Part shown: positions 1 through 45,291 of the stretch, one piece after another
Layout: every line of letters starts with the position of its first letter
How positions within the stretch are numbered: the first letter of the stretch is position 1
IMG/VR virus record: IMGVR_UViG_3300031227_000098
Coordinates: 1 to 45,291 of that record
Source: a virus
Reading direction: 5' to 3' (one strand)
Length of the DNA stretch: 45,291 bases
The notes under the pieces: model-generated
Databases searched by the model: none
The model's input: the letters and a program-made list of their open reading frames with translations, nothing else
Told to the model about the DNA's origin: nothing
Made by a program: the position numbers and the translations under genes

Positions 1-119
1 TGTTCATCCATTAACTCTTGCAATTCTTTAACCGTCATTCCTTCTTCTAATGGTTCAAAAAAGTAGACTCTTTCGCCTTCTGTTTCAAAATACTTTTTAG
101 TTACTTTTGTGATTTTCAT
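1..119 (-). CDS. Hypothetical protein, 3' end cut by window edge
   Basis: An open frame starts at an ATG at 119 with a GGAGGG Shine-Dalgarno nine bases upstream and runs off the left edge, giving 39 visible codons that begin MKITKVTKKYFETEGERV. The visible part is charged, with a Glu-rich end (PLEEGMTVKELQELMDE), and has no signal or membrane segment. I do not recognise a family. It is the last visible gene of the leftward transcription unit, and the spacing and ribosome site match its neighbours, which supports it as real. Function unknown. Confidence 0.65.
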   Translation of the reverse strand, partial: MKITKVTKKYFETEGERVYFFEPLEEGMTVKELQELMDE

Positions 120-164
120 AGTAAAATACCCTCCAAACATCCATTGTTTTTAATCGTTTCTTGT

Positions 165-305
165 TTATTTTGGTCGGTTTTCATAAGCAGTTGCTACCTC
201 CTTCATTTTTGCGGCAACTTCCAGTGCTTTCAAAGCGCTAAGAATAGCCATTTTTTTAGGACCGTCTTTTTCTGGCACTACAATTTCTACTCTAATCTTT
301 GGCAT
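165..305 (-). CDS. Small hypothetical protein (46 aa)
   Basis: Translation from the ATG at 305 gives 46 residues beginning [18 protein letters not shown] and ending YENRPK. The site GAAAGGAG lies just upstream, inside the 3' end of the methyltransferase gene, so the two genes overlap by 14 bases and are probably translationally coupled. The predicted pattern is one beta strand followed by a long amphipathic helix (residues 18-40). No catalytic motif is visible and no family is recognised. Confidence 0.6.
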   Translation of the reverse strand: MPKIRVEIVVPEKDGPKKMAILSALKALEVAAKMKEVATAYENRPK

Positions 306-1044
306 TGATTTTCTCCTTTCTCCATATACCTTTTTCGATTTGTTTCATTCCTTTCATCGCTTTCTCAAGTGGAATGATTGGCTTGAGGTGTATATCAATT
401 TCTTTGGCCTGGGGATTGAAAGGACTACTTTCAACAATCCGACCACCTACTTGAAGGCGCTCTATTAAATACCCCAAAAGAGTATGATATTGGGGGATGT
501 GTTCCAGAACATCCTGTAGTATAATTATACTATATTCGTGTCGTATACATTTAATAGGGTTTATCTCACCTTTTGTAGAGGGTAAAATAGGACGCGCAAA
601 TCTAGTAGGGGCGTGACGTTGGATTCTAAAATTAATAAAGGCATTTTCAAGCATGTTGACCTCTAAATAATCCACCCTGATTCCGCATTTTGATAGAGTA
701 AGCACATTGTTTCCTATACCCGCCCCAAAGTCTAAGACATAATCTCTTGGAGTAACAAAGTCCAACTTGTGCCAATAGGGATGAGACGCATTCGCAAAGA
801 GATACCCGTAACTGCATCGGTAAAACCACAACAGCTCTCGTTCGTCTTGTGGGGAATGCCAACGAAATTCACTCTTAAAATGAGTCTCCGGGTCTCTCAA
901 TACACGTTTTATAACCTGTTCTTCTGAGAGACCAGTGAATGCTACAAGATCATCAATGATTGAATTAAAATCTGGCTCTGATTTCATTCGCTCGATTATA
1001 CCCGTGTATAATGCAGCGTGTTCAAGTTCAACTATCTTTTTCAT
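292..1044 (-). CDS. SAM-dependent class I methyltransferase
   Basis: The C-terminal two-thirds is a Rossmann methyltransferase. Motif I is [11 protein letters not shown] (about residues 103-113), an acidic strand end follows (DYLEVN), and a motif IV/post-IV region reads [12 protein letters not shown]. The first 100 residues are helical, Trp- and Arg-rich, and unrecognised. I chose the ATG at 1044 because GGAGGG sits five bases upstream; an in-frame start at 1101 has no such site. The gene overlaps the deformylase end by 17 bases. The acceptor is unknown. The DVLEH signature is common in methyltransferases acting on small molecules, lipids or glycans, and the GT2 fusion protein at the other edge carries a similar domain, so surface modification is one guess. 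Confidence 0.85.
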
Positions 1045-1603
1045 TAACACCCTCCGGCTGTTTAATTTTGTCAATACAACATTTCTTATATTTTTTGCCA
1101 CTTCCGCATGGGCACGGGCTATTGCGGCCTACCCTCTTTTCAGGAAAATAACGGCGCTGTAGATTTAGGACACCGTTCATATGATCGATCTCATGCTGTA
1201 CAATTATTGCAGCAAGTCCTGAAAACTCCAGGGTGTCCATGCCTTTGGGGCTAATAGTACGAATGGTTATGTTATGAAACCTTCTTGTCTGAGACCAGAC
1301 GTTAGGTATTGATAAGCACCCTTCGCGAGGGACAATGACCGGAGAAGAAGTCGCGACAATAGCCGGGTTCACCAATACATATTCTTTACCCTCTAGTATG
1401 AACCAGGCCATGCGTAACCGGATACCTATTTGAATAGCAGCTAACCCTATACCAGTTACCCAAGCTGTTTTGGTTGACTCCTTTAAGCGTTCGATAAGAT
1501 TTAATTTCTTTATCTCGTCCCAAGAGGTAGGCTTGCTCATCTTATGTAAGACTTCCATGTCTGTTATGATAGGGTCTATTTTTAAACCTTTTCCCCAAGC
1601 CAT
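1028..1603 (-). CDS. def: Peptide deformylase with C-terminal SEC-C zinc motif
   Basis: This 191-aa protein has all three deformylase signatures: GIGLAAIQ (residues 51-58), EGCLS (94-98, metal-binding Cys) and HEIDH (137-141, metal-binding His pair and catalytic Glu). It should remove the formyl group from nascent proteins. After the catalytic domain comes [18 protein letters not shown] (159-176), the SEC-C motif known from the SecA C-terminus, which binds zinc. The start at 1603 is set by AAAGGAGGGG seven bases upstream; a longer frame to 1642 lacks a site. Phage deformylases are known. The SEC-C tail replacing the usual C-terminal helix is unusual and could aid ribosome docking (inference). 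Confidence 0.93.
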
Positions 1604-1604
1604 T

Positions 1605-2057
1605 TTATTCCCCTCCTTTAATAGACATACAGCGCCAACCATAATGTGCGATTAGAACCGCATCACTGGTAGCTTTATTAAACATCTTAGTTTCGTGTTC
1701 TGAAGGATAGATTCTTTTAGCGTGATCGTATAGCCGCTGCTTGTCACCCCCGGAAAAGACACCAATAGCATTTTGCCACACCTGGGGACGTATAATGTGA
1801 AGGTCATTCCCGGAAAGAATAACCGCACATTCAACCGCCTCAGCCCACCTACCAAAAGTAAATGCGCTTACTACTCCCATATGCGGGGACGCGGTTACTC
1901 TTTCAATAAAATATGTGGGTGCAAAAACCGCATTATTTATTCCTATTCTTCGACAGTTTTCTATGCTTCCACTAAAAGAATCTACCTTAACTAATCTGCC
2001 GTCTTGAATATGCGCTACCCCTCCGGTCTTGCCTGGATCTATTCCGATAATATACAT
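1605..2057 (-). CDS. RuvC-like Holliday junction resolvase (RNase H fold)
   Basis: The 150-aa protein opens with [13 protein letters not shown], the RuvC-type first strand with Asp7. Glu52 follows in YFIERV and Asp132 in [12 protein letters not shown], matching the order and spacing of the acidic active site in RuvC and related phage resolvases. It is slightly shorter than bacterial RuvC (about 170 aa). The role is probably resolving branched DNA from replication and recombination before packaging. The site GGAGGATGACCC precedes the ATG. The gene overlaps its upstream neighbour by 19 bases, and its stop nearly touches the deformylase start, so it belongs to the replication operon. Confidence 0.88.
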
Positions 2058-2290
2058 GGGTCATCCTCCAGTTCTTTACTATATACTAGCCACTCAGGAA
2101 CATATAATTTACTCATGCCTTTTGTTTCTAAGACAATATCTATTTGAGATTTAGGCAGCCATATTGGCCGTAGTTTATCATCAAGAAACATAACGGCCAA
2201 CTTTGTTTCTTTGACAATAGCAACCCTCATTTTTATTGGCTCATTTTCGGGTCCTTCGTAAGGACAATCGTCATAATCTGAGAGACTCAT
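2039..2290 (-). CDS. Small hypothetical protein of the replication module
   Basis: An 83-aa acidic protein (starts MSLSDYDDCPYEGPENEP). It has an apparent small beta-rich core (RVAIVKETKLAVMFLDDKLRPIWLPKSQIDI) of the kind seen in short phage proteins encoded beside DNA polymerase. It has no catalytic motif. It sits three bases downstream of the polymerase gene and overlaps the RuvC-like gene, so it is probably co-translated with them. An accessory role to polymerase or resolvase is possible but unsupported by sequence. Confidence 0.72.
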   Translation of the reverse strand: MSLSDYDDCPYEGPENEPIKMRVAIVKETKLAVMFLDDKLRPIWLPKSQIDIVLETKGMSKLYVPEWLVYSKELEDDPCILSE

Positions 2291-2293
2291 AGT

Positions 2294-4261
2294 TTATCCT
2301 TTCTTATATCTTGGGGCTACGAAACCTTCGGCTACAATAGGGCAACCTCTGCCCCATTCGGGTATTTCGCACATCAAGGCTATCATTTCCCCTATTTTTC
2401 GCTCTCCAAGGGGCCTCTCAGACACGATCTCGTCGTGAGTGTGCATCAGGACTGGGAATCCGGCTCTTTCCAACCTGGGCATGCTGTAGGCCATTATATC
2501 ACGTGCGACCGCTTGAGTGAAATTCTCGACCAATAAGCCCCCATATGTGTCTCTCCGGACCCATTGTGTATTAACTTCAGTCCGAAATGACATGCCCATA
2601 TTCCCAAATTTATTCTCTATTATCTCCGGGCCTATATAGGTGAGGGTCCTCCCAGAAGGAAGGCGGCAATACATAGCGTTATTTTCTTTTCGGTATACCC
2701 ATGAGACATATCTCAGAGTCATAATAGATCCGGGAGTGTGGAACGCATTTAACATTGTGCGCTCCATGTCATACCAAAAATTTCTGACTGCATAATAAGT
2801 AGTGCGATATAAGTCTATGATCCTTTCGGCTTCCGATTCAGAGACGTCTATACCATACCCCGCACACGTAGCCTTAAACTTAACGGATCCCATTCCGTAT
2901 CCACACCCAAGAATAGCCTGTTTTCCCAACTGTCTTTCGTTAGGATTATTTTTCTTAGTTAAAGAAGTATCACCATATATTCTCCGGGCCATCTTGACAT
3001 AGATATCCTCATCGGTTCCCCTGTCCGTTGCCCCGAATTCTTTAAGCCCCTGTTCTTCACCAGCAAGCCACATCACGACCCGGGCTTCTATAGCGCCGTA
3101 GTCTACGACATATAGTTCTTTGCCCGCCGCCGGCACAAACATTCCACGAATACATGCGGATAAAACATCCATAATTTTACCCGGGTATAGCATTTCAATG
3201 GCTGGGTATCCAAAGGTATCAATGTTCGTTATGGCTTTATCAGTATCAATTTTACCTTTAGGTAGATTTTGTAACTGAACAAGTTTACCACCCCACCGGC
3301 CGGTAGACGCGGCGTGATAGACGAAGTTGTCCCGCAACACGTTTTTATTGTCTACCGCTGCCACCAACTTTTTATACTTTGCCAAAGACGATTTACCCAA
3401 CTGTTGCCTGAGTCGGAGAATTCCAAGGTGCTTATTTTTAAGCACCCCACGGTTGATGGCCTGTGTGACAGTCCCTTTTGTAAGGTCAGGGAGGTCTGCC
3501 CCTTCTTCTTTAAGGAATTTAAGCATCGATTGTACTTGTGTTCCTTTTGTGACTTTTCCATTTGTAACTGTAACGAGTTCTTTATTGAGTGAATTAGTCT
3601 TATGTTCCAAGATGGATATGAATTTTTTAACTGTTGGCATGTCCACGTGCAGTCCCCGGGAGTTGATAAGTTGGTCGTAAAACCAAATTTCCTGCTCTTT
3701 TTCAGAAAGGTCCGGGAGTGCGTCATCAAGCTCTCGCTCGACTCGAACGTCTTGTTTACAATATTCATACAATAATTTAAGATGCTCGGGATCCTCATCA
3801 TAAATAATATCACCTTTTTTATTTGGAAGTGGTTTGGCCATTCTCAACATTATCTGACGGCCAACCTTGTCTTTACGATTCACTATCCCTAAAGCATCTG
3901 CCGCTTTCTCCAGGGCTTTAGGTAGCCCGTATGCACAGGCTTTTGCCTGGGTACACCGCCATCTTTTTAAGGGTATTGGCTCCCAGCCATGTCGCTTAAC
4001 CATTATGTTAGCCCAAATAGAGCGCTCAAAGAAGGCGCTGTGTGCTACAAAAATAACACTTGGATCGTGGACTAATATTTCCAAGGCGGTCGCACGCTTA
4101 GACATGGAGAGGTCATCTTCCGGCTTTAGCACTACCGGTTGATCGTCCATAGCGTAAGCAATACAGTGGATATGGGTACTGGGGTGCGCGGAATAAATCC
4201 ACGCACCCGATTCCCAAATATCCACATCTGATCTGGACTCGAAATCGATGTGGACTCTCAT
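2294..4261 (-). CDS. DNA polymerase, family A, with 3'-5' exonuclease domain
   Basis: A 655-aa replicative polymerase, close in size to T7 gp5 (704 aa). The N-terminal exonuclease shows Exo I DFES (residues 6-9), an Exo II-like stretch AHSAFFE (near 77; the usual Asn is Ser) and Exo III YCKQD. The polymerase domain shows motif A DYGAIEARVV (near 390), motif B RQLGKQAILGCGYG (near 445; Lys and Tyr present) and motif C HTHDE (near 610). No 5'-3' nuclease domain is present, as in phage enzymes. It is in one leftward operon with SSB, nuclease, helicase and primase. The modified Exo II site could weaken proofreading, but many phage enzymes vary here. Confidence 0.96.
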   Translation of the reverse strand: MRVHIDFESRSDVDIWESGAWIYSAHPSTHIHCIAYAMDDQPVVLKPEDDLSMSKRATALEILVHDPSVIFVAHSAFFERSIWANIMVKRHGWEPIPLKRWRCTQAKACAYGLPKALEKAADALGIVNRKDKVGRQIMLRMAKPLPNKKGDIIYDEDPEHLKLLYEYCKQDVRVERELDDALPDLSEKEQEIWFYDQLINSRGLHVDMPTVKKFISILEHKTNSLNKELVTVTNGKVTKGTQVQSMLKFLKEEGADLPDLTKGTVTQAINRGVLKNKHLGILRLRQQLGKSSLAKYKKLVAAVDNKNVLRDNFVYHAASTGRWGGKLVQLQNLPKGKIDTDKAITNIDTFGYPAIEMLYPGKIMDVLSACIRGMFVPAAGKELYVVDYGAIEARVVMWLAGEEQGLKEFGATDRGTDEDIYVKMARRIYGDTSLTKKNNPNERQLGKQAILGCGYGMGSVKFKATCAGYGIDVSESEAERIIDLYRTTYYAVRNFWYDMERTMLNAFHTPGSIMTLRYVSWVYRKENNAMYCRLPSGRTLTYIGPEIIENKFGNMGMSFRTEVNTQWVRRDTYGGLLVENFTQAVARDIMAYSMPRLERAGFPVLMHTHDEIVSERPLGERKIGEMIALMCEIPEWGRGCPIVAEGFVAPRYKKG

Positions 4262-4263
4262 AC

Positions 4264-4902
4264 TTATACCCCCGCGAACGGATCTGATGCAAACTTTGCT
4301 TTCTGCACCGGAGGTGTGGCCACCGGTGTTGCAGTGCTTGGCATCGCATCTTGTTGGACTTCGCCCTCATCTGGTATATCTAGGTCGCCGAACGCGTCAT
4401 CAACCTTAGTTCCAGCAGCGGAGAACGAAGTGTTTTCTCCGGTTTTCATAACGTGCTGAACGCCAACACTCACACTTTTCTTGGCTCCAAACTTATAGCC
4501 AAATACATCAATGTAAGCCAGGACGTTGCAGCCGGCATAAATCTCAGACGGCTCAATAGGTTGTTTATTCCTATTGACCACGCAAGGCTTACCGAAATCC
4601 GTCTTACGACTTACGTTTAAGACGAAGTGCCCAGCATACTCAGAACGATAGGTTTTGAATGCACCCACATCGTCCCCGTCCCTAAAGTTAGAAAAATGGG
4701 ACATAGCCTCTGCAAGATGCGCTTTACCAGCTATCGCGATGGCTTCTGTAGTGACAGCCTCTTTCAACCAACGCGCAAATTCCATGACTTTAGGGTCTGA
4801 TTTCGGAAACAGTATGGATAAAGAATATTTATTATACTGATCCGGCTTACTTAAATTTGGAAATGATGCTCTTCCTATTGGTGTTACTTTTGACATACTC
4901 AT
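4264..4902 (-). CDS. Single-stranded DNA-binding protein, Enc34/DUF2815 type
   Basis: The 212-aa sequence resembles the DUF2815 (Enc34 ssDNA-binding) family. It opens with a conserved GRASFPNL...NKYSLSILFPK strand pair, has a central FGKP...IYAGCNVLAYIDVFGY core (an OB-type fold in the family), then a low-complexity acidic and Pro/Ala-rich tail. The tail ends DPFAGV, a hydrophobic tip like the partner-recruiting ends of other SSBs. The last 21 coding bases differ by one base from the end of the unrelated gene ending at 18805. The start at 4902 follows AAGGAG by six bases. Upstream lie four 11-bp tandem repeats. Two bases separate it from the polymerase gene. Confidence 0.87.
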   Translation of the reverse strand: MSMSKVTPIGRASFPNLSKPDQYNKYSLSILFPKSDPKVMEFARWLKEAVTTEAIAIAGKAHLAEAMSHFSNFRDGDDVGAFKTYRSEYAGHFVLNVSRKTDFGKPCVVNRNKQPIEPSEIYAGCNVLAYIDVFGYKFGAKKSVSVGVQHVMKTGENTSFSAAGTKVDDAFGDLDIPDEGEVQQDAMPSTATPVATPPVQKAKFASDPFAGV

Positions 4903-4921
4903 GTTAGTCTCCTTATCTCTG

Positions 4922-4972
4922 TTCTATTGAAGTTCTATTGAAGTTCTATTGAAATTCTATTGAAGTTCTATA
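4922..4972. repeat. Tandem 11-bp direct repeats upstream of ssb
   Basis: The unit TTCTATTGAAG occurs four times head to tail (4922-4932, 4933-4943, 4944-4954 with one change, 4955-4965), followed by a partial fifth unit, TTCTATA. It lies in the 105-base gap between the DUF2800-type nuclease gene and the SSB gene. Regular 11-bp spacing places every unit on the same face of the helix, so it could be an iteron-like or operator site. A polymerase-slippage product is the alternative. Confidence 0.8.
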
Positions 4973-4994
4973 CAGTTTAAATTTATTTATGTGA

Positions 4995-5007
4995 TAAAGT
5001 CACCTCC
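4995..5007 (-). promoter_or_regulatory. Perfect Shine-Dalgarno with no start codon after it
   Basis: Directly after the stop of the DUF2800-type gene, the leftward strand reads AAGGAGGTGA, fully complementary to the 16S anti-Shine-Dalgarno end. No ATG, GTG or TTG follows within normal spacing, and the next frames close within the 11-bp repeats. It may be the remnant of a lost gene start or a ribosome standby site for the SSB message. Confidence 0.45.
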
Positions 5008-6183
5008 TTAATCTAATTGCACATCCTTAAAAACGTCTTGGACCTTACGGCTTATAAAGTCCTTTGCTTCTTTGGTCGGCACCAGCTTTAATTCGCCTTC
5101 CGGGATAAAGACAAAATCATTTAACTTTTCTTTACCCACGATCTTTTCAAGTTGCGCGGGCGTCCGCAACTTACGCTCCCCATAAAGATCGTCTCCGAGT
5201 TCGCCTCCAAACTCGTCTACTACCGCTTGCTCATCTTTGTACCTCCTTTGTTTTTTACCTTTGACTAAAGAATAGTTAGGAATATCCTCACCCTTAGACG
5301 CCAGGGTAAGCGCATACCCTTCCAAATTTCCTATGAAGCCCTTTATCACTTCAAGAGCCGGGAGTGCCCTTCCTATTTGTTCTGGAGAAAGCTCCGTTAT
5401 CTTAGGAAAAACACTTTCAATCTGTGGTGCTACTTCTTTAAGCTGGGTTACAAGACTGTTCTGTATGACAGGACAGCTACCCTGGGCCTTACAAAACCGG
5501 CACCAACTTCCAACTTGAAATATTGGATCTTTTACCCGGGTCAACCCAATCGCGGTCTTTAACTCCTTAATAAAAAGATCCATACGCGCCGGGGTAGTTT
5601 CCCACATCTTAATGAATTCTCCCTCTTTAGCCCGGGGCTGAATGATCCCTATAATTATACGCTTGATGAACATGCGCGCGGACAGGAAGGGCCGGATAGC
5701 GTAATACATACATTGCTTGTTTTCTTTCGGGTCTATAACAATACCCCTTCCCCCCTTCAGATCGAATACATATAGTGTGTCTGATGCCACAAACGCACAA
5801 TCTGTAGTACCTTTAGCTGCCTTATCAATCTCTGGAATCTGAAAACGGGATTCTATCTGAAGTGTCTTTTGGTCAAGTTCATGTTCCTTAAGTATACCGA
5901 GAATAGTATTACGGTACATACGCACCGCGAATGCAAAATCATCATTGACGGTGTATTCAATAGTCTCGTTATAGTTGTCCTGTACTTCTACAGTCTCGCC
6001 GATACACTCATAAGGATCCTTATTTTCTTTCAGGCATTTTGCTGCAAGACTATGGATCGCCAAACCTTCCAGTGCGGCTGGATTTGACGGCTCAATAAGG
6101 TCTATCTTCGCTTGTGCCTGAACACTCCCTGGACATGCAAAAAATCTTTCCGCCCCTGACGGACTAACAACTGAATGTCCCAT
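5008..6183 (-). CDS. DUF2800-type PD-(D/E)XK nuclease, Cas4/AddB-like
   Basis: The 391-aa protein has the PD-(D/E)XK nuclease core as GTTDCAFV (Asp near 128) followed by YVFDLKGG (Asp and Lys near 141-143). Four cysteines, one in FFACPGS near the N-terminus and three in WCRFCKAQGSC (near 228-237), are placed as in the iron-sulphur cluster of Cas4 and AddB nucleases. The family (DUF2800) typically lies next to DUF2815 SSB and a family A polymerase in phages, as here, and is presumed to process DNA ends in recombination. Tandem ATGs occur at 6186 and 6183. I prefer 6183, six bases from GGAGG. The gene overlaps or abuts its upstream neighbour's stop. Confidence 0.88.
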   Translation of the reverse strand: MGHSVVSPSGAERFFACPGSVQAQAKIDLIEPSNPAALEGLAIHSLAAKCLKENKDPYECIGETVEVQDNYNETIEYTVNDDFAFAVRMYRNTILGILKEHELDQKTLQIESRFQIPEIDKAAKGTTDCAFVASDTLYVFDLKGGRGIVIDPKENKQCMYYAIRPFLSARMFIKRIIIGIIQPRAKEGEFIKMWETTPARMDLFIKELKTAIGLTRVKDPIFQVGSWCRFCKAQGSCPVIQNSLVTQLKEVAPQIESVFPKITELSPEQIGRALPALEVIKGFIGNLEGYALTLASKGEDIPNYSLVKGKKQRRYKDEQAVVDEFGGELGDDLYGERKLRTPAQLEKIVGKEKLNDFVFIPEGELKLVPTKEAKDFISRKVQDVFKDVQLD

Positions 6184-6185
6184 CA

Positions 6186-6428
6186 TTATCCTCCCTTTTT
6201 ATCTGTTATTTCCATAGTTATACAGTTTAACTCAGGATGCAGTTGTTTAATCGCATATTTTTCTCGTATTTTCTCCCACCAATCTCGACGCTCTCTTCGT
6301 TTTTTGGCGGCAACAGCCCAAAAAGACTCCATAAGTAGGGCTGTTATTTCAGTTGGATCTCCTATACGAGCCAAAAGCTCCATTTCTTTCTCTGTTATAA
6401 CTGCCAATATTTTTTTCTCTTTTCCCAT
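6186..6428 (-). CDS. Small basic hypothetical protein (80 aa)
   Basis: A helical, charged protein with an Arg/Trp-rich middle (AAKKRRERRDWWEKIREKY) and a short beta-like C-terminus (ELNCITMEITDKKGG). GGGAGG precedes the ATG by eight bases. Its stop overlaps the first of the two ATGs of the DUF2800-type nuclease gene and its start meets the stop of the RyR-domain gene, so it is a tightly coupled member of the replication operon. The basic stretch would suit nucleic-acid or protein binding, but no family is recognised. Confidence 0.7.
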   Translation of the reverse strand: MGKEKKILAVITEKEMELLARIGDPTEITALLMESFWAVAAKKRRERRDWWEKIREKYAIKQLHPELNCITMEITDKKGG

Positions 6429-6775
6429 TATAGTGCCTCCCTTAAGCTATGGACTATCTGCCTGAAGATATAGTCCTTAGCCTGTTGTTGGACTGGTAGC
6501 TGTTTGAAAGGAACAAGACACGGATGTTTTTTCTTCTCTGGGTCCTTTACCGCACCATGTTTCCAGCCCTGTTTTATTTTAAGTGACATCCAATTTTCAT
6601 GTGAGGCTTCAGGACCCACATTTGGATTTTTAAGATGAAAAAATACTCCGTCTAACGCACTTTCCCTCTGCCATTCCGGCGCGGCATGCCAAGGTAACAC
6701 GGAATAATCGCCATGAGATTGGCAGTATGCCCTATTAACTGCGTGACAGACTTTAGCTATATTAAGTTCTGTCAT
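6428..6775 (-). CDS. RyR-domain protein
   Basis: The 115-aa protein matches the RyR repeat (ryanodine receptor repeat; also found alone in bacteria and phages). It has an N-terminal helix AKVCHAVNRAYCQSHGD, a Trp-containing turn PEWQRESALDGVFFHL, the stretch ASHENWMSLKIKQGWKHG, and the C-terminal helix QQQAKDYIFRQIVHSL. Such domains bind ligands or proteins; the phage role is not established. It overlaps the SNF2 helicase stop by four bases and lies between helicase and nuclease, so a replication or host-interaction function is plausible. Confidence 0.83.
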   Translation of the reverse strand: MTELNIAKVCHAVNRAYCQSHGDYSVLPWHAAPEWQRESALDGVFFHLKNPNVGPEASHENWMSLKIKQGWKHGAVKDPEKKKHPCLVPFKQLPVQQQAKDYIFRQIVHSLREAL

Positions 6776-8496
6776 ACAATCTTCTCTTCGGTTAAGAACT
6801 CATCGACAAGTTTACACACTGCCGCATAGCTCTTGTGCCCAACGCCCAGTACATGCTCCGCAGCGGGGAACTGTGCCTTAAACTTGGCCTGGAGTTTAGC
6901 AAAAAGCGCGTTAGTTTCTTTAGAATCATCGGTAAACGCCGTGATCTTGTTTGCCGCTTCGTGCATCCGAGCCTGGTATTCCTTTTCAGTAGCGGGCATG
7001 GCTTCTTTCTTAACCACTGGCTTTGCCGCTTTCTTAACTTTTGGGTCAGCTGGTGCAGGACCCGCAGTAATTGTTACTGGTACCGCTGATGTGCCATTAC
7101 GCATTACCACATCATTAAGGGATGGAGGAGTTTGGGTCACCTCAACCATTTTCTCCAGTACATCTGCAATACGTTTTAACTCCACTTCTATACTCATGCC
7201 AGTCTCCTTGTCTTTAGAAGGATTGTCAAAGTCTAGCCCGAGCTTTTTATCCTTCATTATTGTTTTAATATTTTTGTCCTTAAACAGAGTATTGTTTAAT
7301 ACCTGTTCGTCTACAGTCCCTTCAACAAGAAGAAACTGAAACAAGCACGGACTCTTTTGGCCCTCCCTATATAGGCGGCCAATCGCTTGTTTTATTATCC
7401 CGGGAGTATGGGCTATTTCTACAAATACCCCCATGCTTGCTGCGTGTTGAAGGCCGTCAATACCTTCACCGGCAGCCTGAATTTGCCCTATGAAAACTCT
7501 GTGTTGAGGCCCATCTATAAATTTCTCAATTACTTCCTGTCTTTTCTTGGCCGGCGTTGCCCCTCTAAGCACCACCGGGTTATACGCTTTTAGTTCTTCT
7601 TCCAATCCCAATATCACGTCTGTGTGATACGCAAATATTACGATCTTCTTTTCTGATTCTAAAATATTTCTTATGTGTTCCGCGCTGGGTTTGACTTTTC
7701 CAAGACCGATCTTACGGCGGATTGACTCTGTTTCTTTACCAGTAAATAAATGTTTTTCAATTTCTTTACTGAAAGGCATGTAGATCTTTTGGAGAGTTTT
7801 ATCAGGTAAAACGTCCCTGGTTCGCCGCAACATAAATCCTTCCAGTCTACCCGCGAGTTCTTCAAGATTTTCTGCACCATCCGCTTCATAACCCCATTTG
7901 CCATCTTTTCCATCACAGTACCTCTTTGTGTATGCTATGTAGTTTTTAAAACCGCCCAGTCTATCCGGGCATAACTTATGAAGCATTGCGTGAAGCTCTA
8001 CTGGTCGATTAAGAACTGGTGTGGCCGTCAGCATCCACCTATAAGTGGATATATCAGCGTACCCATTCCTAAGCCATACCACTTTAGCTCGTTTGGCCTG
8101 GTGGTTTTTAAGGTAGTGGGCCTCGTCACAAATAAGAACGTCGAATTGTCTTTTAAGTAGCACTTTGGCGTAGTTTTTTCGCCAGCAGAGATCGTAGTTG
8201 ATAATGAATATGCCGATGTTGGGCAGTTGCTTGATATTTTTGCTGTCAAGGATATGTATGTCTTTTTCACCATAGCCCCACTTTAACGCCTCCTTTTTCC
8301 AGTTATATTTTATGCTCGCTGAACATATTACAAGAACACTCCTGGCCCCTACGACTTGGCACCCATGTATTGCTTGGGCAGTTTTACCGGTGCCTACATC
8401 GTCGGCCAGGAGCGCGGATCTCGCACCATATAGAAAGTCCACCCCTTCCTTTTGGAAGTCATATAACTGCGGAAATGTATCTTTAATTATTCTCAT
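6772..8496 (-). CDS. SNF2-family DNA helicase/translocase
   Basis: A 574-aa superfamily 2 ATPase. Motif I is ADDVGTGKTAQA (Lys38), motif II DEAH (124-127), motif III LTATP (156-160), motif V GEGIDGLQ (343-350) and motif VI QAIGRLYREGQ (370-380), in the SNF2 arrangement. After residue 400 come a linker rich in Pro, Ala and Lys and a C-terminal helical domain (about 505-574) found only in this protein type. Short SNF2 proteins of this form recur in phage replication modules beside VapE-type primase-helicases. The role is probably remodelling or unwinding replicating DNA. It overlaps both neighbours by four bases. Confidence 0.92.
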   Translation of the reverse strand: MRIIKDTFPQLYDFQKEGVDFLYGARSALLADDVGTGKTAQAIHGCQVVGARSVLVICSASIKYNWKKEALKWGYGEKDIHILDSKNIKQLPNIGIFIINYDLCWRKNYAKVLLKRQFDVLICDEAHYLKNHQAKRAKVVWLRNGYADISTYRWMLTATPVLNRPVELHAMLHKLCPDRLGGFKNYIAYTKRYCDGKDGKWGYEADGAENLEELAGRLEGFMLRRTRDVLPDKTLQKIYMPFSKEIEKHLFTGKETESIRRKIGLGKVKPSAEHIRNILESEKKIVIFAYHTDVILGLEEELKAYNPVVLRGATPAKKRQEVIEKFIDGPQHRVFIGQIQAAGEGIDGLQHAASMGVFVEIAHTPGIIKQAIGRLYREGQKSPCLFQFLLVEGTVDEQVLNNTLFKDKNIKTIMKDKKLGLDFDNPSKDKETGMSIEVELKRIADVLEKMVEVTQTPPSLNDVVMRNGTSAVPVTITAGPAPADPKVKKAAKPVVKKEAMPATEKEYQARMHEAANKITAFTDDSKETNALFAKLQAKFKAQFPAAEHVLGVGHKSYAAVCKLVDEFLTEEKIV

Positions 8497-8738
8497 ATAT
8501 TAAATGCCCTTTTAATATTTTCAAAAATACTGTAACGTGAGAAATTAAAACCCTGTCGATAGCCACTATGATCGCAGCACTGCCACGGTTCATCTAGACA
8601 TGAAAGTACAGTTTTTAATAGTTCTTTCTTGGCCTTTTTCGTCGCGTCTTTTACGTTATTTTTAACATCTTTTTCATGATGATATAATATTGTGCTTATT
8701 TGATACCCTGGTGGAAATACATATTTTTCAAGTTTCAT
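8493..8738 (-). CDS. Small hypothetical protein (81 aa)
   Basis: The protein begins MKLEKYVFPPGYQISTIL and has a Lys-rich helix (HHEKDVKNNVKDATKKAKKELL) and a Cys/His-containing segment (SCLDEPWQCCDHSGYRQG) that might bind metal. It has four-base overlaps at both ends with the primase-helicase and SNF2 genes, so it is co-translated with the replication proteins. No family is recognised. Confidence 0.65.
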   Translation of the reverse strand: MKLEKYVFPPGYQISTILYHHEKDVKNNVKDATKKAKKELLKTVLSCLDEPWQCCDHSGYRQGFNFSRYSIFENIKRAFNI

Positions 8739-10825
8739 TTTTCCTCCTCATTTTCAACTGCCTCTATTTTTTCCGCCCTTACATATTTAAGACCGTGTAG
8801 ACCTTGCTGTTTAATCCAACCCAGATTTTTGAGGGAAAGAGCGATACGTCTTTGGTGCCCGGTGTGCATTCCCTGAGCATTCCCCCCTATGACGTTTTTA
8901 TATATGTGTTGGGTAGATGTCTCTAAAACATCTCGGTTGGACTCAGCCCATTCAGCTATAATCCACTGCCACGGATCGTCGGCCAGGCGTTTCATGGCCT
9001 CTTCTTCACTCTCTTTGGTTAATTCATGCGGGAGAGTAAGACTTTCGCCCTTCTTATATATAAGGGTAGCTTCGGCCAATAGTTGTTCACGGTCTCTTTT
9101 AAGACTGTCCAAATCAAAGTTGTCACAGAACACCGGCCAAAAACGCCGATTGCCCGTTGTATCTGTCAGGTACCCCACATCGTCAGGGTTAATCGTCCCT
9201 ATAAATATACACTGCCGAGGAAATCGTTGACGGGCGCGCGCATAAGGCAATCGCACATCGTCCTCTCTGCGTGAAAGGAAGTTCTTTAATCTATCCGCGT
9301 CAGTCTTTTTTGTAGTAATCATTTCTGAAAGTTCTATCACCCATTTTGAATGAAGATAAGGAATGCAATCTTTGTCCCGGGGATCCACCGGTGCGTCTCC
9401 GTACCAATCGCCCCCCAGTATTTCGCATGTCGTACTCTTTCCTATACCCTGGACACCCTCGAGAACCAGGACGTAATCAAATTTACAGCCTGGGTTATAT
9501 ATCCGGGCAATCATCGCGCATAAAACCTTTCGACCTATTTGTCTATTTAAAGCTGTGTCCGGGCCGCCGCAATACTTAGTAAGCCACGTGTCAACTCTTG
9601 ATACCTTGTCCCATTTATAAGTCTCCAATACATCTTTAATTGGATGATAGACGTTTCCGGCGGCAACCAGGTCAACAGCTTTCCACATCGTCTGGGTGCT
9701 AAACTCTACAAAATGTGTCTGGGCTAAATGAAGTCGAATACTCTCAATCTCTCGATCGTCCACCGCGTTGTACCGATTTATTCTGTTATTTTCCCAGGGC
9801 ACGTGGCCTTTAATTTCCAGGCGTTCATTAAAGGCGTTATAAGTAAAGACACCCTTAATACCCAATTCATGTTTAAGTAATAGGACTGCATTCTTTAGGG
9901 TTACCTTAATTGCATCACTTTTATGGCGTTCAAGTTTTCCCATCCACTTTTTCGGATCTTCTTTTTCACCTAAATCCGGGAGGACCACTTGCGGGTCCCT
10001 GGTCCCGGCGGGCGCTTCATTATAATTGTAGGCGTTTGCTACTTTACGTTGTAACTCTCTAAGCTCCCACATCGGCTGGCACTTTGGATTGTAGTGCCTG
10101 GCCATAAGATCACAGGTCTTTTGCATGGATAAATTGTAATCACGCCCACGACATGCGACCTTAAATGTGGTCTTGTCCCCATGTTCTCCTTCGACAGCAA
10201 CAGGGGCTAATTTATCAAGATAGTCTATGAATCTTTGTATATTGTCCTGAGTGTCGCTAAATCCTTTATGATGTACCTCACCTAAATCTACTACCGAACG
10301 CTTTATCAGATTAAGAAGGCTGCCCGGAGCATTCACAACAGCAAAGGGCGTTGTTAAGAACGAATACGCGTTATCGCTTACCTGGGACCCAGCGCCTATC
10401 ACATAGGCCCCTTCTGATAAATAGTCCACCCCCGGAAACTCTTTGAGATTTTTCCGGATATTAAATGTTGGTGGTTTTCTTAAGTATATATGCAACCCGC
10501 CCCCGCCGGTACGCACAACAGTTGCTGAGGATTCTATTTCTTGCGCCATTGACACCCGAGTTTTCAACTCACTCCAAACCCTTCTACCCTTCATGTTGCG
10601 CGGATCTAAGTCAATAATAAGATCGTCAGCCTTTAACTTCACACCAAACTGGCTGTAAGGATATTTCATTATGTTCGGAGAGGTATCAATCTTAGCTTCC
10701 TTCCAGCCAAAACCACCGGCTGGGCGCTTATCCTCCATTGTCGCGAAAGTAGCGTATCCCGCGCGAGCATAAGTTTCAACGCACTTAAGCAGCGTTGAAG
10801 GGATCTCCGCTATTTTCTGTGGCAT
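8735..10825 (-). CDS. Bifunctional primase-polymerase / VapE-type helicase
   Basis: The 696-aa protein combines two known modules. The N-terminal half is an AEP prim-pol: LIIDLDPR (Asp72 and Asp74) and GGGGLHIYLR (His112), with further prim-pol sequence VDYLSEGAYVIGAGS. The C-terminal half is a virulence-associated-E-type SF3-like ATPase: Walker A EGVQGIGKST (near 455-465), DWYGDAP, the WVIELSEM Walker B region, and GNRRFWPV near the arginine-finger area. It should prime and unwind DNA for the family A polymerase. AAGGAG lies nine bases upstream of the ATG; the start overlaps the HTH gene by 41 bases. Confidence 0.93.
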   Translation of the reverse strand: MPQKIAEIPSTLLKCVETYARAGYATFATMEDKRPAGGFGWKEAKIDTSPNIMKYPYSQFGVKLKADDLIIDLDPRNMKGRRVWSELKTRVSMAQEIESSATVVRTGGGGLHIYLRKPPTFNIRKNLKEFPGVDYLSEGAYVIGAGSQVSDNAYSFLTTPFAVVNAPGSLLNLIKRSVVDLGEVHHKGFSDTQDNIQRFIDYLDKLAPVAVEGEHGDKTTFKVACRGRDYNLSMQKTCDLMARHYNPKCQPMWELRELQRKVANAYNYNEAPAGTRDPQVVLPDLGEKEDPKKWMGKLERHKSDAIKVTLKNAVLLLKHELGIKGVFTYNAFNERLEIKGHVPWENNRINRYNAVDDREIESIRLHLAQTHFVEFSTQTMWKAVDLVAAGNVYHPIKDVLETYKWDKVSRVDTWLTKYCGGPDTALNRQIGRKVLCAMIARIYNPGCKFDYVLVLEGVQGIGKSTTCEILGGDWYGDAPVDPRDKDCIPYLHSKWVIELSEMITTKKTDADRLKNFLSRREDDVRLPYARARQRFPRQCIFIGTINPDDVGYLTDTTGNRRFWPVFCDNFDLDSLKRDREQLLAEATLIYKKGESLTLPHELTKESEEEAMKRLADDPWQWIIAEWAESNRDVLETSTQHIYKNVIGGNAQGMHTGHQRRIALSLKNLGWIKQQGLHGLKYVRAEKIEAVENEEEK

Positions 10826-10991
10826 TGCGTCTGGCTCCTTTTATGAATTGGTCAATATCTTCTTTTAGGAATCGTTTCCGTGATCCAATTTGATAGTGAG
10901 TCAATATCCCGTCTTTACAGTACCGGTTGACAGTCACTGGATGGACACCCAGAAGCTCGCCCGCTTGTTTGAGATTCAGATAGTCTTTCAT
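10785..10991 (-). CDS. Helix-turn-helix protein, excisionase/MerR-like
   Basis: A 68-aa protein with a single winged HTH of the excisionase (HTH_17) type: YLNLKQAGELLGVHPVTVNRYC, then the wing GILTHYQIGSRKRFLKEDIDQFI. It has a short basic tail. GGGAGGTG precedes the ATG by eight bases. It is the first gene of the replication block and overlaps the primase start, so it could be a regulator or an origin-binding factor. No integrase is seen nearby, so a true excisionase role is unlikely. Confidence 0.85.
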   Translation of the reverse strand: MKDYLNLKQAGELLGVHPVTVNRYCKDGILTHYQIGSRKRFLKEDIDQFIKGARRNATENSGDPFNAA

Positions 10992-11097
10992 TAGTTTTCA
11001 CCTCCCTTCGTTTTTTATGAGACCGTCTCACCGGACAGTCTACTCTAAAATTATGATAACGACACCACCGCAATAACTCTCCTTTTAATTCTCCCAT
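10915..11097 (-). CDS. Possible small protein overlapping the HTH gene
   Basis: A 60-codon frame from an ATG at 11097 with AAGGAG five bases upstream. The first half (MGELKGELLRWCRYHNFRVD) looks like coding sequence, and there is otherwise no gene between 10992 and 11105. The second half overlaps the HTH gene by 77 bases in another frame and is Ser/Arg-rich, as expected for a shadow. It may be a genuine short gene with an overlapping end, or a leader peptide. Confidence 0.35.
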   Translation of the reverse strand: MGELKGELLRWCRYHNFRVDCPVRRSHKKRREVKTNERLSESQTSGRASGCPSSDCQPVL

Positions 11098-11105
11098 ACG
11101 GCTCC

Positions 11106-11300
11106 TTAATTTTCTCTGTATACCCCGGCTACAATTTTTGCTGCAAGATTACGCGCGGCCCGGCGAGCCTTAGCTTTAGTACCATAGGTCTCACTGTGCG
11201 CCAGGATGTTACCGTTGTTATACTCTATACGCCAAAACCATTTTCCGTTTGTATGCTGTAACAATCTTACAATATGATACTGTTTCAATACTTTTCTCAT
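11106..11300 (-). CDS. DUF1508/YegP-like small protein
   Basis: The 64-aa protein has the YegP-type pattern: KWFWRIEYNNGNILAHSETY followed by GTKAKARRAARNLAA, meaning a strand pair around an Asn-Gly turn and then a helix starting after a short loop. Members are small proteins of unknown role. I chose the ATG at 11300, with AAAGGA upstream; a longer frame to 11330 adds residues that overlap the next gene and has no site. Confidence 0.68.
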   Translation of the reverse strand: MRKVLKQYHIVRLLQHTNGKWFWRIEYNNGNILAHSETYGTKAKARRAARNLAAKIVAGVYREN

Positions 11301-11314
11301 AATGATCCTTTCTA

Positions 11315-11620
11315 TTAAAATGGTGAGCATAACTCCATAGACTTAAGAAAATTGTCTAATGGTTTTGCCCACACGTTACCATTAGCTCCTTGATATACCA
11401 CAGTCACAGGATATTTGGGATTTAGATTTTCAGTATTCGCCAAGTGGGTTACTCTATAACTTATCCCGTTACGGTGTCTCCACTCACTCCCTATTTCTGG
11501 CGCCAACAACGCCTTCTCCACATCCTTGCGGTCTACCGATATTTCAGCGTATACTGTCGTATCTACATTTCCTGTAGTTTGTGACACTAACTTACCCGTC
11601 AATCTTATCTCGTTTGTCAT
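11315..11620 (-). CDS. Hypothetical protein with DUF1653-like C-terminus
   Basis: A 101-aa protein. The second half, GSEWRHRNGISYRVTHLAN then YPVTVVYQGANGNVWAKPLDNFL, follows the DUF1653-type pattern (strand with Arg-His, V-V-Y, then W-x-K/R-P-L-x-x-F). The first half, KLVSQTTGNVDTTVYAEISVDRKDVE, is a different short domain. The start at 11620 follows GGGAGG. The function of such domains in phage is unknown. Confidence 0.7.
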   Translation of the reverse strand: MTNEIRLTGKLVSQTTGNVDTTVYAEISVDRKDVEKALLAPEIGSEWRHRNGISYRVTHLANTENLNPKYPVTVVYQGANGNVWAKPLDNFLKSMELCSPF

Positions 11621-11651
11621 ACGTCCTCCCATTGTCGCTTACCTTACATTT

Positions 11652-11750
11652 TTAGTATAAAACCCAAACACTACTGAGAATAAGATGAATCAGCGTTAGG
11701 ATTGCTCCAGATAATATAAGCGTAAAAGCTATTCTTACTATTGTGTACAT
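11652..11750 (-). CDS. 32-aa single-helix membrane mini-protein
   Basis: A short frame with a strong site (AAGGAGG, four bases before ATG) encodes 32 residues starting MYTIVRIAFTLILSGAILTL, almost entirely one hydrophobic helix, with one Arg near the front. There is no other gene between 11633 and 11759. It is probably a membrane peptide of the kind phages use to affect the host membrane; the target is unknown. Confidence 0.6.
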   Translation of the reverse strand: MYTIVRIAFTLILSGAILTLIHLILSSVWVLY

Positions 11751-11759
11751 CGTGCCTCC

Positions 11760-12032
11760 TTACCGCAGATTAGGTTGGTCATTTGGATTCCCCTCATATT
11801 CACACCCCATTAAATTATCATGCAACATCATACAGAAGTTGGCTACGTCAGCACATTCGCCAATAATGGCAACTTTGTCCTTAGTTGCTATGGCTCGTTC
11901 TAATTCTTTTGTTTCTTGCCTTATGCGATTCAATATCCACTTGGGCGACAAACTTCCCCAACCTGTCTTGTGGGAATTTTTGATTAGCTTTTCTTCCATT
12001 ACGATAGCAAATTCCATTACTGGTATGCTCAT
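11760..12032 (-). CDS. MazG-like nucleotide pyrophosphohydrolase
   Basis: The 90-aa protein carries the MazG-type metal site: an RQETKELERA helix and GECADVANFCMML, matching the E-x-x-E ... E-x-x-D pattern of all-alpha NTP pyrophosphatases. It is at the short end for the family but similar to phage dATP/dCTP-hydrolysing forms. It could cleanse nucleotide pools or lower host alarmone levels. GGAGAGGG precedes the ATG by a few bases. It overlaps the coiled-coil gene upstream by four bases. Confidence 0.75.
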   Translation of the reverse strand: MSIPVMEFAIVMEEKLIKNSHKTGWGSLSPKWILNRIRQETKELERAIATKDKVAIIGECADVANFCMMLHDNLMGCEYEGNPNDQPNLR

Positions 12033-12586
12033 ACCCTCTCCTGTGCGTCATAGATTGCTTTGGCAACTTCATCATCTATCGTATATGCAGTAAGATTAAC
12101 CTTTCCTTCGTTCCTCTCAAATATCTTACGCTTAGTGTCAAAGATAATATTGAGTATACTATCAACACTCAACTTCCCTCGCTCGGCTTCGAGGTCTCTA
12201 TTCTTGGCTCGCAAACGAACATTCTCTTGCTCTAATTCAATGATTTGGGAATACCTAACACCCTCAACACTAGAGAAGTATTTAGCCTTAAAGGATTCCA
12301 ACTCCTTAATCTTAGCTTCTGCTTTCCTTAGCTTCTGTTTCAACCCTGCATAGACAGAGGCACATTTGTCAATGGCTTGATTCCAACCACTGTCCACACA
12401 ACCCTTGCAATCAAAGTCGCAAGTATGGTCGTGTCCATTCTTCTCTGGCATCTTCCCCTTCCACTTCATCACATCTTCGGCGAAGGAGAGTAGAGTTTTG
12501 TACGCTTCTTGTAGAGGTGGTGTATGCTGGGTAGGATATAATCTAAGGTCTGGTTCTACGTATTTTATCGCTTCCTCGATTTTCAT
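12029..12586 (-). CDS. Coiled-coil hypothetical protein
   Basis: A 185-aa protein with an N-terminal helical part, a Cys/His patch (HDHTCDFDCKGCVDSGW, about residues 52-68) that could bind zinc, and a long coiled coil (about residues 75-140, e.g. LRKAEAKIKELESFKAKY and ELEQENVRLRAKNRDLEAER). No family is recognised. Four-base overlaps with both neighbours show operon translation. It could be a scaffold for host-directed interactions. Confidence 0.72.
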   Translation of the reverse strand: MKIEEAIKYVEPDLRLYPTQHTPPLQEAYKTLLSFAEDVMKWKGKMPEKNGHDHTCDFDCKGCVDSGWNQAIDKCASVYAGLKQKLRKAEAKIKELESFKAKYFSSVEGVRYSQIIELEQENVRLRAKNRDLEAERGKLSVDSILNIIFDTKRKIFERNEGKVNLTAYTIDDEVAKAIYDAQERV

Positions 12587-12798
12587 ATTTCCCCCAATCC
12601 TAATGACTTGCGGATTTCGGCTTTTGTGAAATTGGATATTTTAATAATGCACTTTTCGCAATTAACTGTTCTTTCAACTAATTCATCTTCCCCTATCCTC
12701 TCCGCAATAGCTTCCTTGATGGCGGTTATGGCTGTTTTAGGTTCTCCCACGTTGTCATATAATATCTCCCTTAACCTCTCATCAAACGTCTGGCTCAT
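12583..12798 (-). CDS. Small hypothetical protein (71 aa)
   Basis: A mostly helical acidic protein starting MSQTFDERLREILYD, with an isolated CEKC pair (residues 47-50) that might bind metal. It is overlapped by four bases at each end by its neighbours. It is unrecognised; its main support is the open frame and its fit in the operon. Confidence 0.66.
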   Translation of the reverse strand: MSQTFDERLREILYDNVGEPKTAITAIKEAIAERIGEDELVERTVNCEKCIIKISNFTKAEIRKSLGLGEI

Positions 12799-13211
12799 TC
12801 GGAGTCTCCATCCTCAAGCGGTAACAACTTGTTTTCGAGTAGGTAAATACGCATCTTGGAAAGAGCGTTACAAAGGATTAAATCACCAAACTCATATTTT
12901 ACCCTCATATCTGAATAACAGTATTCTACACACCAAGTTCCGTTCTTCATTTTCACAATGTACAAAGAAGTATTTCCTATGCGACTCGGCAACGCTTCCA
13001 TTGACTCAGCAACGGTGAAGGCGGAGTAAATACATTCATTACGATGAAATGTTGTTCCGTCTTTTTGAGATACATACCAATTATCCTGTGTTAGTTTTGC
13101 GCTTGAACAATAACAATTACACCAATACCACAAACTCTCTTGTGAACATTTTAATTCCTTCAACCTCTGGCTTAACTCTAAATTACTTACTTGTTTCTCA
13201 AGCGGTAACAT
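12795..13211 (-). CDS. Cys-rich hypothetical phage protein (138 aa)
   Basis: The protein starts MLPLEKQVSNLELSQRLKELK. A Cys/Trp-rich region (CSQESLWYWCNCYCSS) and a mixed alpha-beta body follow, ending with EFGDLILCNALSKMRIYLLENKLL, which resembles the ending of a widespread but uncharacterised small phage protein. A start helix followed by a substrate-like beta region is visible. Function unknown. Confidence 0.7.
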   Translation of the reverse strand: MLPLEKQVSNLELSQRLKELKCSQESLWYWCNCYCSSAKLTQDNWYVSQKDGTTFHRNECIYSAFTVAESMEALPSRIGNTSLYIVKMKNGTWCVEYCYSDMRVKYEFGDLILCNALSKMRIYLLENKLLPLEDGDSE

Positions 13212-13214
13212 TGG

Positions 13215-13370
13215 TTATCTCCCTGTTCCAATCTCAAAAGCCCAATCTTTAACAATCACAACCAAGAGAACCCAAAACAGGGGTGTTCCCCAAGTCTTGA
13301 ACAAAGCTACTGCCATTATGGGAACAGTCAACACAAGCAGTAGGTTAATTTTCATCTCCCATTCTTTCAT
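13215..13370 (-). CDS. Small membrane protein (51 aa)
   Basis: The chosen start at 13370 follows GGAGAGGGGAG. It encodes a short charged N-terminus (MKEWEMK) and two closely spaced hydrophobic stretches (INLLLVLTVPIMAVALF and TPLFWVLLVVIVKDWAF). A longer frame to 13403 lacks a site. It is a membrane protein of unknown role, next to other membrane mini-proteins. Confidence 0.58.
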   Translation of the reverse strand: MKEWEMKINLLLVLTVPIMAVALFKTWGTPLFWVLLVVIVKDWAFEIGTGR

Positions 13371-13403
13371 CTCCCCTCTCCTTTCTTTACAGCGTAAGGT
13401 CAT

Positions 13404-13528
13404 CGGCAGTTGGTCTGCAACTTTCTCTTAGATGGTGTAGAAATACGTCTACACGAATATGGCCGAAGCCCCCAACTTTATAGGCTGGGGCAAAATCAGG
13501 ACTACCACGTCCACGACAACCCTACGCT
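13404..13528 (-). other. Gene-free stretch with several short hairpins
   Basis: No convincing frame is present. Visible inverted repeats are GTGTAGA/TCTACAC (13435-13441 with 13448-13454) and a GCCCC/GGGGC pair around 13470-13495. On the leftward strand there is also a GGC-TTCG-GCC tetraloop hairpin. They would sit in the 5' leader of the 13215-13370 gene or the 3' region of the 13529-13654 gene. Whether they act as RNA processing sites or attenuators cannot be told. Confidence 0.4.
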
Positions 13529-13654
13529 TTACTTTTTCTTACACCCCTGAATAGCGAGATAAATCAGTCCCGTTATCATTGCGGCTATCCCAATTATCAA
13601 AGCTGAACTTGCTGAAATCGACATCACAAGTGCGAACCACCATAACATTTCCAT
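13529..13654 (-). CDS. 41-aa membrane mini-protein
   Basis: An ATG at 13654 with GGAGTTAATT just upstream encodes 41 residues beginning MEMLWWFALVMSISASSALI. It is one long hydrophobic stretch (residues 3-35) and a basic end, CKKK. The Trp pair at the interface and the Lys cluster suggest an inner-membrane helix with the C-terminus in the cytoplasm. Unknown function. Confidence 0.6.
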   Translation of the reverse strand: MEMLWWFALVMSISASSALIIGIAAMITGLIYLAIQGCKKK

Positions 13655-13679
13655 AATTAACTCCTTAATTTTGGGTTAA

Positions 13680-13751
13680 AGCTGGCGAGAGGATTCGAAC
13701 CCCCGACCCGCTGTTTACAAAACAGCCGCTCTACCACTGAGCTACACCAGC
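13680..13751 (-). tRNA. tRNA-Thr (UGU)
   Basis: The full cloverleaf is readable on the leftward strand. The 7-bp acceptor is GCTGGTG/CGCCAGC, the D arm GCTC/GAGC, the anticodon stem GCTGT/ACAGC with loop TTTGTAA (anticodon TGT), a 5-base variable loop, and a T arm with TTCGAAT. The discriminator base is T and CCA is not encoded. It reads ACA codons. Thr codons, many of them ACA, are abundant in the collagen-like repeats of this genome, which may explain carriage. Confidence 0.96.
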
Positions 13752-13763
13752 ATTGTCAAAGAC

Positions 13764-13845
13764 GGCTCGCTCACTCGCGGAAAAGAAATACCAGAGCTGA
13801 GCTACTCAGGTTAGTTAGTACCCACGCCAACAAGTGAGCAGAGCC
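13764..13845 (-). ncRNA. 82-nt stem structure beside the tRNA (unidentified RNA?)
   Basis: GGCTC plus GCTCACT (13764-13775) pairs with AGTGAGC, one bulged A, then GAGCC (13833-13845), giving a 12-bp stem. The enclosed 57 bases hold a second hairpin, CTGAG-CTA-CTCAG. It starts 12 bases from the tRNA and is not coding. A D-arm-like GAGTAGCTCAG is present but no T arm, so it is not a functional tRNA. It could be a structured RNA or a decayed tRNA. Confidence 0.4.
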
Positions 13846-13899
13846 TATCAACTTACATGCAATCTACCCTTAGACTTATAATACTCCAATATATCTTTT

Positions 13900-14388
13900 T
13901 CATTTCACCCCTAACTGTTTAATGCGTAATTTTTTTGCAATCGCGCTGACATCAAGCCCGGATCCCGGGCACGTGTTGCTATGTCGTTCAATAACGGTGG
14001 TCTTAAGTTTTGTAAGGAGTTTTTTGAGTGATGTTATCTGTGCCGGCGTAAAATCGTCTCTGCCGGTTAATGCGACCCCCACTTTTCCGTTCCGGCTGCC
14101 TCTTGCATGCGCGCCTCGCATACTCAGTGGACGGCCTTCTTCTATATTACCGTCCGCGCGTATGACAAAATGGTAACCAATGCCCCACCAATATTGCATC
14201 TTTCCATTTGCGTCCACCCAAGTCCGCTCTTTGTGTTCTTCATGGATTTTTATTGCGGACTTGTCTGAACTGTCGGTGTGATGAATGATTGCATGCGTGG
14301 TATCGACATTAGCATATAAAACAGCGGGGATTGAAAACCCAACTAAAAAATATAATGCAGCGTAACAAAACATAAAAAGGAATCGCAT
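13900..14388 (-). CDS. Endolysin: N-acetylmuramoyl-L-alanine amidase, PGRP/amidase_2 type, with N-terminal export signal
   Basis: A 162-aa peptidoglycan amidase of the T7-lysozyme/PGRP fold: AIIHHTDSS (zinc His36), WGIGYHFVIRADGNIEEGRP, GSRNGKVGVALTG, and the second zinc pair ERHSNTCPG (His136, Cys140; the connecting loop is shorter than usual). Unlike T7 lysozyme it starts with a hydrophobic segment (residues 3-26) after a single Arg, so it is probably exported by Sec or held as a signal-anchor endolysin. The start is set by CCGGAGG. It has its own promoter at 14472-14500 and lies far from the holin/spanin genes. Confidence 0.9.
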   Translation of the reverse strand: MRFLFMFCYAALYFLVGFSIPAVLYANVDTTHAIIHHTDSSDKSAIKIHEEHKERTWVDANGKMQYWWGIGYHFVIRADGNIEEGRPLSMRGAHARGSRNGKVGVALTGRDDFTPAQITSLKKLLTKLKTTVIERHSNTCPGSGLDVSAIAKKLRIKQLGVK

Positions 14389-14471
14389 ATTATACCTCCG
14401 GCCTATTGATTATTAGATTTTGCGAGCTTATTGGGATAGTATTCGATAACTGGTCTAATGTCATAAAAGAG

Positions 14472-14500
14472 ATACTATCGTAAAAAAGTCTGCTTGTCAA
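14472..14500 (-). promoter_or_regulatory. Sigma70-type promoter for the endolysin gene
   Basis: The leftward strand reads TTGACA (14495-14500), a 17-base spacer, then TAGTAT (14472-14477). It overlaps the stop of the 55-aa gene and lies about 85 bases before the endolysin start, in the only sizeable gap nearby. It would allow separate expression of the endolysin and the genes that follow. Confidence 0.65.
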
Positions 14501-14664
14501 TGGTTTATTTTATTGGCTATGCGTCTTATATTTTTATATATCTGGTAAAGCTGCGCCTTCGCCATGCGCTTAAATTTCCCAGCGTCTCCCGGATACCGCT
14601 GTGTCAGGGATTGCACCAACTGCCATTTATATTTTGGTATCCAGTAATCGTTTGTCTTATACAT
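14497..14664 (-). CDS. Small basic hypothetical protein (55 aa)
   Basis: The ATG at 14664 lies just after the stop of the upstream gene, whose last codons (GCAGAAGGG) supply the ribosome site. The product starts MYKTNDYWIPKYKWQLVQSL, contains RYPGDAGKFKRMAKAQLYQIYKNIR, and is strongly basic. The PGD...K...M...QLYxIY pattern recalls a short phage protein family of unknown function. The frame is clean and ends at a TGA inside the endolysin promoter. Confidence 0.66.
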   Translation of the reverse strand: MYKTNDYWIPKYKWQLVQSLTQRYPGDAGKFKRMAKAQLYQIYKNIRRIANKINH

Positions 14665-14667
14665 GTT

Positions 14668-14853
14668 TTACCCTTCTGCCTTGTCATAGTTCCCGATCAA
14701 CGGTATGAGAGGGCAATTTTTGTAATGTTTTACAGACATTGGATCCGCGCCCGCGCCGCCGCAAAAATTACAGATACTTATAAAAATATCCTCTTCGGGT
14801 TCAATAGCCGTAGAAGATTGCATTAGAATATTTTTCATTTCTCTCTTTTCCAT
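14668..14853 (-). CDS. Small zinc-ribbon-like protein (61 aa)
   Basis: The protein has a CNFCGGAGADPMSVKHYKNC segment (residues 28-47). Its Cys-x2-Cys, His and Cys could form one zinc site. The N-terminus is charged (MEKREMKNILMQSS). GGAAGGTG precedes the ATG by five bases. It is translationally coupled to the 55-aa gene. Unknown role; small zinc proteins in phage early regions often bind host proteins. Confidence 0.62.
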   Translation of the reverse strand: MEKREMKNILMQSSTAIEPEEDIFISICNFCGGAGADPMSVKHYKNCPLIPLIGNYDKAEG

Positions 14854-14899
14854 GTTACACCTTCCTTTCTGTTTTTTGGCCTATATTCAGGTATCCCCG

Positions 14900-14924
14900 C
14901 GCCGGAGATTGTCGCTCTCCGGCG
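14900..14924. other. GC-rich hairpin between genes
   Basis: A perfect 9-bp stem, CGCCGGAGA/TCTCCGGCG, with a 7-base loop lies between the 88-aa and 61-aa genes. It has no following T-run on either strand, so it is more likely an RNA processing or stability element, or a weak attenuator, than a rho-independent terminator. Confidence 0.5.
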
Positions 14925-14950
14925 AAGTGAGGGCTTAAGTTTTCGGCAAT

Positions 14951-15217
14951 TTAGTTCAAATTAACGAGTTTATAGATTCCTTGGTCTATTTTTTTCTGTG
15001 TCTCTTTCTTTTTCTCTCCGAGAAATCGGTTGCGATAACGTCCTGTCGTAACTGAATAATCCCAATAATCTTTGTCTAATTCTATAACCCCATCCGTACG
15101 GATAACGGCGATTATAGAATCATAACTTTGAAAATACTGCCCGCCCTCACTATCAGTTATGATAAACTGATTCACTACCCCACCTCCCGCGTTCCCTATC
15201 ATATTTTTTACTTTCAT
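14951..15217 (-). CDS. Hypothetical early phage protein (88 aa)
   Basis: The protein starts MKVKNMIGNAGGGVVNQFII and follows a pattern I associate with a small phage family: an N-terminal strand, 'NQF', a Ser-Tyr-Asp-Ser (QSYDSIIAVI) segment, then WDYSVTTGRYRNRFLGE and a Lys/Glu-rich helix. The middle 'SYxSxIA' and 'TTxxYRxxFL' parts look conserved. No enzymatic motif. Its MKVKNMI start recurs within the 72-aa protein at 16675-16893 (KVKNMI). Confidence 0.7.
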   Translation of the reverse strand: MKVKNMIGNAGGGVVNQFIITDSEGGQYFQSYDSIIAVIRTDGVIELDKDYWDYSVTTGRYRNRFLGEKKKETQKKIDQGIYKLVNLN

Positions 15218-15250
15218 GGTATACCTTTCTTTCTGCCCGTGTGTAATGGG

Positions 15251-15352
15251 CTAATCCCTATAATCGGGACATTTCGTTATTATGATCTGTGCTTCCTCCG
15301 CCTTGACGAAATCAGGGCATTCAGGGCGGTTTTTACACGTTTTGCAGAGCAT
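15251..15352 (-). CDS. 33-aa four-cysteine mini-protein
   Basis: An AGGAGG site five bases before the ATG at 15352 starts a 33-residue frame beginning MLCKTCKNRPECPDFVKAEE, with a fourth Cys near the end (TKCPDYRD). CxxC...C...C spacing suggests a tiny zinc knuckle. It overlaps the end of the 45-aa gene by 20 bases, and its ribosome site lies inside that gene. Confidence 0.55.
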   Translation of the reverse strand: MLCKTCKNRPECPDFVKAEEAQIIITKCPDYRD

Positions 15353-15470
15353 TGGCCTCCTTTCCGTATTTCCTATACGCCTCTTTGAGGATTCTGATGG
15401 CACTCGCGTAATCGTGGGCGATCCCCGCCCTTCTATAAAGGGCTATTATTCTTCGCCGTTCGCGATACAT
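15333..15470 (-). CDS. 45-aa basic helical mini-protein
   Basis: The frame from an ATG at 15470, inside the 3' end of the 139-aa gene, gives MYRERRRIIALYRRAGIAHD, then YASAIRILKEAYRKYG. It is a regular amphipathic, basic double helix with convincing amino-acid composition. The ribosome site is weak (AAGCGGGA), so it probably depends on translation of the upstream gene. Unrecognised. Confidence 0.5.
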   Translation of the reverse strand: MYRERRRIIALYRRAGIAHDYASAIRILKEAYRKYGKEANALQNV

Positions 15471-15865
15471 TCCCGCTTGAGGCCATCGCAGACGTTCCAT
15501 AATACAGGATAATTGTTTTCGCGTTCATACAGATAATACTCGGCGCTGTCGTATTTCTTAGGCAACCAGCCCGCGTGAAATATAAGAGTTAGGGCGGTTT
15601 GCTTATACTGTTCCCCGTAACCATATTGAAACTCCCCATGTAAAACTTTGGTATCTGCGCACCTTGTCACCTTGACGGAATGATAAGTGTTGCCGTTTAC
15701 CTTGTCAAACCACCTTACCGTATCACATACAAACTTTATTTCCCTTAAAGGTTTTTTTTTGCATTCATTACAAATTACAGTGCCGAACACATCCGCACCG
15801 TTTGTCGCTGTGTCCTCTACACCTGCAATCGCTTCCGCCAATGCTTTAAAATGTTTCTTTGTCAT
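15446..15865 (-). CDS. Conserved-looking hypothetical protein (139 aa)
   Basis: It starts MTKKHFKALAEAIAG, a leader helix seen in small host-takeover-type phage proteins. There is a Cys pair (ICNECKKKPL) and then a beta-rich body with VNGNTYHSVKVTR, YGYGEQYKQTALTLIFHAGWLP. The last part looks like a fold that other phages and enterobacterial elements share, but the role is unknown. AGGAGGGG precedes the ATG as part of the repeated leader motif. Confidence 0.72.
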   Translation of the reverse strand: MTKKHFKALAEAIAGVEDTATNGADVFGTVICNECKKKPLREIKFVCDTVRWFDKVNGNTYHSVKVTRCADTKVLHGEFQYGYGEQYKQTALTLIFHAGWLPKKYDSAEYYLYERENNYPVLWNVCDGLKRECIANGEE

Positions 15866-15868
15866 CTC

Positions 15869-15890
15869 AACCCCTCCTACTTTCTGCCGC
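15869..15890 (-). repeat. Leader repeat, copy 1
   Basis: Leftward strand reads GCGGCAGAAAGTAGGAGGGG and then TT, directly before the ATG of the 139-aa gene. It shares the core CGGC(A/G)GAAAGTAG(G/A)AGGGGTT with copies at 16636-16658 and 16894-16914 and contains the Shine-Dalgarno. Confidence 0.7.
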
Positions 15891-15902
15891 GCTTGGCGGC
15901 GG

Positions 15903-16019
15903 TTAATCGTTAATAATATCGTCCAAAAAAACGGACGTAATGGGCTTATTGCAAATTGCCCCCGCCCGGCGATATCCGCGCGTCATCATTTTAATTATGT
16001 CACTTAATGCTTTAATCAT
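15903..16019 (-). CDS. 38-aa hypothetical mini-protein
   Basis: The ATG at 16019 follows GAGGGG by eight bases and encodes MIKALSDIIKMMTRGYRRAG, then AICNKPITSVFLDDIIND. The start overlaps the stop of an unstarted upstream frame as ATGA. A helix, a basic patch and an acidic end can be seen, but no family. Composition looks like coding, but support is modest. Confidence 0.42.
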   Translation of the reverse strand: MIKALSDIIKMMTRGYRRAGAICNKPITSVFLDDIIND

Positions 16020-16116
16020 ACGCCTGACCCCTCTTTTCCTTGGGGCTTTCTGGCCTCATCAGCGTTGGCAATCACCAACGGACGCGCGCGGGTCTCAATC
16101 CGTGCGCGTTTCGGCC

Positions 16117-16635
16117 TCAGTCAAGCATGAAAGGCAGTATTACCGCGCACGTGTTATCGTGCTCCAGAACCACGCTTGAACCCTTTTTATATGCTACAAC
16201 AGTCCAGCCGCCATTGTATGAGGCAAGGTGTCTTAGATATTTTATGTTATACGCGTTTCCGGTCTCTTTATATAACCGAATTGCCGCGCGTGTTAGTGTT
16301 ACATCATCCTTGTCTATTACAATACTTGTTTGTTCTTTCTGAGGCAAACGCTCCACGCTTGAATAAATAGCCTCAAAACCCGGCGTTATGACGTCCGGCG
16401 CTGCTAACATGGACAATCTTACACCACCCGCGCCGAGTTTTTCGGTCTTTAATACCTCATAAGCCCCGTCGGATAGTGTAATATCATCCATGGCAATACG
16501 TAGCGCAACCCGGCCATCCGTAGTATATAAATTGCGTTTAAGCATAAAGACATGTTTAAAGGCGTCTTTTGGCGCTTTTTTTGTTATTGCGTCAATTGCT
16601 TTTTTGTCCGTCTCTAATAGCATTATATTTTTCAT
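16117..16635 (-). CDS. Putative sliding-clamp-like protein (DnaN fold, tentative)
   Basis: This 172-aa protein has several marks of the beta clamp: LYTTDGRVALRI (compare the 'ATDGHRLA' strand), GFEAIYSSVERLPQ (compare 'FPdyxxLIP'), NIKYLRHLAS (compare 'N.xYLxDxL') and a C-terminal SSVVLEHDNTCAVILPFMLD (compare '...yvvMPmrl'). It is about half the length of a bacterial clamp, so two domains at most; it would need to assemble as a higher oligomer to form a ring. The family call rests on my reading of these motifs and is not certain. It lies in the early region, away from the polymerase gene. Confidence 0.55.
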   Translation of the reverse strand: MKNIMLLETDKKAIDAITKKAPKDAFKHVFMLKRNLYTTDGRVALRIAMDDITLSDGAYEVLKTEKLGAGGVRLSMLAAPDVITPGFEAIYSSVERLPQKEQTSIVIDKDDVTLTRAAIRLYKETGNAYNIKYLRHLASYNGGWTVVAYKKGSSVVLEHDNTCAVILPFMLD

Positions 16636-16658
16636 AACCCCTCCTACTTTCTGCCGGT
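16636..16658 (-). repeat. Leader repeat, copy 2
   Basis: Leftward strand reads CCGGCAGAAAGTAGGAGGGG and then TT before the ATG of the clamp-like gene. It is non-coding here and carries the Shine-Dalgarno. Confidence 0.7.
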
Positions 16659-16674
16659 ATTATCGGCTGTTAGT

Positions 16675-16893
16675 CTATAATCCCATATCCATTTTTGCTT
16701 GCCTTGCCGATGTACCGCATAACTCGCTCAATATTTCATTACGTGTTCGTTTAATCCTGTTATCTATTGATTTTTTGCGCAAGTCCTTGTATCTTTCTGG
16801 CTGTCCTTTTTCTGTTACTACTTCCGATGTTGAAGATATAATTATTGCTCTTTCTCCGTTAATCATGTTTTTTACTTTTCTATACTTTTCCAT
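16675..16893 (-). CDS. Small basic hypothetical protein (72 aa)
   Basis: The protein starts MEKYRKVKNMINGERAIIIS, has a short strand (EVVTEKG) and a basic helical half (DLRKKSIDNRIKRTRNEIL). GAAGGGG in the repeated leader precedes the ATG. There is no recognised domain. The KVKNMI string is shared with the start of the 88-aa protein at 14951-15217, which may mean a common leader or ancestry. Confidence 0.62.
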   Translation of the reverse strand: MEKYRKVKNMINGERAIIISSTSEVVTEKGQPERYKDLRKKSIDNRIKRTRNEILSELCGTSARQAKMDMGL

Positions 16894-16914
16894 AACCCCT
16901 TCTACTTTCCGCCG
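16894..16914 (-). repeat. Leader repeat, copy 3 (overlaps a gene end)
   Basis: Leftward strand reads CGGCGGAAAGTAGAAGGGG and then TT before the ATG of the 72-aa gene. Here its first part also encodes the last residues (GGK) and stop of the upstream gene. Confidence 0.65.
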
Positions 16915-17168
16915 ATATTATCGACTGCTGTTATTGCTTTTAAAAATGCGGGCGCTTCGCAGTCCTCTTCGAGGTAGCAAGCAAGGTCTCCGCGAAACCC
17001 GCATTTTACTAATTTATATGCGATATTGTAGTTTTTGTCGTTTTTAGGAATGCACAAATAACCGTGTCCGGCAGTGTAAATAAAATTATATCCTTCCTTG
17101 TCGGGCTGCATATCCTGGATTTCATCCCAGGGTTTAAGTTGTTGGAGCTCTTTCTGGTACGCATTCAT
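16902..17168 (-). CDS. Hypothetical early phage protein (88 aa)
   Basis: The first gene of the leftward unit. After a Lys/Gln helix (MNAYQKELQQLKPWDEIQ) comes the stretch GYNFIYTAGHGYLCIPKN, then AYKLVKCGFRGDLACYLEED, typical of a small phage protein of unknown role with a 'GHGYLxIP' strand and an acidic end. I prefer the ATG at 17168 (AAAGGG upstream). A GTG at 17222 with GCGGGAG would add 18 residues. It lies about 130 bases from the leftward promoter. Confidence 0.7.
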   Translation of the reverse strand: MNAYQKELQQLKPWDEIQDMQPDKEGYNFIYTAGHGYLCIPKNDKNYNIAYKLVKCGFRGDLACYLEEDCEAPAFLKAITAVDNIGGK

Positions 17169-17277
17169 GTTTTTTTCCCTTTCTTTTTGTGCGGCTTTTA
17201 TTTTTTTGTTTTCTGTAAGCACTGCTCCCGCTTCCCTTCTCCCTTGTGAGGTTTTGTTGTTTTGTTGTTTAAATGTC

Positions 17278-17305
17278 CTGTTATATGATAGTTAAAGTAT
17301 AACAG
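17278..17305. promoter_or_regulatory. Inverted repeat over the leftward -10 (operator-like)
   Basis: CTGTTATA (17278-17285) and TATAACAG (17298-17305) form a perfect 8-bp inverted repeat with a 12-base centre. The right arm lies over the -10 hexamer of the leftward promoter, so a dimeric repressor binding here would block it. The protein is unknown; the HTH gene product at 10785-10991 is one candidate. Confidence 0.55.
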
Positions 17306-17323
17306 ATTATAGCCTGATGTCAA
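17296..17323 (-). promoter_or_regulatory. Main leftward (early) promoter, sigma70 type
   Basis: Leftward strand: TTGACA (17318-17323), 16-base spacer, TATACT (17296-17301). It is placed just upstream of the first leftward gene and is the strongest match in the region on that strand. It should drive the whole left arm. Confidence 0.75.
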
Positions 17324-17371
17324 GTATATTTGTTCTTGTTTAGTTATCGTCTTTATGTTGAGGAACTTTAA

Positions 17372-17520
17372 TTCTATAATGACTATACACGGGGACTCAT
17401 AAAGAGTTTAACCATGAAAATATAGTATATAGGTATAGAGAGACCCCTTCATTTAATTTCATTTAATTTAAAACGTGTCCCTCATAAAGTCTTGGGCGCC
17501 CCCCCGTAGTCATTATAGAA
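17372..17520. repeat. Paired 14-bp inverted repeats
   Basis: TTCTATAATGACTA (17372-17385) is repeated exactly inverted as TAGTCATTATAGAA (17507-17520). With a 4-base gap the match continues into a CGGGG/CCCCG run. Each arm contains TATAAT on the strand that points inwards. CTCATAAAG occurs once beside each arm as a direct repeat (17396-17404 and 17481-17489). Confidence 0.8.
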
Positions 17521-17944
17521 GTGTACTTTCTTAACATTATCGTACATTCAATGACACGAATTGAGGTAAGTCCTTTATCCTTATACCTTTAGGCTATTTA
17601 TGGGGCTTTGTTGTGCGTATATCATCATGCAATCGCACAAAATTAACATAACAACACAACACAACGCGCCGGGATCCGTCAGCATTATCACGTCTGGCGC
17701 GCGGCTCTGGTGTATTGAAATAATTTTACCCCACCCCGGGTGTTTTTTTCCGGGCGGCGAACCCTCCACCGTCGCGCGCGCCCGCATTAAATAATATAAT
17801 AAGTCCCTACGCTCTGCTTAACCCGTTCATATAGCTAAATACCCCCAAAAAATTTTTACCCCACCCCGATCAAAAAACAAACGTAATGGGCTTACTCTGA
17901 GTTATTCATTATATAAATAAAAAAATTAAAAAAATTTTTAGAAT

Positions 17945-17973
17945 TTGACAAAAGAATACTTAAGGCGTATATT
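17945..17973 (+). promoter_or_regulatory. Rightward promoter for the packaging/virion arm
   Basis: TTGACA (17945-17950), 17-base spacer, TATATT (17968-17973). It has the same two hexamers and spacing as the promoter before the capsid gene. It lies at the front of the rightward arm. Confidence 0.75.
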
Positions 17974-18067
17974 GTTATATATTAATATGACGTTGGATAT
18001 TTCTCAATTTAAAAGCAATCCGCCCCCGCGTAAAAGAGGGAGGGCTGCCAAACGAAGAGGAGGGAGC

Positions 18068-18805
18068 ATGAGTCAAATGAGAACTGGTGGAAGAGGAGCC
18101 GGACTTTCGTCGGCGGCTAAGGATTTGCAGGACTATCCGTTTTTGGTTAAGACGTTGGTGACGTTTACCAAAGCGAATACTTTAGGCAAAGAGGAAATGC
18201 TTAAGGATGAAGTAATTTTTAAGTTAGACAGGGCGGCTGCCCGGATGCCCTGGTACGTTCTCCGGAACTATTCAGTTCCAAAATTTCTTACCAAGAAGTA
18301 CGGACCCCATGAAGTAGCGTGGCAGAGGATTTACGAAATCAAAATTGTGAAACTCATTGATAGAAAGAACCCCAATGAGATCACGGACATCCCTTTAAGA
18401 ATAATGACCCTATCTCAGTTGAAAGAGTATTCAAAAAAATGGGAACTTAATGTTCCTGTAGATGAATTCTATTCCGTTGAGAAGGCGCGGGAGATGGTTG
18501 CGTTAAGACAACACGATTTAAAAGGGTATGAGACACACTTGGCGGAGTATCGTGAAGGGAAGCAGAGATCATATCCGGAACTCGATAACATGCGCGGCGA
18601 TAAAGACGCGGCAACGGCGGAAATAATAGAGTTTGATTCGTTGGATAAAACCACTGAGAAGGATGCGATTGCGAAGAAACCGGAACCAGCGACGGAAACG
18701 GAGCCTAGTGCGCCGGAAGCGATGGCGTTAGATGAGGACGGGGGCACAATACTACCCAAAGTGGATGACGTGCCTACAACCGGGGATCCGTTCGCAGGGG
18801 TATAA
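18068..18805 (+). CDS. Hypothetical protein with SSB-like C-terminal tip (245 aa)
   Basis: First gene of the rightward arm. A Gly/Arg-rich start (MSQMRTGGRGAGLSS) leads into an alpha/beta body (RMPWYVLRNYSVPKFLTKKYGPHEVAWQ...), then an acidic, Pro/Ala-rich tail ending TTGDPFAGV. The last 21 coding bases differ by one base from the end of the ssb gene. I set the start at 18068 after AGGAGGG. An ATG at 17987 would add 27 basic residues (NPPPRKRGRAAKRRGG), but it has no ribosome site and lies almost on the promoter. No family is recognised; DNA binding or packaging support is a guess. The stop overlaps the next ATG. Confidence 0.78.
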   Translation: MSQMRTGGRGAGLSSAAKDLQDYPFLVKTLVTFTKANTLGKEEMLKDEVIFKLDRAAARMPWYVLRNYSVPKFLTKKYGPHEVAWQRIYEIKIVKLIDRKNPNEITDIPLRIMTLSQLKEYSKKWELNVPVDEFYSVEKAREMVALRQHDLKGYETHLAEYREGKQRSYPELDNMRGDKDAATAEIIEFDSLDKTTEKDAIAKKPEPATETEPSAPEAMALDEDGGTILPKVDDVPTTGDPFAGV

Positions 18806-19284
18806 TGAGTGAAGATCCTTTTAAACTGAAACCAGACGGGGAGAAGTTAGCGGAAGAAGCGAAAGCGAACCGTTTGCACATTTTAGACGCGAGGGATCTT
18901 GCGATTACAGATGTTTTTTATAATGAGATAGATGAGAAAGGGAATGTCTGTAAGTACAAAAGAGAATCCGGGGTTCCGGTAAAAGTTGCGGACCTGGGGA
19001 AGATTAAAGATTATTTTAATCGTGCGATAAACAAAGCGTCGGTCATGTCACCGAATGAGGTTGCGGTGATGGATTTTGGTGACATGACCCATATCGAGAT
19101 TGCGGCGATTAAGTTAGCGGCGTATGCGGCGGCGGGCGATTTGAAATCGATGCAGGAATTGTTTGATAGGATATTGGGTAAAGCGAAACAGGTATCCGAA
19201 TCCACAAATCTCAATCTTACTATCGACGATGTGTTACATGAAGTACAGGCGAAGCCGGATATTATAGATATTGTGCCAGAATAA
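18805..19284 (+). CDS. Putative terminase small subunit
   Basis: A 159-aa, mainly helical acidic protein directly before the large terminase block, where a small subunit is expected. Its last part, KSMQELFDRILGKAKQVSES followed by TIDDVL, resembles the C-terminal region of many small terminase-type proteins (RILGK-Q). No clear HTH is visible in the first 60 residues, so the call rests on position and this ending. The ATG overlaps the previous stop (TAATG). Confidence 0.55.
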   Translation: MSEDPFKLKPDGEKLAEEAKANRLHILDARDLAITDVFYNEIDEKGNVCKYKRESGVPVKVADLGKIKDYFNRAINKASVMSPNEVAVMDFGDMTHIEIAAIKLAAYAAAGDLKSMQELFDRILGKAKQVSESTNLNLTIDDVLHEVQAKPDIIDIVPE

Positions 19285-19298
19285 AAAAGGAGGAGAAT

Positions 19299-19472
19299 AT
19301 GCCAAATAAAAATGGAACAGGGCGTTTGGGTAAGGGTAAGAATTGTAATGCCACTGCGAAGGCAGATAGATCGGGCGGTGGTAAAGGTTATGGCCAGATG
19401 AATCATGGCCTGGGCCGGGGCAACGGTAATGGCAGGGGTCGCGGTTTGGGCGGGGGAAGAAAAAATAAATAG
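19299..19472 (+). CDS. 57-aa Gly/Arg/Asn-rich mini-protein
   Basis: AGGAGG precedes the ATG at 19299 by five bases. The product starts MPNKNGTGRLGKGKNCNATA and is mostly Gly with Arg, Lys and Asn (GLGRGNGNGRGRGLGGGRKN), resembling in composition the short Gly-rich proteins of the DUF5320 kind. It lies between the small and large terminase genes. Its low complexity and strong charge suggest nucleic-acid contact; the role is unknown. Confidence 0.62.
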   Translation: MPNKNGTGRLGKGKNCNATAKADRSGGGKGYGQMNHGLGRGNGNGRGRGLGGGRKNK

Positions 19473-19487
19473 AAAAAGGCGGTATAG

Positions 19488-21089
19488 ATGGACAAGGTTT
19501 CTTTAAAGGTTGCACATCTTAGGGAAAATTTGCCAGAGTATGCTGAACGATTTATTCGTATCAGACCTAAGAGCGGGGGTAAGTCTATTCCGCTGATCTT
19601 TAACGAAGCCCAGATGGCCCTTCATAATTTTATTGAGGACATTAAAAAGGCCGGTCAACTTGTAAGAGTGTGTGTAGTGAAGGGGCGCCAGCAGGGTGTG
19701 AGTACATATACCGCCGCACGGTTTTTGCATAAGGCAACTCTCAATCTTGGAATCAGTGTTTTTATATTGGCTCATATGACAAAGAGCACCGATTATTTAT
19801 TTGATATGGTAAAGAGGATGTACACCAACCTTCCTGACCCCTTACGTCCCGGTATAGAGCGATCCAATAAAAAAGAATTAAAATTCGGAAAGATCGATTC
19901 AGAATACGCACTGGGTACCGCGGGGGCCAAGGAAGTTGGCCGTAGTATGAATCCTCAGTTGTTGCATCTTTCAGAGGTGGCTTTTTATAGCAACACCGAT
20001 GAACTTTCGACGGGATTGATGCAGGGAGTTGCGACGGTTCCAAGTACAGAAATTATCATGGAGTCCACGGCTAATGGCGTGAGCAACATGTTTTATAATT
20101 TGTGCATGCGGGGCACGGACCCCAATGCGCTGACCAGATACAGAACTCTTTTCATTCCTTGGTATATCCAGAAGGAATACCGCGAAACCCCTCCCGCTCG
20201 GTTTAAGCCTACCGCTAAAGAATTTGAACTCATGGATCTTTATAATCTTAATATAGCCCAAATTTTTTGGCGCCGCCGAAAATTAGAAGATGAATACAAT
20301 AATGACTTGTGGAAATTTTTACAAGAGTATCCTTGTTGTTTGGCGGAGGCATTTCAATCTACAGGTAATACGCTTATTAAACCTGAACTTGTTGAAGCGG
20401 CGCGGAAGTGTCGCGCGTATCTTGATAACCTTGCGCCTATGGTTATGGGGGTAGACGGGAGTGGTGAAGGATCTGATCGTACTGTTCTTGTTGTAAGACA
20501 GGGCCGGCGTATAGTTGAATACGAAGTGTTTAAGGATCCGGTAAAGCCCATGCGCTTGGCGGGAATTATCGCGCGTAAAATTGACATGTTGGGTCTTGAT
20601 ATGGTATTTTTAGATGTGGCGTATGGATATGGGTGCCGTGATAGATTGGTAGAAATGAAATATGGGGCTAAGACACTAGATATACCTTTTGGGTCAGCGC
20701 CTCTTATGCCCGAACTTTATTTGAATAAGCGCGCGCAGATGTATGGCTTTATGAAAAACTGGTTTGAAGATGGTGGTGTCAGTATCCCAGATGAAGATAT
20801 ATTTGTAAGAGACCTGTTAATGATACCAGGATTCGAAATAACTACATCGCGAGGATTACTGGCACTACCTTCTAAAGAAAAGATCAAGAAAGAGAATGAA
20901 GGAATATCACCAGACATAAGTGATGCGGTGGCGTTGACGTTTGCGTTTCCTATTCAGGCAAGAACAGAGGGTCGATTGGCTGTGGCGTCTCCTGATACAG
21001 TACGAGCGCGCAGCCCTTTTAAGTCACGGAGATTATCACAGTCTTTTGTTAAACATGAGAAACCTAGTGAACTTTATATAAAGAGGTAA
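19488..21089 (+). CDS. terL: Terminase large subunit
   Basis: The 533-aa packaging motor has both domains. ATPase: Walker A-type VKGRQQGVST (residues 64-73), Walker B LLHLSE (158-163, Glu163) and coupling motif ESTANG (192-197). RNase H-like nuclease: Asp323 in GVDGSGEGSD, Asp376 in VFLDVAYGYG, and Asp476/Asp479 in SPDISDA. It should translocate and cut DNA at the portal. Its site is weak (GGCGG), suggesting coupling to upstream genes. Confidence 0.96.
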   Translation: MDKVSLKVAHLRENLPEYAERFIRIRPKSGGKSIPLIFNEAQMALHNFIEDIKKAGQLVRVCVVKGRQQGVSTYTAARFLHKATLNLGISVFILAHMTKSTDYLFDMVKRMYTNLPDPLRPGIERSNKKELKFGKIDSEYALGTAGAKEVGRSMNPQLLHLSEVAFYSNTDELSTGLMQGVATVPSTEIIMESTANGVSNMFYNLCMRGTDPNALTRYRTLFIPWYIQKEYRETPPARFKPTAKEFELMDLYNLNIAQIFWRRRKLEDEYNNDLWKFLQEYPCCLAEAFQSTGNTLIKPELVEAARKCRAYLDNLAPMVMGVDGSGEGSDRTVLVVRQGRRIVEYEVFKDPVKPMRLAGIIARKIDMLGLDMVFLDVAYGYGCRDRLVEMKYGAKTLDIPFGSAPLMPELYLNKRAQMYGFMKNWFEDGGVSIPDEDIFVRDLLMIPGFEITTSRGLLALPSKEKIKKENEGISPDISDAVALTFAFPIQARTEGRLAVASPDTVRARSPFKSRRLSQSFVKHEKPSELYIKR

Positions 21090-21090
21090 T

Positions 21091-21198
21091 ATGGGTGTAT
21101 GGGGGTGTATAATTATAGATTTGACGTTGGGGGATTACGAGTGCTGTGTTGTTGAGGATAGGGATGGCACTTGGTGGTTTTGTGAAAATTTAATGTAA
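21091..21198 (+). CDS. 35-aa hypothetical mini-protein
   Basis: It starts one base after the terminase stop, with AGAGGT four bases upstream. The 35 residues (MGVWGCIIIDLTLGDYECCV, then VEDRDGTWWFCENLM) form a plausible small beta sheet with Cys and Trp. It fills the only gap between the terminase and acetyltransferase genes. Function unknown. Confidence 0.5.
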   Translation: MGVWGCIIIDLTLGDYECCVVEDRDGTWWFCENLM

Positions 21199-21207
21199 GG
21201 GGATAAG

Positions 21208-21645
21208 ATGGAGATACGGCCTGGGACAGACGAAGATTTTATACCAGCAATGGAATTGATTGTCGAATTTGCTGAAGAGTCTCTATCAGAGTACGGCACG
21301 TATTTAGACCCGGAGCGACTGAAGGAAACTTTTAACAAGGTCCTTAAGACAAGTTTTGTTGCGGTCGTTGATAATAAAATGGTTGGTGTTTTGGCTGGCC
21401 ATATCGTAAATGATTTTTGCAGTAAGCTGCCAGTATACGAAGAAGTTCTTTGGTATGTGAATAAAGAACATCGGAAATATGGAATAAAATTATTGCATTA
21501 TGTAGAACGATGGTGTTTGAAAAATAACATTAAAAGGATTACAATGTGTTGTATGGGGAATTTAAAAACAGATAAACTTTTTTCGTTGTATGAAAAACTG
21601 GGTTTTCGGATTATGGAAACACGGTTTATAAAAGAACTTAACTAA
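21208..21645 (+). CDS. GNAT-family N-acetyltransferase
   Basis: The 145-aa protein has the GNAT layout: IRPGTDEDFIPAMELI at the front, VAVVDNKMVGVLAG as the central strands, VLWYVNKEHRKYGIKLLHYVE (motif A; the acyl-CoA loop is RKYGIK), and KLFSLYEKLGFRIMETRF (motif B). Acetyltransferases of this kind sit by the terminase and portal genes in several T7-like phages. The substrate is unknown. AAGGGGATAAG precedes the ATG. Confidence 0.86.
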   Translation: MEIRPGTDEDFIPAMELIVEFAEESLSEYGTYLDPERLKETFNKVLKTSFVAVVDNKMVGVLAGHIVNDFCSKLPVYEEVLWYVNKEHRKYGIKLLHYVERWCLKNNIKRITMCCMGNLKTDKLFSLYEKLGFRIMETRFIKELN

Positions 21646-21659
21646 AAGGGGGGTAAGTT

Positions 21660-21971
21660 ATGCCAGTATTTACAGCAATAGGAGCAGCATTGGGGGCCTC
21701 AACTGCCGCGGCTTTTGGCGCGGGTGTTGGAGCTACAGCTTTAGGAGTTGGAATCGGTACCGCGGCTTTTGCAGCGGGCGGTGGTTTTGATAGTTCGAGT
21801 GACGGTGTTGATGGCAGAGTATCCGCTGCGGCTTCGGAAGGAACAGGCGGGATTACAGATGCTGAAGCGTCATCTGCGGCAAAGAAGAGAGCTTTTAGGT
21901 CTGGGGTTTTATTTACTTCGCCTACGGGTCTTGATAGTGACCCAAAAACTTCCAGTGCGAAATTGAGATAG
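21660..21971 (+). CDS. Small Ala/Gly-rich virion-type protein
   Basis: The first 40 residues are a hydrophobic Ala/Gly repeat (AALGASTAAAFGAGVGATALG), likely membrane-inserting. The rest is Ser-rich and ends SSAAKKRAFRSGVLFTSPTGL plus DSDPKTSSAKLR. An Ala/Gly helix followed by 'AKRAxRxxVLFTSPTGL' occurs just before the portal gene in other podoviruses, as here. It is probably a minor virion or ejection-related protein rather than a holin, but holin activity is not excluded. Confidence 0.66.
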   Translation: MPVFTAIGAALGASTAAAFGAGVGATALGVGIGTAAFAAGGGFDSSSDGVDGRVSAAASEGTGGITDAEASSAAKKRAFRSGVLFTSPTGLDSDPKTSSAKLR

Positions 21972-21981
21972 GAGATTAACT

Positions 21982-23760
21982 ATGGCGGATAAACGAGTAA
22001 ATAGTGACACCAAACTGAATAAATTAAAACGTGCGCGTACTGGATACCAGACGGCGAAAGTTAATTTCAATAACCAATACGCTCAGTTGAGTCAATATTT
22101 TTATCAGATTAAACAAAATTTTCAGGTATACACTCCTCAAACTATACAGGGACAGTTTGAGAACGATGGTAATATAAACGATAATGTGGGGGCTAAAGCC
22201 GCGAAGTTAATGGCGTCCGCTCTTATGGGCATGGTGTGGAAGGACGAGAAGGGTACATTTAGACTTATTCCTTCTAAACACCTTCCGGATACACAAGCAA
22301 TTAAAGATTATTTTAAGCGTATCAGTGATGATACAGCGGTTTACATGGAACGGCCCAAGTCTAAACTTACAACTTCTCTTTTTACAACCATACTTGAATC
22401 TGTTATTTATGGGACTTCAGGAATGGTTGTTCAAAAAGGGGATTATGCCACTCCATTAAAATATTATAATAAATCTATTTTATCTTTCTATATTGGGTAT
22501 AACAAAGAGGGGGAGATAAGAGAGTTGTTTATAGATTACAGTTTATCCGCGGATGAGTTATGGGACAGGTATGGCACTCTTGCAGGTGAACAGGTTGCAC
22601 AAGCTATTCGAAACAATGACCATCTTCAACGATTTGTTTTGACAGAGGCTATTCGGCCACGGTATCCCGGAGAAGCAAAAGACACTCTTGGGAAATTGGG
22701 GATGCCCTTTTCAGCAGATCTCTTTATGCCTAATCAGAATGTTTATCTGGAAGAGGGGGGCTATGAATCTTTGCCACTTAAAGTTCTGTTCCACGATAAA
22801 TTAGAATATGAGTCTTATGGTCGTGGCCCGGGAATGGCGGCATTGCCGACTGTAGTGCAGGTAAATATTGCTTCAGAAATTTTGGCGATAGGTGGTGAGT
22901 TAATTGCACAGCCGGCTTTAGGTATGTATGATAATGGGTCTTTGGCCGGGCTGGCAGTTGATTTATCCGCTGGTGCATTGAATGTATTTAATGTGGCGGG
23001 AAGCGTACCCACAGAAAAACCCATATTTCCGTTATTCGAGATCGGGGATTTGAGGGTCATGTTTGAATGGTACACAGGTCTTAAGGAAGAAGTAGCGGGT
23101 TATTTTCTTCTTGATAAATTATATGACCTCAATACAAAACAACGCATGACTTTGGGTGAAGCGGTGATGCGGGATCAAATTCGATCAGATTCTCTATCTC
23201 CCATATTTACTCAGATCATGGCTTTTCTTAATGAGTCTCTTACCAGATCAGTTGATATTCTTTATAGTATGGGGCTTTTGGGTGTTGCGAGTATTGTAGC
23301 TGAGGAGGACGTTAAGGTAAGAGATCTTAAGGCCAATGGTGTCCCTTCTTTTGAAATACCGCCTGAAGTTTTAGATGCTCAGATACGCGGGATTGATTGG
23401 TATGATATTCAGTTTATTTCTCCCGCGGCGCGCATTATGAATAATGAGGAATTGAATAGTACATTAAAGTTTTTGTCAGTTATGGGTGAGGCGGGGGCAA
23501 TCAGTCCGGATTTTGTTGATGTCATTGATCCAGATGGTACCGCGCAGAAATTAAAAGAGCTTACTGCTACAGATTCTATTGTTACACGTTCTCTTGAACA
23601 GAGAAAGGCCATAAGAGAATCCAGGGCTAAAGCACAATTAGAGGTGGCCAAGGTAGAAGTCCAGGCGAAAGTGGCTGCGGCAAATCAGGCTAATGCCCAG
23701 GCCGATGCAGCGCGTAGTGGCGCTATAAGAAATTTATCAGATATGGGAGGGGGCGCATAG
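21982..23760 (+). CDS. Portal (head-tail connector) protein, T7 gp8-like
   Basis: The 592-aa protein matches the podovirus head-tail connector family in length and pattern: an N-terminal helix with NFNNQYAQLSQYFYQ, GAKAAKLMASALMGMVWK, VIYGTSGMVVQKGDYATPLKYYN, DLNTKQRMTLGEAVMRDQ, and a C-terminal Ala/Gln-rich helix (AKVEVQAKVAAANQANAQAD) typical of the portal barrel. It follows the terminase block and precedes scaffold and capsid, the standard order. GGAG precedes the ATG. It forms the DNA-entry vertex. Confidence 0.93.
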   Translation: MADKRVNSDTKLNKLKRARTGYQTAKVNFNNQYAQLSQYFYQIKQNFQVYTPQTIQGQFENDGNINDNVGAKAAKLMASALMGMVWKDEKGTFRLIPSKHLPDTQAIKDYFKRISDDTAVYMERPKSKLTTSLFTTILESVIYGTSGMVVQKGDYATPLKYYNKSILSFYIGYNKEGEIRELFIDYSLSADELWDRYGTLAGEQVAQAIRNNDHLQRFVLTEAIRPRYPGEAKDTLGKLGMPFSADLFMPNQNVYLEEGGYESLPLKVLFHDKLEYESYGRGPGMAALPTVVQVNIASEILAIGGELIAQPALGMYDNGSLAGLAVDLSAGALNVFNVAGSVPTEKPIFPLFEIGDLRVMFEWYTGLKEEVAGYFLLDKLYDLNTKQRMTLGEAVMRDQIRSDSLSPIFTQIMAFLNESLTRSVDILYSMGLLGVASIVAEEDVKVRDLKANGVPSFEIPPEVLDAQIRGIDWYDIQFISPAARIMNNEELNSTLKFLSVMGEAGAISPDFVDVIDPDGTAQKLKELTATDSIVTRSLEQRKAIRESRAKAQLEVAKVEVQAKVAAANQANAQADAARSGAIRNLSDMGGGA

Positions 23761-23763
23761 GAT

Positions 23764-24102
23764 ATGCCTGAAGAAAAAAGAGAGGATGTAAAAAAGATTT
23801 TCAGTCGCGAGGGTATTCAGAAAAAACAGAAAGATCAAAGGGAAGAATACGAGCGAAAAAGTAAAGAATTGCGTAAAGCACTTGAAGATGTGGCTGTTAC
23901 TGCCAGTGGAGAGAAGGCATTGCGTTATCTTTTTCTGTTGTGTGGCGGCGATACCTCTTCTATTCGGCGAAGTAAGGATAGTGTTATTTCTTTGAACGAT
24001 ACTTTAGTTACTTTGGGGGCAAAATCAGTGTGGGAAACAATCAGAATTAATCTTACTTCTGATACAATTAAAAGGCTAGAACGGCATAACTGGGAAGAAT
24101 AA
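23764..24102 (+). CDS. Bbp19-like structural protein
   Basis: A 112-aa charged protein with a basic coiled helix at the front (KKQKDQREEYERKSKELRKAL). The second half, SGEKALRYLFLLCGG then ISLNDTLVTLGAKSVWETI, follows the Bbp19 family pattern: 'G...L..ll..cg', then a G-x-x-S/A helix. Such proteins are virion-associated in phages with this gene order. Located between portal and scaffold. The family call is moderate. Confidence 0.68.
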   Translation: MPEEKREDVKKIFSREGIQKKQKDQREEYERKSKELRKALEDVAVTASGEKALRYLFLLCGGDTSSIRRSKDSVISLNDTLVTLGAKSVWETIRINLTSDTIKRLERHNWEE

Positions 24103-24120
24103 TGAAAGGGTGGTAACAAC

Positions 24121-25029
24121 ATGACAGGAGCTACAGGAGCAGCGGGAGGAACAGCGGCCACAGGGGCAGCGGGCGCAACCGGGGCAACGGGCGCAACGGG
24201 CGCGACAGGTGCAACTGGAATAAATGATTCGCGGTTAAAGGCATTTAAAGTTCCGGAAAAATTTGCTGGTGAGTCTTGGGCTAAAGAAGTAAAGAATGTG
24301 GAAGATCTTTGGACTAAGATGGCCGGCGCGCAGAAATTGTTAGGTAAGAATAAGGTTGTTATTCCCGGGGATAATGCTACCCCAGAGGAGGTTACTGAAT
24401 TTCATACACGAATGGGCCGCCCTGGAAATCCTGAAGGATACGAGTTTAAGAGTGTTGAAGCGCTAAAAGAGGTTGAACGAAATGTCGATCTTGACCACGG
24501 CATGAAGAAGATCTTTTTTGAAGAAGGGATTTCTAAAACAGTTGGAGAGCGCATTGTCTCTAAATATGAGACGTTGGTATACGATATGCAGAAACCTATG
24601 ATTGAGGCGGCTGCAAAAAGAGAAATGGAATTTCAGACGTTAGCGACGGAAGTTTTGGGGGAGAACAGGGCTGAAACTATAAACGCTTTTACAGGAGTTT
24701 TGCGTGAGTCTCTTGGGGATAAAGCTCATCTGGCGTCTAAAATCTCGAACATGAGTAATGAGGAATTGTTGCCTTTGATTGTGTTGAGTAAGAATATACA
24801 TGATAAATATACCGGGGAGAATAAGGTCATTATTGGGGCTGACGGGACCCGGAGGTTATCCGGAGATTTGAAGGCTGATTTTCAGAATTTATCTCAGCAA
24901 AAGGTTGCTATCAAAACAGATGAGAAAATGGCGCCTCATATTAAAAAGATGAAATTAGTGAATTTAAATTTACAAATGCAAAGAGTTGGTACACAAGCAA
25001 AAAATAAAGGTATTAACCTATTTGCATAA
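24121..25029 (+). CDS. Capsid assembly scaffold with collagen-like N-terminus
   Basis: The 302-aa protein lies between portal and major capsid, where T7-like phages encode scaffold. Residues 40-302 fit that role: acidic and helical, with FAGESWAKEVKNVEDLWTKM and MGRPGNPEGYEF in the middle and a basic C-terminal helix. Residues 3-33 are Gly-X-Y triplets (GATGAAGGTAATG..., then GAT repeats) like those of the tail fibres, not expected in a scaffold. AAAGGG precedes the ATG. It may trimerise through this segment (inference). The capsid promoter follows the stop. Confidence 0.8.
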   Translation: MTGATGAAGGTAATGAAGATGATGATGATGATGINDSRLKAFKVPEKFAGESWAKEVKNVEDLWTKMAGAQKLLGKNKVVIPGDNATPEEVTEFHTRMGRPGNPEGYEFKSVEALKEVERNVDLDHGMKKIFFEEGISKTVGERIVSKYETLVYDMQKPMIEAAAKREMEFQTLATEVLGENRAETINAFTGVLRESLGDKAHLASKISNMSNEELLPLIVLSKNIHDKYTGENKVIIGADGTRRLSGDLKADFQNLSQQKVAIKTDEKMAPHIKKMKLVNLNLQMQRVGTQAKNKGINLFA

Positions 25030-25034
25030 ATAAT

Positions 25035-25063
25035 TTGACAAATTAAAAAAATAAGTGTATATT
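25035..25063 (+). promoter_or_regulatory. Promoter before the major capsid gene
   Basis: TTGACA (25035-25040), 17-base spacer, TATATT (25058-25063), just after the scaffold stop and 120 bases before the capsid ATG. The hexamers and spacing equal those of the arm promoter at 17945-17973. The leader that follows holds short GC hairpins such as CGGC-ATA-GCCG. Confidence 0.75.
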
Positions 25064-25184
25064 TGAAACATACAGTAAAACGTCCGGGACAAGAGCGGGG
25101 ATCGGCATAGCCGTCCGACTTAAAACGGGTATCGTTAATAGACATAAAATATTTATTGACTAACCTAATTAAGGAGGAAACAAG

Positions 25185-26135
25185 ATGGCTAGAGACGATT
25201 ACGCAGGTGTTGAAACAGTCCTGAAGGATGATTACTTAGGTAATCTTCTCAAGATTCCTCAACAGAGGGAAACCCGTCTTTTTGGTGGTTTCGCTGAAGT
25301 TACTGTAGAGGGGAAGCAAATGTATATCGACGGTATCGCACCGGTCGATTACCGAATAGACAATTCCTATAACGCCGCATCCGAGGGCGTTGCTGCAAAT
25401 TACTTCCGCAGGAAACTCGATACAGACAGAATGATTATAGAGGTGGATTACGATGAGCATTGGTTTCGTAAAACCACATCTACAAATCCGTCTGCCCTTA
25501 TTACAAACGAAATGATGAACGCTTCTTTTCGTTTCCTTGATAAGGTTGGTATTGATGCGTCGGTCGCGAGTGTGTTTTATGGGGAATATGGTACAACCGA
25601 ATTATCATTCGCTAATGATGGTGGTATCACGATTGATGCAACAGGGGGTATCACTATTGATCTTCTCAGGAAGATTAACCATAGATTTACCGGGACAGAA
25701 GTTGTTTCGCCAACTGGCATGAATAATGTCAAGTTTGTCATTACAGAAGATGAACAGTATGACATGGGTGGTATTACTCAGCTTACCTCTTGGCAGTTTC
25801 AACAGGTGTATCCTTCTAATGCCATGGGCGCGGGGAATGAATCAGGCTTTGGCCGCCAACTTGGTATGCAGAATATTACTTTTGGTGCACAGGCTGCTAC
25901 TGGTAAAATGTTGTGTGAAGCAGCTGCCGTAAGAGATTGTCTCGCTTTGGCGAACAATGCTATGATTTATGGTATGGCCTCTGACGGTATTAATTTTGAG
26001 ATTATACCTCTTTCAGAAACTAAGATCTCTACCATAAGGTTGAGACTTACTCTGACAGCTGGCGCGGTTAGAACTAACGGTAACAATGTCATTAAGTTTC
26101 AGACAACCGTTAAGGATCCGGGAGTTTTCTACTAG
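25185..26135 (+). CDS. Major capsid protein
   Basis: The 316-aa protein has the right position (after scaffold, own promoter, strong AAGGAGG site, followed by a strong terminator) and looks like podovirus capsid proteins of about this length. It begins with ETVLKDDYLGNLLKIPQQRE and continues with FAEVTVEGKQMYIDGIAP, FRFLDKVGIDASVASVFYG and a C-terminal beta part (STIRLRLTLTAGAVRTNGNN). No internal truncation is seen. An HK97-type fold is expected for the class. Codon use is smoother than in the early arm, consistent with high expression. Confidence 0.9.
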   Translation: MARDDYAGVETVLKDDYLGNLLKIPQQRETRLFGGFAEVTVEGKQMYIDGIAPVDYRIDNSYNAASEGVAANYFRRKLDTDRMIIEVDYDEHWFRKTTSTNPSALITNEMMNASFRFLDKVGIDASVASVFYGEYGTTELSFANDGGITIDATGGITIDLLRKINHRFTGTEVVSPTGMNNVKFVITEDEQYDMGGITQLTSWQFQQVYPSNAMGAGNESGFGRQLGMQNITFGAQAATGKMLCEAAAVRDCLALANNAMIYGMASDGINFEIIPLSETKISTIRLRLTLTAGAVRTNGNNVIKFQTTVKDPGVFY

Positions 26136-26146
26136 GATCTAATATA

Positions 26147-26180
26147 GGGTAGCGGGGTGGTCCTCGCTACCCCGTTTTTT
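26147..26180 (+). terminator. Rho-independent terminator after the capsid gene
   Basis: GGGTAGCG (26147-26154) pairs with CGCTACCC (26165-26172) around a 10-base loop and is followed, after CG, by six T. No new promoter is seen before the next gene, so downstream genes depend on read-through. This would make the capsid transcript the most abundant. Confidence 0.88.
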
Positions 26181-26206
26181 CAAATAGAGAAGATAGGAGA
26201 CAGGCA

Positions 26207-27127
26207 ATGGGAAGCGATAAAAGATATGATCTGACTTTTAAGAAAACGTCGGAGCTTTCGGCTGGGGATGGCGCAGCGGTTGCTGGAGATAAATTTGTTT
26301 TGATTGATATATCTGATGCTGAGAATCCGGTAACCCGGACTATTCAAGATATTATCGATCTTTGTGCTGGTGCCGGGGCAACAGGCGCAACAGGCGCAAC
26401 AGGCGCAACAGGCGCAACGGGCGCAACCGGGGCAACGGGTGCGACAGGAGACACTGGGGCTGCGGGCGCAACCGGCGCAACAGGCGCTCAGGGAACAGCT
26501 GGAGCAACTGGGGCAACAGGACTAGCCGGGGCAACAGGCGCTCAAGGTACTGCTGGCGCAACAGGCGCGCAAGGTACTGCTGGAGCAACAGGCGCACAAG
26601 GTACTGCTGGAGCAACAGGCGCACAAGGTACTGCTGGAGCAACAGGCGCTCAAGGTACTGCTGGCGCAACAGGCGCACAAGGTACTGCTGGAGCAACAGG
26701 CGCTCAGGGAACAGCCGGGGCAACTGGAGCACAAGGTACTGCTGGAGCAACTGGAGCGGCAGGTACAGCCCAGGGTGTTCAGGTAGAAGTTTCACTAGCC
26801 GAGTTAAATGCTGGTAAAACTCTTGTTGCTGGTGTAGAAGCGCAAAACATTATAGTTATTGATTTCAATGTAGTTTGCGACGGGTCTTTTGGAACTTTGA
26901 CGTCTGCTGAATTGGAAGATACTAGTGGCACAATAAATGTTTGCTCTATTGCACAGGCTCAAATGATTGATAACGCGGTATTAACGAAAGAGTCCACAGG
27001 GGTTACTCTTGGGGTCGGTGTAGCGGAAAAACTCACAACCGGTGAATCTTTGGTTATTACACACACCGGTCCTGATGCTGACACAGCTACAAAACTAACA
27101 GTATCACTGACATACGTACAGAGTTAG
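26207..27127 (+). CDS. Collagen-like virion fibre/decoration protein
   Basis: A 306-aa protein in three parts. Residues 1-52 are an anchor-like domain ([20 protein letters not shown]...DKFVLIDI) of the kind that starts many phage fibres. From about 54 to 188 it is Gly-X-Y: simple GAT triplets and nine GAQGTAGAT-type units. The last 115 residues are a beta-rich knob ([19 protein letters not shown]...). Placed right after the capsid terminator and before the tail tube genes, it may decorate heads rather than tails. The repeat DNA is nearly identical to that of the gene at 38626-40014. Confidence 0.82.
26537..26752 (+). repeat. Eight tandem 27-bp collagen-coding repeats
   Basis: Eight contiguous 27-bp units encode GAQGTAGAT; a ninth lies just upstream, separated by other triplets. 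Synonymous differences (GCT/GCA/GCG, GGT ACT/GGA ACA) follow patterns that recur in the array at 38725-39642, including a stretch of over 50 bases shared exactly. Confidence 0.9.
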
Positions 27128-27159
27128 TGATAAATTAATTTTAACTATAGGAGGATATT

Positions 27160-27663
27160 ATGGCGGTAGTTGACTTAACAACGTATAAATCGACGGACAA
27201 CACTCCGATCGATGCAGTAACAGTTGCTGGAGCAGATTCACTGATGGTAGTTGCAAAGGGTACTATTACTGATACTAATAGTATTGCTTCTATCTATAGG
27301 CTCGCAGAGATTCCCTCTAACTACATCCCCGTGAGCGGCGAAATTACTTGTGACGCGATCACAAGCGTTAATGACGCTGATCTTGGTCTCTATGAGACTG
27401 AAGAACATGGTGGTGCGGTTATTGATGTTGATGCGCTTATGGACGGCGGGGACCTTTCTAGCGCGTTAGCTCCGGGTGCTGGTCTAAGTCCTATTTCCGC
27501 GGTTACAATTGCGAACCAGAATAAGGCTCTTTATCTTCTGGCGAGCGATGTTTCTAGCGAAAGACAGACTTATGTTTTGGCCCTTACCATAAACGCGGCG
27601 GCTACGGCTACTGGTAGTTTTATTGTGCGTCTGCATCTAGTTCGCAGAGAATACGCATCATAA
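27160..27663 (+). CDS. Putative virion structural protein
   Basis: A 167-aa beta-rich protein (MAVVDLTTYKSTDNTPIDAV...) with evenly spaced hydrophobic strands, no Cys-rich or catalytic motif, and the smooth codon use of the virion genes. It has the middle SLMVVAKGTITDTNSIASIYRL and the end SFIVRLHLVRREYAS. Its place between the collagen-like fibre and the tail tube gene suggests a head decoration or completion protein; I recognise no family. AGGAGG precedes the ATG. Confidence 0.75.
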   Translation: MAVVDLTTYKSTDNTPIDAVTVAGADSLMVVAKGTITDTNSIASIYRLAEIPSNYIPVSGEITCDAITSVNDADLGLYETEEHGGAVIDVDALMDGGDLSSALAPGAGLSPISAVTIANQNKALYLLASDVSSERQTYVLALTINAAATATGSFIVRLHLVRREYAS

Positions 27664-27698
27664 TTAGATCCGAGGGAGAATGTCTGATGTCATGTTGG

Positions 27699-27724
27699 GC
27701 AGGGGGGCGCACGCGTCTCCCTGC
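27699..27724 (+). other. Possible attenuator hairpin before the tail genes
   Basis: GCAGGG (27699-27704) pairs with CCCTGC (27719-27724), extendable by three pairs including wobbles, in the 85-base gap before the tail tube gene. It has no T-run, so it is not a standard terminator. Confidence 0.35.
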
Positions 27725-27748
27725 TTCCCTCCATAAAAAGGAGACATT

Positions 27749-28399
27749 ATGGCTGTATCAAATTCAAAAACAGACATCGTTAATCTGTCCTTAGATATAA
27801 TTAAAACTGAGAATATTAACAATGTTGAAATACCCGGGGACTCTAAAGCAGCTGTTGTAGCAAATCGGTGGTATGACGATGTGCGACAGGACGTACTTGA
27901 AGGTTTTCCCTGGAATTTCGCCGCAACAAGAGCAGCAATTCCTCTCAATGCAACTGCTCCGGATTTTGGTTTTGATGACGCGTATGTCCTCCCTAATAAT
28001 TACTTGTCTTTAGGTTTTATTAAATATTGGGATTTTCCTCTTTCACGATGGGACTATATGATTGAAGGGGGGAATATCTATATAGATAATGGTGGCGCTG
28101 CTTCGTTACAGATTGGGTATACCTCTGATGTAATTCAAGTAGTTAAATTCAGTCCTTCCTTTAAATTTTATTTAGCATATGCTTTAGCGGACAAAATTGT
28201 TTTTAAATTGACAGGAAATGTAAATCTTGCAGCCAGAGTTACCGCTAGTTCAAAGACAGCAGAATTAAAAGCCAAAGCTAAAAATGGGAAGGCCAACCCT
28301 CCAGTAGCGTACAGGCAGAGTAAAATGCTCGAAGGCCGACGAGTCTATGGTGGCTCCCGCACAACTGGTTTGTTTGCGGGGCAAAATGGCCGAACTTAA
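27749..28399 (+). CDS. Tail tubular protein A (T7 gp11-like)
   Basis: A 216-aa protein with the gp11/TTPA pattern: ALDIIK-like first helix (IVNLSLDIIKTENI), AAVVANRWYDDVRQDVLEGFPWNFAATRA (the 'Y...R..vL...pW.FA..r' signature), and YVLPNNYLSLGFI. It forms the first ring below the portal. The site AAAAAGGAG precedes the ATG. It overlaps the gp12-like start by 14 bases, matching the pairing in T7-like phages. Confidence 0.92.
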   Translation: MAVSNSKTDIVNLSLDIIKTENINNVEIPGDSKAAVVANRWYDDVRQDVLEGFPWNFAATRAAIPLNATAPDFGFDDAYVLPNNYLSLGFIKYWDFPLSRWDYMIEGGNIYIDNGGAASLQIGYTSDVIQVVKFSPSFKFYLAYALADKIVFKLTGNVNLAARVTASSKTAELKAKAKNGKANPPVAYRQSKMLEGRRVYGGSRTTGLFAGQNGRT

Positions 28400-31300
28400 C
28401 CTACCTATTTATGATTTCAGGCGGGGTGTCTTAACCCCCAAACTAAAAGATCGCCCTAATTTGGATCTGTATAAGAGCGGTGTTTTAGTTGGGGAAAATT
28501 TTTTAAGTTCACTTCATGGTCCAACAACTTATCGTCCCGGCTTTATTTATTCTCGAACTACCCGTCGTAATAATATTGCACATTTTATCCCTTTTACTTT
28601 TGCTGATGATGAGGCATATACACTTTCTTTTACTGAGGGGTACATGCGAATTTTTACAGATAGTGGCACGGGTACAATTCCGGGAGTTCTTAACGAAGAT
28701 TCTTTAGCTATAAGTGGTATTACACAGGCCAACCCTGGAGTTTTAACAGTTGTCGGAAATGATTTTGCGAACGGTGACGAAGTATATATTGAAGATGCGG
28801 TTGGCATGACCGAACTTAATGGTCAGTTTTTTCTTGTAGTTAGCGGGGTATTTCCGGGTACGTCCGAAAGAAACTGGCCGCTCTCCGATGCGTTAAATTA
28901 TACTTTTAACGCGGCCAACATAGCGGTTACCGCAGGGGTAGCGCGACTTAAATCTGCCGGAGCTAATACGGACTATGATTTTGAAACAGCAACAGAGTAC
29001 ACTTATCCTGTAACAATTGATGTAACAGGGGGAGTTGCTAAACTTTCAGGCGGTCCAGGAACTTATGCAATTACTGATCCGGTTATAGAAACAAATAATG
29101 GCTTTATTTTTATTACCGCGCTAACTTCGTTTGTTGCGACAGAAACTATCGCGGGTGCTGATGGGATTAAGTATGCTGTAAGTATGGACGATGGGGCAAA
29201 CTATGTATATTGGAACGGTGCGGCCTGGGTAGCAAGTGCTGGGACTTATGCCCAAAGTAATACCGCGACAGTTGTTGATGCCCATATCAGTACATTAGGT
29301 GCTGCGGGTACTTTTAAATTTAAAGCGGTTTTGCATTCCGCCACCGGAGCGACAACTCCGCAATTGGATAATGTGCTTGTTGGAAATTTGACATATCCAC
29401 TTACTGATCCCCCAATTGAAACTAAAAGCGGGTTTCCGTTTACTGTTGCTCTTGAGGATTTTACTGAAACAGCGACTAAACCCGCGAACACAGAATTAAA
29501 ATATATAGTATCTATAGATAATGGGGTGACGTATCAATATTGGACTGGTGCGGCATGGGCGGGGAGTGCGGGGACGTATGCCCAAAGTAATACCGCGGCA
29601 ACTATTAATACTCATATTAGTACATTGGGGGCTTCTGGTACGTTTAAATTTAAAGCGTTCTTACATACTACTGATGCGGCAGTAACTCCAAGTTTAAGTA
29701 ACATACATACACAATTTACCGTTGTGGCATCTAACACTTTTTCTCTTACTGACCAGGATGGTAATGCAACAGATACTTCAGGGTTTGAGGCGTATACAGG
29801 AAGTGGTATAGTTTCCCGGGTATATGAAATCGAATCTCCTTATTTAGAGGCTGATCTTCCGCAACTTAAGTTCGCTCAAAAAGCGGATATAATGTATATT
29901 GACCACCCGGCGTATGCTCCAAGAAAACTTACTCGATTTGGAGACGGGACATGGACCCTCACTACATATACCCGAACAAATGATCCGTTTGAACAAAAAG
30001 AGATTATTAATATTACACAGGCAAATCCGGCAAGTGTAACGACAGCGACGGCTCACGGCTATGTAGACGGGGACGAAATACTGATAGAAGATGTTTCGGG
30101 AATGACGGAAGTTAATCACGAAATATATACTGTTACACTGGTAAACAGCACTAATTTTACTATTGGTGTCAATAGTACAGCTTACGGGGCTTATACTTCT
30201 GGGGGAGTGGTGCTTTTGGATGGGAACGCCCCGGCTACTGTAGGTTTTTATGGCGGTCGTGTTTTTCACGGGGGCAGTACAAATGACCCTGATTTATTAT
30301 TCGGGTCCCGCAGCCCGGATCCTGCCGACGGGTCTACTCGATATGAGGATTTTACAGTAGGTGCTGATCCGGACGATGGAGTTTCTTATGCCTTAACTTC
30401 TGCCTCGACTTCTTCAGTAGATAGAATTCGATTTTTTATGGGCACCCGGCAGTTTCTTGCCTCGGGTACTTATGCGGGTATGTTGAAAATAAATGGGGGG
30501 TCAGATTCGGTACCTATATCCGGAACTGCGATTGAGTCTTTCCCTGTTGATAATTTTGGTGTTGCAGATATAATGCCCGCTAATTTTGGTACAGATATAA
30601 TTTACGTTCAGCGGGGTGGTGAAGTTGTCTATAGTTTTAAGTATACCTTGCTTAGTGATGGTTTTAAGTCTGAAGATGAAACTATTCAATCTGATGAAAT
30701 CACCAGGAACGGGGTAAAACAGTTGGCGTATCAACAGGGTAATCCTAATCAGATTTGGGCGGCTATGAATGACGGGCGTCTTTTATCTTTTGTTTATAGT
30801 GATAGGGAGAGTGTTTCAGCATGGAATGAACATTTAATGGGGGGAGAGGGGTCGGTATTGACAGTATCCGCTCAACCGCAAGAAGATAATCAGGACCGAG
30901 TTTGGAGTGTAGTTGAGCGCGTGATTAATGGGGTTACTCGAAGATATGTGGAATACCTTTCTAAAAATCCTCGCATACCTGAACGGAAAGAATTTTATAC
31001 TGGCACTACTTCTACATATAAAGAAACTGATGAGTCTAAATATAGAAACCTAATGTTTTTTGCCCAGAAGCGTCAGGTCCATTTGGATAGTTCTTTGTCA
31101 CTTGACACCACACAAACGACTACTATAACTCCGGCTGCGGTAAGCGGGGACGATGTATCTTTTGTTTCCGGTGTTTCTTTATTTAAAAGTACCGATTTAC
31201 TTCGTAAAATCCAGGTTAAATATGTTACGGGTACAGAACAAGGGATCGCGAAAATTATTGAGTATGTATCTGAGACAGAAGTAAAATGTCAGATACTTCA

Positions 31301-31826
31301 GGAGTTTGAAAGTACAGACACTATAGCGAGTGGCAACTGGTATCTTACGCAGGATACGGTGAGCGGCCTTGACCATCTGGAAGGTGAGACTGTATCTATT
31401 GTAGCGGACGGGGGAATCCACCCGGATAGAGTGGTCACTAACGGTTCGATTACCCTGGCTAACCAAGCTACTTATGTAATCGTTGGAATGTTTTATTTTG
31501 GTCGAGTACAGACGATGCCTTTAGAATTGCTTTTGTCTACAGGAATTACACCAGGTAAGTATACATCGGTCGATAAGATAAAGTTAATGTTTCGAAATTC
31601 TTTAGGGGTATCTTATGGGACCAATCCTTATGACATGCAAAGGATTGGATTTCGCCAGGGGCCTCAATATACTGATCGTCCTACTTTTCTTTTTAATGGG
31701 GTAAAAGAACAACCCGGCTTTGATAGTTATGATGCACAAAGAACTATGTGGGTTATACAAACTGTACCGTATCCTTGTACTTTAAATGCAATGGTGTTAG
31801 ATATAGAAGTTAGTCAGGAGAATTAA
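28386..31826 (+). CDS. Tail tubular protein B / nozzle (T7 gp12-like), enlarged
   Basis: The start is the ATG at 28386 (MAELNLPIYDFRRGVLTPKL), which follows GCGGGG; the gp12-type opening is clear. Length is 1146 aa against about 790 in T7. The extra length is from inserts: two E1-FCCH-like segments (ITQANPGVLTVVGNDFANGD and ITQANPASVTTATAHGYVDG, near residues 112 and 542) and two tandem ~105-aa beta domains (coded by 29070-29390 and 29400-29712) sharing AGTYAQSNTA, HISTLGA and TFKFKA. The nozzle core resumes with NAPATVGFYGGRVFHGGS. Inserts probably sit on the outside and could bind the host. Confidence 0.92.
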   Translation: MAELNLPIYDFRRGVLTPKLKDRPNLDLYKSGVLVGENFLSSLHGPTTYRPGFIYSRTTRRNNIAHFIPFTFADDEAYTLSFTEGYMRIFTDSGTGTIPGVLNEDSLAISGITQANPGVLTVVGNDFANGDEVYIEDAVGMTELNGQFFLVVSGVFPGTSERNWPLSDALNYTFNAANIAVTAGVARLKSAGANTDYDFETATEYTYPVTIDVTGGVAKLSGGPGTYAITDPVIETNNGFIFITALTSFVATETIAGADGIKYAVSMDDGANYVYWNGAAWVASAGTYAQSNTATVVDAHISTLGAAGTFKFKAVLHSATGATTPQLDNVLVGNLTYPLTDPPIETKSGFPFTVALEDFTETATKPANTELKYIVSIDNGVTYQYWTGAAWAGSAGTYAQSNTAATINTHISTLGASGTFKFKAFLHTTDAAVTPSLSNIHTQFTVVASNTFSLTDQDGNATDTSGFEAYTGSGIVSRVYEIESPYLEADLPQLKFAQKADIMYIDHPAYAPRKLTRFGDGTWTLTTYTRTNDPFEQKEIINITQANPASVTTATAHGYVDGDEILIEDVSGMTEVNHEIYTVTLVNSTNFTIGVNSTAYGAYTSGGVVLLDGNAPATVGFYGGRVFHGGSTNDPDLLFGSRSPDPADGSTRYEDFTVGADPDDGVSYALTSASTSSVDRIRFFMGTRQFLASGTYAGMLKINGGSDSVPISGTAIESFPVDNFGVADIMPANFGTDIIYVQRGGEVVYSFKYTLLSDGFKSEDETIQSDEITRNGVKQLAYQQGNPNQIWAAMNDGRLLSFVYSDRESVSAWNEHLMGGEGSVLTVSAQPQEDNQDRVWSVVERVINGVTRRYVEYLSKNPRIPERKEFYTGTTSTYKETDESKYRNLMFFAQKRQVHLDSSLSLDTTQTTTITPAAVSGDDVSFVSGVSLFKSTDLLRKIQVKYVTGTEQGIAKIIEYVSETEVKCQILQEFESTDTIASGNWYLTQDTVSGLDHLEGETVSIVADGGIHPDRVVTNGSITLANQATYVIVGMFYFGRVQTMPLELLLSTGITPGKYTSVDKIKLMFRNSLGVSYGTNPYDMQRIGFRQGPQYTDRPTFLFNGVKEQPGFDSYDAQRTMWVIQTVPYPCTLNAMVLDIEVSQEN

Positions 31827-31827
31827 T

Positions 31828-32247
31828 ATGGCACAAAGTATATTTAAAGCGCCCGGTTTAGGGGGAAGTATAAGTGCTATTGGTAGTATTTATACAGGGG
31901 TGGCAACTTTTAGGGCTGCTAATGCCTTGGCTTCTGATTTAAGAATTGAAGGCGAGACTATTTATGGAGAGGCTATAAGGACCGCGAATATTATTACAGA
32001 AGAAGGGCGGAAATTTGCCGCGGCTCAATCTTTACAATACATTGGATCTGGGGTACAAATCGCGGGATCCGCGCTTATTACTTTGGCGCAGACCAGGAAG
32101 TTCGCACAGGCGGAAGCCTCTGCTACCAGAACAAGAGGCGCGGCAGTTAGAGACTTGGCTATGAAAACAGCAAGGCGTACACAGGATCAAGGTCGGGCCG
32201 CTCTAGTCGGCGGTATTCTTGGGGCTACTACTAGTTTCGTTTTATAG
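31828..32247 (+). CDS. Internal virion protein, T7 gp14-like
   Basis: A 139-aa Ala-rich protein directly after the nozzle gene, as T7 gp14 is. Features: a Gly-rich start (FKAPGLGGSISAIGSIYTGV), helical AA-rich centre (RAANALASDLRIEGETIYGEA), amphipathic SLQYIGSGVQIAGSALITLAQ and a basic segment, ending GGILGATTSFVL. In T7 such a protein leaves the capsid and helps form the DNA channel in the outer membrane. The similarity is in layout rather than strong motifs. Confidence 0.72.
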   Translation: MAQSIFKAPGLGGSISAIGSIYTGVATFRAANALASDLRIEGETIYGEAIRTANIITEEGRKFAAAQSLQYIGSGVQIAGSALITLAQTRKFAQAEASATRTRGAAVRDLAMKTARRTQDQGRAALVGGILGATTSFVL

Positions 32248-32254
32248 GAGGGTT

Positions 32255-33742
32255 ATGGGAAGAATAAACGAATATCAGAGAAAGCAATTAGCGTCCAGAG
32301 CGGTCGGGACTGCGCCGGCAGCGCGCGGTGGGGAAATAGTTGGCGGAAGTATATCCAAATTGGGTGCGTCTGTCGCTAAAAGAGAAGCGGAAGTGAATGA
32401 AGTGTATGCCAGTACCCAGGCTAATTATGGAGTTATACAAGTTGGCTTGAGCTTTCAAAAAGTGGCCACACAACTTCAACGAGAATTAGCTGGAAATCCT
32501 GATGCTTATCCGGATCGACTTCTTAAAGACGGGGGGCAGTTGATTTCAGAATACGCCGACAGTATAGCTGATGAGAATGTTCGGGGTAAATTTTTAGGTG
32601 CAGCTAATACGATATTAAGAGCGGGCGTATTTCAAGCTAGTGGGTGGGTTCAGACACAGAAAAAAAAGAACGCGACTGTAGCGGCTACACAGGCGTTACG
32701 TTTAGGGGCGGTGCAGACTGGACAGACATTAACCAAAGAGGCATATTTACAAAATGTAGCTACTATTGAAGAAATGGCGGCCCGTGATATTCCTGAAGAT
32801 GTAATGAGTCCTCAAAAAAAACGGGCATTTTTTACTGAAAATAGTCCAAAGATGTTGGAGTCTCATTTTGCTAACAGAGTAGATAAAGACCCCAAGCAAC
32901 TTATTAATGAATTAGACGCGGGCGCTTATGATGATGTACCTTATTATACTGCTGCGATGAAAACTAAGTACCTTAACTTAGCTAAAACTAAGATTAGGCA
33001 AGAAGAGAAGTATATTAGGGATGCCAGAACAGACAATTATCAGGAACTTGTCGGGGAGTTTACTAGGGACACTTTAGGTTTTGATATGATTTCTGCGGCT
33101 GAGACGGCTGAAAATGAAGTAGACGGTCTTGAAGACAAGCATATAAATCAACTTAGAGAAGGATTGATTCGACGCGTTGCGACAGATGCTAAACAAATAG
33201 AAAAGTCGGAACCCGCGGCCCGTAGATATATTCAATTAACGTATGATGTTTTTAACGACCGGGTAGAACGATCTGAGGTATTAAAACAAATTGTAGATAT
33301 GTTTAGGGATGGTGAGATCGATAGAGACGAGGCTGCACAATGGATGGAGACAAAAGCTAATCTTCGTGAACTTAAAACAAATAGGAGAGCGGATGGCTGG
33401 AGTAAAGCCGCTAAAACTATTACAGATAAAGCAGAACGGTTTTACGAAGGCACAGAAAGTAAAATCCAAGAAGCAATTAATTTAAGAAATTTATCGGCTC
33501 AAATAAGTTTGGGAATTGGCCCCGCGGCTGCCGCGCAAATGGTTTTGAAAGCCATGGATATTACGAAAGTTATTGGGGATAACCCTTCTTTAGCTACTTT
33601 TGAGAATCCGGTAGAAGAAGCGTATAGGGTTCGGGCAATTGAGGTATTAAAGGCAAATAGTTATTCATTGGAGAAAGCTAATGTTGAAGCGCTTATTGCT
33701 CAATTGAGAGAAGCGGACAATAGACCAGAGACGGAAAAATGA
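32255..33742 (+). CDS. Internal virion (ejection) protein, gp15-position
   Basis: A 495-aa, almost wholly helical, charged protein. The start at 32255 (MGRINEYQRKQLASRAVG) follows AGGAGGG. Segments such as FQKVATQLQRELAGNPDAYP, then ADSIADENVRGKFLGAANTIL, and repeated Lys/Glu helices, are typical of the middle ejection protein of T7-like phages, and the gene order agrees. No lytic motif. It overlaps the next gene by four bases (ATGA). Confidence 0.72.
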   Translation: MGRINEYQRKQLASRAVGTAPAARGGEIVGGSISKLGASVAKREAEVNEVYASTQANYGVIQVGLSFQKVATQLQRELAGNPDAYPDRLLKDGGQLISEYADSIADENVRGKFLGAANTILRAGVFQASGWVQTQKKKNATVAATQALRLGAVQTGQTLTKEAYLQNVATIEEMAARDIPEDVMSPQKKRAFFTENSPKMLESHFANRVDKDPKQLINELDAGAYDDVPYYTAAMKTKYLNLAKTKIRQEEKYIRDARTDNYQELVGEFTRDTLGFDMISAAETAENEVDGLEDKHINQLREGLIRRVATDAKQIEKSEPAARRYIQLTYDVFNDRVERSEVLKQIVDMFRDGEIDRDEAAQWMETKANLRELKTNRRADGWSKAAKTITDKAERFYEGTESKIQEAINLRNLSAQISLGIGPAAAAQMVLKAMDITKVIGDNPSLATFENPVEEAYRVRAIEVLKANSYSLEKANVEALIAQLREADNRPETEK

Positions 33743-36700
33743 GACTAGACTTATTACCAGTACAACCTAAAGAAGAGACTAGATCAGAGGGCGGAAAGGA
33801 AATACCTATATTTAAGGGTGCTACTCCTAATCAAATTAATCTAGCCGCGCTGCCTGTTCAACCAGAGCCTATAGAAATTCCTGAATTTAAAGTCCCCCCG
33901 GAGGGGATGGTCCCCTTGTCTAAAGAGGATCAGATCAGATTTGAGAAAGAATCTTCTGTAAAATTAACTGAGTTATTTACGGAAAGACTAGCACTTGATG
34001 TATATGGTAAAGAAGGGCTAAAACAATTAGCGGATACTCAAAGGAATGTGGATTTTTTTATGGGCAGGGCGCCGCGCATTGGGCTAGCTTTTGTTGCTCC
34101 AATATTTTCGCTGGCTATCGAAGCGTTAGATCAGGGAAAAAGTCTTTTAGTAAGTGCCATAAAGGATGAGCAATATAGTCCTTTTGAACAGAGAATGCTA
34201 TCCGAATTTCTCCCAAAGGAGACCCCCACGTTAGTTAAGGTGGCCGCTAATTTAACTGAAACGGTTGCTGATGTAGCTCTTATAGGCGGCCTGATGAATC
34301 TTGCAAAAGCGGGTGTCCTTTCTAGTGCTATAAAAGAGGTGGGGTCTAAACTTGAGGCTGCTGGATATGGGACAGGAAAAGTTGATATATCCCGGGACGC
34401 TTTACGAAAAGCAATTAAGGGGACTCCTTTAGAGAAGGCAATAAAGATGTTTATTAAATCTAAAAAATTTCAAGCTCAGGCACAACCTCCTCAGCCCGGG
34501 CGCACAACATCAACTATTAAAACACCTCTTACTGGTAAAGAGATTCAGGTAATAAAACCCCCTATGAATATAGTGCCCCCGGCTAAAGCTGCGGGAGTCG
34601 CAAAAGTGGGAGAACTCAAACCCATCCCTACAGTAGAGGGGAGGGTAAAAACTAAATTAGAAAGACTACTCAAGAAAGCACAGTTAGAAATGGCTGCCGG
34701 TCAGTTTGATTTGGGTACTTTGGACGCGTTAGGAAAATCCCCCCAGGCGTTTGTGGAGGAGTTTGAGAAAACAATTTATCCTAATCTTTCCGATGTTGAC
34801 CAGAAGAAAATTTTGAAGCATCTAGAGTTTTCTACAGGAGCAAAGATAGGGGATGTGGGTTACATTGACAAGAGCGGTAAAGAGATAAGACTAAAATCAA
34901 TTTCTGATGTGTTTGAATTTGCTTCTGAGAATCTGAAGTCATTTGACGAACTAGAATATTTGATTGAAGAAGGAGACACCTATCTGAAGCCAATTAAGGG
35001 TTTTGTGTTGACTATGGCGAAGGTTGGAGGATTGTTTGAACCTAGCATAGCCCCAGCAAAAGAAATCGTCAAAGCCGTCCCTCCAGTAGAGGTGAAAGCA
35101 CCCGTTGTTAAACCGGCTAAAGCGATTAAACCTCCAGTATTCAAAGAGCCAGATATAACAACCCTGATTACTTCTCAAAGTAGGTCTGCTGAAATTTTAG
35201 GGGTGAAGGGTCTTGTTGAGCCTTTAGAACGAGGAAAAATGAAAATGGATATGGAACGCGCAGTCTTAGAAAATCAGATGGATAAAATTATAAATAAATT
35301 AAAAAGCCTAAAAACAATTGAGCCTAAAAAAATGGCTACTTTAATCAATACAAATGAAGAAGCCCCCAAAAATCTTGGCGAAAAAGAGAAAGCGGTCTTT
35401 GATTATTTTAGGGCGTTGACTAGAGAGACTTTAACCCGGCTAAATAAAAATAGAGAATTAACGGGAAGAGAACCAATTAAAGGGATTAAGGCTTATTTTA
35501 GGCATATTAGTAAGTCAACGGCTAAAGATATTATAGCGGGCCGCGCACCGGTTCCCGAAGGGCTAAAAGAGTGGGCGGCTAAACATGTACCCACTAAAAT
35601 ATTTAATTCGATGGAGTTAACTCGCAAGTTGGAAGATAAATTGTTACAGCAGTTTAATGATGATTTAGCTCTTGTTATGAAGTCTATGGTCAGGACCGCA
35701 CTTAGAGAAATCCACATGGACACGCCACTTGAGCTTTTTCACGAAGAGTTAGCCAGCTATCAAAGGGACCCTAAAGTTCTTGCAAAACTAACTGGAGAAG
35801 CACGGGTCGAATATCTTGCTCGCCCGGAGATGCCCGCTGCTTTAAAAGAATGGGTGATTGATTATGTAAATATAGCTATTTTGGGCGGACAAACTAAAGT
35901 AGATAAGAAGTTTAATAATGTAGTAACAAATACGGCTATAGGACCATTTTTAAATAGTGTGTTGGCAGATTTTGGCAAGCAAATTAGTGAGAGACCCCTT
36001 ACTGATCTTATTGTTAGTGTTAGCAAATTACCTCTGTACGGTGTTTTGGGTCCTTGGAATCCCAAACAACTTCTTCGTAATAAGTTTCAGGTAGTGCAAA
36101 ATATAGCGTTATATGGAGTGCAAGCCACTTTTAAAGGGCTGCTTCCAACTGCAGATTTTCCAGAGTTAGAAAAACTTAAAACAGATAGTTTATTTTTGGA
36201 GGCATATTCTGGAATTGAGGATATGCCCGCATCTTTACAAGGTAAAATAGCAAAATTTACTCTTGCCGCTTTTCAATGGTCTGCTGTAAGTAATGTAGAT
36301 CAGGCTATGAACGCTGCGTATCATTGGACCACAGAAATGATAGAAGATCCTAAAATGCGTGAATATGGCTGGGGCGCCCCAGAACGGACATATACAGAGC
36401 CTAAAGGCTTTTCTTATCCTATTGAAAAAGCCCGAAAATTAAAAGAAATGGAATACGGAGCACAGACCGCTCAATATGGCTATTTAGGTTTTATGATGCC
36501 AGAAGCGTTTAGGTATAAGTGGGCCGCGGGGCTTACACGATTAAATAGTTGGTGGATGTTTCATTGGTCTACTTTTCATAGAGAAGCGGCAACCCGAGCT
36601 TTTTTTGGGCATACGGGCTATGATACAAGTTTAGGAATTCCTCCGTCAAAACGAATAAATTATTTGAAGTATCTTATATTAGGTGGTCTTATTTTGAATA

Positions 36701-37074
36701 CTATGGGGTATACTAGAAGTTATATGTTTGGTACTTGGCCTACTGGCTTACCCCCTGTAGCAAATTTAACTTTGGGGTTTTATCAATATTTTACAAATCA
36801 AGGGGATAGTGATTGGGAAGAGCGGAAAAGAAAAGAAGCGTCGGATCAAATTGTAAACTCATTATTGACTTTTCTTCCGGGGTATCTTACTGTTAAAGAT
36901 ACTGCTGCTCTATTGAGCGGGAATAGGCCGTGGCAAGAGTATTTTTTTTACAAAAAGAAGGGTTCATTTAGAAAGATTGAACTTGGGGGGCCTACGGGGA
37001 TTTTTGCTGCTGGTGCAGCTGCAATAACTTTATCTAAAAAGAAAAAAGCGGATGTGGGATTTAGGCCAAGTTAA
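33739..37074 (+). CDS. Large internal virion (ejection) protein, gp16-position
   Basis: The 1111-aa protein fills the position of T7 gp16. It has a Pro-rich start (PKEETRSEGGKEIP), hydrophobic helices (GLAFVAPIFSLAIEAL near residue 112 and VADVALIGGLMNLAKAGVL near 174), a Pro/Lys linker region (about 245-330 and 440-480), a helical middle with KAYFRHISKSTAKDIIAGRAP, and a membrane-active C-terminus (YLILGGLILNTMGYTRSYMF). I see no lysozyme or transglycosylase motif at the N-terminus, unlike T7 gp16. Function as ejection protein is inferred from order, size and membrane-like segments. Confidence 0.72.
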   Translation: MRLDLLPVQPKEETRSEGGKEIPIFKGATPNQINLAALPVQPEPIEIPEFKVPPEGMVPLSKEDQIRFEKESSVKLTELFTERLALDVYGKEGLKQLADTQRNVDFFMGRAPRIGLAFVAPIFSLAIEALDQGKSLLVSAIKDEQYSPFEQRMLSEFLPKETPTLVKVAANLTETVADVALIGGLMNLAKAGVLSSAIKEVGSKLEAAGYGTGKVDISRDALRKAIKGTPLEKAIKMFIKSKKFQAQAQPPQPGRTTSTIKTPLTGKEIQVIKPPMNIVPPAKAAGVAKVGELKPIPTVEGRVKTKLERLLKKAQLEMAAGQFDLGTLDALGKSPQAFVEEFEKTIYPNLSDVDQKKILKHLEFSTGAKIGDVGYIDKSGKEIRLKSISDVFEFASENLKSFDELEYLIEEGDTYLKPIKGFVLTMAKVGGLFEPSIAPAKEIVKAVPPVEVKAPVVKPAKAIKPPVFKEPDITTLITSQSRSAEILGVKGLVEPLERGKMKMDMERAVLENQMDKIINKLKSLKTIEPKKMATLINTNEEAPKNLGEKEKAVFDYFRALTRETLTRLNKNRELTGREPIKGIKAYFRHISKSTAKDIIAGRAPVPEGLKEWAAKHVPTKIFNSMELTRKLEDKLLQQFNDDLALVMKSMVRTALREIHMDTPLELFHEELASYQRDPKVLAKLTGEARVEYLARPEMPAALKEWVIDYVNIAILGGQTKVDKKFNNVVTNTAIGPFLNSVLADFGKQISERPLTDLIVSVSKLPLYGVLGPWNPKQLLRNKFQVVQNIALYGVQATFKGLLPTADFPELEKLKTDSLFLEAYSGIEDMPASLQGKIAKFTLAAFQWSAVSNVDQAMNAAYHWTTEMIEDPKMREYGWGAPERTYTEPKGFSYPIEKARKLKEMEYGAQTAQYGYLGFMMPEAFRYKWAAGLTRLNSWWMFHWSTFHREAATRAFFGHTGYDTSLGIPPSKRINYLKYLILGGLILNTMGYTRSYMFGTWPTGLPPVANLTLGFYQYFTNQGDSDWEERKRKEASDQIVNSLLTFLPGYLTVKDTAALLSGNRPWQEYFFYKKKGSFRKIELGGPTGIFAAGAAAITLSKKKKADVGFRPS

Positions 37075-37097
37075 AATGAAAAACATAAGGAGAAGAT

Positions 37098-38171
37098 ATG
37101 ACTATAGATAACCAAACAGTACAACGCATAGTATCGGGTGACGGGGCCACGTTGGACTTTAGTTTTCCTTTTAAGATTTATGCGGATACTGATATTTCAG
37201 TTCTTACAGAGATAAAACTTACTGGAGTTCAAACTGCAATGGTTTTAGGGGTGGACTATAGTGTCACTATTAATCCGGTAGCAGAGGGCGGGACGATTAC
37301 TTTTGTTATAGGAAGCGTACCTCTCACAACTGAATGGGTTATAATGGATTCTGATATTCTCTATACTCAGCCAGTGGATATTCCTACAGACGGTAATTTG
37401 AGAGAAGAGGCATTGGAAAACGGGTTGGATAGGATCGTTCGACAGGTTCAACAAATCAATGACGGGGTGTTGAGATCAGTTGCCGCGCCCACAGGGATGA
37501 CTGGCATACAGTTACCCGCGGCTGAAGGTGATAAGATTATTGGGTGGAACTCTACCGGGGATGCTTTAGAAAATAAAGATCTTATTACTGGGCCTACAGG
37601 GGCTACCGGAGCGGCGGGCGCAACGGGCGCAACTGGCGCAACGGGTGCGACAGGGGCGGGCACAACGGGGGCAACAGGAGCGACAGGTGCAACGGGCGCA
37701 ACTGGCGCAACGGGTACGACAGGAGCAACGGGGGCGGGTACAACTGGTACGACGGGTACAACGGGCGCAACTGGTACAACAGGTGCAACTGGGGCTGCGG
37801 GGCTGGGTACAACTACTGCGATTGAAGTTGTTGTGGGTAATGGAGTAGATGTTATAACTGCTGGAATATGGGGGGATATTCAGTTTCCTTTCAGTGGTAC
37901 TATTACTTCTGTAACTCTTTTAGCAGACCAAGCAGCAACAGCGGTTATTGATATTTGGAAAGATGTTTATGCTAACTTTCCACCTACAGTTGCGGATACA
38001 ATTACAGCAGCGGCTAAACCTACATTAACTGCTGCTGATAAAAATACTGATGCCGCTCTTAGTGGCTGGACAACCGCTATTACAGCTGGTGATGTATTTA
38101 GGTTTAATGTTGATTCTAATGATGTTGCTTTAAAAATAACTTTAATACTTGAAATAACAAGAAGCTCATAA
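37098..38171 (+). CDS. Tail fibre: T7-type N-terminal domain, collagen stalk, C-terminal knob
   Basis: The 357-aa protein starts with the T7 tail-fibre attachment domain ([42 protein letters not shown], and a helical part ending [18 protein letters not shown]). Residues 159-235 are Gly-X-Y (GAT and GTT triplets), and the last 120 residues are a beta knob ([19 protein letters not shown]...[20 protein letters not shown]). The knob is homologous to that of the 38626-40014 protein. So a stalk of collagen type replaces the usual T7 fibre shaft. AAGGAG precedes the ATG. Confidence 0.9.
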
Positions 38172-38186
38172 AAAAGGAGAAATAGA

Positions 38187-38600
38187 ATGGCTAGAACTAA
38201 CGGACAGGTTGCAAATTTTGATCTCTTAACTGTAGGTGGCGGGGCTGGAGAAATAGCAGTTGCGGGAGTAACTACGGTATATAGTGAGACTTTTGTGTGC
38301 CCTAAAAATGTAACTTTCGGCTTTGAGTTTAAATTTAAGAGTGACGGAACGGTAGAGTGTGATATAGAAATTGAACAGGGTAATATACCTCCGGCAATTG
38401 AAACAACAGCTGACGGCAATATGGTGGTGCCTGAAAACGTGGGGTATTTAATGGAAAATATAGGGGACGAACTTGTACACATTGACTATTATCGTCCTGT
38501 AGTTTCAAATTTTCTTAGGTTAAAAATTTCGGGTACAGGCGCGAATGCCGCCACTACTGTTTTAGAGAGGTTTGTGATTAACACTATTGTTAATGCTTAA
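38187..38600 (+). CDS. Small fibre-associated structural protein
   Basis: A 137-aa beta-rich protein (MARTNGQVANFDLLTVGGGA...). It has repeated strands FVCPKNVTFGFEFKFKSDGT, VECDIEIEQG and FLRLKISGTGANAAT, and no collagen part. It lies between two collagen fibres with 15- and 25-base gaps and similar sites, so it may cap or connect them. No family recognised. Confidence 0.7.
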   Translation: MARTNGQVANFDLLTVGGGAGEIAVAGVTTVYSETFVCPKNVTFGFEFKFKSDGTVECDIEIEQGNIPPAIETTADGNMVVPENVGYLMENIGDELVHIDYYRPVVSNFLRLKISGTGANAATTVLERFVINTIVNA

Positions 38601-38625
38601 TGTAAATTATTTTTAGGAGGTTATT

Positions 38626-40014
38626 ATGGGTTATGAAAAGGGTGGGTATAGAGGTGACGGGGGTGGTACCGGTCCGACTGGCGCGACTGGCGCAACGGGT
38701 ACAACGGGCACGACGGGAGCAACAGGCGCTCAGGGAACGGCAGGTGCAACAGGTGCTCAGGGAACGGCAGGAGCAACAGGTGCTCAGGGAACCGCCGGAG
38801 TAACTGGCGCTCAGGGAACAGCTGGCGCAACAGGCGCCCAGGGCACTGCTGGCGCAACTGGAGCACAAGGTACTGCTGGAGCAACTGGCGCGCAGGGTAC
38901 TGCTGGAGCAACTGGCGCTCAGGGAACAGCCGGGGCAACTGGAGCACAAGGTACTGCTGGAGCAACTGGAGCACAAGGTACTGCTGGAGCAACAGGCGCT
39001 CAAGGTACTGCTGGAGCAACTGGAGCACAAGGTACTGCTGGAGCAACAGGCGCTCAAGGTACTGCTGGAGCAACTGGCGCACAAGGTACTGCTGGAGCAA
39101 CAGGAGCACAAGGTACTGCTGGCGCAACTGGAGCACAAGGTACTGCTGGCGCAACAGGCGCTCAGGGAACAGCTGGCGCAACAGGCGCGCAGGGTACTGC
39201 TGGAGCAACAGGCGCTCAGGGAACAGCCGGGGCAACTGGAGCACAAGGTACTGCTGGAGCAACAGGCGCTCAAGGTACTGCTGGAGCAACAGGCGCGCAG
39301 GGTACTGCTGGAGCAACAGGCGCTCAGGGAACAGCTGGAGCAACAGGCGCTCAAGGTACTGCTGGAGCAACAGGCGCTCAAGGTACTGCTGGAGCAACAG
39401 GCGCTCAGGGAACTGCTGGAGCAACTGGCGCGCAGGGTACTGCTGGAGCAACTGGCGCACAAGGTACTGCTGGAGCAACAGGAGCACAAGGTACTGCTGG
39501 CGCAACAGGCGCTCAGGGAACAGCTGGAGCAACAGGCGCTCAAGGTACTGCTGGCGCAACAGGCGCGCAGGGTACTGCTGGAGCAACAGGCGCTCAGGGA
39601 ACAGCCGGGGCAACTGGAGCACAAGGTACTGCTGGAGCAACAGGAGCAACGGGTCCTGGAAATGCTAGTATAGAAATAATAATAGGGGACGGATCGAATG
39701 TTATATCTACGGGTATCCAGGGGGATATTGAAATAGGATACGCCTGTACCATAACTGGTGTTACTCTATTATCTACTTTAAGTGGAAGTATTGTGGTTGA
39801 TATTTGGAAGGATTCGTATGCAAATTTTCCACCGGATAATGCGGATACAATTACTTCGTCAACACCGCCGACTATAACTACGGCAACAAAATCACAAGAC
39901 ACTACGCTTACGAGTTGGACAAAGGCAATTACTGCCGGTGATATTTTACGATTTAATGTAGACAGTGTTACAACCTGTACGAAAGTAGTATTGTCTTTGG
40001 TTGTTGCAATATAA
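38626..40014 (+). CDS. Collagen-like fibre with 34 nine-residue repeats
   Basis: A 462-aa protein. A short start ([16 protein letters not shown]) leads to 33 residues with Gly-X-Y triplets, then exactly 34 copies of GAQGTAGAT (one with V for A), a GATGPG break and a 117-aa knob ([20 protein letters not shown]...). Over 100 continuous triplets would make a rod of roughly 90 nm if fully triple-helical (at about 0.29 nm per residue). The knob resembles that of the fibre at 37098-38171 ([29 protein letters not shown]). There is no attachment domain of the T7 type, so it must bind through a partner. AGGAGG precedes the ATG. Confidence 0.9.
38725..39642 (+). repeat. 34-copy 27-bp tandem repeat array
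   Basis: Contiguous 27-bp units within the fibre gene. Units differ only by synonymous changes and form higher-order blocks; for example a series of four to five units around 39150-39260 recurs nearly unchanged around 39505-39640. There are no spacers, so it is not a CRISPR. Copy number is likely to vary between isolates. Confidence 0.95.
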
Positions 40015-40029
40015 ATGGAGGAATAGAAT

Positions 40030-41286
40030 ATGGCCATATATGATGGGGGTAGTGGTGCTGATGGAGCGCTAACAATATCAGGTGATACTACTTGGACTGA
40101 ATACAGTTATATAATCGCTTCTATTTCCAACGCGATTATTACCTGTACAAACGACCCTACAGGTAACATATCTGCTGGTGATGAAGTTTTGGTTATTCAT
40201 ATGCAGGGGGATGCTTCTGATGCCAATAGTCCGCCCACAAACGCGGCCCACGTTGGTAAGTGGGAGATAGGTAAGGTTGATTCGGTCAGTAGTGGTGCAA
40301 AGACTATTACTCTTACGGCAAATGTAACAAACGCCACTCTTGATACAGGTGGTAAGACCTTCGTAATAAAGGTTCCGAATTACACCAATGTCACCATAAA
40401 CACTACAAAAACTTTATCTGCCCAGGTATATGATGGTACAGATGGCACACTAGGTGTCATACCCTTTAAATGTTCAGGCACTCTTACTGTTACAGGCGAT
40501 ATCAATCTTGACGGAAAAGGGTTTGCAGGTGGTGCTGTTGGTCCTGGGGCTTCTGGTTATGGTGGTGAATCTTGGGGTGGCTTAGGTGGTGCTGGTACTG
40601 CAAGTGGGGCCGGAACCGACGGTAAAGGCGGCGGTGGCGGTGGTTGGAGCGGTAACGGCGGTGTTGGTCGCACAGGCGGTGGTGGTGGTGGTTTAGCAGC
40701 TGGTTCAACCAACAATGGTGGTGCTGGCGGCGGTGGTGGTCTAACCACACATTACGGAGGTGGTGGCGGTGGTGGTTATGGAACGGCGGGAACTACTGGT
40801 GGTACTGCCGGCGGTGTAGGCGGTGGAAACGATCACGCTGACGCTGACCTTGCGGCAAATATATATTTAGGCACAGGCGGTGGTGCTGGTGCTTCTGCAA
40901 ATGCAGCAGGAGGTAAGGGTGGGGGCTTATTATGGGTTTCTGCTAAAACCATAACTATTACTGGAGGAATAACTTGTGACGGAGCTAATGGCGCTGCTGC
41001 CTTAGAAGCAAATTCTGGTGGTTGTGGTGGCGGTTCTGGTGGTTCTGTTTATCTTAAATGTAACACTTGTAATCTTGGAGCAAGTAAAGTTACGGCTACT
41101 GGTGGTACGGGAGGCACAGGCGGTGGTGTTTCGGGTGAAGTAGGTGGCGCAGGTGGAGTTGGGGTTATAGCCCTTTATTCCACATCTGGAACAGAATCAG
41201 AAACAACAAATCCATCTAATACAGAAACACAACATACTTTTACTGAACTACCCTTATCTTTACCTTTTCAAGCGGTGTTATTTTAA
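40030..41286 (+). CDS. Glycine-rich receptor-binding/adhesin-like protein
   Basis: A 418-aa protein. The first 150 residues are a beta domain (SGADGALTISGDTTWTEYSY...), and about 155-300 is rich in polyglycine (GGGGGGWSGNGGVGRTGGGG, then GGGGLTTHYGGGGGGG) broken by short variable inserts. This is like the layered glycine helices with exposed loops in T-even gp38 adhesins. Four Cys lie in the later part (GGCGGGSGGSVYLKCNTCNL). It ends LPFQAVLF, close to the end of the next protein (LAFQPIIF). It probably recognises the host surface. Confidence 0.75.
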   Translation: MAIYDGGSGADGALTISGDTTWTEYSYIIASISNAIITCTNDPTGNISAGDEVLVIHMQGDASDANSPPTNAAHVGKWEIGKVDSVSSGAKTITLTANVTNATLDTGGKTFVIKVPNYTNVTINTTKTLSAQVYDGTDGTLGVIPFKCSGTLTVTGDINLDGKGFAGGAVGPGASGYGGESWGGLGGAGTASGAGTDGKGGGGGGWSGNGGVGRTGGGGGGLAAGSTNNGGAGGGGGLTTHYGGGGGGGYGTAGTTGGTAGGVGGGNDHADADLAANIYLGTGGGAGASANAAGGKGGGLLWVSAKTITITGGITCDGANGAAALEANSGGCGGGSGGSVYLKCNTCNLGASKVTATGGTGGTGGGVSGEVGGAGGVGVIALYSTSGTESETTNPSNTETQHTFTELPLSLPFQAVLF

Positions 41287-41301
41287 TAAAGGACATAAAT
41301 T

Positions 41302-42003
41302 ATGGCAGGTAATGATATTTACACTAAATTGTTGCTTCACAGTAATGGGACAGACGGATCACCGTTGTTTCCTGATGCCTCCAGGTCCCGGCACGTAGTA
41401 ACTGCTGTAGGTAATGCTCAAGTTGATACGTCCCAATATAAATTTCCTACCGGGTCAGGATTGTTTGATGGTGCTGGTGATTATCTTTCTGTACCAGATA
41501 GTCCGGACTGGGATTTTGGTAGCAATGCTTTATGTTATGACTTTTGGGTGCGTCTTAATGACCGTACAGGTTTGCAATGTCCTTTGAATTTTTACATGGA
41601 CGATGACAATTTGTTCAGAATCAATTTAATGGGTGATAATACTATAAAGTTTTATATAGTTGTAGCTACAGCAACAGCGTTAGAACTTACTAGTACAACA
41701 GAAATTTTAGATGCTACTTGGTATCATTTAGCAGTTATACGAGGTTGGGGTTCCGGCGCAAATAATTGGGCGCTATGTATAGACGGAACGGCAGAAGATA
41801 CTGCTACTTATGCTGGTGCATTATCCTCGAATTCTAAGATACTGTATATAGGCTCTGAAACGCCTGGCAATACTGCCTACAATGGTTGGCTGGACGAAAT
41901 TAGAATCTCTAATGGTATTGCCCGGTGGACATCTAATTTCACTTCGCCGACTGAACCATATTTTAATTCTGGGGGGCTAGCTTTTCAGCCAATAATATTT
42001 TAA
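41302..42003 (+). CDS. LamG/concanavalin-like domain protein, putative adhesin
   Basis: The 233-aa protein is a single LamG-type jelly roll: LLLHSNGTDGSPLFPDASRS, SGLFDGAGDYLSVPDSPDWD, YDFWVRLND, TWYHLAVIRG (the typical 'W.hvA.vr' strand), LYIGSETPGN and GWLDEIRISNGIARW. Such domains bind carbohydrate or protein. In this location it is likely to be a receptor-binding subunit. The end, GGLAFQPIIF, resembles the end of its neighbour. AAAGGACATAAATT precedes the ATG. Confidence 0.82.
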   Translation: MAGNDIYTKLLLHSNGTDGSPLFPDASRSRHVVTAVGNAQVDTSQYKFPTGSGLFDGAGDYLSVPDSPDWDFGSNALCYDFWVRLNDRTGLQCPLNFYMDDDNLFRINLMGDNTIKFYIVVATATALELTSTTEILDATWYHLAVIRGWGSGANNWALCIDGTAEDTATYAGALSSNSKILYIGSETPGNTAYNGWLDEIRISNGIARWTSNFTSPTEPYFNSGGLAFQPIIF

Positions 42004-42014
42004 GGGGGTATTTG

Positions 42015-42308
42015 ATGGGGTGGGGAATAATAGCATCTTTGATCGCGTCTAGTGTCATAATCCTGGGCACTATAGTCGGTACGCAACGGTATAACGAAGG
42101 TAAACGTGGCCGGATCTATGAGCGTCTAGACGAAACCAAAGAGCAAATGTCAGCTAAAATGGAGGCTGATTATGCGCGAAAAGATATTTGTACCCTAACC
42201 CATAAACAGGTTGAGATCGAATTGAAAGAGATAAAAGGCCAGACCGCTCTTATTCCTGTAATAGTGGGTCAGTTAGAAATTTTGGTAAAGAATGGGGCAG
42301 CGAAATGA
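42015..42308 (+). CDS. Membrane-anchored coiled-coil protein of the lysis cassette
   Basis: A 97-aa protein with one N-terminal membrane helix (GWGIIASLIASSVIILGTIVG) and a charged helical remainder (IYERLDETKEQMSAKMEADY). The ATG at 42015 follows AAGGGGG. It could be a holin partner or antiholin; the layout is also seen in structural spacers. It overlaps the next small gene by four bases. Confidence 0.62.
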   Translation: MGWGIIASLIASSVIILGTIVGTQRYNEGKRGRIYERLDETKEQMSAKMEADYARKDICTLTHKQVEIELKEIKGQTALIPVIVGQLEILVKNGAAK

Positions 42309-42469
42309 TGGGGGAAAGAGTAAATAAGATCAGGCACATAATGAAGCGTTTAACAGATGTAACTCGCGTGTTCAACGGAGAAATAGATGCTTTATCTGTT
42401 GAGCTTGACGAGTTACTAAAAGAGGAGGTACAGCGTGGACCTATCACTAATTTGGGCGTTGATAGTTGA
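42305..42469 (+). CDS. 54-aa helical mini-protein of the lysis cassette
   Basis: The ATG at 42305 overlaps the previous stop (ATGA) and the frame ends at 42469 inside the holin-like gene. The product (MMGERVNKIRHIMKRLTDV, then TRVFNGEIDALSVELDELLK) is a basic-then-acidic amphipathic helix with no membrane part. Coupling to both neighbours supports expression. Role unknown. Confidence 0.52.
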   Translation: MMGERVNKIRHIMKRLTDVTRVFNGEIDALSVELDELLKEEVQRGPITNLGVDS

Positions 42470-42635
42470 GTGGACACCGGCGGTAATTCCAGTTCTATTG
42501 TCGGTAGTAGGGTTTTTTGCCCTGGTAGCAACAAAAACTCCTAACAAAACTGATGATCGTGTTCTTCAGGCGATCCTGGACGTCATCAATTTTCTAGGGG
42601 CTAATCTAGGGAAAGCCAAAAACAAAGACGTATAG
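42435..42635 (+). CDS. Holin-like membrane protein
   Basis: The 66-aa frame starts with GTG at 42435, preceded by AGAGGAGG six bases upstream. It has one strong membrane segment (IWALIVEWTPAVIPVLLSVVGFFALVA) and a charged helical tail (DDRVLQAILDVINFLGANLGK...). Size, single helix and position just before the spanins fit a T7 gp17.5-type holin. An antiholin role is the alternative for this or the 42015-42308 product. Confidence 0.66.
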   Translation: MDLSLIWALIVEWTPAVIPVLLSVVGFFALVATKTPNKTDDRVLQAILDVINFLGANLGKAKNKDV

Positions 42636-42643
42636 GGGGCACT

Positions 42644-42841
42644 ATGTGGTATGCAATAGGAAGTGTTATAAAGATCATACTTTTTTTGATCGGTCTCTTT
42701 AAACAACGCGATAAGGAAAGAGCCGAAAAAGCAGCCAAAATAGGAAAGGACTTAATCGATGCGTTTAAGGAAACTGATAAAAAGGCTCAGGCTTCCCGTC
42801 TTAATTTTGTTGTTGGTGACATTGATAGGATGCGCCAGTAA
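42644..42841 (+). CDS. Putative i-spanin (Rz-like), short
   Basis: A 65-aa protein with an N-terminal membrane helix (WYAIGSVIKIILFLIGLF) and a charged helix (QRDKERAEKAAKIGKDLIDAF). An o-spanin is encoded inside its 3' half in another frame, which is the hallmark of an Rz/Rz1 pair. It is short for a protein that must reach across the periplasm (T7 gp18.5 has 143 aa), so the function is likely but not certain. Confidence 0.68.
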   Translation: MWYAIGSVIKIILFLIGLFKQRDKERAEKAAKIGKDLIDAFKETDKKAQASRLNFVVGDIDRMRQ

Positions 42842-42971
42842 ACCCATCACACTATATCCGATCCGGAATACAGATTTTAAAACTACCGGTGAGGGAGACG
42901 AGGGAGAAGTAATAATGAGCAAGTGGTACTTTGATAAAGTTTTAAAAGTAAAACTTGCAGAAGGTAGATAA
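42759..42971 (+). CDS. Putative o-spanin lipoprotein (Rz1-like)
   Basis: A 70-aa frame overlapping the i-spanin by 83 bases. It has a basic N-terminus (MRLRKLIKRLRL), a hydrophobic core and a lipobox (LIGC, Cys25), so signal peptidase II would lipidate it. The mature part is short (SKPITLYPIRNTDFK...). AAAGGAC precedes the ATG by seven bases. Outer-membrane lipidation implies a diderm host. Together with the i-spanin it would fuse the two membranes at lysis. Confidence 0.8.
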   Translation: MRLRKLIKRLRLPVLILLLVTLIGCASKPITLYPIRNTDFKTTGEGDEGEVIMSKWYFDKVLKVKLAEGR

Positions 42972-42974
42972 ACA

Positions 42975-43005
42975 AAACGCCCCGGACTATACATCCGGGG
43001 CGTTT
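42975..43005. terminator. Bidirectional terminator between converging arms
   Basis: A perfect 12-bp stem, AAACGCCCCGGA/TCCGGGGCGTTT, with a 7-base loop. T-rich tails follow on both strands (GTTTGTTCTT rightward; GTTTTGTTT leftward). It closes the rightward virion arm and the leftward GT2 operon, whose last codons lie at 43010. Confidence 0.93.
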
Positions 43006-43009
43006 GTTC

Positions 43010-44392
43010 TTAGACCCTCCAGCCCCTACACAATAGTATGTAGGTAGGGGTGGCTGGATGGTCCGTCCTCCACTTCCGGGTTTTCGGATTGAAGTTAAAT
43101 CGAATAATCTCATCCAATTTTATTAAATCCCGATATCTCCATCTTACAATATCCTCAGTAAATACTCGAACATGAGGGGGGCAATCAAATGATGGAACAG
43201 AAAAAACGATTTCCTTGCCTACCGGAATCTTCTTTAATATATCAATATCTTTTTTCAGATGTTCTAAAACTTCTAATAACACATATACATCGTAATCACC
43301 ATAATCGTGAGTATATATGTCCGCGACACAGTAGGGATTTTTTACCATGTCAAACCCGGCATACTTTCTTACATGGGGCTTTAGGGCACCCTGGCCACAT
43401 CCTATATCAAGCATCGATTTAGACCCTATTAATTCGCCCACCTTTTGATACAGAAAATCATAGCGAGGCTCCGTATCATTCATCTTCTCGTAATAAGACG
43501 CGGGCTGTTCAAGTTTCTCTCGAACAAATAGGACTTGAGTATTATTTGCAAGTTCGGCCAAAAATAGCCACTTTTCTCTATTAATAGGGCCACTCATTCC
43601 GGCCATAAAAAGAAGGGCCTCCCTAAAATTAGTGTTGATCTTAATGGCCTGGAGACACGCATCCCGGGCTTCGTCTCCGCGCTGTAGCTCCCATAGACAT
43701 CGGGCCTTCATAAGGTACGCATCAGCCTTTTCAGGATGCCAGTAGGCCACTTTGAGGTATCTAAGGATCCAGTACAGACTAGTGATCCATTCCTTCCTAT
43801 AGCGATATTCCCGGGACAAATAGTACAGTTCTCTGGGCTTCTCTGGATGAGCGTTCACTTCTCGCTTGAGGATCCTCAAAGTGCGATCTGGGTCATTTTT
43901 ATGGGCGGGGCTATACCCATAGCGAATAATGGCCCCAGAATCAATCTGAGCGGGAATAGAGAGGTAATTATGGGCCGCGCCCTTCCAGAACACTTCCTTA
44001 CAGTTACGATAGAGATAGGGTATTTTATGTGAGGAAGTACTCTGATATTGCGCAAAAGTAATGTTAAAACAGTATGCCTGGGGATTTTCAGCTATTATCT
44101 TTCTAAATTTCTCCATACCCCCCTCGTCCAGCCAATCATCAGCATCGATAGAGAGAATCCAATCACCAGTACATTTTGAAATCGCGTGATTCCTGGCGTT
44201 TGCAAAATGATCTGCCCATACATAATCAGTAAAAATTTTGTCCGTGAATCTTTGTGCAATTTCTATTGTCTTATCTGTGGACCCTGTATCCACTATGACA
44301 ATTTCATCTGCGGAACGGACAGAGGCCAGACATTTTTCAAGAATTGCTGCCTCATTCTTAACTATCATTGCTACACTTAGTTTTGCTACCAT
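43010..44392 (-). CDS. Glycosyltransferase (GT2)-TPR-methyltransferase fusion
   Basis: A 460-aa protein with three parts. Residues 1-160 are a GT2/GT-A domain: LSVAMIVKNEAAILEKCLAS, IVIVDTGSTDKT, DWILSIDADDWLDEG (DADD binds metal and nucleotide-sugar). Residues 160-265 are TPR-like helices (RELYYLSREYRYRKEW, ADAYLMKARCLWELQRGDEA). Residues 320-460 are a class I methyltransferase (SMLDIGCGQG, then YVLLEVLEHLKKD). A single chain could make and cap a glycan, perhaps on the host surface or a phage protein. The ATG at 44392 follows GGGGTGGGGG; a GTG at 44404 is possible. It overlaps the membrane protein gene. Confidence 0.88.
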   Translation of the reverse strand: MVAKLSVAMIVKNEAAILEKCLASVRSADEIVIVDTGSTDKTIEIAQRFTDKIFTDYVWADHFANARNHAISKCTGDWILSIDADDWLDEGGMEKFRKIIAENPQAYCFNITFAQYQSTSSHKIPYLYRNCKEVFWKGAAHNYLSIPAQIDSGAIIRYGYSPAHKNDPDRTLRILKREVNAHPEKPRELYYLSREYRYRKEWITSLYWILRYLKVAYWHPEKADAYLMKARCLWELQRGDEARDACLQAIKINTNFREALLFMAGMSGPINREKWLFLAELANNTQVLFVREKLEQPASYYEKMNDTEPRYDFLYQKVGELIGSKSMLDIGCGQGALKPHVRKYAGFDMVKNPYCVADIYTHDYGDYDVYVLLEVLEHLKKDIDILKKIPVGKEIVFSVPSFDCPPHVRVFTEDIVRWRYRDLIKLDEIIRFNFNPKTRKWRTDHPATPTYILLCRGWRV

Positions 44393-44844
44393 ATCAGCCC
44401 CCACCCCATGAGAACATAAGCCAGTTGGATCCCGACTAGTAATCCAAAAAAGCCCTCACAAATCTTCCATATGAATATCTTAGCGGTTAATTTGGTATTG
44501 GACAGCCAAAACAAAGTAATGAATCCAACTGCGGTAATGATGTTCCAAATTGAAATACCGATTGCCGCGCCTATCATTGTGTAAGTACAGCCCACTATGG
44601 CCTTCACCCACCAAGGTTTTTTACTTCCGTAGCCTAGACAAAAGAATCCTATGGCTGGAAGGGAAGCCAGGGCAGCTTGCAATAGCGGCATGAACGGACA
44701 ACAAAAAGCAAAATACACAGTGGGTAGCACAAACCTACGGACCCATTTTTGGCCACCAATACTTGATGAGATTTGTGTGCCCCCTAGAGCAAACAGGATC
44801 CAAGAAATCCCAGGTATAAAAACCATCAATAACTCTTTGTTCAT
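44386..44844 (-). CDS. Four-helix membrane protein
   Basis: The 152-aa protein has about four hydrophobic segments (LLMVFIPGISWILFALGGT, FVLPTVYFAFCCPFMPLLQAA, IVGCTYTMIGAAIGISIWNI and ICEGFFGLLVGIQLAYVLMG). It starts after AGGAGGATTAAGTT and overlaps the glycosyltransferase start by seven bases, so both are one operon. It could serve the glycan system (for example a carrier or flippase-like role), but the sequence gives no direct sign. Small membrane proteins of this look occur in other phages without known role. Confidence 0.72.
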   Translation of the reverse strand: MNKELLMVFIPGISWILFALGGTQISSSIGGQKWVRRFVLPTVYFAFCCPFMPLLQAALASLPAIGFFCLGYGSKKPWWVKAIVGCTYTMIGAAIGISIWNIITAVGFITLFWLSNTKLTAKIFIWKICEGFFGLLVGIQLAYVLMGWGLIW

Positions 44845-44886
44845 AACTTAATCCTCCTTTAGTTATTCAGTTAAAATCGCTACCAT

Positions 44887-44916
44887 GCTATATTCCCATA
44901 TTTAAGGCAATATAGC
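44887..44916. other. Inverted repeat between recombinase and membrane-protein genes
   Basis: GCTATATT (44887-44894) and AATATAGC (44909-44916) form a perfect 8-bp inverted repeat with a 14-base loop, one base after the recombinase stop codon. It has no T-run. It may be a weak terminator, an operator, or structure at a transposon end. Confidence 0.5.
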
Positions 44917-44917
44917 T

Positions 44918-45291
44918 TTACGGTATTTTCTTTTTTCTACCGCCTCTTGCCCCATAATATCTGGCAGAATAACAGGTCAAAATCTTCATAATATCCTCTG
45001 CCAATTCTTCTTCATATTTCTGTGTTTTATCTTGCATAATTTCTACTTTTATCCCAAGATTTCGGAAGATTGCCCAAAGATATTCACACCCAAATCGGGC
45101 AAGTCTGTCTTTGTATTCAATCAAAACCCGCTCAACTTTGCCTTGAAATATAAGGTTTATGACTTTATGCAAGCCTTTTCGCTTCTCATTGATGCCACTG
45201 GCTATCTCATCAACTATCATATATTTGTAATTCTTGCTCTCGGCGTGTTTCCTGAGCCTTTCTTTCTGCCTTTCAAGATTTTCTTTTTGCT
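44918..45291 (-). CDS. IS607-type serine recombinase (TnpA), 5' end outside window
   Basis: The visible 123 codons, reading in from the right edge, carry the IS607 TnpA resolvase core: QKENLERQKERLRKHAESKN, then VDEIASGINEKRKGL, VERVLIEYKDRLARFGCEYL and the end ILTCYSARYYGARGGRKKK. The catalytic Ser and the N-terminal MerR-like HTH would lie beyond 45291. In IS607 elements tnpB follows tnpA; here a membrane protein gene follows instead, so this copy stands alone or has lost its partner. It may be a transposon remnant or a domesticated recombinase. Confidence 0.88.
   Translation of the reverse strand, partial: QKENLERQKERLRKHAESKNYKYMIVDEIASGINEKRKGLHKVINLIFQGKVERVLIEYKDRLARFGCEYLWAIFRNLGIKVEIMQDKTQKYEEELAEDIMKILTCYSARYYGARGGRKKKIP

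Follow-up and report, generated by a model that had tools for sequence, protein, structure and literature searches.

A fast-evolving early phage protein with probable distant kinship to half-length DnaN-like phage proteins

Phage relatives of the bacterial sliding clamp DnaN at about half its length are already known, by annotation. When E. coli DnaN was searched against phages, many phage proteins of 172-224 aa matched only its central domain and part of domain III; aligned to DnaN, this half-length family covers about residues 125-250 and 315-366, giving an architecture of the central domain followed by the last half of domain III. A scan of IMG/VR returned at least 481 related half-length stretches. 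The half-length clamps match PF02767 and TIGR00663 weakly and are grouped as PHROG phrog_3007. One member, gp7 of Sodalis phage SO-1, is exactly 172 aa long; its depositors described it as a putative DNA polymerase III beta subunit that may be the product of a moron gene. No functional study of half-length phage clamps was found in the literature searched. The label 'RusA-like Holliday junction resolvase' is carried by phrog_3007, phrog_12598, ORF2 of NC_006953, NC_031924 and NC_054644; on phrog_3007 it looks like a propagated error, the members being DnaN-derived half-length clamps as judged by PF02767 and TIGR00663. Half-length clamp genes often lie one to a few genes from a gene for a ParB-like or other DNA-binding protein, in phages that are otherwise different (L035, L036, L038, L041).

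The regions of DnaN that are covered include the clamp peptide pocket, and at its positions (residue list taken from PMC11139829) the half-length family shows 79% identity to E. coli DnaN, compared with 23% elsewhere (Mann-Whitney p 5e-8). This conserved pocket suggests that the family as a whole may bind host clamp partners. According to the review from which the list was taken, beta as a monomer has an about 50-fold tighter hold on the loader subunit delta than the dimeric form but is unable to tether Pol III (PMC11139829). Clamps beside a family A polymerase have also been described: the Aquificae virus TOSV carries a phage PolA together with an annotated DnaN sliding clamp (PMC7689252).

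The window analyzed here is a virus record of 45,291 bases from an uncultured, podovirus-type phage. It encodes a portal protein (PF12236), an Amidase_2 protein (PF01510), a family A polymerase and an Enc34-type SSB (PF10991), as well as a DUF2800 nuclease-like protein, an SNF2 helicase and a Prim-Pol/VapE primase-helicase. The ORF of interest (referred to as the target) is read from the minus strand, and the plus strand is full of stops over the same interval (Table 1). A sequence-only reading had described a protein of about half the normal clamp length with TDGRVAL, YSSVERLP, NIKYL and a terminal motif in clamp order. All four are present in that order, at residues 39-45, 91-98, 130-134 and, for VVLEHDNTCAVILPF, 155-169, and the protein has 47% of the length of E. 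coli DnaN (172/366 aa).

Table 1. Positions in the window of the target gene, its segments and related features
Feature	Position	Strand	Remarks
Target gene, 172 aa, candidate short clamp-like protein	16117..16635	-	Single homologue L022:3263-3844
AGGAGG Shine-Dalgarno	16640..16645	-	4 nt ahead of ATG
Residues 1-48, beta-alpha-beta-beta-beta half	16492..16635	-	Aligned to N half of DnaN central domain; TTDG = 38-41
VERLP (94-98)	16342..16356	-	Aligned to FPDxxRVIP linker motif of half-length clamps; FPD part unconserved
Residues 99-126, strand and helix absent from half-length clamps compared	16258..16341	-	Predicted strand 103-107, helix 111-125
Residues 127-172, NIKYL helix and three strands ending VILPFMLD	16120..16257	-	Aligned to C-terminal half of DnaN domain III; 30% over 50 aa to L111
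Variable early gene block containing target	11106..17222	-	0 tblastn matches in three closest sister phages G001-G003
Family A DNA polymerase of phage	2294..4261	-	

Compared with the half-length phage clamps (SO-1 gp7, Shigella phage EP23, Skatevirus BS5, Serratia phage Eta, Vibrio 1.098.O; phrog_3007), the target is alike in length, in end-to-end similarity and in the common order of an N half of the central domain followed by a C half of domain III. It differs from them in lacking RYYLNG, FPD and MPMR, the last replaced by ILPFML, and in the additional strand-helix segment. With bacterial DnaN it would share the predicted half-domain fold and the landmarks TDG, NxxY and xPx in the pocket region. 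Unlike this three-domain protein of about 366 aa that forms a dimeric ring, the target is half as long and has no HMM match, and as it lacks a counterpart of DnaN domain I, a canonical dimeric six-domain ring is not expected.

Direct searches gave little. The Pfam scan returned no matches to the target, PADLOC and the PDB sequences nothing notable, and NCBIfam and PHROGs weak matches only, none of them linked to clamps; PF02768 had no matches in the phage genome. A PHROG tape-measure match (E 0.003) was judged to be due to chance. Tblastn against phages and plasmids produced noise, in which one weak alignment fell on the end of a phage DSL-LC05 DNA polymerase, and the cultured relatives of the terminase and polymerase have no recognisable homologue of the target. 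Seed-pattern searches of viral and genome collections yielded one relative and nothing further. This sole detectable homologue, P0012, is a protein of 193 aa encoded on the minus strand of the sister phage G002 (record 3300035547_000097), upstream of the terminase as is the target, and the two share about 26% identity across 116 aa (E 0.007, or 5e-6 when only the two sequences are compared, and 2.9e-4 against P0012's genome).

The gene is missing in the closer sisters G001 and G003, whose terminase is 82-83%, polymerase 70% and primase 75-80% identical to those of the phage. Replication genes are kept at roughly 50-80% identity among the sisters, and the target diverges far faster than the core, with about 26% identity to its G002 counterpart versus roughly 50-62% for the G002 core. 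None of the three sisters gave a tblastn match to any gene at 11.1-17.2 kb; the G002 homologue of the target is too distant for tblastn to detect. With core genes conserved and this block unmatched, we class the target as an accessory early gene that evolves fast.

Whether the resemblance to half-length clamps appears to exceed chance depends on the test: it does not by local profile-profile comparison, and it does by end-to-end alignment. Hmmsearch of the target against the half-length family gave an insignificant 1.9 bits, hhalign against the clamps gave insignificant E-values of 0.01-0.7, and in the hhalign decoy set the target ranked 25 of about 585. The sequence-only reading would have been refuted by the lack of a clamp hit in profile searches, and taken literally this is the outcome of the HMM and HHalign searches. 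By contrast, in end-to-end alignment with 39 non-redundant half-length clamps the mean score of the target lay 5.4 SD above that of its own shuffles (0/300) and was the first of 146 phage proteins of similar length. Pairwise Z-scores averaged 2.18 (maximum 5.28) against the clamps and 0.21 (maximum 2.40) against 145 unrelated proteins. Four of five gap settings, in which end gaps are penalised, agree, placing the target first of 262; across the tests with penalised end gaps Z lay between 4.4 and 5.4, and under an end-free scheme most of the signal was lost. With 15 further clamps from a later scan, Z was 5.3 (0/300 shuffles, first of 262), a repeat that is not fully independent since the seed alignment of that scan contained the target. 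The best local matches with clamps run start to start (residues 4-67) and end to end (126-169). Identity of the target to the half-length clamps is only about 9-21%.

Since the ORF was chosen for its look among roughly 70 ORFs, its own score has to be discounted. The score of P0012 is free of this selection, though the two proteins are related: P0012 reached Z 2.7 (2/300 shuffles, rank 4) in the 39-clamp test and again Z 2.7 with the 15 further clamps, a signal weaker than that of the target, at about 2-4 SD across tests. An end-to-end test of the target against the family profile was also weaker (Z 2.8, 7/400, first of 146), and the joint end-to-end test of the target and P0012 gave 16/1000. 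The alignment of TDG, R96, Y133 and P168 was dropped as stand-alone evidence, because the count of matches at conserved columns cannot separate the target (9/28) from decoys, 41 of 145 of which equal it.

The same data bear on the possibility that the target is an unrelated small alpha/beta protein for early host takeover or anti-defence whose clamp likeness arose by convergence or chance. Such an origin would agree with the absence of any significant match by a local profile method, with the selection of the ORF by eye, with the richness in orphan genes of the early variable region in which it lies, and with its eroded pocket residues. We nevertheless regard it as unlikely, in view of an end-to-end score that ranks first of 262 real proteins and was repeated on further family members, and of the sister-phage homologue, which also falls within the top few. 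Taken together, a clamp-fold relationship of the target is probable. It appears to be a divergent variant that strict sequence tests do not place in the half-length family. The clamp likeness proposed by the sequence-only reading is thereby moderately supported as a distant relation, reached through the half-length phage clamps more than through full-length DnaN or PCNA, and it stands beside profile searches that remained insignificant.

Structure prediction was in line with this assignment. A single-sequence AlphaFold2 model of the target was uninformative (pLDDT 34, pTM 0.24), and Foldseek found no PDB match to it at E below 0.001. Supplying P0012 and 20 half-length clamps as alignment raised pLDDT to 73.8 and pTM to 0.66; the 50 best PDB matches of this model in Foldseek all come from DnaN, alone or in complex (top E 3.7e-7, query TM about 0.5), and in BFVD it matched phage clamps. 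Because the clamp alignment steers the model, this uncontrolled result is biased and counts only as consistent with a clamp fold. Segment 99-126, which is without a counterpart in the aligned clamps, was also modelled as strand and helix with fair confidence.

Relative to the E. coli DnaN positions, the pocket of the target has 7 of 16 residues identical and 11 similar. The equivalents of T172, G174, R246, N320, Y323, V360 and P363 are kept, and R152 is changed to K, H175 to R, R176 to V, P242 to S and R365 to M. Retention of pocket residues is in itself weak evidence, as aligners favour conserved columns. Judged from these residues, the pocket appears partly eroded; with key positions replaced, canonical QLxLF binding is doubtful, and the ligand may differ from the canonical one. 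Given a clamp fold, we still consider partner binding by the target to be somewhat favoured. The degraded pocket within a similar fold, along with the extra segment 99-126 unseen in the half-length clamps compared, could instead point to a clamp-fold protein recruited to a new job, for example one in which a different surface than the peptide pocket contacts a phage or host protein; as no partner or specific function is indicated, this seems distinctly unlikely.

The sequence-only reading had also raised a working clamp beside the family A polymerase, a pairing it considered noteworthy and which TOSV had already provided (PMC7689252). TOSV resembles the present phage in having a family A polymerase and a clamp-like gene and no obvious clamp loader; in TOSV-type viruses the gene is an annotated DnaN sliding clamp, and here it is short, accessory and beyond profile detection. 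From sequence, a working sliding clamp is unlikely here, because the protein is too short for a six-domain ring, is not kept with the polymerase (sister phages without the gene have PolA, SSB and primase about 70% identical), and because no Q-phi-x-[LM]-[FL] clamp-binding motif was found in the phage PolA and none of the scanned early proteins was recognisable as a clamp loader. To act as a true processivity clamp for this polymerase, the target would have to close a ring as a higher oligomer. Its end-to-end similarity to clamps and the existence of phages with PolA and a DnaN-like clamp speak for such a role; we consider it highly improbable, given those same observations on sisters, motif and loader and a divergence much faster than that of the supposed partner polymerase.

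We therefore favour, with a probability of roughly 0.4, the reading that the target is a diverged half-length DnaN relative acting as a decoy or adaptor for host clamp partners. The protein would be a highly diverged relative of the phage half-length DnaN-like proteins, combining the N half of the DnaN central domain with the C half of domain III and an additional strand-helix segment, and it probably forms no ring around DNA. Its part, as an accessory protein of the early region, would be to bind host proteins that normally dock on the clamp, such as the clamp loader, polymerases and Hda-type regulators. Of this picture, the ORF, its end-to-end similarity and its accessory, rapidly diverging character are shown by the data; the fold, the lack of a ring, partner binding and any gain for the phage are inferred. 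As a decoy, it would disturb host replication or repair; as an adaptor, it would capture a host clamp partner for use by the phage. The decoy had been offered by the sequence-only reading as well, and we infer that it fits better than a working clamp.

A bolder version, which we put forward as speculative, would derive the target from the peptide-binding half of the host clamp, diverged past profile detection and sequestering host clamp partners in order to disable or redirect the replisome. If this were true, the half-length clamps visible today would represent the conserved portion of a broad and unstudied group of effectors that mimic the clamp. Hundreds of phages have half-length clamp relatives, often under the wrong name of Holliday junction resolvase. 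Conservation in these proteins is highest in the pocket at which host replication proteins dock, which suggests that phages may use mimicry of the clamp as a strategy. With the target, the half-length class would come to include sequences beyond the reach of profile searches, and a simple binding test becomes possible.

Several further features were observed in this phage and its sisters. The SSB (window 4264-4902, minus strand) and an unrelated 286-aa protein near the terminase (17945-18805, plus strand) both end in DPFAGV, which by sequence resembles an SSB-type tail common to the two; in G003 and G002, the homologues of the 286-aa protein end in DPFAGI and DPFQDV, respectively. The large terminase of G002 (L022:5927-7888) contains about 120 inserted residues whose two ends are intein-like (CVDGDAKVMTE ... 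VHNC). In the structural region of the window, the proteins at 38626-40014 and 26207-27127 carry long collagen-like GATGAQGTA repeats.
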